Part shown: positions 1-34,738 of the stretch, piece after piece
How positions within the stretch are numbered: position 1 is the first letter of the stretch
How the letters are laid out: each line of letters opens with the position of its first letter
Source: a virus
Length of the DNA stretch: 34,738 nucleotides
Virus record (IMG/VR): IMGVR_UViG_3300032304_000220
Location: 1 to 34,738 of that record
Strand: one strand, 5' to 3'
Position numbers and translations under genes: made by a program
The notes under the pieces: model-generated
What the model saw: only the letters and a program-made list of their open reading frames with translations
What the model was told of the DNA's origin: nothing
The model's database searches: none

Positions 1-84
1 CACCGGGGCTTTCAAAAATACTGGGGCTGGAGTGAAGAAGATTTACTCGAAAAAACAGAAGAAATGCTAAATGACAATAATTAA
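1..84 (+). CDS. 3' fragment of Ref-like HNH nuclease (duplicate of the gene at 34412-34699)
   Basis: The reading frame that ends at the TAA at 82-84 is the last 27 codons of the HNH nuclease whose full copy lies at the other end of the window. It appears twice only because the 123-bp terminal repeat contains it. It is not a separate gene. Confidence 0.9.
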   Translation, partial: HRGFQKYWGWSEEDLLEKTEEMLNDNN

Positions 85-123
85 ATTGCCATACCCACCT
101 AGCATGAATACCTATTGGCGGCA
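1..123. repeat. Terminal direct repeat, left copy
   Basis: These 123 bases recur without a mismatch at 34616-34738. The repeat holds the 3' end of the HNH gene and the first codons of RusA. Joining the ends gives an intact HNH-RusA overlap with no loss of frame, so the molecule is circular or circularly permuted, or an assembly overlap has been left in place. The sequence alone cannot tell a true short terminal repeat from an assembler k-mer overlap. Confidence 0.95.
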
Positions 124-418
124 TTTCAGGGGTAACACCGTACTAAGCAAAGCTGGCCGGGAATTTAAAACCGCAGTAGCAGAATGTGTAGTGGCCCAGG
201 AAATACCTAAATTTGGCACCAAACGGTTAGAGGTGACATTATTTTTATATCCACGTTCAAAGGTAGTCACCGATCTTGATAATCGTTTAAAAGCCGTTTT
301 AGACGGTTTAGAGGAAGCTGGCGTTTATGACAACGATGGCCAAATTGACGTGTTAATGATTCAGCGTGGCGAACAACGCAAGGGCGGCGGCGTTGATGTA
401 ATGATAGAAGTAATCTAA
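71..418 (+). CDS. rusA: RusA-type Holliday junction resolvase
   Basis: RusA enzymes are dimeric endonucleases that cut four-way DNA junctions. Phages use them to resolve recombination intermediates before packaging. The 115 residues match the family's usual length. The signature is the acidic stretch TDLDNRLKAVLDGL (residues 67-80), giving D68, D70 and K74, followed by D89 in VYDNDGQ; these align with the catalytic Asp/Lys set of E. coli RusA. The N-terminal PPSMNTYWR segment is also typical. The ATG lies inside the end of the upstream HNH gene (14-nt overlap), suggesting translational coupling across the genome junction. With the Ref-like nuclease it closes the early recombination block. Confidence 0.93.
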   Translation: MTIIKLPYPPSMNTYWRHFRGNTVLSKAGREFKTAVAECVVAQEIPKFGTKRLEVTLFLYPRSKVVTDLDNRLKAVLDGLEEAGVYDNDGQIDVLMIQRGEQRKGGGVDVMIEVI

Positions 419-426
419 AATTAGTT

Positions 427-3354
427 ATGGCAGAAGAATACGAACTAGGCACCGTTGGCCCTATACCAACCGTTAACCCCAATGTAGCAAGAATTGGGGA
501 AATGCTTAAAATTGCCAAAAAATATGCCGATCAATATTACGTTAAAGATTACGTTCCATTAATTGGTGGAACAACCCTGGGTGAGTTTCTTTTGGGTAAA
601 GCACCGGAAGAAATTGAACGATGGGGCCAAGGCGATTATCCATTTAGAAATCCTAATGAAGTAGTCAGGACCGGCGGCAACCGCCTGGATGTATTTAAAG
701 CTGGGCGATTTGAACCCCTTCTTGATGTAGCACTTAACGTTGCATTGCCGGCAACTGGTGTTGCACAAACGGCCGCTAGAGTAACAAAAAATTTACCAGT
801 TGGCGCAAGCATTATGGGGCCGGAATCTGCAACCTGGAAACCTGAAATGGCGTTTCAGGCTGGAAAGATGGAAGCTAAAGGGGCCAAGCCGGATGAAATT
901 TTAGAAGCTACCGGCATGGTTCGTGGCCTAGATAACCAATGGCGTACAGAACTTAGTGACCAATTTGCCAAAATGAAGCAAAAAGGCGATATGTTTAGCG
1001 AACAATACATGGCCGCTAAAGATATTGACCCGTTGCAAGTGCATTTAATTAAAGCTGAAGAAGCCAAATATGGCCGTAGTCCGCCTGAATTACACAAAAT
1101 GACGGATAAAGAAAGAAACGATTACGACATTTTCAGAAAAGAAAAGATTGAAGAACACGGGCGAATGAGCAAAGCACCGGTTACGGTAAAGGATGTATTG
1201 GATCATCCTGAATTGTTAAAAGCATACCCGGAACTGGGCGATATTAAAGTTCAAGTTGGTAGCGGCCACGGCGGCCAGCGTGGAAGTTATAACCAAGGTA
1301 AAAAAACCATTACGTTAGCTTCTTATTTAGATAGTGACCAATCCCGTTCTACTATGTTGCATGAATTAACCCATGCAATACAAGCTAAAGAAAACTTTAA
1401 CAGGGGTGGCAACCCTGATATGTTTACGCACCAAAATTTAGCCTTGGAATTAAAGCAAAAATTAGAAATTAGGGGCGTGGCCGATGTAGTTAGAAAAGGT
1501 ATGCCCGATGCCAGCGAAGCAGACGTTTTAGCTAAATTAGAAAATATTTACAAAAACAAAGGTTTTGACCAGGATTATTTAAAAGAAGCGTTGGACCGCA
1601 GTTATTGGTCAGATGAAGTGGCCCAAAAAGCAGTTAAAGAATATGGATTAGATAAAAGAGAAATTCCGTATTCAAAAGAAGAAATGTATAAAAACCTGGC
1701 CGGGGAAGCGGAAGCCAGGATGGTCCAAAACAGACTTGATTTATCCCCGGAAGAATTGCGTACTAACTTCCCGTATCAATATGCGCCAAATAAATACGGC
1801 CTAGACATTTATCCTGACAACGCAAACGTTATTAGTGACCGTGGCCAATTAATTAATGAACCATCACAAAGCTTAGACATAAAGGGGTTTAAAGATGAAG
1901 GAAATTTTAGAAGGGTGGGAGAACCACAATCAAACCTTGAAAAGTTTGGGATTGCCGGAAATGAACAAAGCGGATTACCAGGCGGCCTTATTGAGAACGC
2001 CGGTAGAATCACACGAGGAAGCAATCCGGATGACATTGCGAAACAGACCGAATTCATCCAAGCCAACTTAAACAATCCGAAGTTCAACAAAGCTTTAGCA
2101 TTAGCGCAAAAACATAATCCTAATTTTGATATACAGGCTATTAAAGATATGCCTGAATCATCTTTGGGCAAACAACATTCAATTGCTAGAACTTATGATT
2201 TGTTGACTAAAGATAGCGTTTCACCCCAGCTAAAAAACGCTATTTATGATGATTACGTGGCTAAATACCCTGATTTGATCAAACAATATGACGTTAAAGA
2301 TTACGATGATTTAGTAGAAAAATCTTACGCCCAGCTAAGAAAAGAAGTTGACCAACAATTTGATGACATGGTTAAAGGCGGCATGAAATTGTCGTACCAC
2401 CAAGGCGATGCTAATTACCTGGATTCAAGGGAAATGCTACGGGATGCCCTGGTAAACAACCATTTATATACTTATCGTGGCGGTGACGTACACCCATTGT
2501 TAAACGAAATGGATGAATTCTACGGCCTAAACAGTAACGAAAAATTCCGGGCGGTCCATGATTTTTTTGGGCACGGCACAACAGGGGCAACTTTTGGCCG
2601 TAAGGGTGAAGAAACTGCTTACGGTGCCCATGCCCAAACATTAAGCCCAATGGCCAGGATAGCGGCCGCCGCTGAAACTAGGGGTCAAAACAGTTTTGTT
2701 AACTATTCCGGCATTAATGCAGACCTGGAACAAAAGATGATGTCAACCAGGATAGCTAGGGACCAAGCCGTACACCGGGGCAAAAGCCCTGAACAATACG
2801 ATGCTATTTTGCGTGACCTAGGCGGCCAATGGCAGTACGCAAAACAACAAGGCGTGGCATTACCCCCGGATATGCTGGAAGCCGGCTACAAAGGCGAAAT
2901 GCCTGATTACATTAAAAGCAATCTATTTCCGGAATATGGGGTAAGCCATAAGGGCTACCATTATTCCAATTTATCTGACCTAGAATCAACTGATCCAGCT
3001 AAATACGGCTATGGAATCCGGGGCGCAGAAGCTAAAAGATTGGCCCTTCCAGGATCAATCAAGGAACGTACCTATTTTTATAATGAACCAGGGATGCGTG
3101 AACCTGGCCTTGGCCGCAATCAATATGAAGCAGATTTAAACCATTTTTACGATACTGAAGCTGATCCAGCCGGCATTATTCGCATGGCAGATAACTTTAA
3201 TCGTGACAAATACGGCATATTAGATACTGCCGGCAAAGCCAATGATATTGAACGCATGATGCGTGAAGCCGGGTATCACGGTTACTTTAATCAAAACACC
3301 GGAGTTGGTATATCTTTTGAGCCACAAATTGTTCGTGAATATTCACGTGAATAG
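427..3354 (+). CDS. Large polyvalent protein: zincin-like domain, conserved HDxxGH domain, ART-like C-terminus
   Basis: This 975-residue protein resembles the multi-domain 'polyvalent' proteins that some phages inject with their DNA. Residues 252-440 look like the metallopeptidase-like domain of that group: LHELTHAIQ (H312, E313, H316) is an HExxH motif, followed by NLAGEAEAR (423-431), which can supply a third metal ligand. Residues 640-835 form a second conserved block with HDFFGHGTTG (711-720) and ETRGQN (750-755); I know similar blocks in other phage polyvalent proteins but not their activity. Residues 843-973, from GYHYSNLSDL to GVGISFEPQIVREY, resemble the ART-PolyVal (ADP-ribosyltransferase-like) fold. 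The strict catalytic residues are not obvious, so this domain is tentative. It starts 8 nt after rusA with a weak ribosome site and shares no overlap with its neighbours. A virion-borne effector is possible but inferred. Confidence 0.7.
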   Translation: MAEEYELGTVGPIPTVNPNVARIGEMLKIAKKYADQYYVKDYVPLIGGTTLGEFLLGKAPEEIERWGQGDYPFRNPNEVVRTGGNRLDVFKAGRFEPLLDVALNVALPATGVAQTAARVTKNLPVGASIMGPESATWKPEMAFQAGKMEAKGAKPDEILEATGMVRGLDNQWRTELSDQFAKMKQKGDMFSEQYMAAKDIDPLQVHLIKAEEAKYGRSPPELHKMTDKERNDYDIFRKEKIEEHGRMSKAPVTVKDVLDHPELLKAYPELGDIKVQVGSGHGGQRGSYNQGKKTITLASYLDSDQSRSTMLHELTHAIQAKENFNRGGNPDMFTHQNLALELKQKLEIRGVADVVRKGMPDASEADVLAKLENIYKNKGFDQDYLKEALDRSYWSDEVAQKAVKEYGLDKREIPYSKEEMYKNLAGEAEARMVQNRLDLSPEELRTNFPYQYAPNKYGLDIYPDNANVISDRGQLINEPSQSLDIKGFKDEGNFRRVGEPQSNLEKFGIAGNEQSGLPGGLIENAGRITRGSNPDDIAKQTEFIQANLNNPKFNKALALAQKHNPNFDIQAIKDMPESSLGKQHSIARTYDLLTKDSVSPQLKNAIYDDYVAKYPDLIKQYDVKDYDDLVEKSYAQLRKEVDQQFDDMVKGGMKLSYHQGDANYLDSREMLRDALVNNHLYTYRGGDVHPLLNEMDEFYGLNSNEKFRAVHDFFGHGTTGATFGRKGEETAYGAHAQTLSPMARIAAAAETRGQNSFVNYSGINADLEQKMMSTRIARDQAVHRGKSPEQYDAILRDLGGQWQYAKQQGVALPPDMLEAGYKGEMPDYIKSNLFPEYGVSHKGYHYSNLSDLESTDPAKYGYGIRGAEAKRLALPGSIKERTYFYNEPGMREPGLGRNQYEADLNHFYDTEADPAGIIRMADNFNRDKYGILDTAGKANDIERMMREAGYHGYFNQNTGVGISFEPQIVREYSRE

Positions 3355-3384
3355 TTGACAAGGTAGTAAAATAGCGGAAAATGT
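3355..3384 (+). promoter_or_regulatory. Possible sigma70-type promoter
   Basis: A perfect -35 box TTGACA (3355-3360) begins directly after the stop codon of the 975-residue protein. At 17-18 nt spacing the -10 candidates (AAAATG/AAATGT) are poor. The placement before a run of small genes fits a promoter, but the weak -10 keeps confidence low. Confidence 0.35.
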
Positions 3385-3420
3385 AGTTTGTATTACCCCC
3401 ATCACATAGGAGAACTAATC

Positions 3421-3645
3421 ATGGGCAAAATGGATTCAATGAAGGGCGTACCTTCCACAACTGGCGCAACTGCACCTAAAGGCGTTGATGCTTCTGATTC
3501 TACTGGCGAACGCCACGGCAAAATCGTTAACGGCGTAGCAATGGGTAAAGAAGATATGACCGGTGCTGACAAACAGTTCAACACAGGCCGTACCGCTGGT
3601 ATCTGCTATACGCATACCCGTGATTGCTACCAAAACTGCGACTAA
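3421..3645 (+). CDS. Small phage protein with Cys-rich C-terminus, unknown function
   Basis: This 74-residue, Gly/Lys/Thr-rich hydrophilic protein has no membrane segment. The start at 3421 is chosen because it follows a good ribosome site (AGGAGAA, 7 nt upstream); an upstream TTG in frame lacks one. The C-terminal stretch GRTAGICYTHTRDCYQNCD carries three cysteines and resembles the tail of short hypothetical proteins found near terminase genes in other phages (from memory of the family, function unknown). It is first in a run of small genes leading to GroES and the terminase, and ends 2 nt before the next ATG. Confidence 0.7.
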   Translation: MGKMDSMKGVPSTTGATAPKGVDASDSTGERHGKIVNGVAMGKEDMTGADKQFNTGRTAGICYTHTRDCYQNCD

Positions 3646-3647
3646 TC

Positions 3648-3914
3648 ATGCCTTTCAATGCTGATCTAAACCCAAAGGGCAGTAAATCTATGGATTTGCT
3701 GGAAATGGTCAAAATGGAAGATTATTTGGAACGCAGAAAAGCTTTATCTGCGCCACGGCCAGCCGTTAAACCGGCGGCAAAAACGGCAACACCAGCGGCA
3801 GATGCCGTACTGGCTAAACCAATTCCAAATAATATGCTGAAAAGTAGTGCCGATGATATGGGCACGGAATTTAGGTTCAATAGCAAGCAACACGCTAACG
3901 ACAATATGGGATAA
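3648..3914 (+). CDS. Small protein with N-terminal FxADLNPK motif
   Basis: This 88-residue protein begins MPFNADLNPKGSKSMDLLEM, almost the same plan as the N-terminus of the internal virion protein at 21395 (MAGFTADLNPKNTGMSLADI). After that the two proteins differ. The middle is Ala/Pro/Lys-rich and probably disordered (residues 40-65), and the C-terminus is hydrophilic. The shared N-terminal tag suggests a common partner or location, such as the virion; this is inference. The ATG at 3648 lies 2 nt after the previous stop. A hairpin follows the gene. Confidence 0.7.
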   Translation: MPFNADLNPKGSKSMDLLEMVKMEDYLERRKALSAPRPAVKPAAKTATPAADAVLAKPIPNNMLKSSADDMGTEFRFNSKQHANDNMG

Positions 3915-3922
3915 AGCGAAAA

Positions 3923-3956
3923 GCCCTAGCACGTGAAGGTAAACTAGGGCCTTTCT
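3923..3956 (+). terminator. Weak rho-independent terminator or processing hairpin
   Basis: GCCCTAG (3923-3929) pairs with CTAGGGC (3944-3950) around a 14-nt loop, followed by a short CTTTCT tract. The long loop and poor T-run suggest only partial termination before the GroES gene. Confidence 0.5.
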
Positions 3957-3983
3957 AACCAAACAAGTAATCGGAGAACTTGC

Positions 3984-4319
3984 ATGGCTGATGTTGATTT
4001 TATATTAAAACCGCTGGGGGACAAGATAGTTGTTCGCCCGGATAAACGCATTTTAAGCACCACTATTATTGTTGAAAACAAAGAAGTGGATAACATGGGC
4101 ACGGTAGTAGCCGTAGGCCCAGGCAAAAAGATTAAAGGCCGCCGGGAAGCAATGCCGGTAGAGGTAGGCCAACACGTCAGATTCGGCACGATGGGCAAAG
4201 ATGCCAATGCCGAATACTTAAAATATCAAGAATACTTTACTAACGATGAACGTTATCTGATAATGTCATGGCAAGATGTATGTTTTATAACTGACGGAGA
4301 ACAAGTAAATGGCAACTAA
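3984..4319 (+). CDS. groES: GroES-like co-chaperonin
   Basis: GroES forms a heptameric lid on the GroEL chaperonin. Phage versions replace the host lid so that large capsid proteins can fold. The 111 residues show the family pattern: LKPLGDKIVVRP near the N-terminus (residues 8-19), the mobile-loop region with the hydrophobic run STTIIVE (25-31) that would dock on GroEL, GTVVAVGPGKK (39-49) and PVEVGQHVRFG (58-68). The C-terminus ERYLIMSWQDVCFI is the usual GroES ending. It is slightly longer than bacterial GroES (about 96) owing to a C-terminal tail. The ribosome site CGGAGAA precedes the ATG. No GroEL gene is seen, so it must work with host GroEL, plausibly on the coat at 10099. Confidence 0.93.
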   Translation: MADVDFILKPLGDKIVVRPDKRILSTTIIVENKEVDNMGTVVAVGPGKKIKGRREAMPVEVGQHVRFGTMGKDANAEYLKYQEYFTNDERYLIMSWQDVCFITDGEQVNGN

Positions 4320-4476
4320 ACCCGGTTTGTATGCAAATATCCATAAAAAGCAAGAACGGATCGAAAAGCAAAAGGAAGCTGGCGGCAAAGTAGAACGGAT
4401 GCGTAGCCCTGGTAGTAAAGGCGCACCAACCGCCCAGGCGTTTAAAGATTCTGCTAAGACTGCAAAGAAAAAGTAA
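4309..4476 (+). CDS. Small basic phage protein (KPGLYANIHxK family)
   Basis: This 55-residue, Lys-rich protein opens with MATKPGLYANIHKKQERIEK and contains MRSPGSKGAPTAQAFKDSAKT. I know both stretches from short hypothetical proteins near terminase genes in many podoviruses and siphoviruses; no function is established. It overlaps the end of groES by 11 nt in another frame, with the site GACGGAGAA upstream of its ATG, so it is likely translated from the same message. Strong basic charge would allow binding to nucleic acid, but that is only inference. Confidence 0.75.
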   Translation: MATKPGLYANIHKKQERIEKQKEAGGKVERMRSPGSKGAPTAQAFKDSAKTAKKK

Positions 4477-4478
4477 TC

Positions 4479-4757
4479 ATGGCTACTAAAAAACACGATA
4501 AGCCAATTGCCCATAAAACGACCGGCAAAGACAAAACCTACAATCCTACGGATAAGGGTGCCGGCATGACCGCTAAAGGCCGTGCTGAATACAACCGTAA
4601 AAACGATGCTAATTTAAAGCCCCCAGCCCCAAATCCTAAGACGGAAAAGGATAAAGGCCGTAAGGCATCATTCTGCGCCAGGATGGAAGGCGTAGTAAAG
4701 AACGCTAAAGGCCCAGCGGAACGGGCTAAAGCAAGCTTGAAGAACTGGAACTGCTAA
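4479..4757 (+). CDS. DUF6321-like small basic protein
   Basis: This 92-residue protein carries the pattern KTYNPTDKGAGMTAKGRAEY (residues 19-38), then LKPPAPNPKTEKDKGRKASF and a C-terminal KASLKNWNC ending. The pattern matches a phage and bacterial family of unknown function that I associate with DUF6321. Two cysteines (in SFCARM and the terminal WNC) are conserved in relatives as I recall them. Its stop overlaps the next start (TAATG at 4755-4759). It is one of three successive small, very basic proteins between groES and the terminase. Confidence 0.75.
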   Translation: MATKKHDKPIAHKTTGKDKTYNPTDKGAGMTAKGRAEYNRKNDANLKPPAPNPKTEKDKGRKASFCARMEGVVKNAKGPAERAKASLKNWNC

Positions 4758-5038
4758 TGTTTAAGCGGCTATGGGCATGGATGGTTAATGTAGTTGAACC
4801 AGTAGAGCCGCCCAAACCTATTGCAAAACCTAGAACCCGGCCCCAAGTAAAGAAAGCCACAACACGAAAGGTAGCAACCAAGATGCCATTAACGAAAAGC
4901 ACCAGTCCTAAAGCATTTAAGGAAAACGTGAAAGCTGAAATCAAGGCCGGTAAAAAGCCCGACCAGGCAGTAGCTATTGCATATTCAGTTAAACGTGAAG
5001 CGGCAAAAAAACCAACAACAACGAAAGGTAAAAAATGA
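4757..5038 (+). CDS. Small basic protein with MPLxKxxSPKAFKxN core (DUF6496-like), N-terminally extended
   Basis: The 93 residues split into an N-terminal 43-residue part, starting MFKRLWAWMVNVV and then Pro/Lys-rich, and a core MPLTKSTSPKAFKENVKAEI...AVAIAYSVKREA. The core matches a short phage protein family (DUF6496-like) that normally begins at that methionine. Here the frame is open upstream and the TAATG overlap with the preceding gene favours the longer form, so an extension or fusion is likely. The aromatic N-terminus could be a short amphipathic or membrane-touching helix. Function unknown. Confidence 0.7.
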   Translation: MFKRLWAWMVNVVEPVEPPKPIAKPRTRPQVKKATTRKVATKMPLTKSTSPKAFKENVKAEIKAGKKPDQAVAIAYSVKREAAKKPTTTKGKK

Positions 5039-5247
5039 TCACGTATGCAGATTTAGACGTTAAAGAAGTTCAACTAATCTTGGCCGGCCTTAAGAAGCTA
5101 CCAATGGAACTTGTTGAAGAACTTCATAACAAACTATTAGCAAGTGCTAATGAGCAATGGATAGCTAAAAACAAGCCAGTAGAGGGATTTAACCCTGATG
5201 ACATTACAATCATTAAGAAAGCTGAAGAACCAGCTACGGCAGAGTAA
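5035..5247 (+). CDS. Hypothetical protein, 70 residues
   Basis: I do not recognise this gene. It has an acidic, helix-rich sequence (VQLILAGLKKLPMELVEELHNKLL) followed by a loose C-terminus, with no membrane segment or cysteines. Its ATGA overlaps the previous stop by 4 nt, so it belongs to the same translational chain. Its place just before the terminase pair suggests a packaging- or head-related accessory role, but nothing in the sequence proves it. Confidence 0.65.
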   Translation: MITYADLDVKEVQLILAGLKKLPMELVEELHNKLLASANEQWIAKNKPVEGFNPDDITIIKKAEEPATAE

Positions 5248-5264
5248 AGATTACTTTATAAATC

Positions 5265-5576
5265 ATGACATTACCAATTGAAACAAATAAAGTAGGGGCA
5301 CCGGAAGGCAATGACAATGCCAGGAAGGGAAAACTGTTTTATGACCAATTGCGTAGGGTACTGGTACAAAACGATCAACTGAAGCTACGCCAGGTTAGTG
5401 AGAAGCTAGTAGATGCCGCTATTGAGGGTGAACCCTGGGCAGTCAAGGAAGTAATTGATAGGATGGATGGTAAGGCAGTAGCCATTCAGGAAATACAAGG
5501 CCCTGATGGAACACAACTGAAGGCTGGTTTTGTATTAACGTTTGAAGAACCTAATGGCAACGATTCAGGAAGCTAA
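5265..5576 (+). CDS. Terminase small subunit-like protein
   Basis: This 103-residue protein carries VGAPEGNDNARKG (residues 10-22) and a helical middle with EKLVDAAIEGEPWAVKEVIDRMDGKA (46-71). This pattern is seen in short phage proteins encoded immediately before TerL and thought to recognise DNA for packaging. The C-terminal part (IQEIQGPDGTQLKAGFVLTF) is the usual tail. It overlaps the TerL start by 23 nt, as expected for a coupled terminase pair. Position and pattern support the call; no DNA-recognition motif can be pinned down. Confidence 0.65.
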   Translation: MTLPIETNKVGAPEGNDNARKGKLFYDQLRRVLVQNDQLKLRQVSEKLVDAAIEGEPWAVKEVIDRMDGKAVAIQEIQGPDGTQLKAGFVLTFEEPNGNDSGS

Positions 5577-6834
5577 AGCCAAGGCACGGTTCCCGGCAAA
5601 ACTTAAATGCTTATTTGAACCGGCCAACGCCCGATACCGTGTTTTGTATGGTGGCCGGGGCGGCAGTAAATCTTGGAACATAGCCAGGGCACTCTTGCTT
5701 AAAGGATGCGAAAAGCCAATACGGGTACTCTGCGCCCGTGAATTCCAAACCAGTATTAAGGATTCGGTCCATAAATTGCTATGCGATCAAATATTTGCTT
5801 TGGAAATAGAAGCCCATTATGAAATTACCGACCGCACCATTAGGGGCATAAATGGTACTGAATTTATATTTGTAGGCGTAAAAAACAATACAAACAACGT
5901 TAAATCCATTGAAGGCATTGATATTTGCTGGGTGGAAGAAGCCCAATCCGTAAGCCCTAATAGCTGGAACGTGCTAGTGCCTACTATCCGTAAAGCTAAT
6001 AGCGAAATATGGATTAGCTTTAACCCTGAACTGCCAACGGATGAAACCTGGAAGCGGTTTGTAATGAACCCACCGGAAAATTCAGTAGTCCAAAAGATTA
6101 ACTGGAACGATAACCCTTGGTTCCCTGAAGTATTAGACTTAGAACGCCGTGCGCTTCAAGGTAGGGATTTGGAAGCGTATAACAACGTTTGGGAAGGAAT
6201 TCCACGCCAAACGGTAGATGGTGCCATATTTGCTAAAGAAGTCACTATGGCTGAATTAGAGGGCCGCATATGCAATGTGCCATACGATGCAACTAAGGGT
6301 GTTCATGCAGTTTTTGATCTTGGGTGGGCCGACCAAACGGCCGTGTGGCTACTGCAATTCGTGGGACAGGAAACAAGATTGCTACGTTATTTTGAAGATA
6401 GCCAGCAAACCATTAGTTATTACATGGCCAAGCTTCAATCGTTTGGTTACGTGTACGACACTATATGGCTACCGCACGATGCTAAAGCCAAATCCCTGGG
6501 CACCGGCAAATCTATTGAAGAAATAGTACGGGCCACCGGAATGAAGGTACAAATCTTGGACCGGGTGCCAGTTGCAGACAGTATTAATGCGGCCAGGACC
6601 ATCTTTAACAAATGCTATTTTGATAGGCAAAATACGGAAGAAGGCTTACAATGCCTTAGACACTATCGGTATGACGTTGACCCTGATACGAAGATGTTTA
6701 GTGCTAAGCCACTACACGATGAATATTCGCACGGGGCCGATGCCTTCCGGTACATTGGTTTAATGATTAATGAACCTAGAAAAGCCCAGTCAAAAAAGGC
6801 TAATCAAAGGGCTTCAGTAGGCTGGATGGGATAA
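5554..6834 (+). CDS. terL: Terminase large subunit (packaging ATPase and nuclease)
   Basis: TerL pumps DNA into the procapsid through the portal and cuts the concatemer. Residues 33-40 (GGRGGSKS) are the Walker A loop, and GIDICWVEEA (121-130) is Walker B with the catalytic Glu. WISFNPELPTDE, around residue 157, is the motif that follows in Terminase_3/PBSX-type enzymes. The C-terminal RNase-H-like nuclease shows VFDLGWADQTAVW, WLPHDAKAKS and HGADAFRYI, which hold its acidic metal ligands. Length is 426 residues from the ATG at 5554; a TTG at 5542 would add four residues and has no better ribosome site. The portal follows 2 nt later. Confidence 0.95.
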   Translation: MATIQEAKAKARFPAKLKCLFEPANARYRVLYGGRGGSKSWNIARALLLKGCEKPIRVLCAREFQTSIKDSVHKLLCDQIFALEIEAHYEITDRTIRGINGTEFIFVGVKNNTNNVKSIEGIDICWVEEAQSVSPNSWNVLVPTIRKANSEIWISFNPELPTDETWKRFVMNPPENSVVQKINWNDNPWFPEVLDLERRALQGRDLEAYNNVWEGIPRQTVDGAIFAKEVTMAELEGRICNVPYDATKGVHAVFDLGWADQTAVWLLQFVGQETRLLRYFEDSQQTISYYMAKLQSFGYVYDTIWLPHDAKAKSLGTGKSIEEIVRATGMKVQILDRVPVADSINAARTIFNKCYFDRQNTEEGLQCLRHYRYDVDPDTKMFSAKPLHDEYSHGADAFRYIGLMINEPRKAQSKKANQRASVGWMG

Positions 6835-6836
6835 AT

Positions 6837-9044
6837 ATGGCTGACACATACGATGAAAAGAAATATTACGGCGATTTAGACGGTGATCCCCGGATTTCAG
6901 AAGCAATTGAATTCTTACGCCAGGCCGCTGAAGCCGATACGACTAATCGTGCAGAAGCTTTAGATGACGTAAAGTTTGCCGCTGGTGATCAATGGCCAGT
7001 AGAAATCCAAAATAGCCGCAACCTGGAAGCCAGGCCATGCTTAACCATCAATAAAGTTGATGCGTATGTAAGACAAATTTGTAACCAGCAACGCCAGCAA
7101 CGCCCACGTATTAAGTGCCAGGGCATGAACAATCAAACGGATGCCAAGATGGCCCAAATGATTACTGGTATTTGCCGGCACGTAGAAGTTAATTCCAATG
7201 CCGATCATGCGTATGACACGGCGTTTGATTTTGCGGTACGAATGGGGTGGGGATATTGGCGTGTAACTACGGACTATGTACGCCCTGATTCGTTTGACCA
7301 GGAAATCTACATCAAGCCAATTGATAACCCATTTACCGTATATTTTGACCCTAATTCAACCGCCCCGGACGGTTCGGATGCGGAAAAATGCCTTGTTACC
7401 GTGGTCATGGCTAAAGAAAACTTTAGGAAAATGTACCCGGATGCCGATGATGGCGGTAGCTTTTCTGCCAGGGGCACCGGTGATAGCAATAGCGAATGGG
7501 TAACAAAACACGATATTCGTATTGCAGAATACTTTTATACCCGTATTGAAAGCACCAATTTAGTTTTGTTATCTGACGGCACAAGTGCTTATGAAGATGA
7601 ATTGCCAAGTAAAGAAACAATGGAATTGGCTGGTGTTTATGAAGTAAGCAAACGCAAAACATTTAGAAAATCCATTAAATGGTGCAAGTTGACCGCCATG
7701 CAAGTGCTGGAAGAAGGCACCTGGGCCGGTAAATATATTCCAATTGTGCCAACCTATGGCCAGCAATGCGTAGTAGATAACAAGCGTAAGAAGTTTGGCC
7801 TGGTACGTATGGCTAAAGACCCCCAGCGTATGTATAACTTTTGGCAAACATCCATGACTGAATCGGTAGCCCTGGCACCGAAAGCTAAATGGATCATGGC
7901 AGAAGGCCAAGACGAAAACCACGAATCAGAATGGGCTAGTGCCAACAATACGTCCTTTTCTTATCTGCGTTACAAGCAAACAGACATTAACGGCCAGCCA
8001 GCACCACCCCCAATACGCCAGGCCCCGGAACAACCACCGGTAGCAATCATGGCGGCCGCACAATCAATTACTCAGGATTTGCAATCCGTAGTAGGCATTT
8101 TTGATCCAAGCCAACTGCCACAAGGCATGATTAGCGGTAAAGCTTTAAATGGTCAACAGATGCAAACTGATATGACCAATTTCCATTATTACGACAATTT
8201 GACCCGTTCAATTGCCCATACTGGACGTATTATTCTTGACCTTATCCCTAAGATTTATAGCCAGGAACGTGTAATGCGGATCATTGGTGATGACGGTAAA
8301 CCCGAATTAACCACGGTAAACCAGCGTACCGGTGAAATGGATGAAAACGGCATTGAAAAGATACTAAATGACGTAACTGTTGGTGAATATGACGTAGTTA
8401 TGGAAACTGGCCCTGGATATAACACTAAACGCCAGGAAGCAGTTGATTCCATGATGTCATTATTGGCCGCTGATCCTAATTTGATGCAACAGGCCGGTGA
8501 TTTAATCTTCAGAAATATGGATTTCCCTGGCGCAGATATTATTGCGGACCGCCTAGCGGCAGTTAACCCAATGGCCCAAATTGATGAAAAATCACCAATA
8601 CCGCCACAAGTTCAGATGCAATTGGCCGCCAATCAGCAACAGATGCAAGCCATGCAAAAGCAGATTGAGGTTATGTCAATGGTAATGAAGTACCGCACCG
8701 ATGTGGAAGCAGTACGTCAAACTGGTGAAGATCGCCGTGCCGTTATTGCCGCTGAAGTTAAGATGCGTGACCAAAATACCCGTTCATTGACCAGTCAGAA
8801 TAAGACCGAAATTGAAGCATTAATGAAGTTGATTCTTGGCCAAATGGATACTTCTAGGTTAGAAGCTGAAATTATGGCTAGAAACCAAGATCAATATGAA
8901 ATGATGAATAAAGCCACAAATGCCATTGAAGATAATATGGCCGTGATGGCACCAACGCCTGAACAAATGCAACAACAACAACAAATGGCTCAACAGGCCC
9001 AACAAATGCCGCAACAACCAATGCAAGGCCAGCCAATGATGTAG
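6837..9044 (+). CDS. P22-type portal protein
   Basis: The portal is the dodecameric ring through which DNA enters and leaves the capsid. The 735 residues are close to P22 gp1 (725). The N-terminal part matches the P22 portal family: an early EALDDVKFAAGDQWP, then ARPCLTINKVDAYVRQI and NQQRQQRPRIK, followed by the clip and wing region. The C-terminal third is helical and Gln/Met-rich, ending in a Gln-only run and PMQGQPMM, like the barrel helix region and disordered tail of P22 portals. It lies between terL and the scaffold, the standard order. Confidence 0.92.
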   Translation: MADTYDEKKYYGDLDGDPRISEAIEFLRQAAEADTTNRAEALDDVKFAAGDQWPVEIQNSRNLEARPCLTINKVDAYVRQICNQQRQQRPRIKCQGMNNQTDAKMAQMITGICRHVEVNSNADHAYDTAFDFAVRMGWGYWRVTTDYVRPDSFDQEIYIKPIDNPFTVYFDPNSTAPDGSDAEKCLVTVVMAKENFRKMYPDADDGGSFSARGTGDSNSEWVTKHDIRIAEYFYTRIESTNLVLLSDGTSAYEDELPSKETMELAGVYEVSKRKTFRKSIKWCKLTAMQVLEEGTWAGKYIPIVPTYGQQCVVDNKRKKFGLVRMAKDPQRMYNFWQTSMTESVALAPKAKWIMAEGQDENHESEWASANNTSFSYLRYKQTDINGQPAPPPIRQAPEQPPVAIMAAAQSITQDLQSVVGIFDPSQLPQGMISGKALNGQQMQTDMTNFHYYDNLTRSIAHTGRIILDLIPKIYSQERVMRIIGDDGKPELTTVNQRTGEMDENGIEKILNDVTVGEYDVVMETGPGYNTKRQEAVDSMMSLLAADPNLMQQAGDLIFRNMDFPGADIIADRLAAVNPMAQIDEKSPIPPQVQMQLAANQQQMQAMQKQIEVMSMVMKYRTDVEAVRQTGEDRRAVIAAEVKMRDQNTRSLTSQNKTEIEALMKLILGQMDTSRLEAEIMARNQDQYEMMNKATNAIEDNMAVMAPTPEQMQQQQQMAQQAQQMPQQPMQGQPMM

Positions 9045-9073
9045 TTGCAAAACACTAGATATAGTATTAAGAT
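9045..9073 (+). promoter_or_regulatory. Candidate promoter for scaffold and coat
   Basis: TTGCAA (9045-9050) and TAAGAT (9068-9073) are separated by exactly 17 nt in the 85-nt gap after the portal. The -10 hexamer is identical to the one at the early promoter near 31872. The spacer contains a short ACTA-GATA-TAGT dyad. A weak 6-bp hairpin (CCTATG/CATAGG, about 9090-9108) follows. It would give extra messages for the two most abundant head proteins. Confidence 0.5.
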
Positions 9074-9129
9074 TACTTAACAACACTACCTATGGTGTAT
9101 TCATAGGGTTAATTCTTGGGATCATAACC

Positions 9130-10065
9130 ATGTCAGAAGCACAAGTAGCAGAAGTTGCAGAAGTAGTTGAACAACCTAAACAGGCTGGTTCAATCGTAAC
9201 AAGTGAAAATTTAGCGGAATTTAATGCTGATAAATTAGGTTTAGCTTCCGAAGAAAGCCCAACTGCGGCTACTGTTGAGGAAACTCCAGTAGAGCCAGCG
9301 GCCGATAAAGGACAGAGTGAACCAAAATTAGCTGATGATGAAGCGACCGGAACAGATGAAAAGAAGCAAAACCCAAAGTTAGAAAAGCGGTTTTCTGAAC
9401 TGACTAAGCAACGTAAAGAAGCTGAAGCCAGGGCAGAAGAAGCAGAAAGACGTTTGGCGGCAATTGAAAGCAAACAGGCACCACAACAAGCAATACAGGC
9501 ACCTGAAAGCGTTCAAAAGCCAACTCCTGACAATTACAGGGATGCTTTTGAATATGCAGAAGCATTGTCACAATGGTCAGCGGAACAAGCGTTATTAAAG
9601 CGTGAGCAAGAAGTTAAGCAAAAAGAGTTTGAAGTTCAGAAACAAAAGGTCATTCAGACCTGGCAACAGAAACTTGAAGCAACGATTGCTGAACTGCCTG
9701 ATTACGAAGATATGGTGGCATCAAGTAATGTGAAGGTAAACGACACGGTGCGTGATGCGATCCTTGAAAGTGATGTAGGACCAAGAATCCTATATGAACT
9801 AGCAAGTGATGACGATATAGCTGAAAAGCTTTCTACCATGTCAACTGCAAGCGCATTAAAACTTATTGGGAAACTGGAAGCTAAGTTTGAAAAAGCTGAA
9901 GAACCAGTAAAAGCGGAAAAGAAAACTGTTGCGGCGAAGTCTAAAGCACCTGAACCTATTCGTCCTTTAAGGTCCACGGGTGGCGTAGCCGAAGTTAGTA
10001 TGGATGGTAACGATATGTCATACCAACAATGGAAAGCCGCACGACAGGCCGGGAAGATTAGATAA
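9130..10065 (+). CDS. Capsid scaffolding protein
   Basis: Scaffolding proteins guide coat assembly and leave the shell before or during packaging. The 311-residue sequence is highly charged, rich in Ala, Glu and Lys, and has no membrane segment. Residues 75-120 form a strong coiled-coil candidate, with further helix around 155-190. The C-terminus, MSYQQWKAARQAGKIR, is the short basic helix seen at the end of many phage scaffolds, the part that touches the coat in P22 gp8. Length equals that of P22 gp8 (303) closely, and it sits between portal and coat. There is no ClpP-like protease motif. Confidence 0.85.
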   Translation: MSEAQVAEVAEVVEQPKQAGSIVTSENLAEFNADKLGLASEESPTAATVEETPVEPAADKGQSEPKLADDEATGTDEKKQNPKLEKRFSELTKQRKEAEARAEEAERRLAAIESKQAPQQAIQAPESVQKPTPDNYRDAFEYAEALSQWSAEQALLKREQEVKQKEFEVQKQKVIQTWQQKLEATIAELPDYEDMVASSNVKVNDTVRDAILESDVGPRILYELASDDDIAEKLSTMSTASALKLIGKLEAKFEKAEEPVKAEKKTVAAKSKAPEPIRPLRSTGGVAEVSMDGNDMSYQQWKAARQAGKIR

Positions 10066-10098
10066 GGTTAAACCTAATTTAATTTTTAAGGAATTATC

Positions 10099-11337
10099 AT
10101 GAGTAATAATTTATTAACCATTAGCAAGATCACCAACGAAGCGTTGATGGTCCTGGAAAACGAATTAACCTTTACTGGTCAAGTTGACCGTAACTATGAT
10201 GACCAGTTTGCCGTAGTTGGCGCAAAAATTGGTCAAACTGTAAACGTTCGCCGTCCTGGCCGTTTTATCGGTGCAATTGGTCCTAACCTAGTAGTTGAAG
10301 ATTTCAACGAAACTTCAGTACCAGTTACATTGTCAACACAGTTCCAAGTTTCTACCCAGTTCACAACGCAAGACCTAGCATTGTCTTTGGATATGTTCTC
10401 TGATCGTATTCTGAAGCCAGCAATTGCTACTGTTGCTAACAAAATGGACCGTGATGGCCTGGTAACTGCTAAAAACAATACCGCCAACATCGTTGGTACC
10501 GCTGGTACTGCCCCAACTGGTTTGATTACATACCTGACTGCGGCCGCTTACCTTGATTCGGAAGGCGCACCACGTGATGGCCGCCGTTCATGCACAATCG
10601 AGCCATTTACTTCTTCAACCATTGTTGATAGCTTAAAAGGTTTGTTTGTACCAACATCACAGATTTCAAGCCAATACACCAAGGGTTTGATGGGCCGTGA
10701 TTCCGGCGGTATGAACTGGTACATGGACCAAAACGTTGTATCACAAACGTTCGGTTCTTATGCTTCCGCAACATTGTCTTGCAACGTAACAACTGCAACT
10801 GGTTTCTTGACAAGTGGCTGGGCTTATTCAAGCAACATCACTATTGGTGCGGCTTCTGCGGCGGCTACATTGAACCAGGGCGATACATTTACCATTGCTG
10901 GCGTATTTGCGGTTAACCCACAAAACCGTCAGTCTTATGGCAAATTGCGTAACTTTGTAGTTCAATCTACAACTGCAATTGGTTCCGGCGGTACTGCAAC
11001 TGTTACCGTTGTTCCAGCCGTTATTACTGCTGGCCAGTTCCAAAACGTTAGCGTTACATCAAGCGGTTCACAGACTGTTACCCCATTCAACAATACTGGC
11101 GTAACTTCACCACAGAACATTTTGATGCACCGCAATGCGTTCACTTTGGCTTGTGCTGACTTAGAATTGCCTGAAGGCGTTCATTTTGCTGGCCGTGCAA
11201 GCGATAAGGAACTTGGTTTGTCAATCCGTGTGGTTCGTCAATACACCATCAACAACGATTCCATCCCAACACGTTTGGACGTTCTGTATGGCTGGGCACC
11301 TTTGTACCCTGAATTGGCTTGCCGTATCGCATCGTAA
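10099..11337 (+). CDS. Major coat protein, P22 gp5-like
   Basis: This 412-residue protein builds the icosahedral shell with an HK97-type fold. It is close in length to P22 gp5 (430) and shows the family pattern: N-terminal ENELTFTGQVDRNYDDQF, the GQTVNVRRPGRF block (residues 47-58), the FTTQDLALSLDMFSDRIL helix region, and the C-terminal LELPEGVHFAGRASDKELGL and VRQYTINNDSIPTRLDVLYG. The middle (about 215-330) is Thr/Ser/Ala-rich and probably contains an inserted I-domain. Ribosome site AAGGAA sits 8 nt before the ATG. A strong terminator lies 8 nt after the stop. It is the likely client of the phage GroES. Confidence 0.93.
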   Translation: MSNNLLTISKITNEALMVLENELTFTGQVDRNYDDQFAVVGAKIGQTVNVRRPGRFIGAIGPNLVVEDFNETSVPVTLSTQFQVSTQFTTQDLALSLDMFSDRILKPAIATVANKMDRDGLVTAKNNTANIVGTAGTAPTGLITYLTAAAYLDSEGAPRDGRRSCTIEPFTSSTIVDSLKGLFVPTSQISSQYTKGLMGRDSGGMNWYMDQNVVSQTFGSYASATLSCNVTTATGFLTSGWAYSSNITIGAASAAATLNQGDTFTIAGVFAVNPQNRQSYGKLRNFVVQSTTAIGSGGTATVTVVPAVITAGQFQNVSVTSSGSQTVTPFNNTGVTSPQNILMHRNAFTLACADLELPEGVHFAGRASDKELGLSIRVVRQYTINNDSIPTRLDVLYGWAPLYPELACRIAS

Positions 11338-11344
11338 TGAAATA

Positions 11345-11368
11345 GGGGGGATCAAACCCCCCATTTTT
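11345..11368 (+). terminator. Strong rho-independent terminator after the coat gene
   Basis: GGGGGG (11345-11350) pairs with CCCCCC (11357-11362) around a 6-nt loop and runs into ATTTTT. It should cut the head-gene message after coat, setting coat levels apart from those of the downstream fibre genes. Confidence 0.9.
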
Positions 11369-11395
11369 GATCACTAAATTTAAGGAATTAATATC

Positions 11396-11818
11396 ATGGC
11401 AAATCCAGGCCCAGCAACAACCGTAACAAATCACCCATCGAACCTAGCTACTAACCAGGCTATTCGCCTACTAGCTTCTTTCCAGGGTGTAAACGTAAAC
11501 GCAACCGGCGATACCGTACTACCGGTTATCAATACTGATCGCTATTCTGTTTCTAACGTTGTTTTTACAAATGCTTCAGTTAGCTTGACTACTGCATTAG
11601 CTGGTGTATTTACTGCACCTTCTGCTGGTGGTACTGCAATTGTTGCAAATGCCGCATTGTCAGCAATGACTGCTTCTACTGTTGTTAGCCAACGTACCGT
11701 TGCTTCAACTGCGGCACAAACCGGTCAAAATCTTTATGTAAACGTTGGTACTGCACAAGGTGCGGCCGCCACTATGGACGTTTTCGTATATGGTTACGAT
11801 CTAACATTCCTACCTTAA
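11396..11818 (+). CDS. Small beta-rich structural protein (possible head decoration protein)
   Basis: This 140-residue protein is made mostly of Ala, Thr, Val, Ser and Asn with few charges, typical of exposed beta-structured virion proteins. It is isolated between two strong terminators (11345 and 11845), with its own ribosome site (AAGGAA). That makes it a separately tuned, probably abundant product. Such genes right after coat often encode decoration or head-fibre proteins; I do not recognise a family. The C-terminal stretch AATMDVFVYGYDLTFLP ends in a hydrophobic strand. Function is inferred from position only. Confidence 0.65.
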   Translation: MANPGPATTVTNHPSNLATNQAIRLLASFQGVNVNATGDTVLPVINTDRYSVSNVVFTNASVSLTTALAGVFTAPSAGGTAIVANAALSAMTASTVVSQRTVASTAAQTGQNLYVNVGTAQGAAATMDVFVYGYDLTFLP

Positions 11819-11843
11819 TAGGGACCAGGAAATAGTGAGAAAA

Positions 11844-11870
11844 GCCACCCCCATAAAGGGTGGTTTTTTT
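11844..11870 (+). terminator. Strong rho-independent terminator
   Basis: CCACCC (11845-11850) pairs with GGGTGG (11858-11863) around a 7-nt loop, followed by seven T's (11864-11870). AAAG upstream can extend the stem into the T-run, so it may also work on the opposite strand. Confidence 0.9.
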
Positions 11871-11882
11871 CCTTTTTAAGCT

Positions 11883-11888
11883 TATAAT
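11883..11888 (+). promoter_or_regulatory. Perfect -10 hexamer without a clear -35
   Basis: TATAAT lies 13 nt after the terminator and 28 nt before the next ATG. No good -35 is visible at 16-18 nt spacing. A message must start somewhere for the fibre genes if the terminator is efficient, which makes the site worth noting. Confidence 0.3.
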
Positions 11889-11915
11889 TAATCATCCTCA
11901 TTTAAAGGAAATACC

Positions 11916-12239
11916 ATGCCATCTACCACTATTGCCCGTGGAAATGCAATCAGCACTTTCTACACTCAACCATCTATTACCCCAGCCGAAGTAGCCGCAA
12001 ACATTACTGCCGCACAAACTTTTACTATTGCTGGCTTATTAACAACTGATCATGTAACCGTATCATGCGCTGGCGCACAAACTGCCGGCATTTTTATTGC
12101 TGATGCACGTGTTTCAGCCGCTAATACATTAAGCGTTCAGTTTGGTAACTGTACCGCTGGCGCATTGACACCAGCCGCAGGTGCTTACTATGTTGACGTT
12201 GTACGTATTGAAGGTCCATTACCTACAACTGCGGTTTAA
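11916..12239 (+). CDS. Small beta-rich structural protein, unknown
   Basis: This 107-residue protein is of low charge, rich in Ala, Thr and Ile. It contains FTIAGLLTTDHVTVSCAGAQ and ends LTPAAGAYYVDVVRIEGP. The pattern of alternating strands and small residues suggests a beta sandwich of the kind used in virion surfaces or fibre bases. The stop is 2 nt from the next start, and the ribosome site AAAGGAA is strong. I do not recognise the family. It resembles its two neighbours in composition but not in sequence. Confidence 0.6.
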   Translation: MPSTTIARGNAISTFYTQPSITPAEVAANITAAQTFTIAGLLTTDHVTVSCAGAQTAGIFIADARVSAANTLSVQFGNCTAGALTPAAGAYYVDVVRIEGPLPTTAV

Positions 12240-12241
12240 TC

Positions 12242-12583
12242 ATGAATCAATTAAACGCTATACGTCCAATTGGCCCTACAACTGGTATTACAGTTGGTAG
12301 TTCTTCATCTACTGCCGTCACTATTAGTGCTTCAGGCAACAACGAAATGGACTATTGTGCTTTTTTGAATACTGCTTCTACACCGGTGACAATTAACATT
12401 TTTCCGGTAGTAGGTGGTGTAGGTACTGCTAGTGCGGCCGTAGTGCCTACTGGTACCCCAACAAACACAGTAGTTTTGGGTATTGCTATGCAAGCACCAA
12501 TGGTTATTGCCGTTCCACCAACGTTTTCAATTACTACTATTGGAACGTCCGGAACGCTATATGTAACGCCAGTAAGCTATTAG
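12242..12583 (+). CDS. Small beta-rich structural protein, unknown
   Basis: These 113 residues are rich in Thr, Val, Pro and Gly, with almost no charged residues after position 35 (VPTGTPTNTVVLGIAMQAPMVIAVPP). The composition fits a virion beta-structured protein. It follows the previous gene by 2 nt and precedes the long fibre by 15 nt, so the three are probably co-transcribed. Function unknown; an accessory role at the fibre attachment or a head fibre is a guess from position. Confidence 0.6.
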   Translation: MNQLNAIRPIGPTTGITVGSSSSTAVTISASGNNEMDYCAFLNTASTPVTINIFPVVGGVGTASAAVVPTGTPTNTVVLGIAMQAPMVIAVPPTFSITTIGTSGTLYVTPVSY

Positions 12584-12598
12584 TCTTAAAGGAAAAGT

Positions 12599-14971
12599 AT
12601 GAGTAACCCATCTAATTCTGACGTACAGAATTTATTACCAGTTCAAGCCTACTTCAATTTAGATGGGTCCTTTAATACTTTTATTGGTCAGGGTGTGCCG
12701 TTCTATGCATCGGTTAACCCTAGTCAATCCGGCCTTAATATTACAAATAGTACGATAAACAGTACGACTATTGGTGCTACAACGCCTTCAACTGGCGTAT
12801 TTACAAACATTGCAACAACAACCGGCACAATTACTACTGCCGCAAGCGGTCCAACTGACATTGTTAATAAACAATATGTTGATTATTTTGCCGCTGGATT
12901 AAGCTGGAAAGCCCCAGCATTAACTGCAACCTCTGCCAATATTACGTTGTCAGGATTGCAAACTATTAATGGCGTAACCGTTGCCGCTGGCGATACCGTA
13001 TTAGTTAAAGACCAAACCAATGCCGCACAAAACGGTATTTATATTGCTTCTGCTACTGCTTGGACGTATTCGGTGGGCGGCGATACATGGAATGAATACA
13101 TTGGTGCCATTATCTTTATTACTTCCGGATCATTAAACGGAACTGCATGGTATTGCACCGCACAACCTGGCGGCACCCTTGGCGTTACCGCAATGAATTG
13201 GTCCAATTTTAGCGTAGCATCAACTTACACCGCTGGTACTGGTTTAACCCTTGTTGGAACCCAATTTAACATTGCTAATACTGCCGTTACTGCGGCCGCT
13301 TATGGTTCAGCAACCCAAGTAGGTACATTTACAGTAAACGCCCAGGGCCAATTAACTTTAGCCGGCAATACAACTGTAACCCCAGCCGTAGGATCAATTA
13401 CCGGGCTTGGTACTGGCGTAGCAACTGCATTAGCAGTCAATACCGGTACCGCTGGTGCTTTTGTAGTCAATGGTGGCGCATTAGGAACCCCAGCTTCCGG
13501 TGATTTTTCTACTGGAACGTTTACTTGGCCAACATTTAATCAAAATACAACTGGTTATGCGGCTGGTTTGGCTGGTGGTGCGGCAGGTTCATTGCCTTAC
13601 CAATCTGCCCTTAATGCCACTACATTTTTAGCCGCTGGCACAAATGGTCAGATTCTTACATTGGCCGGCGGCGTTCCAACTTGGGCAAATGCTGGTTCAA
13701 GCGGAGTTACTTCAATTGCAACTGCTGGTACTGTAAATGGAATTACCCTTACTGGTGGCCCAATTACAAGCACCGGAACAATTACACTTGGCGGTACGTT
13801 GGATTTATCTGCGCCCCCAGCAATTGGCAACACAACTGCAAACACAATTCGTGGCACAACGGTTACTGCAACTACTGGGTTTGTTGGAACTAATTTTGAT
13901 GCCGCTGGATCGGGCGGTGGATCTTTAAGAACTAACGGTGGATCTGCTTGCTTGCAATGGGGCGGTGGTGGTGCTGTAAATGTCACAGTAAACGGCCCAA
14001 TCAATATGAATGGCTCTAATGCACAAGTAGATATTAGTCCTACTGGTACAGGCCATGTTCATATAAAACCAACTGGTACAGGCTCAGTTGAAATTGCGCC
14101 TACAAACCCTGGAACAATGAACAACTTGGTTATTGGTGGAACAACGCCTTTAGCTGGCACATTTACCGATTTTAGAGTAAATAACACTATTTCATTGGCT
14201 GGTTCAACTGGCACCGCTGGTTATTTATTGCAATCTAATGGTGCTTCTGCGCCTACCTGGGTAGCGCAATCTACTATTGCCGCCGGTTCTGCAACAACCG
14301 CAACAACTGCTACAAACGCTAATAACGTAGCAATTATTGACGATACAACAACGGCAACTACTGTATATCCAACCTGGTCAAATGGCACTAGCGGAAACCA
14401 ACCATTAGAAACTTCTTCTACTAAATTAAGTTTTGTGCCTTCTACTGGGCGTTTAACTGCAACTTCTTTTGCTGGTGATGGATCTGCTTTAACTGGTTTG
14501 GCTGGTGGATTTGCAAGCGGTACAGTTATGCTTTTTGCTCAAACTTCTGCGCCTACTGGATGGACTAAAAATACAACTACTGGTGATAATTCTGCTTTGC
14601 GTGTTGTAACAGGAACGGCAAGCACAGGTGGATCGGTAGCTTTTACTACTGCGTTTGCAAGCCAAACCCCAACTGGTTCAGTAAGTATTACCGCAGTTTC
14701 GGGTAGTGCTGGTGCAACAACTTTAACAACTCCTCAAATTCCTTCCCATACTCACCAAGTAGGTTTTACTGACCAACAATCGCAGCCATCTAGGGCTACA
14801 TTTGGTTTTAACGATGCAAATACTACCCCAGCCCAAACTACAACCGCAACAGGTGGTGGCGGTAGTCACACCCACCCATTTAGTTTTACAAGTGGATCAG
14901 GTACATTTACTGGCAATGCAATTAACCTTGCCGTTCAATATATTGATGTCATTCGTGCAACCAAGGATTGA
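12599..14971 (+). CDS. Long tail fibre with C-terminal collar-like HxH domain
   Basis: This 790-residue, Thr/Gly/Ala-rich fibre protein would contact the host surface. The segment from about residue 95 (NKQYVDYFAAGLSWKAP, then VLVKDQTNAAQNGIYIAS) is a common phage fibre module. Repeated TGTAG/TPTGTGSV-type strands follow in the middle. The C-terminal 140 residues look like the tail-collar/fibre-tip fold: GTVMLFAQTSAPTGWTK, then IPSHTH (about 714-719) and GGSHTHPF (about 754-761). In related tips, paired HxH motifs bind metal along the fibre axis. It ends 2 nt before the next start. There is no P22-type tailspike hydrolase, so a binding rather than a cutting role is likely. Confidence 0.85.
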   Translation: MSNPSNSDVQNLLPVQAYFNLDGSFNTFIGQGVPFYASVNPSQSGLNITNSTINSTTIGATTPSTGVFTNIATTTGTITTAASGPTDIVNKQYVDYFAAGLSWKAPALTATSANITLSGLQTINGVTVAAGDTVLVKDQTNAAQNGIYIASATAWTYSVGGDTWNEYIGAIIFITSGSLNGTAWYCTAQPGGTLGVTAMNWSNFSVASTYTAGTGLTLVGTQFNIANTAVTAAAYGSATQVGTFTVNAQGQLTLAGNTTVTPAVGSITGLGTGVATALAVNTGTAGAFVVNGGALGTPASGDFSTGTFTWPTFNQNTTGYAAGLAGGAAGSLPYQSALNATTFLAAGTNGQILTLAGGVPTWANAGSSGVTSIATAGTVNGITLTGGPITSTGTITLGGTLDLSAPPAIGNTTANTIRGTTVTATTGFVGTNFDAAGSGGGSLRTNGGSACLQWGGGGAVNVTVNGPINMNGSNAQVDISPTGTGHVHIKPTGTGSVEIAPTNPGTMNNLVIGGTTPLAGTFTDFRVNNTISLAGSTGTAGYLLQSNGASAPTWVAQSTIAAGSATTATTATNANNVAIIDDTTTATTVYPTWSNGTSGNQPLETSSTKLSFVPSTGRLTATSFAGDGSALTGLAGGFASGTVMLFAQTSAPTGWTKNTTTGDNSALRVVTGTASTGGSVAFTTAFASQTPTGSVSITAVSGSAGATTLTTPQIPSHTHQVGFTDQQSQPSRATFGFNDANTTPAQTTTATGGGGSHTHPFSFTSGSGTFTGNAINLAVQYIDVIRATKD

Positions 14972-14973
14972 TA

Positions 14974-15297
14974 ATGGGAACACTTAAAAACGGTACATTT
15001 TGCCCGCTTATAAAAAAAGATTGCGTTGGTCTTACTTGTGCGTGGTACACAAGAGTTCAGGGATATGACATGAATAGTGGTAGTCAAGTTGATAGTTATG
15101 AATGTGCTATTGCTTGGCTACCTATGCTTCTCATTGAAAATTCAGGTCAGCAAAGACAAACTGGTGCGGCAGTTGAATCATTTAGAAATGAAATGGTCAA
15201 ATCAAATGAACAATCACAACAACTTTTGTTAGCTACGGCAGGTATTGTTCAAGCGCAAAACGAAGATCAGCCAAAATTAATTAGGAGTATTAAATAA
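14974..15297 (+). CDS. Small protein with four cysteines, fibre-associated
   Basis: This 107-residue protein has C10, C17, C22 and C44 in its first half, a plausible zinc or Fe-S site, with CAIAWLPMLLIENSGQQRQTGAAVESFR after it. I recall close patterns in proteins next to tail fibres in many aquatic phages; no function is known. The ATG at 14974 has AAGGA at the right distance, while an upstream TTG does not. It overlaps the next start by 1 nt (TAATG). Confidence 0.7.
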   Translation: MGTLKNGTFCPLIKKDCVGLTCAWYTRVQGYDMNSGSQVDSYECAIAWLPMLLIENSGQQRQTGAAVESFRNEMVKSNEQSQQLLLATAGIVQAQNEDQPKLIRSIK

Positions 15298-15770
15298 TGA
15301 AACTAACTATTATTCCTATTGACGGATCAGTTGGCAAAGATGGTTTGTTTTATATTGACCTGGATTTAACATCATGCAATATTCCAGCCGATGTACACGC
15401 CCTTCAATGGGATGATGTAGCTGGCTGGATTGAATATAATTCTCCATTAGTACAAAATCAACCTATTACTGAATTACCAGCCTGGGCAAATTGTTGTATG
15501 GCTAAATGGGATGAAGCCAATAATCCACCTACGCCTGATCCAGTACCACCAACCGCCGAAGAAAATAAAACAACTGCTGTAAATAAATTACAGGCAACAG
15601 ATTGGGCAACTATTCCTGATGTTGCTGATCCAGCTAAGAGTAACCCTTACTTAAGTAACGCACAAGATTTTGTTACTTATCGCAATGCGGTTCGTCAGTA
15701 TGCGGTATATCCAGCAGCCGGGTATATTAACTGGCCTGCTGTTCCACAAGAGGTTTGGACTACCGTATAG
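15297..15770 (+). CDS. Tail fibre assembly-like protein
   Basis: These 157 residues include a beta-rich first half (DLTSCNIPADVHALQWDDVAGWIEY), a Pro-rich hinge (PPTPDPVPPT, about 76-85) and a helical second half with KLQATDWATIPDVADPAKSN and YRNAVRQYAVYP. The second half matches the pattern common in fibre-assembly chaperones and related proteins encoded just after phage fibres. A role in trimerising or attaching the fibre at 12599 is therefore likely, though not proven. The TAG stop overlaps the GTG start of the next gene. Confidence 0.7.
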   Translation: MKLTIIPIDGSVGKDGLFYIDLDLTSCNIPADVHALQWDDVAGWIEYNSPLVQNQPITELPAWANCCMAKWDEANNPPTPDPVPPTAEENKTTAVNKLQATDWATIPDVADPAKSNPYLSNAQDFVTYRNAVRQYAVYPAAGYINWPAVPQEVWTTV

Positions 15771-16327
15771 TGAATAAACTGTCAGATTATATTGTTGTTG
15801 TTAATAATGCGATTTCACCAGCATTATGTGATGCCGTGCTTGATGAATATGAAAAATGCGATGACTGGATAGTTGCAACAGTAAGAACTGGCATGAATTT
15901 AAATGTTAGAAATTGTCAAACAATCGGCATTTCTGTTGATTCTATACTTAATAAAAATAAAGATGTAAGGCAAAAGTTAGACCAAGATTTATTTATTTGT
16001 GCTGGTAACGCAATAAAAAATTACAACAGTATATTTTCAAGGTGTAATGTAGAAGAAGATTCCGGTTATGAATTATTAAAGTATGAAGTTGATGGTTTTT
16101 ATACGGCTCATACTGATTCATTTAAAAATTTACCTAGGGCCGTGTCTTGCTCTTTTGCGCTAAATGACGATTACGAAGGTGGAGAATTTGCTTTTTTTGA
16201 CCGTAAGTTGGTATATAAACTAAAAAAAGGGGATGCTCTTATGTTTCCTTCAAATTTTATGTACCCGCATGAAGTTATGCCCGTAACAAGCGGCACACGT
16301 CATTCCATCGTTACTTGGTTTGTATAA
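15770..16327 (+). CDS. 2-oxoglutarate/Fe(II)-dependent oxygenase (prolyl hydroxylase-like)
   Basis: This enzyme class hydroxylates protein side chains or small molecules using 2-oxoglutarate and iron. With the GTG start, the HxD...H triad is H114 and D116 (in YTAHTDSF) and H167 (in YPHEVMPV). R177 (in GTRHSIVTWF) would bind the 2-oxoglutarate carboxylate. All four are present in order, so the site looks intact. The 185 residues match the length of phage P4H-like proteins. By eye it is richer in A/T than the head genes, hinting at separate origin. It sits among fibre genes, so fibre or host-surface modification is possible. Start is uncertain: the GTG overlaps the previous TAG, and a TTG at 15755 is the alternative. 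Confidence 0.85.
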   Translation: MNKLSDYIVVVNNAISPALCDAVLDEYEKCDDWIVATVRTGMNLNVRNCQTIGISVDSILNKNKDVRQKLDQDLFICAGNAIKNYNSIFSRCNVEEDSGYELLKYEVDGFYTAHTDSFKNLPRAVSCSFALNDDYEGGEFAFFDRKLVYKLKKGDALMFPSNFMYPHEVMPVTSGTRHSIVTWFV

Positions 16328-16344
16328 ACATTGAAAGCATAATT

Positions 16345-16656
16345 GTGATTAATTACAAATGGTCAATTTTAGAAGTTTATGGTGAAAATACCATATCTAA
16401 AGTTCGTTATTTATTGAAAGCGCAAAATGAATCTAATACTGTTGAAACTGAAGGCTACCATGAATTTTCTGAAGGATTGGTTTGTAAACCTTTATCAGAA
16501 ATTAAGGAATCGGATTTAGCCGGCTGGCTTGAATCAGACACTATTCAAGGCGATGTAAACCCTATAAAATTGAACTTAGAAAAGCAGTTAGAATCATTAA
16601 AAACAAGTAAAAAAATGGCTTTTCCTTGGGAAGCCGATACTTTTACCATTGGATAA
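16345..16656 (+). CDS. Small conserved phage protein (INYKW-type), unknown
   Basis: The 103 residues start M(GTG)INYKWSILEVYG and end with ESLKTSKKMAFPWEAD. I recall the opening pattern in short proteins of many phages' structural modules; their function is unknown. The GTG at 16345 has a GAAAG ribosome site 7 nt away and reproduces the family start. A longer frame from a TTG at 16315 would overlap the oxygenase and lacks a site. Like the oxygenase it is A/T-rich. It lies 3 nt before the gp4-like gene. Confidence 0.6.
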   Translation: MINYKWSILEVYGENTISKVRYLLKAQNESNTVETEGYHEFSEGLVCKPLSEIKESDLAGWLESDTIQGDVNPIKLNLEKQLESLKTSKKMAFPWEADTFTIG

Positions 16657-16659
16657 ATT

Positions 16660-17856
16660 ATGACAACGCCAATAGACATTATTAGCCGTTCACTTAAAGA
16701 TATTGGCGCATTAGCGGCCGGGGAAGCCCCAACTTCTGATGCCGCAATTGATTGTTTAGATATGCTAAACGATATGATTGATCAATGGTCAAACGAAGAT
16801 TTTATTGTTTTTAATACTACGGAAATCATTTCAAACGTAGTGCCAGGCCAAACCCAATACACTATTGGCCCCGATCCCCAAACGTTAAACTTTATTGGTG
16901 CTAACTTTACAGGCACGTTTTCAGGCAAAGTTTTAACCGTTACTAACGTTACCCAAGGTGCGGTAGCAGTAGGCCAATATTTAAGCGGTCCTGGCATTAC
17001 GTCCGGAACCAAAATTGTTCAATTTATAACGGGTGCTGGCGGTAACATTAACGAAGCTGGCACGTATCTATTAAACATTGCCCAAGGCACCCAAACACCA
17101 GTATTTACCGGTTCTATATCAGGGACAACCCTAACTGTAACGGCCGTAACGTCCGGAAGTATTGGTATTGGTTCGGTAATTAGCGGTACCGGCGTTACTG
17201 GTGGCACAAGCATTACTGGCCTTATTAGCGGCACCGGTGGCGTAGGTACTTATACCGTTAGCGCAAGCCAAACCGTAGCTTCCACAACCATTACCGGCAC
17301 TATTGTTGCTACAAACATCCAGGCTTATTATGAAAAGCCATTAAGCATTGACTATGCCTACGTACGGATTAACACAAGCCAAAGCGGTAGCCCGGTAATA
17401 AATGGCGGTATTGACTACCCAGTAGCCGTTATTAATCTAGTTAACTACAATTCTATTGGCCTTAAAACGTTAAACGGACCTTGGCCAAAAGCCCTTTATT
17501 TTAATCCTGGCGCAGATTCAGCCAATTTGTTCTTATGGCCCAATCCAAGCCAAGGCGAAATGCATATGTTTGCCAAGACAATATTTAGGCGTTATGAAAC
17601 CCTTTATGAAGATATTGTTCTTCCACAAGGTTATTTTATGTGTTTGCGTTGGTGTTTGGCAGAACGGCTATTGCCTATGTATGGCAAAACAGACCCAGCC
17701 ATTTTGGGCATGATTACAACCTATGCCGCACAAGCTAAATCAACGGTTAAACGTACCAATATGCAACCTATGCAAGTTTCACGTTATCAAGATGCATTAC
17801 TAATGAGCCGGGCCAAGGATGCTGGCTGGATTCTTACCGGTGGTTTTACTAATTAA
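16660..17856 (+). CDS. P22 gp4-like tail accessory protein with two inserted beta modules
   Basis: gp4 forms the first ring under the P22 portal and closes the head. The N-terminal 80 residues ([20 protein letters not shown], then [18 protein letters not shown] and QTQYTIG) and the C-terminal part from about 215 ([43 protein letters not shown]) match the family. P22 gp4 is only 166 residues. The 398-residue length here is largely due to residues 82-213, two tandem beta modules (82-147 diverged, 148-213 canonical [16 protein letters not shown]). These probably project outward from a loop. The same module occurs in the next gene. Confidence 0.85.
16903..17298 (+). repeat. Tandem GSISGT beta modules inserted in the gp4-like gene
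   Basis: Module 1 (16903-17100) and module 2 (17101-17298), both 66 codons, share the order: T-GS(I/F)SG strand, LTVT-V--G, (V/I)-VGQ-/GSV--G, G(I/V)T-GT, GTY and a closing SQTVAS or AQGTQT element. Module 2 is close to those in 17865-19967. They interrupt an otherwise P22-gp4-like sequence between YTIG and [13 protein letters not shown]. Confidence 0.8.
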
Positions 17857-17864
17857 GGTCAAAT

Positions 17865-19967
17865 ATGCCTGATTTTGGATTTGTTGGCCCATCGTATGAA
17901 GCCCCGTCCATCTACCAAGATGCCCAGGAATGTATTAATTTTCGCCCTGAAATTGACCCATTAAAACAACCTGGTCAAAACGGGGTAATTGCGTTATACC
18001 CAACCCCAGGATTAACCATTAAATGCGTTCTCAATACTGGCGAAGTGCGTGGTATGCGTACCGTTTCGGGTGGTGATTTTTTAGTGGCAGTATGCAAATC
18101 CAGCGTTTATGTTATTGATTCGACATTTAATCCGGTCAATATTGGATCAATAAATACCAGTTCCGGCATTGTAGGAATTACTGATAACGGCATAAACGTT
18201 TACATTGTTGATGGTAGTAATCGTTATACATGGCGCATTGCAAACCCAAATAATGCCGAATTTGTTGGTTCTATTTCAGGCACAACATTAACTGTTACAT
18301 TGATGAAAAGCGGAACAATTGCCGCTGGCCAACAAGTTCTTTGTGATGGAATATTGCCTGGAACAGTTATTACTGCATTAGGCACGGGCACGGGCGGTGT
18401 TGGAACTTATACAATAAATCGTACACAAACTATTGCCTCTAGTGATATTAATACTGCGGCAGTTGGTGCAGTTGTTACTGGAAGCATTTCGGGCACGGTT
18501 TTAACTGTTACTGCGGTTACTAGCGGAACTTTGTACCCAGGCCAAACTATTCAAGGAACTGGCGTTACTGCTGGAACGATTATTACGGCCCTTGGTGGCT
18601 CTGCGGCATTGTCATTTAGCATTACTGCGGCCGGCACCGGATATGCCGTTGGTGACGAAATTACGGTTACTGGCGGTATATACAGTCAACAAGCTACATA
18701 TACAGTAGCAACCATTGGCGGTAGCGGTGCGGTTACTGGTCTTACAACTGTAAACAATGGCGTTTATACCGTAGTGCCAGGAACCCCAGCAAGTACAACA
18801 ACCAGCGGTAATGGTACAGGGTTAACCCTTACATTAACGTTTGGTACCGGTACTGGTGGAACTGGAACCTATGTGGTTAGTACGTCACAAACCGTTAGTT
18901 CTACAACCTTGTATGCGTTGAACTTTAGCGTAATACCTAATAGCGATGGCGCATTTCAAGGTGCGGACGTAGTAGATATTGTGGATAACTACTTTGTTTA
19001 TAACCGCCCTGACACCCAACAATTTGGTTCGTCAAACCCTTTATCGCCTATTTCGTCAGCATTAGCATTTAGTTCAAAAGACGGCGCACCGGATGATTTG
19101 GTGTCGCTTATTGTGGATCACCGTGAACTTTATTTATTGGGCGAAGTTTCCAGCGAAGTTTGGGTAAATAGCGGTTTATTCCCTTTTGCTTTCCAGCGTA
19201 TTCCAGGAACATCTACCCAACACGGCATTGCGGCCAAGTTTTCAGTAGCTAGATTAGGCAATTCGTTTGCTTACGTAAGCCGTAATATTCGTGGCCAAGC
19301 CCAAGTTATGATGATGAATGGGTATGTGCCAACCCGTATATCAACCCATGCCGTAGAACAAACATTAACCGATCAATTTATTGATGATGCAAGGGCCTGG
19401 ACCTATCAATTAGAAGGCCATGAAGTTTACGTGGTTAGCTTTCCAACCCTTGATTTAACCTGGGCATACGATATTTCCACCGGAATGTGGCACAAATGGC
19501 TATGGGTAGATAACCAAAACGTATATCACCGTCACCGTGGCAATTGCCATGCTAGTTTTCAAGGATATAACCTTGTTGGTGATTGGGAAGATGGCAACAT
19601 TTATCAATTAGACCAATTAAATTACACCGATAATGGGCGTGAAATTCGTAGATTGCGCCGGGCACCCCATTTAATCAGCGACTATCAACGTCAATATTTC
19701 CATGAATTACAAATTCATTTTCAGCCAGGCGTAGGCTTACCAAACGGTTCTGCGCCACAGGCTATGTTGCGCTGGTCAGATGATGGCGGTTCTACGTGGT
19801 CCAACGAACATTGGTCCAGCATTGGCGTACAAGGCGCATACCAAAACCGTGCAATTTGGCGTAGATTAGGCCAATCACGGGATAGAATATTTGAAGTAGT
19901 AGTAACTGATCCAGTTAAAGCGGTAATAACTGCGGCCAATCTTAAAGCGGATGCTGGGGTTAACTAA
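17865..19967 (+). CDS. P22 gp10-like packaged-DNA stabilisation/tail hub protein with inserted modules
   Basis: gp10 forms the second ring of the P22 tail below gp4. The 700 residues (P22 gp10: 472) open FVGPSYEAPSIYQDAQECINFRPE, typical of the family, and end with SAPQAMLRWSDDGGSTWSNEHW and YQNRAIWRRLGQSRDRIFEV, also typical of phage tail-hub beta-propellers. The extra length is residues 133-351, three beta modules: A (133-196), B (204-351), and a third of a different type (245-326) lying inside B. Without them about 480 residues remain, the P22 size. The modules are likely surface decoration. The stop overlaps the next ATG. Confidence 0.85.
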   Translation: MPDFGFVGPSYEAPSIYQDAQECINFRPEIDPLKQPGQNGVIALYPTPGLTIKCVLNTGEVRGMRTVSGGDFLVAVCKSSVYVIDSTFNPVNIGSINTSSGIVGITDNGINVYIVDGSNRYTWRIANPNNAEFVGSISGTTLTVTLMKSGTIAAGQQVLCDGILPGTVITALGTGTGGVGTYTINRTQTIASSDINTAAVGAVVTGSISGTVLTVTAVTSGTLYPGQTIQGTGVTAGTIITALGGSAALSFSITAAGTGYAVGDEITVTGGIYSQQATYTVATIGGSGAVTGLTTVNNGVYTVVPGTPASTTTSGNGTGLTLTLTFGTGTGGTGTYVVSTSQTVSSTTLYALNFSVIPNSDGAFQGADVVDIVDNYFVYNRPDTQQFGSSNPLSPISSALAFSSKDGAPDDLVSLIVDHRELYLLGEVSSEVWVNSGLFPFAFQRIPGTSTQHGIAAKFSVARLGNSFAYVSRNIRGQAQVMMMNGYVPTRISTHAVEQTLTDQFIDDARAWTYQLEGHEVYVVSFPTLDLTWAYDISTGMWHKWLWVDNQNVYHRHRGNCHASFQGYNLVGDWEDGNIYQLDQLNYTDNGREIRRLRRAPHLISDYQRQYFHELQIHFQPGVGLPNGSAPQAMLRWSDDGGSTWSNEHWSSIGVQGAYQNRAIWRRLGQSRDRIFEVVVTDPVKAVITAANLKADAGVN
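18261..18452 (+). repeat. GSISGT beta module A in the gp10-like gene
   Basis: It encodes [18 protein letters not shown] to TQTIASSDINT (residues 133-196), in the same order as module 2 of the gp4-like gene: opening strand, G-QV--DGI-PGT-IT, then [11 protein letters not shown] and a TQTIAS closing strand. Confidence 0.8.
18474..18917 (+). repeat. GSISGT module B split by a nested GTGYAVGD module
   Basis: Residues 204-244 are the first part of the module, ending ITALG, where the usual continuation is [12 protein letters not shown]. That continuation appears only after 82 residues (326 onward, FGTGTGGTGTYVVSTSQTVSS). The intervening segment (18597-18842) is a different module with GTGYAVGDEITVTGG, then TYTVATIGGSGAVTGL and GNGTGLTLTLTFG. 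One module is therefore inserted inside another. Confidence 0.8.
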
Positions 19968-20221
19968 TGGCAAATACACCTGGAAATCAAGGCGGCGTTT
20001 GGGCTAATAGTCAAAATAACCCTTATCCGCAATCAGAATTCTTAGACAAACAAAGCAATCGGCCAACTAGGGCCTGGCAACAGTTTTTCCTTGGAATACT
20101 AAACTTTACTTCAGCCAGTACGGCCACAACTGGTTCAGCGGCATTGCCGGCAAAACCAGTAGGTTTTATTAATATTACGGTTAATGGTCAACCTTATAAA
20201 GTTCCCTATTACAACCCATGA
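19967..20221 (+). CDS. Small virion-associated protein, unknown
   Basis: This 84-residue protein begins Asn/Gln/Pro-rich (NTPGNQGGVWANSQNNPYPQ), has a short helix (RAWQQFFLGILNF) and ends with a beta strand, GFINITVNGQPYKVPYYNP. I recall the C-terminal strand pattern (PVGFIxIxVNGxxxKxPYY) in small proteins of phage tail-hub regions. It is coupled to both neighbours: TAATG with the gp10-like gene and ATGA with the cupin-like gene. A minor tail or head-closure role is likely. Confidence 0.65.
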   Translation: MANTPGNQGGVWANSQNNPYPQSEFLDKQSNRPTRAWQQFFLGILNFTSASTATTGSAALPAKPVGFINITVNGQPYKVPYYNP

Positions 20222-20730
20222 ACCTTGTTTACGTTAAACCTTCTAAACAATTGTCAGTTAAAACGCAAATAGTAAATTTGCAAAATGAACTATTAAAAAT
20301 GCCACAAGCTGACATAGTTACTGAACATACGTTTTTGCCAGGAATTTATGAACGTAAAATTACTGTACCGCCATGGACTGTTTTAACTGGCGCAGAACAT
20401 AAAACTGGGTACAAAATACGATTAGAAAAAGGCACAATTGCCGTAAATGTTGAAGATACAGTAAAAGTAATGACCGCCCCAATTGAATTTGAAGCAAAAG
20501 CTGGGGCACAACGTGTAGGCCGTGTATTTGAAGAAGAAGTAGTTTGGGTAGATATTTACGAAAACCTTGATAATTGCCAAGATATAGCCGCCCTTGAAGA
20601 TCGTTTATATGTTGTGCCGGAGTGCGGTTTAGGCGAAAATAGAGTGACATTACAAATTAAAAATGCAAAAGCAGAAAAGCTTTTGTTAGATCAAAAATTG
20701 GAAGGGGAATTGCTATGTCAGGATGGGTAG
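20218..20730 (+). CDS. Cupin-like protein
   Basis: The 170 residues include a compact beta-barrel-like stretch from FLPGIYERKITVPPWTVLTG to RVGRVFEEEVVWVDIY (about residues 39-115). It has the spacing of a cupin: AEHKTGYKIRLEKGTIAV, then APIEFEAKAGAQRVG. I know this pattern as a cupin/RmlC-like domain in phage structural regions. Of the usual metal ligands only H61 is clear, so it may be structural rather than an enzyme. It overlaps the following ejection-protein start by 16 nt. The last 45 residues are helical and charged. Confidence 0.6.
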   Translation: MNLVYVKPSKQLSVKTQIVNLQNELLKMPQADIVTEHTFLPGIYERKITVPPWTVLTGAEHKTGYKIRLEKGTIAVNVEDTVKVMTAPIEFEAKAGAQRVGRVFEEEVVWVDIYENLDNCQDIAALEDRLYVVPECGLGENRVTLQIKNAKAEKLLLDQKLEGELLCQDG

Positions 20731-21371
20731 CCGGTGCCGTAGTAGTAGGGTCAGTAGCTTCTAGTTATATGCAGTCACAAGCCGCTGGTAGAGCCGCTGA
20801 ACAATATACTGGTCAAGCAGAACGTGGTTTGCAATATAACCAACAAATGTTTGACAAAATTAATGCTCAAAATGCACCATATCGGGCTACCGGTGAAAGG
20901 GGCGCAAATTTATACAATCAATTGGCCGATACCGGTTATTTGACTGCCCAACCGTCAATGGACGATTTGACTAGATTAATGCCAAATTATCAGTTTGGGT
21001 TAAACCAGGGAATGGGGCAATTAAATTCCCAACTCAATGCCGCTGGTGGTTTAGTAAGCGGAAATGCTATACAAGGTGCCCAACAATTTGCCCAAGGGTA
21101 TGCTGGAAATGCGTTAACGGATGCATTTAACCAATTTCAAGCAAACCGCACAAACGTGGTTAGTAACGTTAATGCTTTGACGGGAGTAGGCCAACAAGCT
21201 AATGCAACAACAGCAACCGCCGCTAGTGGTGCTACCGCCAATGCTTCTAATTTGCTTTCTAGTATTGGTAATGCACAAGCCGCTGGAACTATGGGCCAAG
21301 CCAATGCTCTAGCTGGCGGCCTTAACAATATTAGCAATTACGCAATGCTTTACGGTATGCGTAGGACTTAA
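20715..21371 (+). CDS. DNA ejection / internal virion protein (gp7-like)
   Basis: This 218-residue protein is Ala/Gln/Asn/Gly-rich. It has a hydrophobic N-terminus (GWVAGAVVVGSVASSYM, residues 3-19) and a long helical remainder including YQFGLNQGMGQLNSQLNAAG and AQQFAQGYAGNALTDAFNQF. That pattern is shared by short ejection proteins of P22-like podoviruses. Such proteins leave the virion with the DNA and help form a channel across the envelope. It is the first of three successive candidates (20715, 21395, 22837), matching P22's trio gp7, gp20 and gp16 in number and place. Confidence 0.75.
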   Translation: MSGWVAGAVVVGSVASSYMQSQAAGRAAEQYTGQAERGLQYNQQMFDKINAQNAPYRATGERGANLYNQLADTGYLTAQPSMDDLTRLMPNYQFGLNQGMGQLNSQLNAAGGLVSGNAIQGAQQFAQGYAGNALTDAFNQFQANRTNVVSNVNALTGVGQQANATTATAASGATANASNLLSSIGNAQAAGTMGQANALAGGLNNISNYAMLYGMRRT

Positions 21372-21394
21372 TTTTTAAAAGTTTAGGTGACAAT

Positions 21395-22837
21395 ATGGCT
21401 GGATTTACCGCAGATTTAAACCCAAAAAATACTGGTATGTCACTTGCTGACATTATGAAGGCTGGTGCATATGGTGCCGAAATGGACGTTCTTAACCGTC
21501 AAGCGGCAGTTGCACGAGAAAAAGAAAAGGAAATGCCAATAATTAAAAACTTTATGGCCGATCCTACAAATAAGCTTTCTGACGGTTCTTTTGATTTAAA
21601 ACAAATGCCAGCATTAATTTCCATTGCGCCGTTAACCGGCCCTGATTATGCTGACAAAATTATTGGCTTAACCAAAAATAACATTGAAACAAATCGTGCT
21701 TTAAATTCGCTTTCAGAAGAAAATCGCAAACCTTTTGCCGCTATTTATGGTAATTACGGCCAATTAGCGGCTAATGGCCAACCAGTAACTAATACTGAAA
21801 TTATTGGATCGCTACAAAGATTAAAAGATTTTTATCCACAATTAGCCCAAGCGGCAGATGGTCAAATTAAAAGTTGGCAAGCTAGACCTGAAAATACACC
21901 AATTGATGCACAAGTATTAATGAAATCACGTAATGAATCATTAACGCCAACACAATTAATTGATCAATTTTCACCTAAAGCTGGCACAACAACTATTGGA
22001 AATCAAATCGTTGGAACGGTTACACAACCTTCTATTGCTGGTGAACAACCTAAAGTTTCTACGGCCCCATTGGGCGGCGGTCAAGGTAGCGTTACACCTA
22101 CGGGTGGCGCAACAACTGAACCTGGCGGTAAGGCATTGCCTAAGATAATTCAAGAAGATGCAACAATGAGTTATACCGGCCCAGCTAATCCGTTAAACCT
22201 TAATAAGTTTCAAGAAGAAGCTTATTCAAAAGGTAAAGCAAACGTTACAGAAGCTAACATGGCCACTAAAACCATTAAAGATTTAGCTTTAAGTGTAGAT
22301 AAAGTTGAACAATATTTAGCCAGCGCAAGCGGTTCTAAAGTTTTCCAAATGGTTCGCCAGGGTGGCAAATACGTATTTGGTGATGCTGAATTGGATTCAT
22401 TGGTTAAAAACATTGCCCAGGTACAAGCTAGAAACGCCCAAGTCATGGGATTGGATAAAACCGATTCTTCCCGTGAACTAAACGCCAAACTTTCCGGTAG
22501 CGAAAACATTGATGAAAAAGCCCTTGCTGGTGTAATGCAACAAGTTAAAGCCGAAACTAAAGCCGCTGAACTTTACACCCAAGGCATTAACAAATTTGTA
22601 GAAAAACGTGGTGATGTTAACGGTTACATTCAGCAACAAAAATTCCAAAATAAATGGGCCGAACATTACGATCCACGTATTTTCCAAATTGATAACATTG
22701 CCGAATCTAAATTGCCTGAAGGCGAAAAACAAGCAAGAATTGATCAAATTACCGGCAGAATGACTGAAGCACAATTTAAAAAATTAAGACAAGATTCTGT
22801 TGTTTTGCACCGTTTAGCTAAAGGTCAATATCAATAA
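21395..22837 (+). CDS. Internal virion / ejection protein with FTADLNPK tag
   Basis: These 480 residues begin MAGFTADLNPKNTGMSLADIM, a tag shared with the small protein at 3648. After it comes a helical part (AAVAREKEKEMPIIKNFM), a Gly/Thr/Pro-rich linker (about 205-255), and a long helical C-terminal region. No enzyme motif is seen. Position between the gp7-like and peptidase-bearing proteins points to the middle member of the ejection trio (the P22 gp20 equivalent). Its TAATG joins it to the next gene. The ribosome site is AGGTGA. Confidence 0.7.
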   Translation: MAGFTADLNPKNTGMSLADIMKAGAYGAEMDVLNRQAAVAREKEKEMPIIKNFMADPTNKLSDGSFDLKQMPALISIAPLTGPDYADKIIGLTKNNIETNRALNSLSEENRKPFAAIYGNYGQLAANGQPVTNTEIIGSLQRLKDFYPQLAQAADGQIKSWQARPENTPIDAQVLMKSRNESLTPTQLIDQFSPKAGTTTIGNQIVGTVTQPSIAGEQPKVSTAPLGGGQGSVTPTGGATTEPGGKALPKIIQEDATMSYTGPANPLNLNKFQEEAYSKGKANVTEANMATKTIKDLALSVDKVEQYLASASGSKVFQMVRQGGKYVFGDAELDSLVKNIAQVQARNAQVMGLDKTDSSRELNAKLSGSENIDEKALAGVMQQVKAETKAAELYTQGINKFVEKRGDVNGYIQQQKFQNKWAEHYDPRIFQIDNIAESKLPEGEKQARIDQITGRMTEAQFKKLRQDSVVLHRLAKGQYQ

Positions 22838-25227
22838 TGGCTAATACAACTTTTGACGAAGAATTGGACCTTGTTCCAGGGCTTAAATATCTAAAAAATA
22901 AGTTTGTTACTGTAAGCCCGGCACCGGCTGAATTTGCCAATGCAAAACCTATTGAAACGCCAAAAGTTGATTTAGAAAGACTTGATCCAGCCCTTAGAGA
23001 ACGTATCAATATTGCCGCCCGTGATTGGCTTACTAATAAAGAATTAAACCCAAAAGGTGAGCCATTACCAATCACTAGCGGATTTCGTGATACCGCAAAA
23101 CAATCTGAATTGTTTGCTAATAGGGCATCAAACCCTAATTTAGTAGCACCCCCAGGTTATAGCAGTCACGAAAAAGGCATGGGAATTGATATTTTGCCCG
23201 GCGTTCCTGATTCTTTTTTAGCTAATTATGGTTTGTATCGTCCTTATGGCGCAAAAGACCCCGTACACGTAGAAATTAATCCTAAAGCTAATTACCAGCC
23301 ATCAATGGATTTAACTGGTGATGAAGATTTAGGCATACCAGGATTTAAATATACTAGCCGTCAAGGTGTTTATACGCCATCTACCAGGGAAGCGGTTAGT
23401 GATCAATTTAGTAATGTAAGAAATCAATTAATCAGTTCTGATTACTACACAAATACATTCCCTAAACAGGCCGCCGCTTTGGGTGACGTACTTTATGGTG
23501 CAATCCCGGCCGCAGTTAAATTTGTAGGTGAACCGTTTGCCAAGCTTATTGACAAAGTAGGTGATACAAAAGTAGCTACCGAAGCTTTAGATAAAATTAC
23601 GCAATTTGCTGAACGTCCTATTGGTAAAGCTTTTGGCATTACTAATGACCCAGCCTACAATTCTGAAGCCGCTACTCGTTTTATGGATTATGTTGGCAAA
23701 AACATGGATAAGGGCGCAGATTACATTGCTAAAGAAACTGGCATGAATAAATCTGATGTAGCCTGGTTTATGAACGCCGCCACAATTGGGGCCGGTGCAT
23801 TAGCATATAAAGGTGGCAAAAAGGCCGTAGAAACAGGCGCAGAAGTATTACCTAAAGCTAAAGAACAACTTGCAACTCAATATGAAACTGTTAAAGGCAA
23901 AGTTCAAGAAAAATTTCCAAGCTTAAAAGGGGAAGAAAATCCTAATCTGCGTAGTGTAGGTGCCGCTGAATTAAGTGCTGGCCAGTTGCGCCAGGCTAGG
24001 GCACGTGAATTGTTAGTGCCAATGGATTTGCCACGTGACATTGTTACCCGTAATTTTCAAGACATTAACTGGGCACGTGAAAAAGCTAAAGATGCTATTA
24101 CCGGTGAACCGTTACGCCAAAACTATTCCAAGCTTAATAAAGAACTTATTGATAACCTGGATGCTGAAATTTACGCAACCGGTGCCCAAAAAACAGGTGT
24201 TGATCGCAGTCAATTAGGCGAAGATTTAGTTAAAACGGTAAATGATTACAAAACTATTCGCAAAAATGAAAAAGATGCCGCTTATACTGCCGCTGATGTA
24301 GCTGGTGAAACATTGCAACAAGTTTCATATCAACCGGTTCTTAATTACATTGAAAACATTAAAACTAAACGTCCTACCCAATATGAGCAAAATACCATTC
24401 TTAAAATGGTAGAAGAAGATTTAAAAGCCAATGATCTTGATAAAACTGGTTCAGTTAATTTACGTCAATTAGAAGATGTACGTGCATTGATTAATGCCGA
24501 AACTGAATTTGGAACTTCTAATGGTTTTCATGGTGGAAAAATTAAAGATGCAATTGATGAAATTACTAAAGATGCTGGCGGTACTTTATATAAAGAAGCC
24601 CGTGCATTAAATAACCGTTACATGAAAGAATTTGAAGAAACACCATCAATTTCTAATATTACTGCTTTAAAACGTGGGTTAACAGAACGCAGAGTTCCAA
24701 TTGAAGTATTAGTAGAAGATTCAATGCTTAAAGGACCACGTTCTAGGGTAGAAGAATTATTTAAAACTTTAGAAAAAGCTGGTCCTGAAGGCCAAGCTAT
24801 GATTAATGAATTGCGTGGTGTAGTAGCAGAACAAATTAAAAATGAATCAATTAAAGGCGTAAGCCGGGATATTAATGGCAATCCTATTGTTACGCCAACC
24901 GGCCTAAACGATATGATTACAAAGCTTGATAAGTCCGGCAAGCTTGACCTTATATTTGGCAAAAAAGGTGCAGAACGTTATCGCACTTTAAATGATGTAG
25001 CAATTGACGTTAAAACGGTTCCGGAAGGTTCTGTTAATTATTCCGGTTCTGCCGCACAACTTAAAAATTTAGCGGCACAAATTGCAACTGACGTTGCTAC
25101 TTCTGCAATTGCCGGCGTTCCAGCACCAGTTACTACCGTTGGAACTTTGCTTTATAAAAGCCGCAAAAACAAACAAGAACTCAATAAAATAAGTGAATTT
25201 ATTAATTACGGCAAGGAACAAAAATAA
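22837..25227 (+). CDS. Ejection protein with N-terminal M15 (VanY-type) peptidase domain
   Basis: The 796 residues combine a peptidoglycan peptidase with a long helical ejection region. Residues 44-150 show the M15/LAS fold: ITSGFRDTAKQSEL, SSHEKGMGIDI (H111 and D118 as zinc ligands) and DPVHVEI (H144, third ligand). The VHVE strand matches D-Ala-D-Ala carboxypeptidase and L-Ala-D-Glu endopeptidase sites. The rest is mostly helix, with a hydrophobic patch near 305-325 and another close to the C-terminus (IAGVPAPVTTVGTLLY). The likely job is to open the cell wall locally as DNA enters, distinct from the lytic GH19 enzyme at 27300. The substrate bond cannot be told from sequence. Confidence 0.82.
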   Translation: MANTTFDEELDLVPGLKYLKNKFVTVSPAPAEFANAKPIETPKVDLERLDPALRERINIAARDWLTNKELNPKGEPLPITSGFRDTAKQSELFANRASNPNLVAPPGYSSHEKGMGIDILPGVPDSFLANYGLYRPYGAKDPVHVEINPKANYQPSMDLTGDEDLGIPGFKYTSRQGVYTPSTREAVSDQFSNVRNQLISSDYYTNTFPKQAAALGDVLYGAIPAAVKFVGEPFAKLIDKVGDTKVATEALDKITQFAERPIGKAFGITNDPAYNSEAATRFMDYVGKNMDKGADYIAKETGMNKSDVAWFMNAATIGAGALAYKGGKKAVETGAEVLPKAKEQLATQYETVKGKVQEKFPSLKGEENPNLRSVGAAELSAGQLRQARARELLVPMDLPRDIVTRNFQDINWAREKAKDAITGEPLRQNYSKLNKELIDNLDAEIYATGAQKTGVDRSQLGEDLVKTVNDYKTIRKNEKDAAYTAADVAGETLQQVSYQPVLNYIENIKTKRPTQYEQNTILKMVEEDLKANDLDKTGSVNLRQLEDVRALINAETEFGTSNGFHGGKIKDAIDEITKDAGGTLYKEARALNNRYMKEFEETPSISNITALKRGLTERRVPIEVLVEDSMLKGPRSRVEELFKTLEKAGPEGQAMINELRGVVAEQIKNESIKGVSRDINGNPIVTPTGLNDMITKLDKSGKLDLIFGKKGAERYRTLNDVAIDVKTVPEGSVNYSGSAAQLKNLAAQIATDVATSAIAGVPAPVTTVGTLLYKSRKNKQELNKISEFINYGKEQK

Positions 25228-25967
25228 TGGCATCGGTTCTTTTATCCCCAGTTGGCAATGGCCAACAATTTTTTGACAATAACGGCATACCGAATGCTGG
25301 TGGATTGATTTATACCTACCAGGCTGGATCAAGTGCTTTATTGACTACTTACACTACCGTAGACGGCAATGTTGCTAATTCGAATCCTATTGTTTTGGAT
25401 GCTTTTGGCCGCACCCCAAGCGAAATATGGATGCAAACCGGTTATAGCTATAAGTTTATTATTCAAACGGCTGATGCCGTTACATTGCAAACTTTAGATA
25501 ATTTATACCCTATATTGCAATCTGCCCCAGCCGTATCAGCTACTTTTGTTGCCGGCATGATTATTATATGGTCCGGAAGCTTAGGTTCTATTCCTGCTGG
25601 ATGGGTGCTTTGTGATGGCACAAATTCAAGCCCGGATTTACGTGACCGTTTTGTAGTTGCCGCTGGCAATACTTATGCCGTAGGCGCAACTGGCGGTACT
25701 GCTGATGCAGTAGTTGTAAGCCATACTCATACTGCTTCTTCAGTAGTAACTGATCCAGGCCATTCGCATACAGGCAATATTAATAGTCAAAATGCTGGTA
25801 CTTCTACTGGTGGTGGTGGCGGTGCGGCAGTTTTCCCATCGGCAGGAAGCATCAATTCAAATACTACTGGCATTACAGTAGCAACAACCAATACTTCTAC
25901 TGGCGTAAGCGGAACCAATCAAAACCTTCCACCATACTACGCATTAGCGTACATTATGAAAACTTAA
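25227..25967 (+). CDS. Second fibre protein: N-terminal adaptor module and collar-type HxH tip
   Basis: The 246 residues hold two known parts. The N-terminal 95 residues (NGQQFFDNNGIPNAGGLIYT, TTVDGNVANSNPIVLDAFGR, YSYKFIIQTADA) are a module used by many phage fibres and spikes to attach to the particle. The C-terminal 140 are a tail-collar domain (PAGWVLCDGTNSSPDLRDRF), with VSHTHTASS, then GHSHTGN and LPPYYALAYIMK. It resembles the tip of the 12599 fibre but is much shorter, so the phage appears to carry two different receptor-contact proteins. Confidence 0.85.
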   Translation: MASVLLSPVGNGQQFFDNNGIPNAGGLIYTYQAGSSALLTTYTTVDGNVANSNPIVLDAFGRTPSEIWMQTGYSYKFIIQTADAVTLQTLDNLYPILQSAPAVSATFVAGMIIIWSGSLGSIPAGWVLCDGTNSSPDLRDRFVVAAGNTYAVGATGGTADAVVVSHTHTASSVVTDPGHSHTGNINSQNAGTSTGGGGGAAVFPSAGSINSNTTGITVATTNTSTGVSGTNQNLPPYYALAYIMKT

Positions 25968-25969
25968 TC

Positions 25970-26203
25970 ATGGAAGATGGAAAAATAGATTTAGTGCGCT
26001 ATGGAGTTCTTTGGCAAAAAGTAGAAAACTATGAAGATAAGTTTGATGCAATGCAAAAGAAAATGGATAAGATGGAATCCAACATAGAAAAATTATTAGA
26101 AAATCAAGCCCATCAAAAAGGCGCTAGTTGGTTAGCTATTGGTATGTTGACTGCATTAAGTACCCTGGGCGGCTGGGCGGTACATTGGTTCACTAACAAA
26201 TAG
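25970..26203 (+). CDS. Small coiled-coil plus C-terminal TM protein (XhlA-like, lysis-associated)
   Basis: In 77 residues there is a charged coiled coil (KVENYEDKFDAMQKKMDKME and onward to about 45), then one membrane segment (WLAIGMLTALSTLGGWAVHWF, about 54-74). This plan is that of XhlA/hemolysin-type proteins that partner holins. It is the first gene of the lysis cassette, 2 nt after the second fibre. Membrane topology would put the coiled coil in the cytoplasm. The family assignment rests on architecture rather than a clear motif. Confidence 0.6.
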   Translation: MEDGKIDLVRYGVLWQKVENYEDKFDAMQKKMDKMESNIEKLLENQAHQKGASWLAIGMLTALSTLGGWAVHWFTNK

Positions 26204-26227
26204 GACGGTAAAAGAAAGTGAACCGGA

Positions 26228-26680
26228 ATGTCAAACTTTGGAATAACAGAAGGAGTAAAAACTCTTTCCGGTAGCATTGATGCAAGCCGGGAAGCCGCTA
26301 AAGGTTTATCCAAAAGTATTGAAGGAATTCAGCAAGACGGTTTAGATGTAGCCCAACAAAAAGCCCAAGAAAGACGTAGGGCCGCACGGGAAGCAGAATT
26401 TAAGAAGCAAACGGCATTAATAAAAGCATTAGAAGATTGGCAAAAAAAGAAACAAATTAGTGACCAGGAAGCAAAAGTAAAAATTGATTTTGTTAAAAAG
26501 TACGGTGCTAAAGAGTGGGAAGCGGTATTAAAGATTAAGCTGGATATTGAAAACATGGAACGCAAAGCCAATGAAGAATTCCAGCATGATTTAAAGGCGG
26601 TAAGGCGTGTACAGTTTTATTGTTTTATGGCGGCACTAATAGTAACCTTGTGGCTAAAGTTTATTTTGGGGGCATTTTAA
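26228..26680 (+). CDS. Coiled-coil protein with C-terminal TM helix, unknown
   Basis: This 150-residue protein is highly charged: SASREAAKGLSKS-type N-terminus, then long Lys/Glu/Arg/Gln helices, and one C-terminal membrane segment (QFYCFMAALIVTLWLKFILGA). I recall the start NFGITEGVKTLSGS from unnamed phage proteins near holins. It could be a membrane-anchored lysis regulator or a spanin substitute, but no spanin motif is seen. Its TAA overlaps the next ATG (TAATG at 26678-26682). Confidence 0.6.
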   Translation: MSNFGITEGVKTLSGSIDASREAAKGLSKSIEGIQQDGLDVAQQKAQERRRAAREAEFKKQTALIKALEDWQKKKQISDQEAKVKIDFVKKYGAKEWEAVLKIKLDIENMERKANEEFQHDLKAVRRVQFYCFMAALIVTLWLKFILGAF

Positions 26681-27090
26681 TGTTTGGTATAGACAGTATT
26701 ATTAGTGCTGGTTTAAAGATTATTGACAAGGTTATTCCTGATCCCCAGGCTAAAGCCGCCGCACAGCTAGAACTGCAAAAATTAGCCCAAGAAGGCAAAC
26801 TGGCAGAACTTCAAGCTGACATGAACGAACAAAACAACGTGTCAGACCGTTGGAAATCTGATTTGGCTAGTGATAGTTGGCTTTCTAAAAACATACGCCC
26901 AATGACCCTTATAGCCATTTTGGTAGGCTATTTTCTTTTTGCTACGTCATCCGCTTTTAACCTAAATGTAAACCAGGCATACGTAGAATTACTTGGTCAA
27001 TGGGGTATGTTGATTATGTCAGCATATTTTGGTGGGCGTACATTAGAAAAAATTATGGATAAAAAGTATAAGGCCGGGGATGATAAATAA
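26680..27090 (+). CDS. Holin, GTA_holin_3TM-like
   Basis: These 136 residues open MFGIDSIISAGLKIIDKVIPDPQAKAAAQL, the usual start of the 'holin of 3 TMs' family also found in gene-transfer agents. After a charged helix, two membrane segments (IRPMTLIAILVGYFLFATSS and LLGQWGMLIMSAYFGGRTL) and a short basic tail follow. The first, amphipathic helix would be the third segment. Holins make the inner-membrane holes that release or trigger the endolysin. The ATG at 26680 is used because it matches the family start; an earlier TTG lies inside the upstream gene. Confidence 0.8.
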   Translation: MFGIDSIISAGLKIIDKVIPDPQAKAAAQLELQKLAQEGKLAELQADMNEQNNVSDRWKSDLASDSWLSKNIRPMTLIAILVGYFLFATSSAFNLNVNQAYVELLGQWGMLIMSAYFGGRTLEKIMDKKYKAGDDK

Positions 27091-27307
27091 GAATAACGTG
27101 CCAGGGTTTGTAACCGCTTGCGTAACTGTTACTTTATGCGTTGTAGTTATTGGCATGGTAGGCACAATGACTGTTGGTATGTTTGATGCAGACGTTAGTA
27201 ATGACAAAATATTTGAAGCCATTACCCCAGCATTTCAAACCATTATTGGTGGTTTTATTGGTTTAATTACTGGAATTAAAATAGGACAAGATAGTAAAGA
27301 TGATTGA
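27080..27307 (+). CDS. Small two-TM protein, possible second holin or antiholin
   Basis: The 75 residues have two membrane segments, VTACVTVTLCVVVIGMVGTM (about 11-30) and PAFQTIIGGFIGLITGIKIG (about 50-69), joined by an acidic loop (DADVSNDK). It overlaps the holin by 11 nt and the endolysin by 8 nt, so it is translated in the lysis chain. Holin/antiholin pairs are often built this way; which partner does which cannot be read from the sequence. Confidence 0.65.
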   Translation: MINKNNVPGFVTACVTVTLCVVVIGMVGTMTVGMFDADVSNDKIFEAITPAFQTIIGGFIGLITGIKIGQDSKDD

Positions 27308-27899
27308 ATCCCAATTATTATCCCTTGGAATAGATGGCAAATGGCTTGAGCCATTACTAGAAACGTTTGATAAATACCAAATCAACACCCCTAAACGCCA
27401 GGCGTGTTTTATTGGGCAGACCATGCATGAAAGCGGAAAGTTTAAATTTACTAAAGAAAATTTGAACTATTCAGCTAAAGCATTAATGGCAACCTGGCCA
27501 AGCCGGTTTCCTGATCTTGATACTGCAATGCAATATGAACGCCAGCCGGAAAAAATAGCCAATAAAGTTTATAGCGGCCGCATGGGAAACACCGAAGATG
27601 GCGATGGCGCAAAATACATTGGCCGTGGTTTAATCCAAGTAACCGGTAAAGAGAACTATACGCATTGTGGTGAAGCTTTAGGCATTGACTTGGTAGCTAA
27701 CCCCCAACTATTGGAAGAACCCCGCTACGCCGCTTTATCGGCCGGCTGGTTTTGGAACAAAAAAGGGTTAAATGCCCTGGCTGATGAAGGCACTAAAGAT
27801 TCTTTTGAAGTAATGACTAAACGTATTAATGGTGGATTGCTGGGGCTTGATGACCGGAAATCTAAAATGATTGAAGTTCTTAAAGCACTAGGGGCATAA
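27300..27899 (+). CDS. Endolysin, glycoside hydrolase family 19
   Basis: This 199-residue enzyme degrades the peptidoglycan glycan strand at lysis. GH19 features are QTMHESGKF with the catalytic E44, KVYSGRMGNTEDGDG (E99 the likely partner), KYIGRGLIQVTGKENY (105-120), and the C-terminal INGG pattern (IN--LLGLDDR). No signal peptide or separate binding domain is present, so it would need the holin genes just upstream. A 50-residue gene follows 1 nt after its stop. Confidence 0.92.
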   Translation: MIESQLLSLGIDGKWLEPLLETFDKYQINTPKRQACFIGQTMHESGKFKFTKENLNYSAKALMATWPSRFPDLDTAMQYERQPEKIANKVYSGRMGNTEDGDGAKYIGRGLIQVTGKENYTHCGEALGIDLVANPQLLEEPRYAALSAGWFWNKKGLNALADEGTKDSFEVMTKRINGGLLGLDDRKSKMIEVLKALGA

Positions 27900-27900
27900 A

Positions 27901-28053
27901 ATGGCTGATAAATTCTATAAAGAAACAAAAGCGCACGAAAAACGTGAAGAACAACAACAGATTACATTGCGTAATACTGTTTATAACTTAAAAAAAGAAC
28001 TTAAAAAGCATGAAAGTGAGCCTATGAACAAGGCTCACCCAGCTAAAAAATAA
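27901..28053 (+). CDS. Small charged protein, 50 residues
   Basis: This short gene follows the endolysin directly and ends exactly one base before the stop of the convergent leftward gene. The product (MADKFYKETKAHEKREEQQQ, then a Lys-rich helix) is a single charged helix without membrane segment or cysteines. A GGGG site lies before the ATG. I do not recognise it. An 8-bp hairpin sits within its 3' end. Confidence 0.55.
   Translation: MADKFYKETKAHEKREEQQQITLRNTVYNLKKELKKHESEPMNKAHPAKK
28016..28038. terminator. Hairpin between convergent operons, inside the end of the 50-residue gene
   Basis: GTGAGCCT (28016-28023) and AGGCTCAC (28031-28038) form a perfect 8-bp stem with a 7-nt loop. On the minus strand it is followed by TTTCATGCTTTTT; on the plus strand by CCAGCTAAAAAATA. 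It therefore looks more like a leftward terminator, but a two-way block is possible. It lies within codons of the rightward gene. Confidence 0.6.
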
Positions 28054-28257
28054 CTATTTAATTCTTGCTACCTTGGCCCGGCGCAATACTTGTTCGTATT
28101 GTTCCTTGGCCCGGTCATCTAATTTACGCATGGGCAGATTTTGCCAATAAGCCCATTTATCTTTGTATTCTTGTTGTTCTGAAGGTGGTACCCAGCCGGC
28201 TAAACGCCATCTAATAATTATATCGGTGCCGCTGGTAGTCCAAATATGTTCGTTCAT
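28054..28257 (-). CDS. Hypothetical protein, 67 residues
   Basis: I do not recognise this protein. It is Trp-rich at the front (IWTTSGTDIIIRWRLAGWVP) and then a basic/acidic helix (YKDKWAYWQNLPMRKLDDRA). A GGGG ribosome site precedes the ATG at 28257. It is the last gene of the leftward block, 8 nt after the lipobox protein. There is no membrane segment. Confidence 0.6.
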   Translation of the reverse strand: MNEHIWTTSGTDIIIRWRLAGWVPPSEQQEYKDKWAYWQNLPMRKLDDRAKEQYEQVLRRAKVARIK

Positions 28258-28265
28258 TTTTTCCC

Positions 28266-28715
28266 CTAGTATCTATGTTTAGGCATACAAGTTACTTCTA
28301 CCGGAATGTCAGCGGTAAAACCGTTGATTTGGCGTTTAGTAGTAATTACATGGGCACGTAGGCCAGCACCTTCACATTCAGTAACCCCATTAATAACTTC
28401 ATTCCTGGTTAATGCGGCTACTTGTTTATCCAATACTAACTGTTGGGAAGGGGCTTGGCTATACACGGTGCCGGAAGTGCTACTACAACCCGTTAAAAAC
28501 AACAATGCCAGGACAAATCCAACAAACATGGCACCAATTAATACGTCACTAGCTATTTTTTTGTATTTACGAATACGGGCACGTTTAGCTTCTTCTATAA
28601 GAAATTTGTTATAGGCTTCATGATCGCCCCAGCCCTTATCAACCATGCGTTGTAGTTTTTCTTGCTTGGCCTGGTAAGCCCAATAGGCTTCTGCTTGTTG
28701 TTCTTCACGATTCAT
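28266..28715 (-). CDS. Membrane protein with an internal lipobox (LTGC) after a TM helix
   Basis: This 149-residue protein has a charged N-terminal 55 residues, a membrane segment (ASDVLIGAMFVGFVLALLFL, 55-74) and then LTGC (74-77) followed by a Ser/Gln-rich linker. That is the sequence of a lipoprotein signal, but displaced 50 residues from the N-terminus, which is unusual. The C-terminal domain has two further cysteines (in TECEGAG and VTCMP) and would be periplasmic. The ATG at 28715 follows AAAGGA. Its message starts at the 28758-28786 promoter with a 5' hairpin. Function unknown; superinfection exclusion is one idea for an early membrane protein. Confidence 0.65.
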   Translation of the reverse strand: MNREEQQAEAYWAYQAKQEKLQRMVDKGWGDHEAYNKFLIEEAKRARIRKYKKIASDVLIGAMFVGFVLALLFLTGCSSTSGTVYSQAPSQQLVLDKQVAALTRNEVINGVTECEGAGLRAHVITTKRQINGFTADIPVEVTCMPKHRY

Positions 28716-28734
28716 ATTAATTCCTTTATTTATC

Positions 28735-28750
28735 ACCGCAACATTGCGGT
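28735..28750 (-). promoter_or_regulatory. 5' leader hairpin, copy 1
   Basis: On the minus strand ACCGCAATGTTGCGGT gives a 6-bp stem with an AUGU loop. It begins 7 nt after the -10 box, so at the expected transcript start, and ends exactly 19 nt before the ATG. Copy 2 (31110-31125) has the same position, loop and spacing. The third base pair is C-G here and G-C there. Confidence 0.75.
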
Positions 28751-28757
28751 ATTTGTT

Positions 28758-28786
28758 AATTTACTAAAGTTTTCTTTAGTTGTAAA
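28758..28786 (-). promoter_or_regulatory. Leftward promoter with operator dyad in the spacer
   Basis: On the minus strand TTTACA (28786-28781) and TAAATT (28763-28758) are 17 nt apart. The spacer and first base of the -10 hold the dyad ACTAAAG-AAAA-CTTTAGT. The 20 bases 28763-28782 are the exact reverse complement of those at the rightward early promoter (31853-31872). A half-site CAACTAAA lies just upstream near 28799. It drives the lipobox gene and the 67-residue gene. Confidence 0.75.
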
Positions 28787-28849
28787 GCGCAATTGTGCAA
28801 CTAAACAACGTTAGGCGTGAATTTGGCAAACTGATACTAATTGGGTGGA

Positions 28850-28893
28850 AACTGGAAAAAACCCCAAATTGTTGCATCCTTCAACGTCCAGTT
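28850..28893. other. Inverted repeat in the gap between leftward genes
   Basis: AACTGGA (28850-28856) and TCCAGTT (28887-28893) can pair across 30 nt, with a small inner GTTG/CAAC hairpin. On the minus strand the loop contains GGGGTTTTTT. It may end or slow the message from 28907-29035 before the 28758 promoter, but it is not a standard terminator. Confidence 0.4.
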
Positions 28894-28906
28894 AACCGCC
28901 CATAAT

Positions 28907-29035
28907 TTATCTACAAATAGTTACCCATTGGCAACCACCGCCGCCGCAGACATACTGTTGCCAGCAATTAGCTTGTTGAGCAATTACGATACCTACTACA
29001 AAAAATGCCGCAAATCCTGCAAGTGCTTTTTTCAT
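28907..29035 (-). CDS. 42-residue exported peptide with two CxxxxxC arms joined by Gly4
   Basis: A strong ribosome site (AAAGGA, 7 nt) precedes the ATG at 29035. The peptide starts MKKALAGFAAFFVVGIVIAQ, a typical signal sequence, and the remainder holds C24, C30, C35 and C41: two C-x5-C arms around GGGG. Both arms contain Trp and Gln (CWQQYVC and CQWVTIC). Cleavage near QQA-N would leave a 19-residue peptide with two possible disulfides in the periplasm. I know no family for it. It follows the exonuclease by 10 nt in the leftward operon. The leader shares AAATAAAGGAAT with the other leftward leader genes. Confidence 0.65.
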   Translation of the reverse strand: MKKALAGFAAFFVVGIVIAQQANCWQQYVCGGGGCQWVTICR

Positions 29036-29045
29036 GATTATTCCT

Positions 29046-29834
29046 TTATTTGTGATTGTTTTTTAACTGCCAAAATTCCAACAACTTAGTAAACATAAGC
29101 CAGTAACGATCTAGGTCATCCGGTTCATGTTCCACTACTTTTACCCCAGTAAACTGGGTAACGCCGTTGACCATTTTGTAGCCAACAAACACATTAGCGC
29201 AACGGGCTTTAGGCATATTAAAACCCTGGCGGTAGGCCGCTAATTGCATACCGTGTTCCGGCCAAATATCGGCCTTGGAAATATCTTCCGTTTCTTTAGT
29301 CTTAATGTCAATTGCAACACCATCAAAATCATGCCTAGATTTAGCTATTAAATCGGCCTTACCGCCGTATCCAAGCTTATGGGCAAAGGATAGTTCCGGC
29401 AACAGTAAAAGCGGCCCAAAATGCGCTTTAATGGCTTCTTCAATTGGCCGGCACATTGGCATAGCTTCCGGTATCAACGCACCTTCAAAAAACGCCTGGA
29501 TTGTTGCGTGGATAGCGGTACCGCGGTCAGCGGCAATGCGGCCAGTCGCTTTTGAATCTTGCATTACACGGGATAGCCAATCTGATTCCGGTTCGTCCGG
29601 TTTCCTGGGCAGGGTTAAAGCGGCTAAAAGGACGTTTTGTTGTTTCCATGTATCAAGGCCTGGACGTGCCGCAACCGCAATGATTCCTGAAACGCTAGGG
29701 CAAAGGTCAAGTGATCTTGCATCCCGTAACGTTGCTGGCCGTTGTTGGCCGTTTTTGCCGATAACTGTATATGCTGGGTTTCCTTCACGATCATACCAAT
29801 GCCCACTTTCCGATTGACGTTCTTTAATTATCAT
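29046..29834 (-). CDS. PD-(D/E)XK exonuclease, RecB/Cas4-like
   Basis: This 262-residue nuclease probably makes single-stranded tails for phage recombination or degrades host DNA. The RecB-type order is complete: RGTAIHATIQAFFEG with H109, PELSF with E147, GYGGKADLIAK with D161, VAIDIKTK with D176 and K178, and MQLAAYRQG with Q197 and Y201. There is no helicase part and no cysteine cluster of the Cas4 Fe-S type. Its ATGA overlaps the preceding gene's stop by 4 nt. The SSB in the same operon would cover the strands it creates. Confidence 0.85.
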   Translation of the reverse strand: MIIKERQSESGHWYDREGNPAYTVIGKNGQQRPATLRDARSLDLCPSVSGIIAVAARPGLDTWKQQNVLLAALTLPRKPDEPESDWLSRVMQDSKATGRIAADRGTAIHATIQAFFEGALIPEAMPMCRPIEEAIKAHFGPLLLLPELSFAHKLGYGGKADLIAKSRHDFDGVAIDIKTKETEDISKADIWPEHGMQLAAYRQGFNMPKARCANVFVGYKMVNGVTQFTGVKVVEHEPDDLDRYWLMFTKLLEFWQLKNNHK

Positions 29835-30025
29835 TGTTTTGGTTTTCTTCCACGTTTTGGTGCTTCAACAAAATCTACTTGGACTGGCGTAATTACAACA
29901 ACCTTGTTTTCATATTCACCGCACCAATCATGATGGCTTTTGTTTGCGGTTTGCGGAAAACGTTTACATACACCGTATGTGTCATTGGTTTGACCGGCAT
30001 ACCATTTACAGTCAATGCATTTCAT
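29831..30025 (-). CDS. Small four-cysteine protein, probably metal binding
   Basis: These 64 residues carry C3, C6, C20 and C35 in the pattern CIDCKWY, GVCKRFPQ and DWCGEYE. I recall this arrangement in short phage proteins of unknown role; a zinc site is likely and an Fe-S site possible. The second half has a strand (NKVVVITPVQVDFVE) and ends in the basic KRGRKPKQ. It overlaps the exonuclease by 4 nt and starts directly after the upstream stop, so these genes are tightly coupled. Confidence 0.7.
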   Translation of the reverse strand: MKCIDCKWYAGQTNDTYGVCKRFPQTANKSHHDWCGEYENKVVVITPVQVDFVEAPKRGRKPKQ

Positions 30026-30229
30026 TTATTCACCTAATGTTTGTAGGATTAATTTTCTATCTTTTGGGTCCTTAACCAAGCAAGCCGCTTCAGTAACTAA
30101 AGCCCTGGTGAACTTGGATAAAGCTTCATAGCTGAAACCAATGATTTCAGTTTCTTCATCATGCCCAATATCTTGATGTGTTTTCAAGGTGTAGTGATCA
30201 CAAACAATAAACTTAACCATTGGTTTCAT
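30026..30229 (-). CDS. Hypothetical protein, 67 residues
   Basis: I do not recognise it. The sequence KFIVCDHYTLKTHQDIGHDEETEIIGFSYEALSKF suggests a small alpha/beta fold, with a Lys/Asp-rich end. A strong site (AGGGGG, 5 nt before the ATG) fixes the start at 30229; the Met at codon 4 lacks one. It sits between the SSB and the four-Cys protein without gaps over 8 nt, so a role in the same DNA-handling operon is likely. Confidence 0.6.
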   Translation of the reverse strand: MKPMVKFIVCDHYTLKTHQDIGHDEETEIIGFSYEALSKFTRALVTEAACLVKDPKDRKLILQTLGE

Positions 30230-30237
30230 AGTGCCCC

Positions 30238-30879
30238 CTAGAAAGGAATATCGTCATCAATCAATTCTGACGGTGCAGAAGTGACTGCTGGCGCATTAGG
30301 TTCAAACGTGTTGCGGTATTCGGCAGACTTCTTGATAACGCCTTGCATACCTTCTGAAAGCTTGTTGAACTTATCTTGATCAAACGGATCAAGGGTAAAA
30401 ATCATTAGTTCGTTAACGCCTTTAGGTTCGCCAAGCTTTTTCAATGCGGCCGGCACCTGGCTAATGTTGGCAATGTTTGCGTATTCTTTTCCATCGTATG
30501 TGGAATGAGTAACGTTGACCATGCAACACTTACCCAGCAAGACTTCTAGGTTAAAGCCGTCCAGTTCTTCCTGGGTAAAAGCTTTACCGCGCCAGGCTTC
30601 TAAATCCTTACGTAACGTGGCCTTTTCGTCCAGGGATAACGTATAGCGTTTAGATACAATTAGCGGTTTACCTTCTGCGGTTTGCAAGGCATTGCCATCG
30701 TTATCTTCACCATGTAATTCAAACATCGCAATGATTTTGCGTTGCATTTTGCGTTTACCCATCCATTCGGTAGTTTGCGTACCGATGTCAATGATGCGGT
30801 AAAGACGGGCCACAAAGCTACCAGCCGGTGGCAATTTAAAATCAGACGTAGAGTTGCTACTTTGTTTTGCAATAATCAT
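30238..30879 (-). CDS. Phage single-stranded DNA-binding protein
   Basis: This 213-residue protein begins with a conserved strand region (FKLPPAGSFVARLYRIIDIG, then QRKIIAMFELHG) that resembles phage SSB/DUF669-type OB-fold proteins. It ends in IDDDIPF, the acidic tip with final Pro-Phe by which bacterial SSBs recruit partner proteins. That tip is strong support. The ATG at 30879 lies 1 nt after the upstream TAA, with GGAAAA at good distance; frames from 30891 or 30915 are possible but overlap the upstream gene. Partner candidates are the exonuclease and RusA. Confidence 0.8.
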   Translation of the reverse strand: MIIAKQSSNSTSDFKLPPAGSFVARLYRIIDIGTQTTEWMGKRKMQRKIIAMFELHGEDNDGNALQTAEGKPLIVSKRYTLSLDEKATLRKDLEAWRGKAFTQEELDGFNLEVLLGKCCMVNVTHSTYDGKEYANIANISQVPAALKKLGEPKGVNELMIFTLDPFDQDKFNKLSEGMQGVIKKSAEYRNTFEPNAPAVTSAPSELIDDDIPF

Positions 30880-30880
30880 T

Positions 30881-31090
30881 TTATTTTCCATTTCCAAAAA
30901 TATTTCCAAAATCATTGATCACGTCACGTAACAATGGGTTAACGTGACTATTTCGTGGTTTGCCACAAGCTTGACGTATGCAGTCAACTTGTTCCTGGCT
31001 CAAAAACTCATTACTAAATTCCATGTCATCTAAAGCTTTTTCCAGGAATTCTTCATGTTCTAACATCAACTGGTTTAATTCTGCACTCAT
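30881..31090 (-). CDS. Acidic helical protein, first gene of the leftward operon
   Basis: These 69 residues begin with an acidic helix (MSAELNQLMLEHEEFLEKAL) and contain one CIRQACGK segment. I do not recognise a family. The ATG at 31090 has an AAGGAA site, and the leader up to the promoter at 31133-31161 includes the hairpin copy 2. As first gene under the operator beside the repressor, it should be among the earliest products. A role as an anti-repressor or other regulator is speculation from position. Confidence 0.6.
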   Translation of the reverse strand: MSAELNQLMLEHEEFLEKALDDMEFSNEFLSQEQVDCIRQACGKPRNSHVNPLLRDVINDFGNIFGNGK

Positions 31091-31109
31091 GTTTATTTCC
31101 TTATTTATC

Positions 31110-31125
31110 ACGGCAACATTGCCGT
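31110..31125 (-). promoter_or_regulatory. 5' leader hairpin, copy 2
   Basis: On the minus strand ACGGCAATGTTGCCGT forms a 6-bp stem with loop AUGU. It begins 7 nt after the -10 box and ends 19 nt before the ATG at 31090, exactly as copy 1. The third pair is exchanged relative to copy 1 while the rest is unchanged, which supports pairing in RNA. The following leader, GATAAATAAGGAAATAAAC, is also close to copy 1. Confidence 0.75.
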
Positions 31126-31147
31126 ACTTACAAATGTAAAGTAAAAT
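31119..31147 (+). promoter_or_regulatory. Rightward promoter of the repressor gene
   Basis: TTGCCG (31119-31124) and TAAAAT (31142-31147) lie 17 nt apart. The -10 falls within the operator-like dyad of the opposite promoter, so binding there would block both. The start would be near 31154, 35 nt before the repressor ATG. Confidence 0.55.
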
Positions 31148-31161
31148 TTAGTTGTTGTAAA
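31133..31161 (-). promoter_or_regulatory. Leftward promoter of the SSB/exonuclease operon with diverged operator
   Basis: On the minus strand TTTACA (31161-31156) and TACATT (31138-31133) are 17 nt apart. Within lies ACTAAA-TTTT-ACTTTA, the same arms as the 20-bp operator elsewhere but with changes in the middle. It overlaps the rightward repressor promoter, the arrangement of a lambda-type switch region. Confidence 0.7.
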
Positions 31162-31188
31162 GAAATATTTAGCAAAAAAGGAAAATAA

Positions 31189-31419
31189 ATGACAGATGCA
31201 CAACTAATCGACCTACTGGGCCGGCCAGCAAAGGTGGCAAAGCTATGTGGCGTAACGGTCCAGGCGGTGTGTCAATGGCGCAACAACAATGCAATTCCAG
31301 CCGCACCGTTGATGCTTATCGCGGCAACAATAGAAAAAGAATCAGCCGGCCTTGTTACCAGGAAAGACCTTTTTCCACAGACTTGGCAATTAATTTGGCC
31401 GGAGTTAAGCACGGTTTAG
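31189..31419 (+). CDS. Cro/YdaS-like repressor
   Basis: This 76-residue DNA-binding protein is the only clear regulator. Residues 13-33 (PAKVAKLCGVTVQAVCQWRN) form a helix-turn-helix with the Cro/YdaS spacing, and AIPAAPLMLIAATIEKESAG to DLFPQTWQLIWPEL is the family's usual second half. There is no peptidase (LexA/CI) domain, so it would not be cleaved in an SOS response. AAAAGGAAAA precedes the ATG. It lies next to divergent promoters that share a symmetrical motif, so it is the likely ligand of the ACTAAAG dyads; this is inference. Confidence 0.85.
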   Translation: MTDAQLIDLLGRPAKVAKLCGVTVQAVCQWRNNNAIPAAPLMLIAATIEKESAGLVTRKDLFPQTWQLIWPELSTV

Positions 31420-31433
31420 TTTTATGATATAGT
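31405..31433 (+). promoter_or_regulatory. Candidate extended -10 promoter before the structured stretch
   Basis: TGATATAGT (31425-31433) fits an extended -10 (TGnTATAAT) with one mismatch. A weak -35, TTAAGC (31405-31410), is at 17 nt. The start would be near 31440, just before the long hairpin. Confidence 0.4.
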
Positions 31434-31439
31434 TACCGT

Positions 31440-31565
31440 ATTGAGGAATTGAACACTCGATACCGTAGGGCTTTAGAGGTAGTTTTGTGGGTTTAGGAAA
31501 TAAGATAAGAGGTATTTTCTAAGCCGTTCAATCACAGAATTACCCCTAAAGCCCTTTTTCTTTTT
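31440..31565 (+). ncRNA. Candidate small RNA: long bulged hairpin with T-tract
   Basis: Segment 31467-31489 pairs with 31533-31555: 23 positions with one A-C mismatch and two G-U pairs. Inside, 31490-31502 pairs with 31513-31525 over 13 positions with two G-U pairs and a 10-nt loop. Between the two stems on the 3' side is a 7-nt bulge, GTTCAAT (31526-31532), exactly complementary to ATTGAAC (31448-31454) just upstream, so a pseudoknot is possible. The outer stem is followed by TTTTTCTTTTT. It could be an independent RNA or a very long terminator of the repressor message. No coding frame with a ribosome site is seen here. Confidence 0.6.
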
Positions 31566-31848
31566 GCACCGTTCAATCGGACTTCCCCCGATAGCAATGC
31601 GGTTAGATCGCCGGCTGGAAAGAATAGATTGGCCTACCAGCACCCGGTATGCGCCACGTAGGCTTAAATGGGCACTACACAAGTTTTAAGGGCCAACGGT
31701 GATAGACAACCCTTTAAACGATTGAACATTAACTTAGGTAGCATTAGTTCAAGTAAAGCAATACCTTCTTGAATGGATGTGGGCTTATCACCCTTGGGGA
31801 ACCTATGACTAAAAAACAACACTAGGGAAAGTACCTATAAAAATATAT
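31566..31848 (+). other. Second half of the gene-free stretch: nested complementary segments (structured RNA or origin)
   Basis: GTTCAATCG (31571-31579) pairs with CGATTGAAC (31719-31727). Within this, GGCCTAC (31631-31637) can pair with GTAGGCT (31658-31664), and GTTTTAAGGG (31683-31692) with CCCTTTAAAC (31710-31719, one mismatch). The loop of the last hairpin holds GGTGATA (31698-31704), complementary to TATCACC (31786-31792), a possible pseudoknot. The stretch has no convincing gene; a minus-strand open frame begins with TTG and lacks a ribosome site. Together with 31440-31565 it fills the only gap over 300 bases. A replication origin is the main alternative. Confidence 0.5.
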
Positions 31849-31877
31849 TTGACAACTAAAGAAAACTTTAGTAAGAT
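31849..31877 (+). promoter_or_regulatory. Rightward early promoter with operator dyad in the spacer
   Basis: A perfect TTGACA (31849-31854) and TAAGAT (31872-31877) are 17 nt apart. Between them is ACTAAAG-AAAA-CTTTAG(T), a perfect 7-bp dyad counting the first base of the -10. The 20 bases 31853-31872 are the reverse complement of 28763-28782. This is the best promoter in the window. It should start the early operon 31920-34699 and perhaps run on through rusA and beyond. Confidence 0.85.
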
Positions 31878-31919
31878 ATATATACGGTCAAGTGATCGTG
31901 ATTAGAAAAGGAAAACAAA

Positions 31920-32126
31920 ATGTACGAAAAAGCCCTAAAAGAATTTGCCAAACTATCTACCGTTAACCGGGATGATCTTGACGGCACCATTGCCCACCTA
32001 GTGTTCCGTGCCCAGCACGAACTGGACCTAGAAGATGAAGGCGAAAACGAATACATAGAATTTGAATTGCCTAAAGGCGAATACGCCAGGCTTACCAAAT
32101 TTGTAGCTAAATGGACGGGTAAATAA
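31920..32126 (+). CDS. Acidic early protein, 68 residues
   Basis: I do not recognise this first product of the early operon. It is acidic (ELDLEDEGENEYIEFELPKGEY) between two helices and ends KFVAKWTGK. The AAAAGGAAAA site before the ATG is strong. Small acidic early proteins often act on host enzymes or nucleoid proteins, but nothing in the sequence shows a target. Confidence 0.65.
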   Translation: MYEKALKEFAKLSTVNRDDLDGTIAHLVFRAQHELDLEDEGENEYIEFELPKGEYARLTKFVAKWTGK

Positions 32127-32128
32127 TC

Positions 32129-32518
32129 ATGGCATATATGAGCAAAGAAAACGCCGCATTGATCCGCAACGCCCTTAAAACGGCGTTTCCAAACATCAAG
32201 TTTGCGGTACGTAAAGACACCCATTCAATCTATGTAACCATTGTTTCTAGCGACATTGATTTCAGTATGCTTGACACCTTGGCAACCTGGAACCATAAGG
32301 GCTACGCCCAAATTAATGAATATCACCTTGAATTTTATGGCCAGCACCAAGAATTGTTTGCCAAGATTATTGGCATTATTAAAACTGCCCCGGCCGACAA
32401 ATGGTATGACCGTTCCGATTCAATGACGGATTATTTTGATACTGCTTTTTACATTCATTTAAACGTGGGCGCATGGGACAAACCATACGTTTACATTGAA
32501 AACAAACAGGCCGCATGA
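32129..32518 (+). CDS. LPD29-like protein
   Basis: The 129-residue product begins YMSKENAALIRNALKTAFPNIKFAVR, which fits the start of the 'large polyvalent protein-associated domain 29' as I recall it (SKE-A-LIR-ALK-AFP-VKF-VR). The middle and end (LATWNHKGYAQINEYHLEFY, DTAFYIHLNVG) are alpha/beta. In polyvalent proteins such domains are fused to effectors or replication enzymes. Here it stands alone, 2 nt after the previous gene and overlapping the next by 4 nt. Function unknown. Confidence 0.6.
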   Translation: MAYMSKENAALIRNALKTAFPNIKFAVRKDTHSIYVTIVSSDIDFSMLDTLATWNHKGYAQINEYHLEFYGQHQELFAKIIGIIKTAPADKWYDRSDSMTDYFDTAFYIHLNVGAWDKPYVYIENKQAA

Positions 32519-32892
32519 TGTTTGAAATCTTTTGGAAACATTACCCTAGGAAGGTAGCTAAACGTGCCGCCCTGGGGGCGTTTAACCGGCTTACAAAGGA
32601 CGAACAGGCCCAGGCCGTAGAAGCCATTGAAGATCACGTGGCGTACTGGAAACTAAAGGGTACCGAAATGGATTACATACCCCATGCCAGCACGTGGATC
32701 AACCAAGGCCGGTTTGAAGATGAATTGGATATGACCCCAAAAGAAGTAAAGCGGCCTTCATTACCTTGGTATAGTAATGATGAATTAACTTTGGCCAAGG
32801 GCCGGGAACTAGGGTTAAACGCATATGCCGGGGAATCAATGGGGCAGTACCGACAACGAATCAGCCAAGCAATTGGAAAGGCATCGGTATGA
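32515..32892 (+). CDS. Replication-associated protein with YPRKV and STWIN motifs (helicase-loader-like)
   Basis: The 125 residues hold FEIFWKHYPRKVAKRAALGAFNRL (3-26) and YIPHASTWINQGRFEDEL (54-71). This pair is known to me from the C-terminal parts of phage replication proteins such as lambda-O/DnaT-type initiators and helicase loaders. Here it forms almost the whole protein, without a DNA-binding N-terminal domain. It is the only recognisable replication-initiation candidate in the genome. The start is 32515 or 32518 (two ATGs in a row); 32515 overlaps the previous stop. Confidence 0.65.
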   Translation: MMFEIFWKHYPRKVAKRAALGAFNRLTKDEQAQAVEAIEDHVAYWKLKGTEMDYIPHASTWINQGRFEDELDMTPKEVKRPSLPWYSNDELTLAKGRELGLNAYAGESMGQYRQRISQAIGKASV

Positions 32893-33058
32893 ATGTGAAA
32901 TCAGACAGTTGCTTATTTACCGTGCCAAGCTTGGGCTTGCCGGTTTTAGGCGTTTTTTTGCTAATCCTAGTTTTGATAAACGCCGCCAGCAAATTTCATG
33001 GGATTTTTACGATCAATGGAAAAAAGGCAATCGTGGCGAACCAGGGGATTGGCGATGA
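32825..33058 (+). CDS. DUF7696-like small protein
   Basis: The 77 residues include ERHRYECEIRQLLIYRAKLG (18-37) and end FYDQWKKGNRGEPGDWR. Both parts fit a small phage family (HR--CEVR and QW--GNRG--G-WR) that I associate with DUF7696; its role is unknown. The only in-frame ATG overlaps the preceding gene by 68 nt, which is long. It is kept because the conserved HRYECE block starts inside the overlap. Confidence 0.6.
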   Translation: MPGNQWGSTDNESAKQLERHRYECEIRQLLIYRAKLGLAGFRRFFANPSFDKRRQQISWDFYDQWKKGNRGEPGDWR

Positions 33059-33150
33059 CTGAACTAATTTTTATATTTTTCTTTTTTAGTGGCGTAATTG
33101 TTTGGGGTTTTGTTCTTTTTGTAATCTTAAAAATCATGATGGAAAAATAA
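33055..33150 (+). CDS. 31-residue single-TM protein
   Basis: ATGA couples it to the previous gene, and TAATG couples it to the next. The peptide is almost one membrane helix (LIFIFFFFSGVIVWGFVLFV) with the short basic/acidic end KIMMEK. Such minimal membrane proteins are common in phage early operons and may alter the host membrane; the function is not known. Confidence 0.55.
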   Translation: MTELIFIFFFFSGVIVWGFVLFVILKIMMEK

Positions 33151-33293
33151 TGTCACCGTTTTTAATAGCAACAGTTGGTGTAATTTATTTTTGTATTTCA
33201 ATTAATTCTTTTATCAACGGTCAAATGGGCTTGGGTATATCGTTTTTAGGTTATGCCATCGGTTCAATTGGCCTTTACTTCCAGGCTATATGA
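33150..33293 (+). CDS. 47-residue two-TM protein
   Basis: Two hydrophobic segments (FLIATVGVIYFCISINSF and GISFLGYAIGSIGLYFQ) are joined by NGQMGL. It begins in the TAATG overlap with the 31-residue membrane protein and ends in an ATGA overlap with the next gene. Two successive tiny membrane proteins suggest a pair acting together. There is no signal of a holin-lysis link at this early position. Confidence 0.6.
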   Translation: MSPFLIATVGVIYFCISINSFINGQMGLGISFLGYAIGSIGLYFQAI

Positions 33294-33631
33294 AAGCAGA
33301 CACTAGAGTAGTTGATCCCAATGATTGTGTAGATTATCTATACGAATTTGCCCCGGAATATGCCAAGGCCAAGGGCGAACTGGCAGAGTTGGAAGCTTAC
33401 CGTCATTCATTGCGTTCTATCAAAATGAAGCAGTCATCCGAACAAAGCTTGGGTGCCCAGGAACGTGAAGCTTACGCCAGCCAGGAATACCAGGACCTAT
33501 GCAAAGCAATTGGTGCGGCCACGTACAAAACTGAAATGTGGAAGTACCGGCTGGAAGCGGCAAAGCTTAGATTTGAAGCGTGGCGCACCCAGGAAGCCAG
33601 CAACCGCAACTTGGAAAGGCTCACAAAATGA
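33290..33631 (+). CDS. Helical early protein, conserved in phages, unknown
   Basis: These 113 residues are almost all charged helix: LYEFAPEYAKAKGELAELEAYRHSL, then AQEREAYASQEYQDLCKAIG and KYRLEAAKLRFEAWRTQEAS. I recall the order APEYA-AKGE, AQEREAYA, and E-WR--EAS from phage early proteins near recombination genes; function unknown. Start and stop both overlap neighbours by 4 nt. Confidence 0.7.
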   Translation: MKADTRVVDPNDCVDYLYEFAPEYAKAKGELAELEAYRHSLRSIKMKQSSEQSLGAQEREAYASQEYQDLCKAIGAATYKTEMWKYRLEAAKLRFEAWRTQEASNRNLERLTK

Positions 33632-33774
33632 GCCAGTTAGATGAAGATTTTGAAGAATGGGCACCGTTTCTTTTGCATTTAGTTGAAGTTAACAGGCTAA
33701 AAGAAGAAAACAAACAATTACGTGAACAAATTAAACACCTGGAAAGCCAGGTTTACGGGGGAACTACTAAATGA
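33628..33774 (+). CDS. 48-residue leucine-zipper-like protein
   Basis: After an acidic opening (SQLDEDFEEWAPFLLHLVEV) the sequence NRLKEENKQLREQIKHLESQ is a clear short coiled coil with Leu/Ile at heptad positions. It could dimerise or bind a coiled-coil partner. Start taken at 33628, where ATGA overlaps the previous stop. Function unknown. Confidence 0.6.
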   Translation: MSQLDEDFEEWAPFLLHLVEVNRLKEENKQLREQIKHLESQVYGGTTK

Positions 33775-33944
33775 TTGACTATTCAACACCTTATCTTGCA
33801 TTGCACAAATTAATGAAAGATTTTCATAACGCCACAATTCAAGGTGAGTATAAAAAAGCATACGAAATAGCAATAGACATTACCGATTTATCCCAGCAAT
33901 TGGAAGATATTGCTAAAGGAATGGCTAGTGCCTATTCTGATTGA
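33771..33944 (+). CDS. 57-residue early protein
   Basis: This gene is joined by ATGA to the previous one. The product, starting MIDYSTPYLALHKLMKDFHN and continuing YEIAIDITDLSQQLEDIA, is a small helical, slightly acidic protein. I do not recognise a family, but position and overlaps on both sides support a real gene. Its 3' end carries the ribosome site of the next gene. Confidence 0.55.
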   Translation: MIDYSTPYLALHKLMKDFHNATIQGEYKKAYEIAIDITDLSQQLEDIAKGMASAYSD

Positions 33945-34419
33945 GTTAACCCCGGCCGAAATACAAATGGCCGCCCTGGTAGGCACCCAGCGGACCGTGC
34001 AATGTATTCAAAACGGATCAAAGCATAGGTACGGGGCTAAAGACACCAACGCCTGGCAAATGAGCATAGAAGGGGCTATGGGCGAATGTGCCCTGGCAAA
34101 GCACCTTGGCATATTTTGGTCAAAAGGAACCCCTGGCGCAACTGACGTAGGCCCCCATGACGTAAGGCAAACCCATCATGTCAATGGGCAACTTATCGTT
34201 CATCCTACTGACGATAATAACCGCCGCTTTTACTTGGTGACGGGTTTATTGGGCAAATATGCAATTCATGGGTATATGCACGGCAAAGATGCCAAACAAC
34301 AAAAATATTGGGCCGATCCCCAAAACACAGGCAGATGGGCTTATTTTGTTCCACAATCAGATTTAATATGGAACGATAATGAACGCATTAAAAATGATCA
34401 AAATTGGTTAGATGACTAA
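33928..34419 (+). CDS. Conserved phage protein of unknown function next to the HNH nuclease
   Basis: The 163 residues from a GTG start contain ELTPAEIQMAALVGTQR (6-22), then HRYGAKDTNAWQMSIEGAMG, ECALAKHLGIFW and YWADPQNTGRWAYFVP. I know this pattern from a widespread phage family without an assigned function; the spaced Glu, His and Asp residues would suit an enzyme. GTG at 33928 is preferred because AAAGGA lies 7 nt upstream and the frame then opens as in relatives; a TTG at 33910 is the alternative. It overlaps the HNH gene by 8 nt. Confidence 0.7.
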   Translation: MPILIELTPAEIQMAALVGTQRTVQCIQNGSKHRYGAKDTNAWQMSIEGAMGECALAKHLGIFWSKGTPGATDVGPHDVRQTHHVNGQLIVHPTDDNNRRFYLVTGLLGKYAIHGYMHGKDAKQQKYWADPQNTGRWAYFVPQSDLIWNDNERIKNDQNWLDD

Positions 34420-34699
34420 ACAGGACAAATTACATTATGCGAAGCTGGCAAGATTGGGGTGCATATTGTGCCAACAAAACGGAATCCTTGATACCGATAC
34501 ACCCGTGGAAATCCATCATATTCGCAGACATGGCCAACCACGAAAAACTGCTAAAACTATACCCTTGTGTATGTGGCACCATCGCCTTGGAAATACCAGC
34601 GTTCATTCCCTTGGCCACCGGGGCTTTCAAAAATACTGGGGCTGGAGTGAAGAAGATTTACTCGAAAAAACAGAAGAAATGCTAAATGACAATAATTAA
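34412..34699 (+). CDS. HNH nuclease, similar to phage P1 Ref
   Basis: P1 Ref is a RecA-dependent nuclease that cuts in D-loops. These 95 residues show the core of that family: CILC (C17, C20), VEIHHIRRHG (H35, H36), TIPLCMWHHRLG (C53, H56, H57), VHSLGHRGFQKYWG. The pair of HH motifs and the cysteines give the HNH/zinc scaffold. It ends inside the terminal repeat and overlaps rusA by 14 nt on the joined molecule, so the two act in sequence on recombination intermediates. Confidence 0.85.
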   Translation: MTKQDKLHYAKLARLGCILCQQNGILDTDTPVEIHHIRRHGQPRKTAKTIPLCMWHHRLGNTSVHSLGHRGFQKYWGWSEEDLLEKTEEMLNDNN

Positions 34700-34738
34700 A
34701 TTGCCATACCCACCTAGCATGAATACCTATTGGCGGCA
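34616..34738. repeat. Terminal direct repeat, right copy
   Basis: Identical to bases 1-123. It contains the end of the HNH gene (to 34699) and the first 53 bases of rusA (from 34686). Confidence 0.95.
34686..34738 (+). CDS. rusA: 5' fragment of rusA (duplicate of 71-123)
   Basis: The first 17 codons of the RusA gene are cut off by the end of the window. The full gene is at 71-418; this copy exists only because of the terminal repeat. Confidence 0.9.
   Translation, partial: MTIIKLPYPPSMNTYWR

Follow-up and report, generated by a model that had tools for sequence, protein, structure and literature searches.

A Cro/YdaS-type repressor and one shared operator dyad at the early promoters of a P22-like podophage: a probable early shut-off

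The genome and its early control region

The DNA analysed here (the window) is a complete virus record of 34.7 kb with a 123-bp direct terminal repeat. Its structural genes are P22-like, with a portal (phrog_156), a coat protein (phrog_283), a scaffold and the head closure protein Hc3. The late genes point rightward, the last being an endolysin (27300-27899), and the early genes diverge outward from about 31.1 kb. Family-library scans covered part of the window proteins, and many early ORFs had no match. The genes, promoters and operators of the early region are the following:

28266..28715, minus strand: first gene of the PL2 transcript, without family match
28735..28750, minus strand: 5'-terminal hairpin of the PL2 transcript, ACCGCAAUGUUGCGGU (z -3.1)
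28758..28786, minus strand: distal leftward promoter PL2, with -35 TTTACA (28786-28781), -10 TAAATT (28763-28758) and an operator at 28763-28780 in the spacer
29046..29834, minus strand: exonuclease of PD-(D/E)XK type in the leftward early operon (phrog_298, E 4e-16; PF12705)
30238..30915, minus strand: recombination-type protein of 225 aa in the leftward early operon (phrog_862, E 1.5e-26)
31119..31147, plus strand: likely cro promoter (Pcro), TTGCCG-17-TAAAAT
31133..31161, minus strand: leftward promoter PL1, conserved, with -35 TTTACA (31161-31156) and -10 TACATT (31138-31133)
31135-31152, no strand assigned: operator Ocro1, TGTAAAGTAAAATTTAGT, a weaker copy that lies within the PL1 spacer and covers the cro -10
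31156-31173, no strand assigned: operator Ocro2, TGTAAAGAAATATTTAGC, a weaker copy that covers the PL1 -35, immediately downstream of the cro -10
31189..31419, plus strand: Cro/YdaS-type repressor of 76 aa with recognition helix VTVQAVCQWRNN (PF15943; phrog_35, E 1e-15)
31849..31877, plus strand: rightward promoter PR, with TTGACA (31849-31854), TAAGAT (31872-31877) and an operator at 31855-31872 in the spacer
31884..31899, plus strand: 5'-terminal hairpin of the PR transcript, weak alone and compensated in relatives
31920..32892, plus strand: start of the rightward early operon (phrog_10415, phrog_270)
32515-32892, plus strand: replication-initiation-like protein in the rightward early operon

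Judging by gene position, the counterpart of the 225-aa protein in the podophage record MW202674 appears to be annotated as belonging to the Erf superfamily.

The 20-bp sequence ACTAAAGTTTTCTTTAGTTG at 28763-28782 (plus strand) recurs as its exact reverse complement at 31853-31872, just as the initial annotation had claimed, and no further match with up to 3 mismatches was found anywhere in the window. The dyad that it contains, ACTAAAG-N4-CTTTAGT, has exactly two occurrences in the 34.7 kb, compared with 0.01 expected from shuffles. Both exact dyads fill promoter spacers of 17 nt, in PL2 (TTTACA/TAAATT, leftward) and in PR (TTGACA/TAAGAT, rightward), which bears out the placement between -35 and -10 given earlier. 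The same annotation had described a single diverged version in the leftward promoter beside cro; its position in the PL1 spacer and over the cro promoter holds, but there are two sites, Ocro1 and Ocro2, imperfect dyads spaced 21 bp apart in the gap that separates cro from the leftward genes. This second operator beside cro had been overlooked, as had two structured RNAs between cro and PR. A reading of the dyad as a transcribed hairpin or terminator at its own promoter was rejected, as it lies upstream of the expected start. A dyad-like sequence in the portal gene (7410), GCTAAAGAAAACTTTAGG, provides the codons for AKENFR and was taken as a coding constraint, not as an operator.

The total of promoter-like sites in a promoter scan was not above chance, so the promoter calls rest on conservation and not on the scan. 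The transcripts from PL1, PL2 and PR have a common layout, in which a short hairpin a few nt past the expected start is followed by the ribosome site. Among relatives the stem letters of these hairpins vary with compensation, and the hairpins may protect the 5' ends of the transcripts.

The 76-residue protein reached 33.2 bits with the PF15943 profile, over the curated cut-off of 30, and 29.8 bits, just below the cut-off, with PF14549, on the side of P22 Cro and lambda Cro. A sequence match to the YdaS protein of CP-933P (PDB 8co2/8c7k) was found over the C-terminal motif (E 3e-4). The predicted model (pLDDT 90.7) has a Cro-like helix-turn-helix (HTH); compared with 8co2 (69 residues aligned, 32% identity, Z only 4.3), N15 Cro (Z 5.3) and P22 Cro (Z 5.1), it gives modest Z values that speak for the fold class only. 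The protein thus combines a helical HTH fold with a C-terminal tryptophan motif like that of CP-933P YdaS, the fold match alone being modest. Members of the YdaS/P22-Cro family are still named toxins by Pfam.

Conservation of the operator and its match with the Cro helix

About 80 relatives, mostly metagenomic fragments, were collected via the Cro protein. The PR dyad, with up to 2 mismatches, is present in all 59 contigs that reach far enough (1.1% in shuffles of the same stretches). The PL2 dyad, at the same threshold, is found in 46 of the 47 relatives covering the region (2.8% in shuffles), a count that is slightly generous, a few matches lying at an unexpected place or without good promoter hexamers. 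The initial annotation had set in advance, as the result that would speak against an operator, the absence of the dyad from the corresponding promoters of related phages; its presence at both promoters leaves the proposal standing. Ocro1 and Ocro2 are also kept in nearly all relatives, at the same spacing of 21 bp.

In relatives, most positions of the dyad arms hold 1.3-2 bits. At PR, the 14 arm positions hold 1.06-2.0 bits, most of them at least 1.65, while the four central bases hold about 1 bit and are almost only A/T. Fixed arms around a variable A/T centre are the pattern of a palindrome that would be read by a protein, with a flexible centre left unread. The centres of the PL2 and PR dyads can differ within one genome (L006), so the identity of the two sites in the window is not merely that of a copied promoter. 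A recently copied cassette of promoter, 5' hairpin and ribosome site, maintained by recombination rather than for operator function, would account for the two letter-identical copies and for the layout common to all three early transcripts. Against it, the PL2 and PR sites of relatives differ in centre and flanks while the arms stay, and the corresponding places hold a different dyad in other Cro groups. We regard this explanation as very improbable.

That different dyad was recognised in phages found via the neighbouring RNA or a distant Cro. Their recognition helices (SPAAVSQW, SPPAVSQW, VPAVSMW, TLAAVSQW) go with RTTAAG-N4-CTTAAY at the same promoters. Relative to the start of cro, these sites lie at about -1900 to -2900, at -50 to -100, in many cases at -14, and at +650 to +990. 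When the right region is available, 36 of 37 proteins with VQAVCQW are accompanied by the CTAAAG type only, the remaining one having both, and 26 of 30 other Cro variants by the TTAAG type only. Tabulated as 36:0 and 1:26, helix type and operator type give a Fisher p of 1e-16, which is not a true probability and, given the shared ancestry, not to be taken literally, the match corresponding to about one clade split or evolutionary event. Genome-wide, ACTAAAG-N4-CTTTAGT is present in all 11 genomes from the Cro group to which the window belongs and in none of the 8 others. In a third Cro group (VSPHAVSMW) neither operator is present, and a de novo search for N4 dyads gave none that was convincing.

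Since operator type matches the helix type of Cro, the dyad is very probably bound by the 76-residue Cro/YdaS protein. A site for a host regulator was rejected on the same ground: the operator type tracks the Cro type of the phage, and a host factor would not change its site along with it. The Cro of one phage (L368) keeps the cysteine, with SPA instead of TVQ or SVQ, and goes with the TTAAG operator, which hints that the third half-site base may depend on the first helix residues and not on C28.

Structured RNAs between cro and PR

Downstream of the cro reading frame, the interval up to PR contains three further features:

31425..31433, plus strand: extended -10 TGATATAGT where cro ends, probably the promoter of the small RNA, present with the RNA and absent where the RNA is absent
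31440..31559, plus strand: small RNA of about 120 nt with a 5' hairpin, a loop pseudoknot and an intrinsic terminator, from fold stability and covariation
31573..31808, plus strand: structured RNA of 236 nt, here called type A, from covariation, without Rfam match

The small RNA, which doubles as the cro terminator, has a fold far more stable than its shuffles (z -6.2 to -7.5). In the alignment, 97% of the pair cells are paired, with 145 double changes versus 36 when shuffled. The pseudoknot is a 7-bp pairing of the first loop with a bulge, with double changes at 5/7 pairs.

For the type A RNA, minimum-energy folding did no better than shuffles, so its structure rests on covariation. When 36 sequences were set against a hand-built, pseudoknotted structure, pairing reached 98%; double changes numbered 242, versus 81 when shuffled, and the pairing is 37-47% when slid. 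Rfam gave no match to it, and the gathering threshold of the Betaproteobacteria-1 RNA (RF02932) was not reached within 31400-31900 of the window. Elsewhere, an Rfam SAM-II hit at 34499 (25 bits against a cut-off of 44) was taken as chance. A pattern derived from the type A RNA was found in 81 viral stretches, and the RNA is 74% identical over 153 nt to that of MW202674, although the Cro proteins are only 41% identical.

Most relatives of the window hold the Betaproteobacteria-1 RNA (type B) in the type A slot, and all 16 type B relatives tested score 76-93 bits with RF02932. The choice between types is uncoupled from Cro similarity: L003, with a Cro identical to that of the window, has type B, and L044, with 84% identity, has type A. 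Of the RNA copies examined, 50/76 follow a Cro homologue; the remainder lie behind other early genes, and in some of these cases a different small HTH-like protein is encoded upstream. The exchange in one slot suggests that the two types may have similar roles, perhaps in early transcription or replication. We put forward tentatively, with slightly more doubt than confidence, a control region of two layers, in which Cro operators would be joined by a small RNA with its own promoter and by an exchangeable structured RNA, type A being a new class functionally interchangeable with the Betaproteobacteria-1 RNA in many freshwater phages. In the literature collection that was searched, no description turned up of the Betaproteobacteria-1 RNA, nor of a Cro-only virulent phage.

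RF02932 also bears on the hosts. Together with the terminase, which leads to Nitrosospira and Nitrosovibrio chromosomes at 54-59% identity, it suggests that the hosts may be betaproteobacteria. A weakly related Cro lies in only a few of these chromosomes, and two strict Cro patterns gave no confirmed match in cellular genomes. From the kind of relatives and the collections that they come from, rather than from any sample source given for the window, we infer a lake origin of the phage group.

A probable negative-feedback circuit and its place among known systems

Cro has usually been studied as one half of a lysis-lysogeny switch. In 19 genome-sized records including the window, PF00589, PF00239, PF00717 and PF13614 gave no match, and no integrase, resolvase, S24 repressor, ParA or other maintenance system was found, in agreement with the initial annotation as to the integrase. 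HTH_3 (PF01381) had no match in the window genome and appeared only below the curated cut-off in 6 genomes of other groups, where at least some of the hits coincide with Cro itself. Nor was a CI-type repressor found divergent from cro, the gene in that position having no HTH match. Because these searches yielded no repressor besides Cro, the layout agrees with negative feedback and an early shut-off, not with a bistable choice. The compact switch proposed at first is therefore kept in part: the relatives give strong support to one operator serving both early directions and to a Cro-like autoregulator placed in between, but not to bistability, for want of a second repressor.

On this arrangement, a large group of uncultured phages would very probably rely on a small repressor that acts through a common operator to silence three early promoters as well as its own gene. 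Unrepressed, PL1, PL2, PR and Pcro would be used by the host sigma-70 polymerase, PL1 for the recombination genes, PR for the replication genes and PL2 for a short operon that runs leftward at the lysis end. A dimer of the 76-residue protein would then bind the 18-bp dyad and, given that every dyad either occupies a -35/-10 spacer or covers a promoter element, would exclude the polymerase. Judging by site quality only, the strong symmetric sites of PL2 and PR should fill first and the weaker PL1/Pcro sites later; as Cro accumulates, early transcription would be turned off in both directions and, finally, its own level capped.

The dyads could instead be operators of a second, unrecognised repressor of phage or host origin, with which Cro would share or compete for sites, as CI and Cro do in lambda. 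Operators common to two repressors are found in lambda-like circuits, many early ORFs of the window are unannotated, and PaaR2 of CP-933P is a repressor without sequence similarity to CI (PMC8630535). However, the window's own genome has neither an S24 nor an HTH_3 match, and the operator type goes with the Cro helix; we thus consider a second repressor unlikely. That the early control region of this P22-like podophage is a Cro-only, one-repressor shut-off by negative feedback, and not a lysogeny switch, is in our judgement highly probable, and a phage line that kept only the Cro half is the simplest reading.

The role of Cro alone becomes testable in a broad phage group that has Cro and single, dispersed operators but no recognisable CI or integrase. 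The natural helix-operator series would amount to a specificity code for the YdaS/P22-Cro family, and the orphan Betaproteobacteria-1 RNA is placed in phage early control, together with a covariation-supported RNA that replaces it. The Betaproteobacteria-1 RNA itself lies between cro and PR in type B relatives, whereas the window's type A RNA has another sequence.

Among known phages, podophage ctn9Y15 (MW202674) has the same layout, a portal 68% identical, a type A RNA and a Cro 41% identical, but its operator half-site is ATTAAG. The cro gene is unannotated in that record. Xanthomonas phage PBR31 (MT119766) resembles the window in its P22-like portal (47% identity), its GroES-terminase-portal-scaffold-coat order and an SSB on the left arm; this temperate phage keeps an integrase, an excisionase and a c repressor, whereas the window carries its short PL2 operon next to the genes for lysis. 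The cultured Rhodoferax phage P26218 was considered as a model and set aside as not a close match, its portal being 43% identical but its early region another one.

In lambda and P22, Cro is a small HTH dimer that lowers early transcription leftward and rightward as well as its own. There the operators form clusters common to CI/C2, whereas the window has single dyads in separate promoters. Another close parallel is CP-933P YdaS (PDB 8co2, 8c7k), a homologous HTH protein with the C-terminal WxLIWPE motif. As the Cro equivalent of this prophage of E. coli O157:H7, it represses its own promoter (PMC8630535); gel shift, footprint and reporters showed binding to palindromes of 18 bp at PRM and PR as well as regulation of PL (PMC8630535). 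CP-933P differs in having the CI-like PaaR2 and the CII-like YdaT, where no CI or CII partner was found in the window, and in its half-site, GTTTAGTAA; in the window, unlike CP-933P, the right promoter lies downstream of cro.

Structured RNAs between cro and the rightward early promoter

Downstream of cro, the gene for the Cro/YdaS-type repressor, and before the rightward early promoter PR, the window carries:
31440-31559, putative small RNA; its likely promoter, an extended -10 element, lies at the stop codon of cro
31573-31808, type A structured RNA, with strong covariation

The type A RNA has no Rfam match; 81 viral stretches match the pattern derived from it, and a Cro homologue lies upstream of about two thirds of the copies examined. 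In several relatives of the phage (L003, L008, L040, L048 and others) its slot in the cro-PR gap is filled by the Betaproteobacteria-1 RNA (type B, RF02932), and the exchange of the two types is not tied to Cro similarity. The segment at 31440-31559, which combines a covarying 7-bp pseudoknot with a terminator, is likely a small RNA.

Early transcripts and operator-like sites

Every predicted early transcript begins with a short hairpin close behind the expected start site, and these hairpins show compensating changes among relatives:
28735-28750, 5' hairpin
31111-31126, 5' hairpin
31884-31899, 5' hairpin

In other Cro groups (L352, L366, L380, L408) a predicted operator upstream of cro overlaps that gene's -10 element (TTAAGAT) and reaches as far as the ATG; the cro mRNA may therefore be leaderless.

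Tandem PR-type operator promoters, separated by inserted sequence, occur at +697 and +1246 from the cro start in L026 and at +698 and +1311 in L039. Only some relatives have an extra rightward operator-like dyad, placed after TTTACA (L005, +5039; L009, +5088).

Structural and packaging region

Between the portal and scaffold genes, ATTAAGATTACTTAAC (9066-9081) is a perfect predicted operator of the other Cro group, not of the window's own, and is found again in four relatives. The window also encodes:
3984-4319, phage GroES-like co-chaperonin gene

This gene lies just upstream of the packaging genes, the same position that its counterpart occupies in PBR31.

Follow-up and report, generated by a model that had tools for sequence, protein, structure and literature searches.

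The hairpin RNA at positions 31440-31565 of the window (the whole 34,738-nucleotide stretch of viral DNA that was analysed) is the 5' module of a larger structured-RNA unit. The module comprises a -10 element, a small hairpin (P1), a long kissing hairpin and a U-tract; its pairing is conserved, it lies on the + strand, it is linked to a structured RNA downstream, and it is shared among several such RNAs. Both in the window and in nearly every relative, a second structured RNA begins about 10-20 nt past the U-tract. The class is widespread in freshwater phages, with well over 100 genome fragments as a minimum. An earlier note on this DNA had described the hairpin as a candidate phage small RNA of no nameable family; a structured RNA with no Rfam match is indeed present, but it is not a lone RNA, being the front part of a larger unit. 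The anatomy of the hairpin RNA is firmly established, and its function stands on weaker footing.

Anatomy of the site

The features of the site and its immediate surroundings, with the basis for each, are as follows.

31189-31419, + strand: Cro-like repressor gene, directly upstream, given for context only (phrog_35 transcriptional repressor, E 1.1e-15)
31425-31433, + strand: extended -10, TG-A-TATAGT (TGATATAGT), hexamer at 31428-31433; read from the sequence
About 31440, + strand: expected transcription start, from its position relative to the extended -10
31440-31445 with 31456-31461, + strand: core of the small hairpin P1 (ATTGAG with CTCGAT); sequence and folding
31435-31466, + strand: extended form of P1, with additional ACCGT/ACCGT pairing and one C-C mismatch
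31448-31454, + strand: kissing strand ATTGAAC in the P1 loop; covariation with the bulge
31467-31489, + strand: 5' arm of the outer stem, 23 positions; folding, covariation and geometric scan
31490-31502, + strand: 5' arm of the inner stem, 13 positions; folding and covariation
31503-31512, + strand: apical loop AGATAAGAGG, 10 nt; folding
31513-31525, + strand: 3' arm of the inner stem; folding and covariation
31526-31532, + strand: 7-nt bulge GTTCAAT on the 3' side, kissing partner of 31448-31454; sequence and covariation
31533-31555, + strand: 3' arm of the outer stem; folding and covariation
31555-31565, + strand: U-tract (TTTTTCTTTTT); read from the sequence
31578-31806, + strand: downstream structured RNA ("family I"), about 230 nt, with two pseudoknot-like helices; covariation

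The outer stem is paired at 22 of its 23 positions and the inner stem at all 13, which leaves one mismatch in 36 positions, exactly as the earlier note had described. Its reading of the bulge as complementary to an upstream ATTGAAC also agrees with the letters: GTTCAAT and the strand in the P1 loop are exact reverse complements. Folding of positions 31430-31580 as RNA yielded a minimum free energy of -56.6 kcal/mol (z = -6.75), and none of 200 shuffled sequences folded as well. When the window was scanned for this geometry, 31440-31565 was the sole site returned (in two overlapping registers), and the same scan of 100 dinucleotide shuffles returned none. The kissing-hairpin module was defined here by a 13-position inner stem, a 7-nt bulge on the 3' side and an outer stem of about 23 positions; the window site has this geometry together with a covarying complementarity of bulge and loop, a -10 and a U-tract. 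A third GTTCAAT, at 31571-31577 and thus past the U-tract, is also complementary to the P1 loop; it is kept in close relatives only and is probably incidental.

Collection of relatives

Among phages, a BLASTN search with the RNA region of the window matched two Manatee Spring metagenome phages only, and the conserved stretch downstream of the hairpin matched one phage record at 74%. Three other module/RNA queries had no BLASTN match in phages, and a BLASTN search of plasmids was likewise negative. At least 160 loci, mostly on metagenomic phage fragments, were gathered from IMG/VR using motifs of the conserved downstream stretch. The hairpin was not used in this selection, and its recurrence in these loci is therefore an independent test. 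Its letters differ among them while its dimensions are kept: the inner stem has 12-14 positions, the bulge 6-8 nt (mostly 7), the outer stem about 23-24 positions and the apical loop 9-11 nt.

A pattern search for a second hairpin subfamily provided at least 120 loci. With E values from 1e-8 to 1e-19, the covariance model of the window's subfamily found the second subfamily a single time at each locus; it had no match in three hairpin-less loci. Pattern matches in genome contigs (24 in all) were scattered over unrelated AT-rich taxa and were taken as chance. Patterns for the GACCC-type hairpin and family I were absent from 399 genomes of one order, and the hairpin model had no match in 398 Pseudomonadota genomes; both sets are samples, and these negatives are weak evidence.

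Covariation and the kissing contact

Pairing is conserved in the related genomes with compensatory changes, as a covariation analysis proposed by the earlier note has now established. In the window's subfamily, of which 20 members were compared, the helix between the P1 loop and the bulge was paired in 100% of cells; five of its seven pairs had changed on both sides, and one had passed through four pair types. P1 was paired in 98.5% of cells, with a U-A to C-G change at its base. For the whole structure the figure was 95.9%, compared with 31-50% in slid versions.

The contact was also found well outside this subfamily. In 25 divergent, nonredundant hairpin families, the mean loop/bulge score was 7.2, as opposed to 4.8 with swapped partners, and the observed score was reached in none of 5000 permutations. 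Loop and bulge were perfectly complementary in 120 of 127 loci of the second subfamily, with 22 pair types, among the matches listed. Twenty-six structural variants with other apical parts had a complementarity of 8.2 (permutation maximum 6.7), a set in which a few matches may use segments other than the bulge. An additional pairing, between the apical loop and the spacer that follows P1, exists in the second subfamily (score of at least 6 in 16 of 25 families) and is absent from the window's subfamily. As judged from the sequences, covariation proves that the loop-bulge tertiary contact holds while its letters change. What the earlier note had offered as a possible pseudoknot is thus backed by the 20 subfamily members, the 25 families and the 26 variants.

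Strand, promoter and U-tract signals

The outer stems of the relatives contained 91 G-U and 11 A-C combinations; this excess of G-U indicates that selection acts on the + strand RNA. The extended -10 that had been noted before the hairpin is present in the window, although no good -35 was found before it (weak or absent). A -10-like hexamer lies 6-9 nt before P1 in nearly all nonredundant families, usually without a good -35. Of 70 nonredundant loci of the downstream family that bear a hairpin, 68 have a T-tract after the stem. Only one of those 70 loci has a -10-like hexamer between the hairpin and the downstream RNA. Among 15 loci classed as having no strong hairpin, three have an intervening hexamer matching at least 5/6, and weaker hexamers resembling TAATAT or TAAGAT occur in several others.

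The window hairpin has the sequence character of an intrinsic terminator, i.e. a GC-containing stem with a U-tract directly after it; a consensus terminator scanner missed it because loops longer than 8 nt are disallowed by that program. The second subfamily has a closing stem that joins the 5'-terminal bases of the RNA to a segment immediately beyond the U-tract (GCAGA/UCUGC); compensated versions of it occur (AUUACAG/CUGUAAU and GCAAU/AUUGC). The observed mean was 6.34, and the permutation maximum was 6.23. Such a stem is possible only in a read-through RNA, which argues that polymerase crosses the U-tract. A closing stem was looked for in the window's own subfamily and was not seen.

The downstream RNA of the window

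Family I is a new structured RNA family, outside Rfam 15. Both sides had changed in 33 of its 48 proposed pairs, and its covariation score was 0.442; shuffles scored 0.165, and slid versions of the structure no more than 0.121. These values were obtained with a trimmed alignment and a hand-set structure (RNAalifold gave a poor structure on the untrimmed alignment). A pseudoknot between the loop of the first hairpin and a downstream strand covaries and is 100% paired. At some loci the downstream RNA is preceded by a plain hairpin or by none, and it can therefore do without the module. What comes before the structured RNA at three loci (L318, L108 and L110) is a simple hairpin of terminator type with a U-tract, enclosed by an outer stem; this is perhaps a simpler form of the module.

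Interchangeable downstream RNAs

The motif that marks the window's downstream RNA is missing from at least about 90 module sites. Some of these carry a divergent family I, and most carry other RNAs of about 200-260 nt in the same place. One of the latter is Rfam RF02932 (Betaproteobacteria-1 RNA), which was located behind the kissing hairpin at L206, L207, L217, L225, L228, L230, L254, L269, L301, L302 and L304; at L301, L302 and L304, the hairpins are of the window's own subfamily. The matches to RF02932 pass the gathering score (86-107 bits) and start right after the U-tract in many relatives. Among sites gathered with an RF02932 pattern, 38 of 122 nonredundant ones had the strict module directly upstream, and none had it in two control regions; this fraction is inflated because the set includes sites first found via the hairpin pattern, but the contrast with the controls stands. 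Another downstream RNA had an alifold z of -5.6 against shuffled columns, from four nonredundant sequences only, and a third had a weaker structural signal (z = -2.7).

At L244, L278 and L311, the downstream RNA opens like family I and continues as unrelated structured sequence; these mixed RNAs suggest that parts may have been exchanged. L311 (1459-1890) is in public record MW202753, where a hypothetical protein is annotated across the RNA unit, probably as a spurious gene call. Two RNA units are present on one phage contig in two cases, L225/L230 and L156/L171. The two hairpins of the L225/L230 contig have different kissing pairs (bulges AATGTCA and ACATCAC).

Gene neighbourhood

The module and its downstream RNA are found behind varied genes, most often Cro-like, but also glycosyltransferase-like and others; neighbours other than the Cro-like protein of the window were typed by reading their translations. 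In the window, a near-identical 26-base stretch (96% identity) occurs twice, at 31849-31874 (+ strand) and 28761-28786 (- strand). It consists of a -35 plus the palindrome ACTAAAG...CTTTAGT, and a weaker version is located near 31141, before cro. The repeat looks like a putative operator for the Cro-like protein.

Proposed mechanism and alternatives

The reading that we prefer is one of a single promoter, with the hairpin terminating part of the transcripts and read-through yielding a two-domain RNA; going by the sequence signals, we rate its chances as even. Transcription would begin at the small hairpin, driven by the -10 promoter. The long hairpin would then form, and pairing of its 7-nt bulge with the P1 loop would produce a rigid, locked fold. 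The U-tract at the end of the hairpin should halt some of the polymerases, with release of an RNA of about 125 nt. The remaining polymerases would read into the larger structured RNA to make a two-domain RNA of about 370 nt. Given a partial stop with read-through and a locked fold, the module would most likely set the amount of the downstream RNA and cap it with a nuclease-resistant 5' domain. We infer the transcription, the termination and the intramolecular geometry of the unit, and also the read-through, the last because a promoter between the parts is almost never present and because many relatives have the closing stem. Alternatively, a hairpin of this strength followed by a U-tract could terminate nearly all transcripts, with the downstream RNA being made otherwise. 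The more general proposal, of a two-part class of phage RNAs in which a kissing-locked 5' module with a read-through-metering U-tract would be joined to interchangeable, ornate 3' RNAs and the kissing pairs would be self-recognising, is tentative, and we lean slightly against its holding in full.

The ~125-nt kissing hairpin might instead be a stand-alone, terminated small RNA that is itself the functional product (e.g. a shape-based decoy for a host protein), the downstream RNA being independent of it. Nearly every family has its own -10 and U-tract, the shape is kept as the sequence diverges, and one module occurs with differing downstream RNAs, all of which would suit such an RNA. We nonetheless consider it unlikely, as a structured RNA is nearly always found within 10-20 nt of the module whatever genes precede it, a promoter is almost never present between the two (1/70), and the 5' end in one subfamily pairs with bases beyond the U-tract. 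It is quite improbable, in our estimation, that the module serves in assembly, whereby separate copies would be joined into oligomers by the loop-bulge contact (together with, in the second subfamily, that of apical loop and spacer), by analogy to ROOL and GOLLD; the spacing of the parts (a short linker, a 23-bp stem and a 7-bp kiss) would also fit an intramolecular contact. The intermolecular reading must stay in play, however, because ROOL and GOLLD, which are ornate phage RNAs of a kind known to form RNA-only multimers, assemble through intermolecular kissing loops (PMC12286853). Further, the kissing sequences vary between phages and between the L225 and L230 copies, as self-specific assembly predicts.

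Two simpler accounts were also weighed. The position of the hairpin directly after the Cro-like gene, its GC-rich base and its U-tract could be those of an ordinary, if unusually long, intrinsic terminator serving the cro transcription unit. This is very improbable: as the earlier note had argued, 36 stem positions are beyond what a terminator needs, and to these can now be added the covarying loop-bulge contact. Moreover, the hairpin has its own -10, and unrelated genes precede the module in other phages. That the hairpin acts in DNA, as a recombination or replication element, is hardly credible. Modules are swapped between differing downstream RNAs, as such an element might lead one to expect, but G-U exceeds A-C on one strand, the promoter and the U-tract are on that same strand, and the DNA-level hairpin was rejected on the G-U/A-C asymmetry.

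Comparison with known systems

Measured against Rfam 15 and the open literature, the RNA class is new; the mechanism given above is our inference. An Rfam search, also proposed in the earlier note, was run on positions 31440-31806 with Rfam 15; no family reached its gathering cut-off, and hence none can be named (the best sub-threshold hits were microRNA precursor models at E of at least 0.7). Searches of open-access literature for such a kissing-hairpin structure turned up nothing relevant. An RNA of a type III toxin-antitoxin system was considered and rejected, as there is a single unit without repeats and the downstream open reading frames vary, with no common (toxin) gene.

The point of overlap with RF02932 is that it serves as the downstream RNA in some of these units, among them units whose hairpins are of the window's own subfamily. 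Its model, at 120 positions, covers the downstream part only and is without the kissing-hairpin module; it has no match in the downstream RNA of the window, which belongs to another family, itself unmatched in Rfam. The Rfam models of GOLLD and ROOL had no match in the window or in the relatives scanned. These RNAs are similar in being large, elaborately paired phage non-coding RNAs with covarying kissing contacts, whereas the unit described here is about 370 nt long, has a U-tract midway and uses one 5' module for several unrelated 3' RNAs. Intrinsic terminators have the GC-rich stem base and the U-tract directly after it, but not the 36-position stem, the fixed 7-nt bulge with its upstream partner loop, the promoter of its own or the structured RNA behind. 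The pRNA of phi29 is a phage RNA whose loop contacts stay complementary as the sequence changes; its fold, size and genome position differ from those of the present unit, and nothing here points to a packaging role.

RF02932, an orphan Rfam family, gains a 5' context missing from its model, and ornate phage RNAs of several unrelated kinds are found to have one front end in common. Their function becomes approachable through a single module, with a single promoter, the proposed read-through and a contact that swaps of seven bases would break and restore.

Follow-up and report, generated by a model that had tools for sequence, protein, structure and literature searches.

A conserved two-domain RNA locus with a constant 5' domain and exchanged 3' domains in the early control region of phages

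Introduction

The question raised by this locus is what occupies a gene-free stretch (31420-31919) of a 34,738-nucleotide viral DNA, IMG/VR record IMGVR_UViG_3300032304_000220, which we analysed at its full length and call the window. The stretch lies between a YdaS/Cro-like regulator gene on the + strand (31189-31419; Pfam YdaS_toxin, 4.8e-8; PHROG transcriptional repressor, 1.1e-15) and a small gene at 31920, with a replication organiser gene (PHROG replication initiation) nearby. An earlier note on this DNA had pointed to nested complementary segments at 31566-31848 and had read them as either a multi-domain structured RNA or a replication origin, with comparative folding and GC-skew analysis among the checks that it proposed. 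Ornate phage RNAs such as GOLLD and ROOL are a known kind (PMC12286853). In this report, we provide comparative evidence that the stretch almost certainly encodes a conserved structured RNA of about 380 nt, which begins directly 3' of the cro-like gene and sits in the early control region of the phage, and that the two halves of this RNA very probably belong to one modular two-domain gene.

Results

Relatives of the locus

Relatives were collected by scanning viral contigs with neighbouring proteins and DNA patterns, which yielded several hundred loci. Near DNA matches were few in the phage collection; two Manatee Spring phage genomes, MW202674 and MW202753, have parts of the gene-free stretch in common with the window, and the first half of the RNA is common to many freshwater phages. 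Gene order is stable in most loci and runs from leftward exonuclease and SSB-like genes through the cro-like gene, the RNA and a variable small gene to the replication organiser. The same synteny is found in MW202674, whose cro-like protein is 41% identical, and L214 and L243 are among the few loci with a different gene context. The GenBank entries of the two Manatee Spring genomes carry 'hypothetical proteins' annotated over the RNA (L003 5130-5377, L004 2972-3403), which are probably not genes. Exact patterns for the type a and type b RNAs described below gave no match among bacterial genomes of 84,980 species, a result that excludes close copies only.

A constant 5' domain with a loop-bulge pseudoknot

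A module corresponding to 31420-31565 is common to the loci and contains a -10-like element and the 5' domain (31439-31565), which is composed of a hairpin (P1), a long hairpin (P2) and a U-tract. In an alignment of 41 distinct 5' sequences (A2), 44 pairs were formed in 99.4% of cells and 23 pairs had changes in both partners (double changes); when the partners were slid, pairing in this domain fell to 32-55%. P1 (31439-31462, + strand) bears in its loop the segment X, ATTGAAC (31448-31454), and has 99.4% of cells paired and two double-change pairs, while P2 (31467-31555, + strand) contains in an internal bulge the segment Y, GTTCAAT (31526-31532), its outer and inner helices being 98.9-100% paired with 16 double-change pairs. 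X and Y form a pseudoknot that is paired in 99.7% of cells, with double changes in five of its seven pairs in the fixed columns of A2. Across the wider set, a 7-bp X/Y contact was found in each of the 97 modules with a located P2, including copies that can hardly be aligned, and took about 30 different sequences; when X was combined with Y from modules of different X, full pairing was obtained in only 2.9%. For this automatic search P2 was located first, since its arms confounded the search otherwise, and the best 7-mer was taken, which may have let in a small number of false contacts; the fixed-column count from A2 is the firmer evidence. Of the four copies of GTTCAAT/ATTGAAC that had been noticed in both orientations, those at 31448-31454 and 31526-31532 are thus the two sides of a covarying pseudoknot, and those at 31571 and 31721 lie outside it. 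The latter are coincidental, because in L180 the 5' domain reads CTTGAAC/GTTCAAG and ATTGAAC is retained in the 3' domain.

Complementary segments that differ between phages bring immunity to mind. The P4 CI and P1/P7 c4 antisense RNAs are small phage RNAs of the immunity region with complementary segments, and the RNA described here is similar to them in these respects and adjoins a cro-like gene. An antisense or immunity RNA of this kind, in which X and Y set specificity between phages, would fit the fact that these segments vary among related phages and remain complementary within each version; however, a contact with a purely structural role, both sides drifting together, would account for the variation equally well, no c4 family was matched at Rfam thresholds, and a search of the rest of the window, the phage's own genes included, for an antisense target gave a longest complement of 13 nt, about the chance level. 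The constant scaffold and the several 3' domains are further differences, and we consider this explanation very unlikely.

Directly 3' of P2 lies a terminator-like U-tract, TTTTTCTTTTT (31555-31565, + strand), and at least five consecutive T follow P2 in 101 of 102 distinct modules. A stable hairpin, P2 being 99% paired, with a U-tract at once after it fits the form of an intrinsic terminator, and the 5' domain is predicted to contain one. Since the U-tract is kept at the foot of P2 even in very divergent copies, it most plausibly either terminates transcription or provides the 3' end of a shorter version of the RNA.

The 3' domain of the window

The window carries a 3' domain (31577-31800, + strand) that we call type a, of which 104 distinct cores were aligned. 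Its structure, assembled from the alignment and from the column pairs found with a tree-based null, comprises 11 helices with 65 pairs in total, and four of the helices are pseudoknots (31583-86/31617-20, 31607-09/31627-29, 31667-68/31729-30 and 31694-704/31786-96, + strand). In the null, the inferred substitutions were replayed along the tree of the 104 sequences; 15 column pairs reached E<=0.05, and 13 of these 15 were canonical. Among 43 diverse type a sequences (A3), 92.1% of cells were paired, against 36-43% in slid controls, a figure that leans in favour of the structure because the latter was drawn partly from the same sequences; the 39 double-change pairs and the tree-based null depend less on this. 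As the sequences are related, the double changes are not independent events, and for the 3' domain this kinship is covered by the tree-based null. The weakest helix, 31684-92/31710-18, was 69% paired in A3; it is variable in length and lies where the alignment is doubtful, which explains the low figure. No terminator marks the end of the 3' domain in the sequences that were read, and the 3' end may thus be made by processing.

The segments noticed earlier at 31566-31848 are all present, and several of the pairs drawn between them, as well as their extent, have to be revised. The supposed 9-bp closing pair, 31571-31579/31719-31727, pairs at the level of shuffles (58.4% vs 58.3% of cells) and is thus not conserved; its 5' strand instead begins a local hairpin, 31577-31580/31588-31591. 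The proposed contact of the loop GGTGATA (31698-31704) with TATCACC (31786-31792), by comparison, held up: it falls within a helix of 10 pairs, four of them with double changes, in which pairing holds in 92.5% of cells. The element begins about 130 nt earlier than had been supposed and ends near 31800-31815. On minimum free energy folding, 31566-31848 did not exceed shuffles in stability (z +0.62), owing to the pseudoknots and the wrong boundaries; with the energy at shuffle level, the single sequence proves nothing, and the evidence comes from comparison, in which pairing was conserved in both domains above shuffles and slid controls.

Rfam 15 contains no match for the type a 3' domain, either at the gathering score or at E up to 10; the only matches at E up to 10 were chance microRNA-like ones to the long hairpin. 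GOLLD and ROOL were thus not matched either; the earlier note had remarked that this RNA is smaller and shows no obvious match to them. Like them, the RNA is large, ornate and phage-borne, and it is pseudoknotted with a loop-bulge contact backed by covariation; comparable contacts found by covariation in GOLLD and ROOL turned out to be intermolecular (PMC12286853). Copies of the present RNA might similarly join by kissing loops, with X-Y pairing between molecules, into an RNA-only oligomer or cage. Intra- and intermolecular pairing cannot be separated by sequence alone; against such self-assembly stand the missing Rfam match and the length, about half of theirs (about 380 nt here vs more than 800 nt for many GOLLD RNAs), and we regard it as unlikely.

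Exchange of 3' domains behind the same module

In the viral loci compared, the shared module (31420-31565) is followed by one of several unrelated 3' sequences. With a 5' model (R1), the module was found directly 5' of almost all copies of types a and b. The window and L060 are 96% identical in the 5' module and 34% identical, that is unrelated, in their 3' parts, and L180 and L046 are likewise 93% identical in the module and 30% in the 3' parts. The type b 3' domain is the Rfam family RF02932, Betaproteobacteria-1 RNA, which scored 86-102 bits in type b sister loci and gave no match at its threshold of 49.4 bits in the window. It occupies the same position in sister phages, where the 5' domain ahead of it is up to 96% identical, and like the window RNA it is conserved and structured, yet the two 3' domains are unrelated in sequence and in structure. 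The Rfam model covers 120 nt only and is without the 5' domain; in these phages, RF02932 makes up only the 3' part of a larger RNA. The family reportedly stems from a 2017 paper, and no mention of Betaproteobacteria-1 RNA by name was found in the literature searched.

Type d (L295, L330, L346, L355, L359, L364 and L378) and type e (L324, L325, L329, L333, L337 and others) show some compensatory changes in few sequences, and types c (L004) and f (L348), with one sequence each, are set apart by sequence alone. L348 also has a tRNA gene at 3038-3108 on the - strand. Among the fetched loci, type a was found in 154, type b in 102, type e in 19, type d in 10 and type f in one, counts that are not independent because many loci overlap or come from the same contig; in no locus did two types occur together. 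Seven near-complete phage records have one 5' module each; in an eighth, MW202674, the module reached only 23.6 bits with the 5' model, below the threshold of that search. In the near-complete records RF02932 is confined to type b phages, and two matches in G009, at the two ends of the record, probably represent one copy. The type a RNA was also seen in larger viral contigs, L204 (67 kb) and L243 (52 kb, with a different neighbourhood), and therefore it is not restricted to 34-36 kb P22-like phages.

Strand, transcription and the origin hypothesis

In the structures of the two domains, G.U cells outnumber A.C cells by 182:5 and 244:37, and it is therefore the + strand RNA whose fold has been selected. 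An extended -10-like element, TG-A-TATAGT (31425-31433, + strand), in which TGATATAG is nearly invariant across the 41 aligned modules, is the predicted promoter, and the RNA is predicted to start near 31438-31442. A TATAAT-like hexamer stands at a fixed place 5' of P1 even in very divergent copies, and in some (the L241/L196/L254 group) TTGACA lies 17 nt upstream of it. Because the -35 box is weak in the window and in most copies, transcription could come from the promoter of the cro-like gene instead. No conserved reading frame was found in the aligned 3' domains (median 2-5 stops per frame on both strands), and a search for tRNA and tmRNA gave none.

The covariation, the strand-specific wobble pairs and the fixed position of the -10-like element ahead of the fold therefore bear out a multi-domain structured RNA in the gene-free stretch. 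The other possibility raised earlier, a replication origin in which the inverted segments act in DNA, draws on the gene-free character of the stretch, its many inverted segments and the replication organiser gene beside it. However, the conserved feature is a single-stranded fold that is specific to one strand and preceded by a promoter-like element, unrelated 3' modules occupy the same spot, no iteron array was found in 31200-32100, and the GC skew tracks gene direction with no sharp turn at the locus. We thus regard an origin as highly improbable.

The downstream flank and the leader hypothesis

The 3' boundary of the RNA locus is marked by a downstream early promoter, TTGACA-17-TAAGAT (31849-31877, + strand), with a palindrome, ACTAAAGAAAACTTTAGT (31855-31872), between its boxes. 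At 28761-28786, in what looks like a leftward promoter, the palindrome recurs with few differences over 26 nt; it is a likely operator, with variants in sister phages. Between the RNA and this promoter lies a conserved element, TAGGG-N-CCTA (31821-31837, + strand), recognized by eye as TAGGG-(5-6 nt)-CCTA behind all 3' types, very divergent phages included (L003, L222, L302, L324, L330 and L348); it belongs to the locus though perhaps not to the RNA, and may be a protein site or a 3' hairpin of the RNA. Short G+C-rich hairpins (e.g. ACGGTCAAGTGATCGTGA and ACCGCAACATTGCGGT) were also observed after early promoters on both strands (31884-31900, about 31102-31125 and 28735-28750), shortly 5' of ribosome-binding-site-like stretches, and in sister phages the stem is kept and the letters are changed.

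These surroundings bear on whether the RNA as a whole is a long cis-acting leader that controls the downstream early genes, its 5' domain being either an attenuator or an antiterminator of the put kind. The put antitermination RNA of phage HK022 forms hairpins at the very 5' end of the early transcript, and the present RNA is comparable in layout: its hairpins would come first in an early phage transcript, directly behind a promoter-like element, a terminator-like hairpin stands at the end, early genes follow, and its position 3' of a cro-like gene is compatible, being the site of such signals in lambdoid phages. In contrast to put, however, P2 looks terminator-like, the structure is larger, it includes a pseudoknot between loop and bulge, and it is followed by a structured 3' domain. 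Moreover, the downstream genes are served by a separate promoter directly behind the 3' domain, several unrelated and highly conserved 3' domains would be needless in a leader, and there is one module per genome, whereas put-type signals are present on both early transcripts. A leader is therefore rather unlikely in our view, and the RNA's own -10-like element together with the separate promoter of the downstream genes argues for an independent RNA.

Discussion

Comparison of the loci establishes the fold, its strand, the two-domain anatomy and the exchange of 3' domains. On balance we favour the explanation that the locus encodes an independent, trans-acting phage ncRNA, transcribed from the + strand, in which a constant 5' scaffold carries interchangeable effector domains; action in trans, taken by itself, is probable. 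RNA polymerase would start at the -10-like element, and P2 with the U-tract would serve as a conditional terminator, or as a scaffold for processing or protection, its folding being tuned by the P1-P2 pseudoknot. Some transcripts would stop at the U-tract to give an RNA of about 125 nt, and others would continue into the 3' domain; because a structured 3' domain regularly lies beyond the U-tract, part of the transcripts must read on. The conditional-terminator step is offered only tentatively. The 3' domain may then be the effector, and phages would exchange effectors, presumably to suit the host or competitors.

To our knowledge, no RNA has been described in which a constant 5' domain is joined to any of several 3' domains, each conserved in itself and unrelated to the others; earlier surveys of viral structured RNAs may list some of these domains unnamed. 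In GOLLD, one half is well conserved and the other less so (PMC12286853); here, by contrast, the 5' domain is constant and the 3' part is swapped for unrelated conserved folds. We give slightly better than an even chance to the reading that the 5' domain, with its loop-bulge pseudoknot, is an RNA chassis on which unrelated effector domains are recombined at one early locus, the effectors being type a, RF02932 and types d and e, and probably also c and f. By analogy, such exchange may be likened to that of defence and anti-defence genes.

Whatever its role, the locus adds to the known RNAs a well supported fold that is absent from Rfam, and the orphan family RF02932 is completed by the 5' half that it lacked and is assigned a position in the genomes of phages. 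It provides an ncRNA locus in which a constant part is combined with interchangeable, unrelated structured parts. If the proposal is true, these RNAs would represent a class of modular ncRNA gene, with Betaproteobacteria-1 RNA as a piece of it that had already come into view. Genes that are swapped in this way are usually involved in conflict or in interaction with the host, and thus the role of ornate phage RNAs would become testable.
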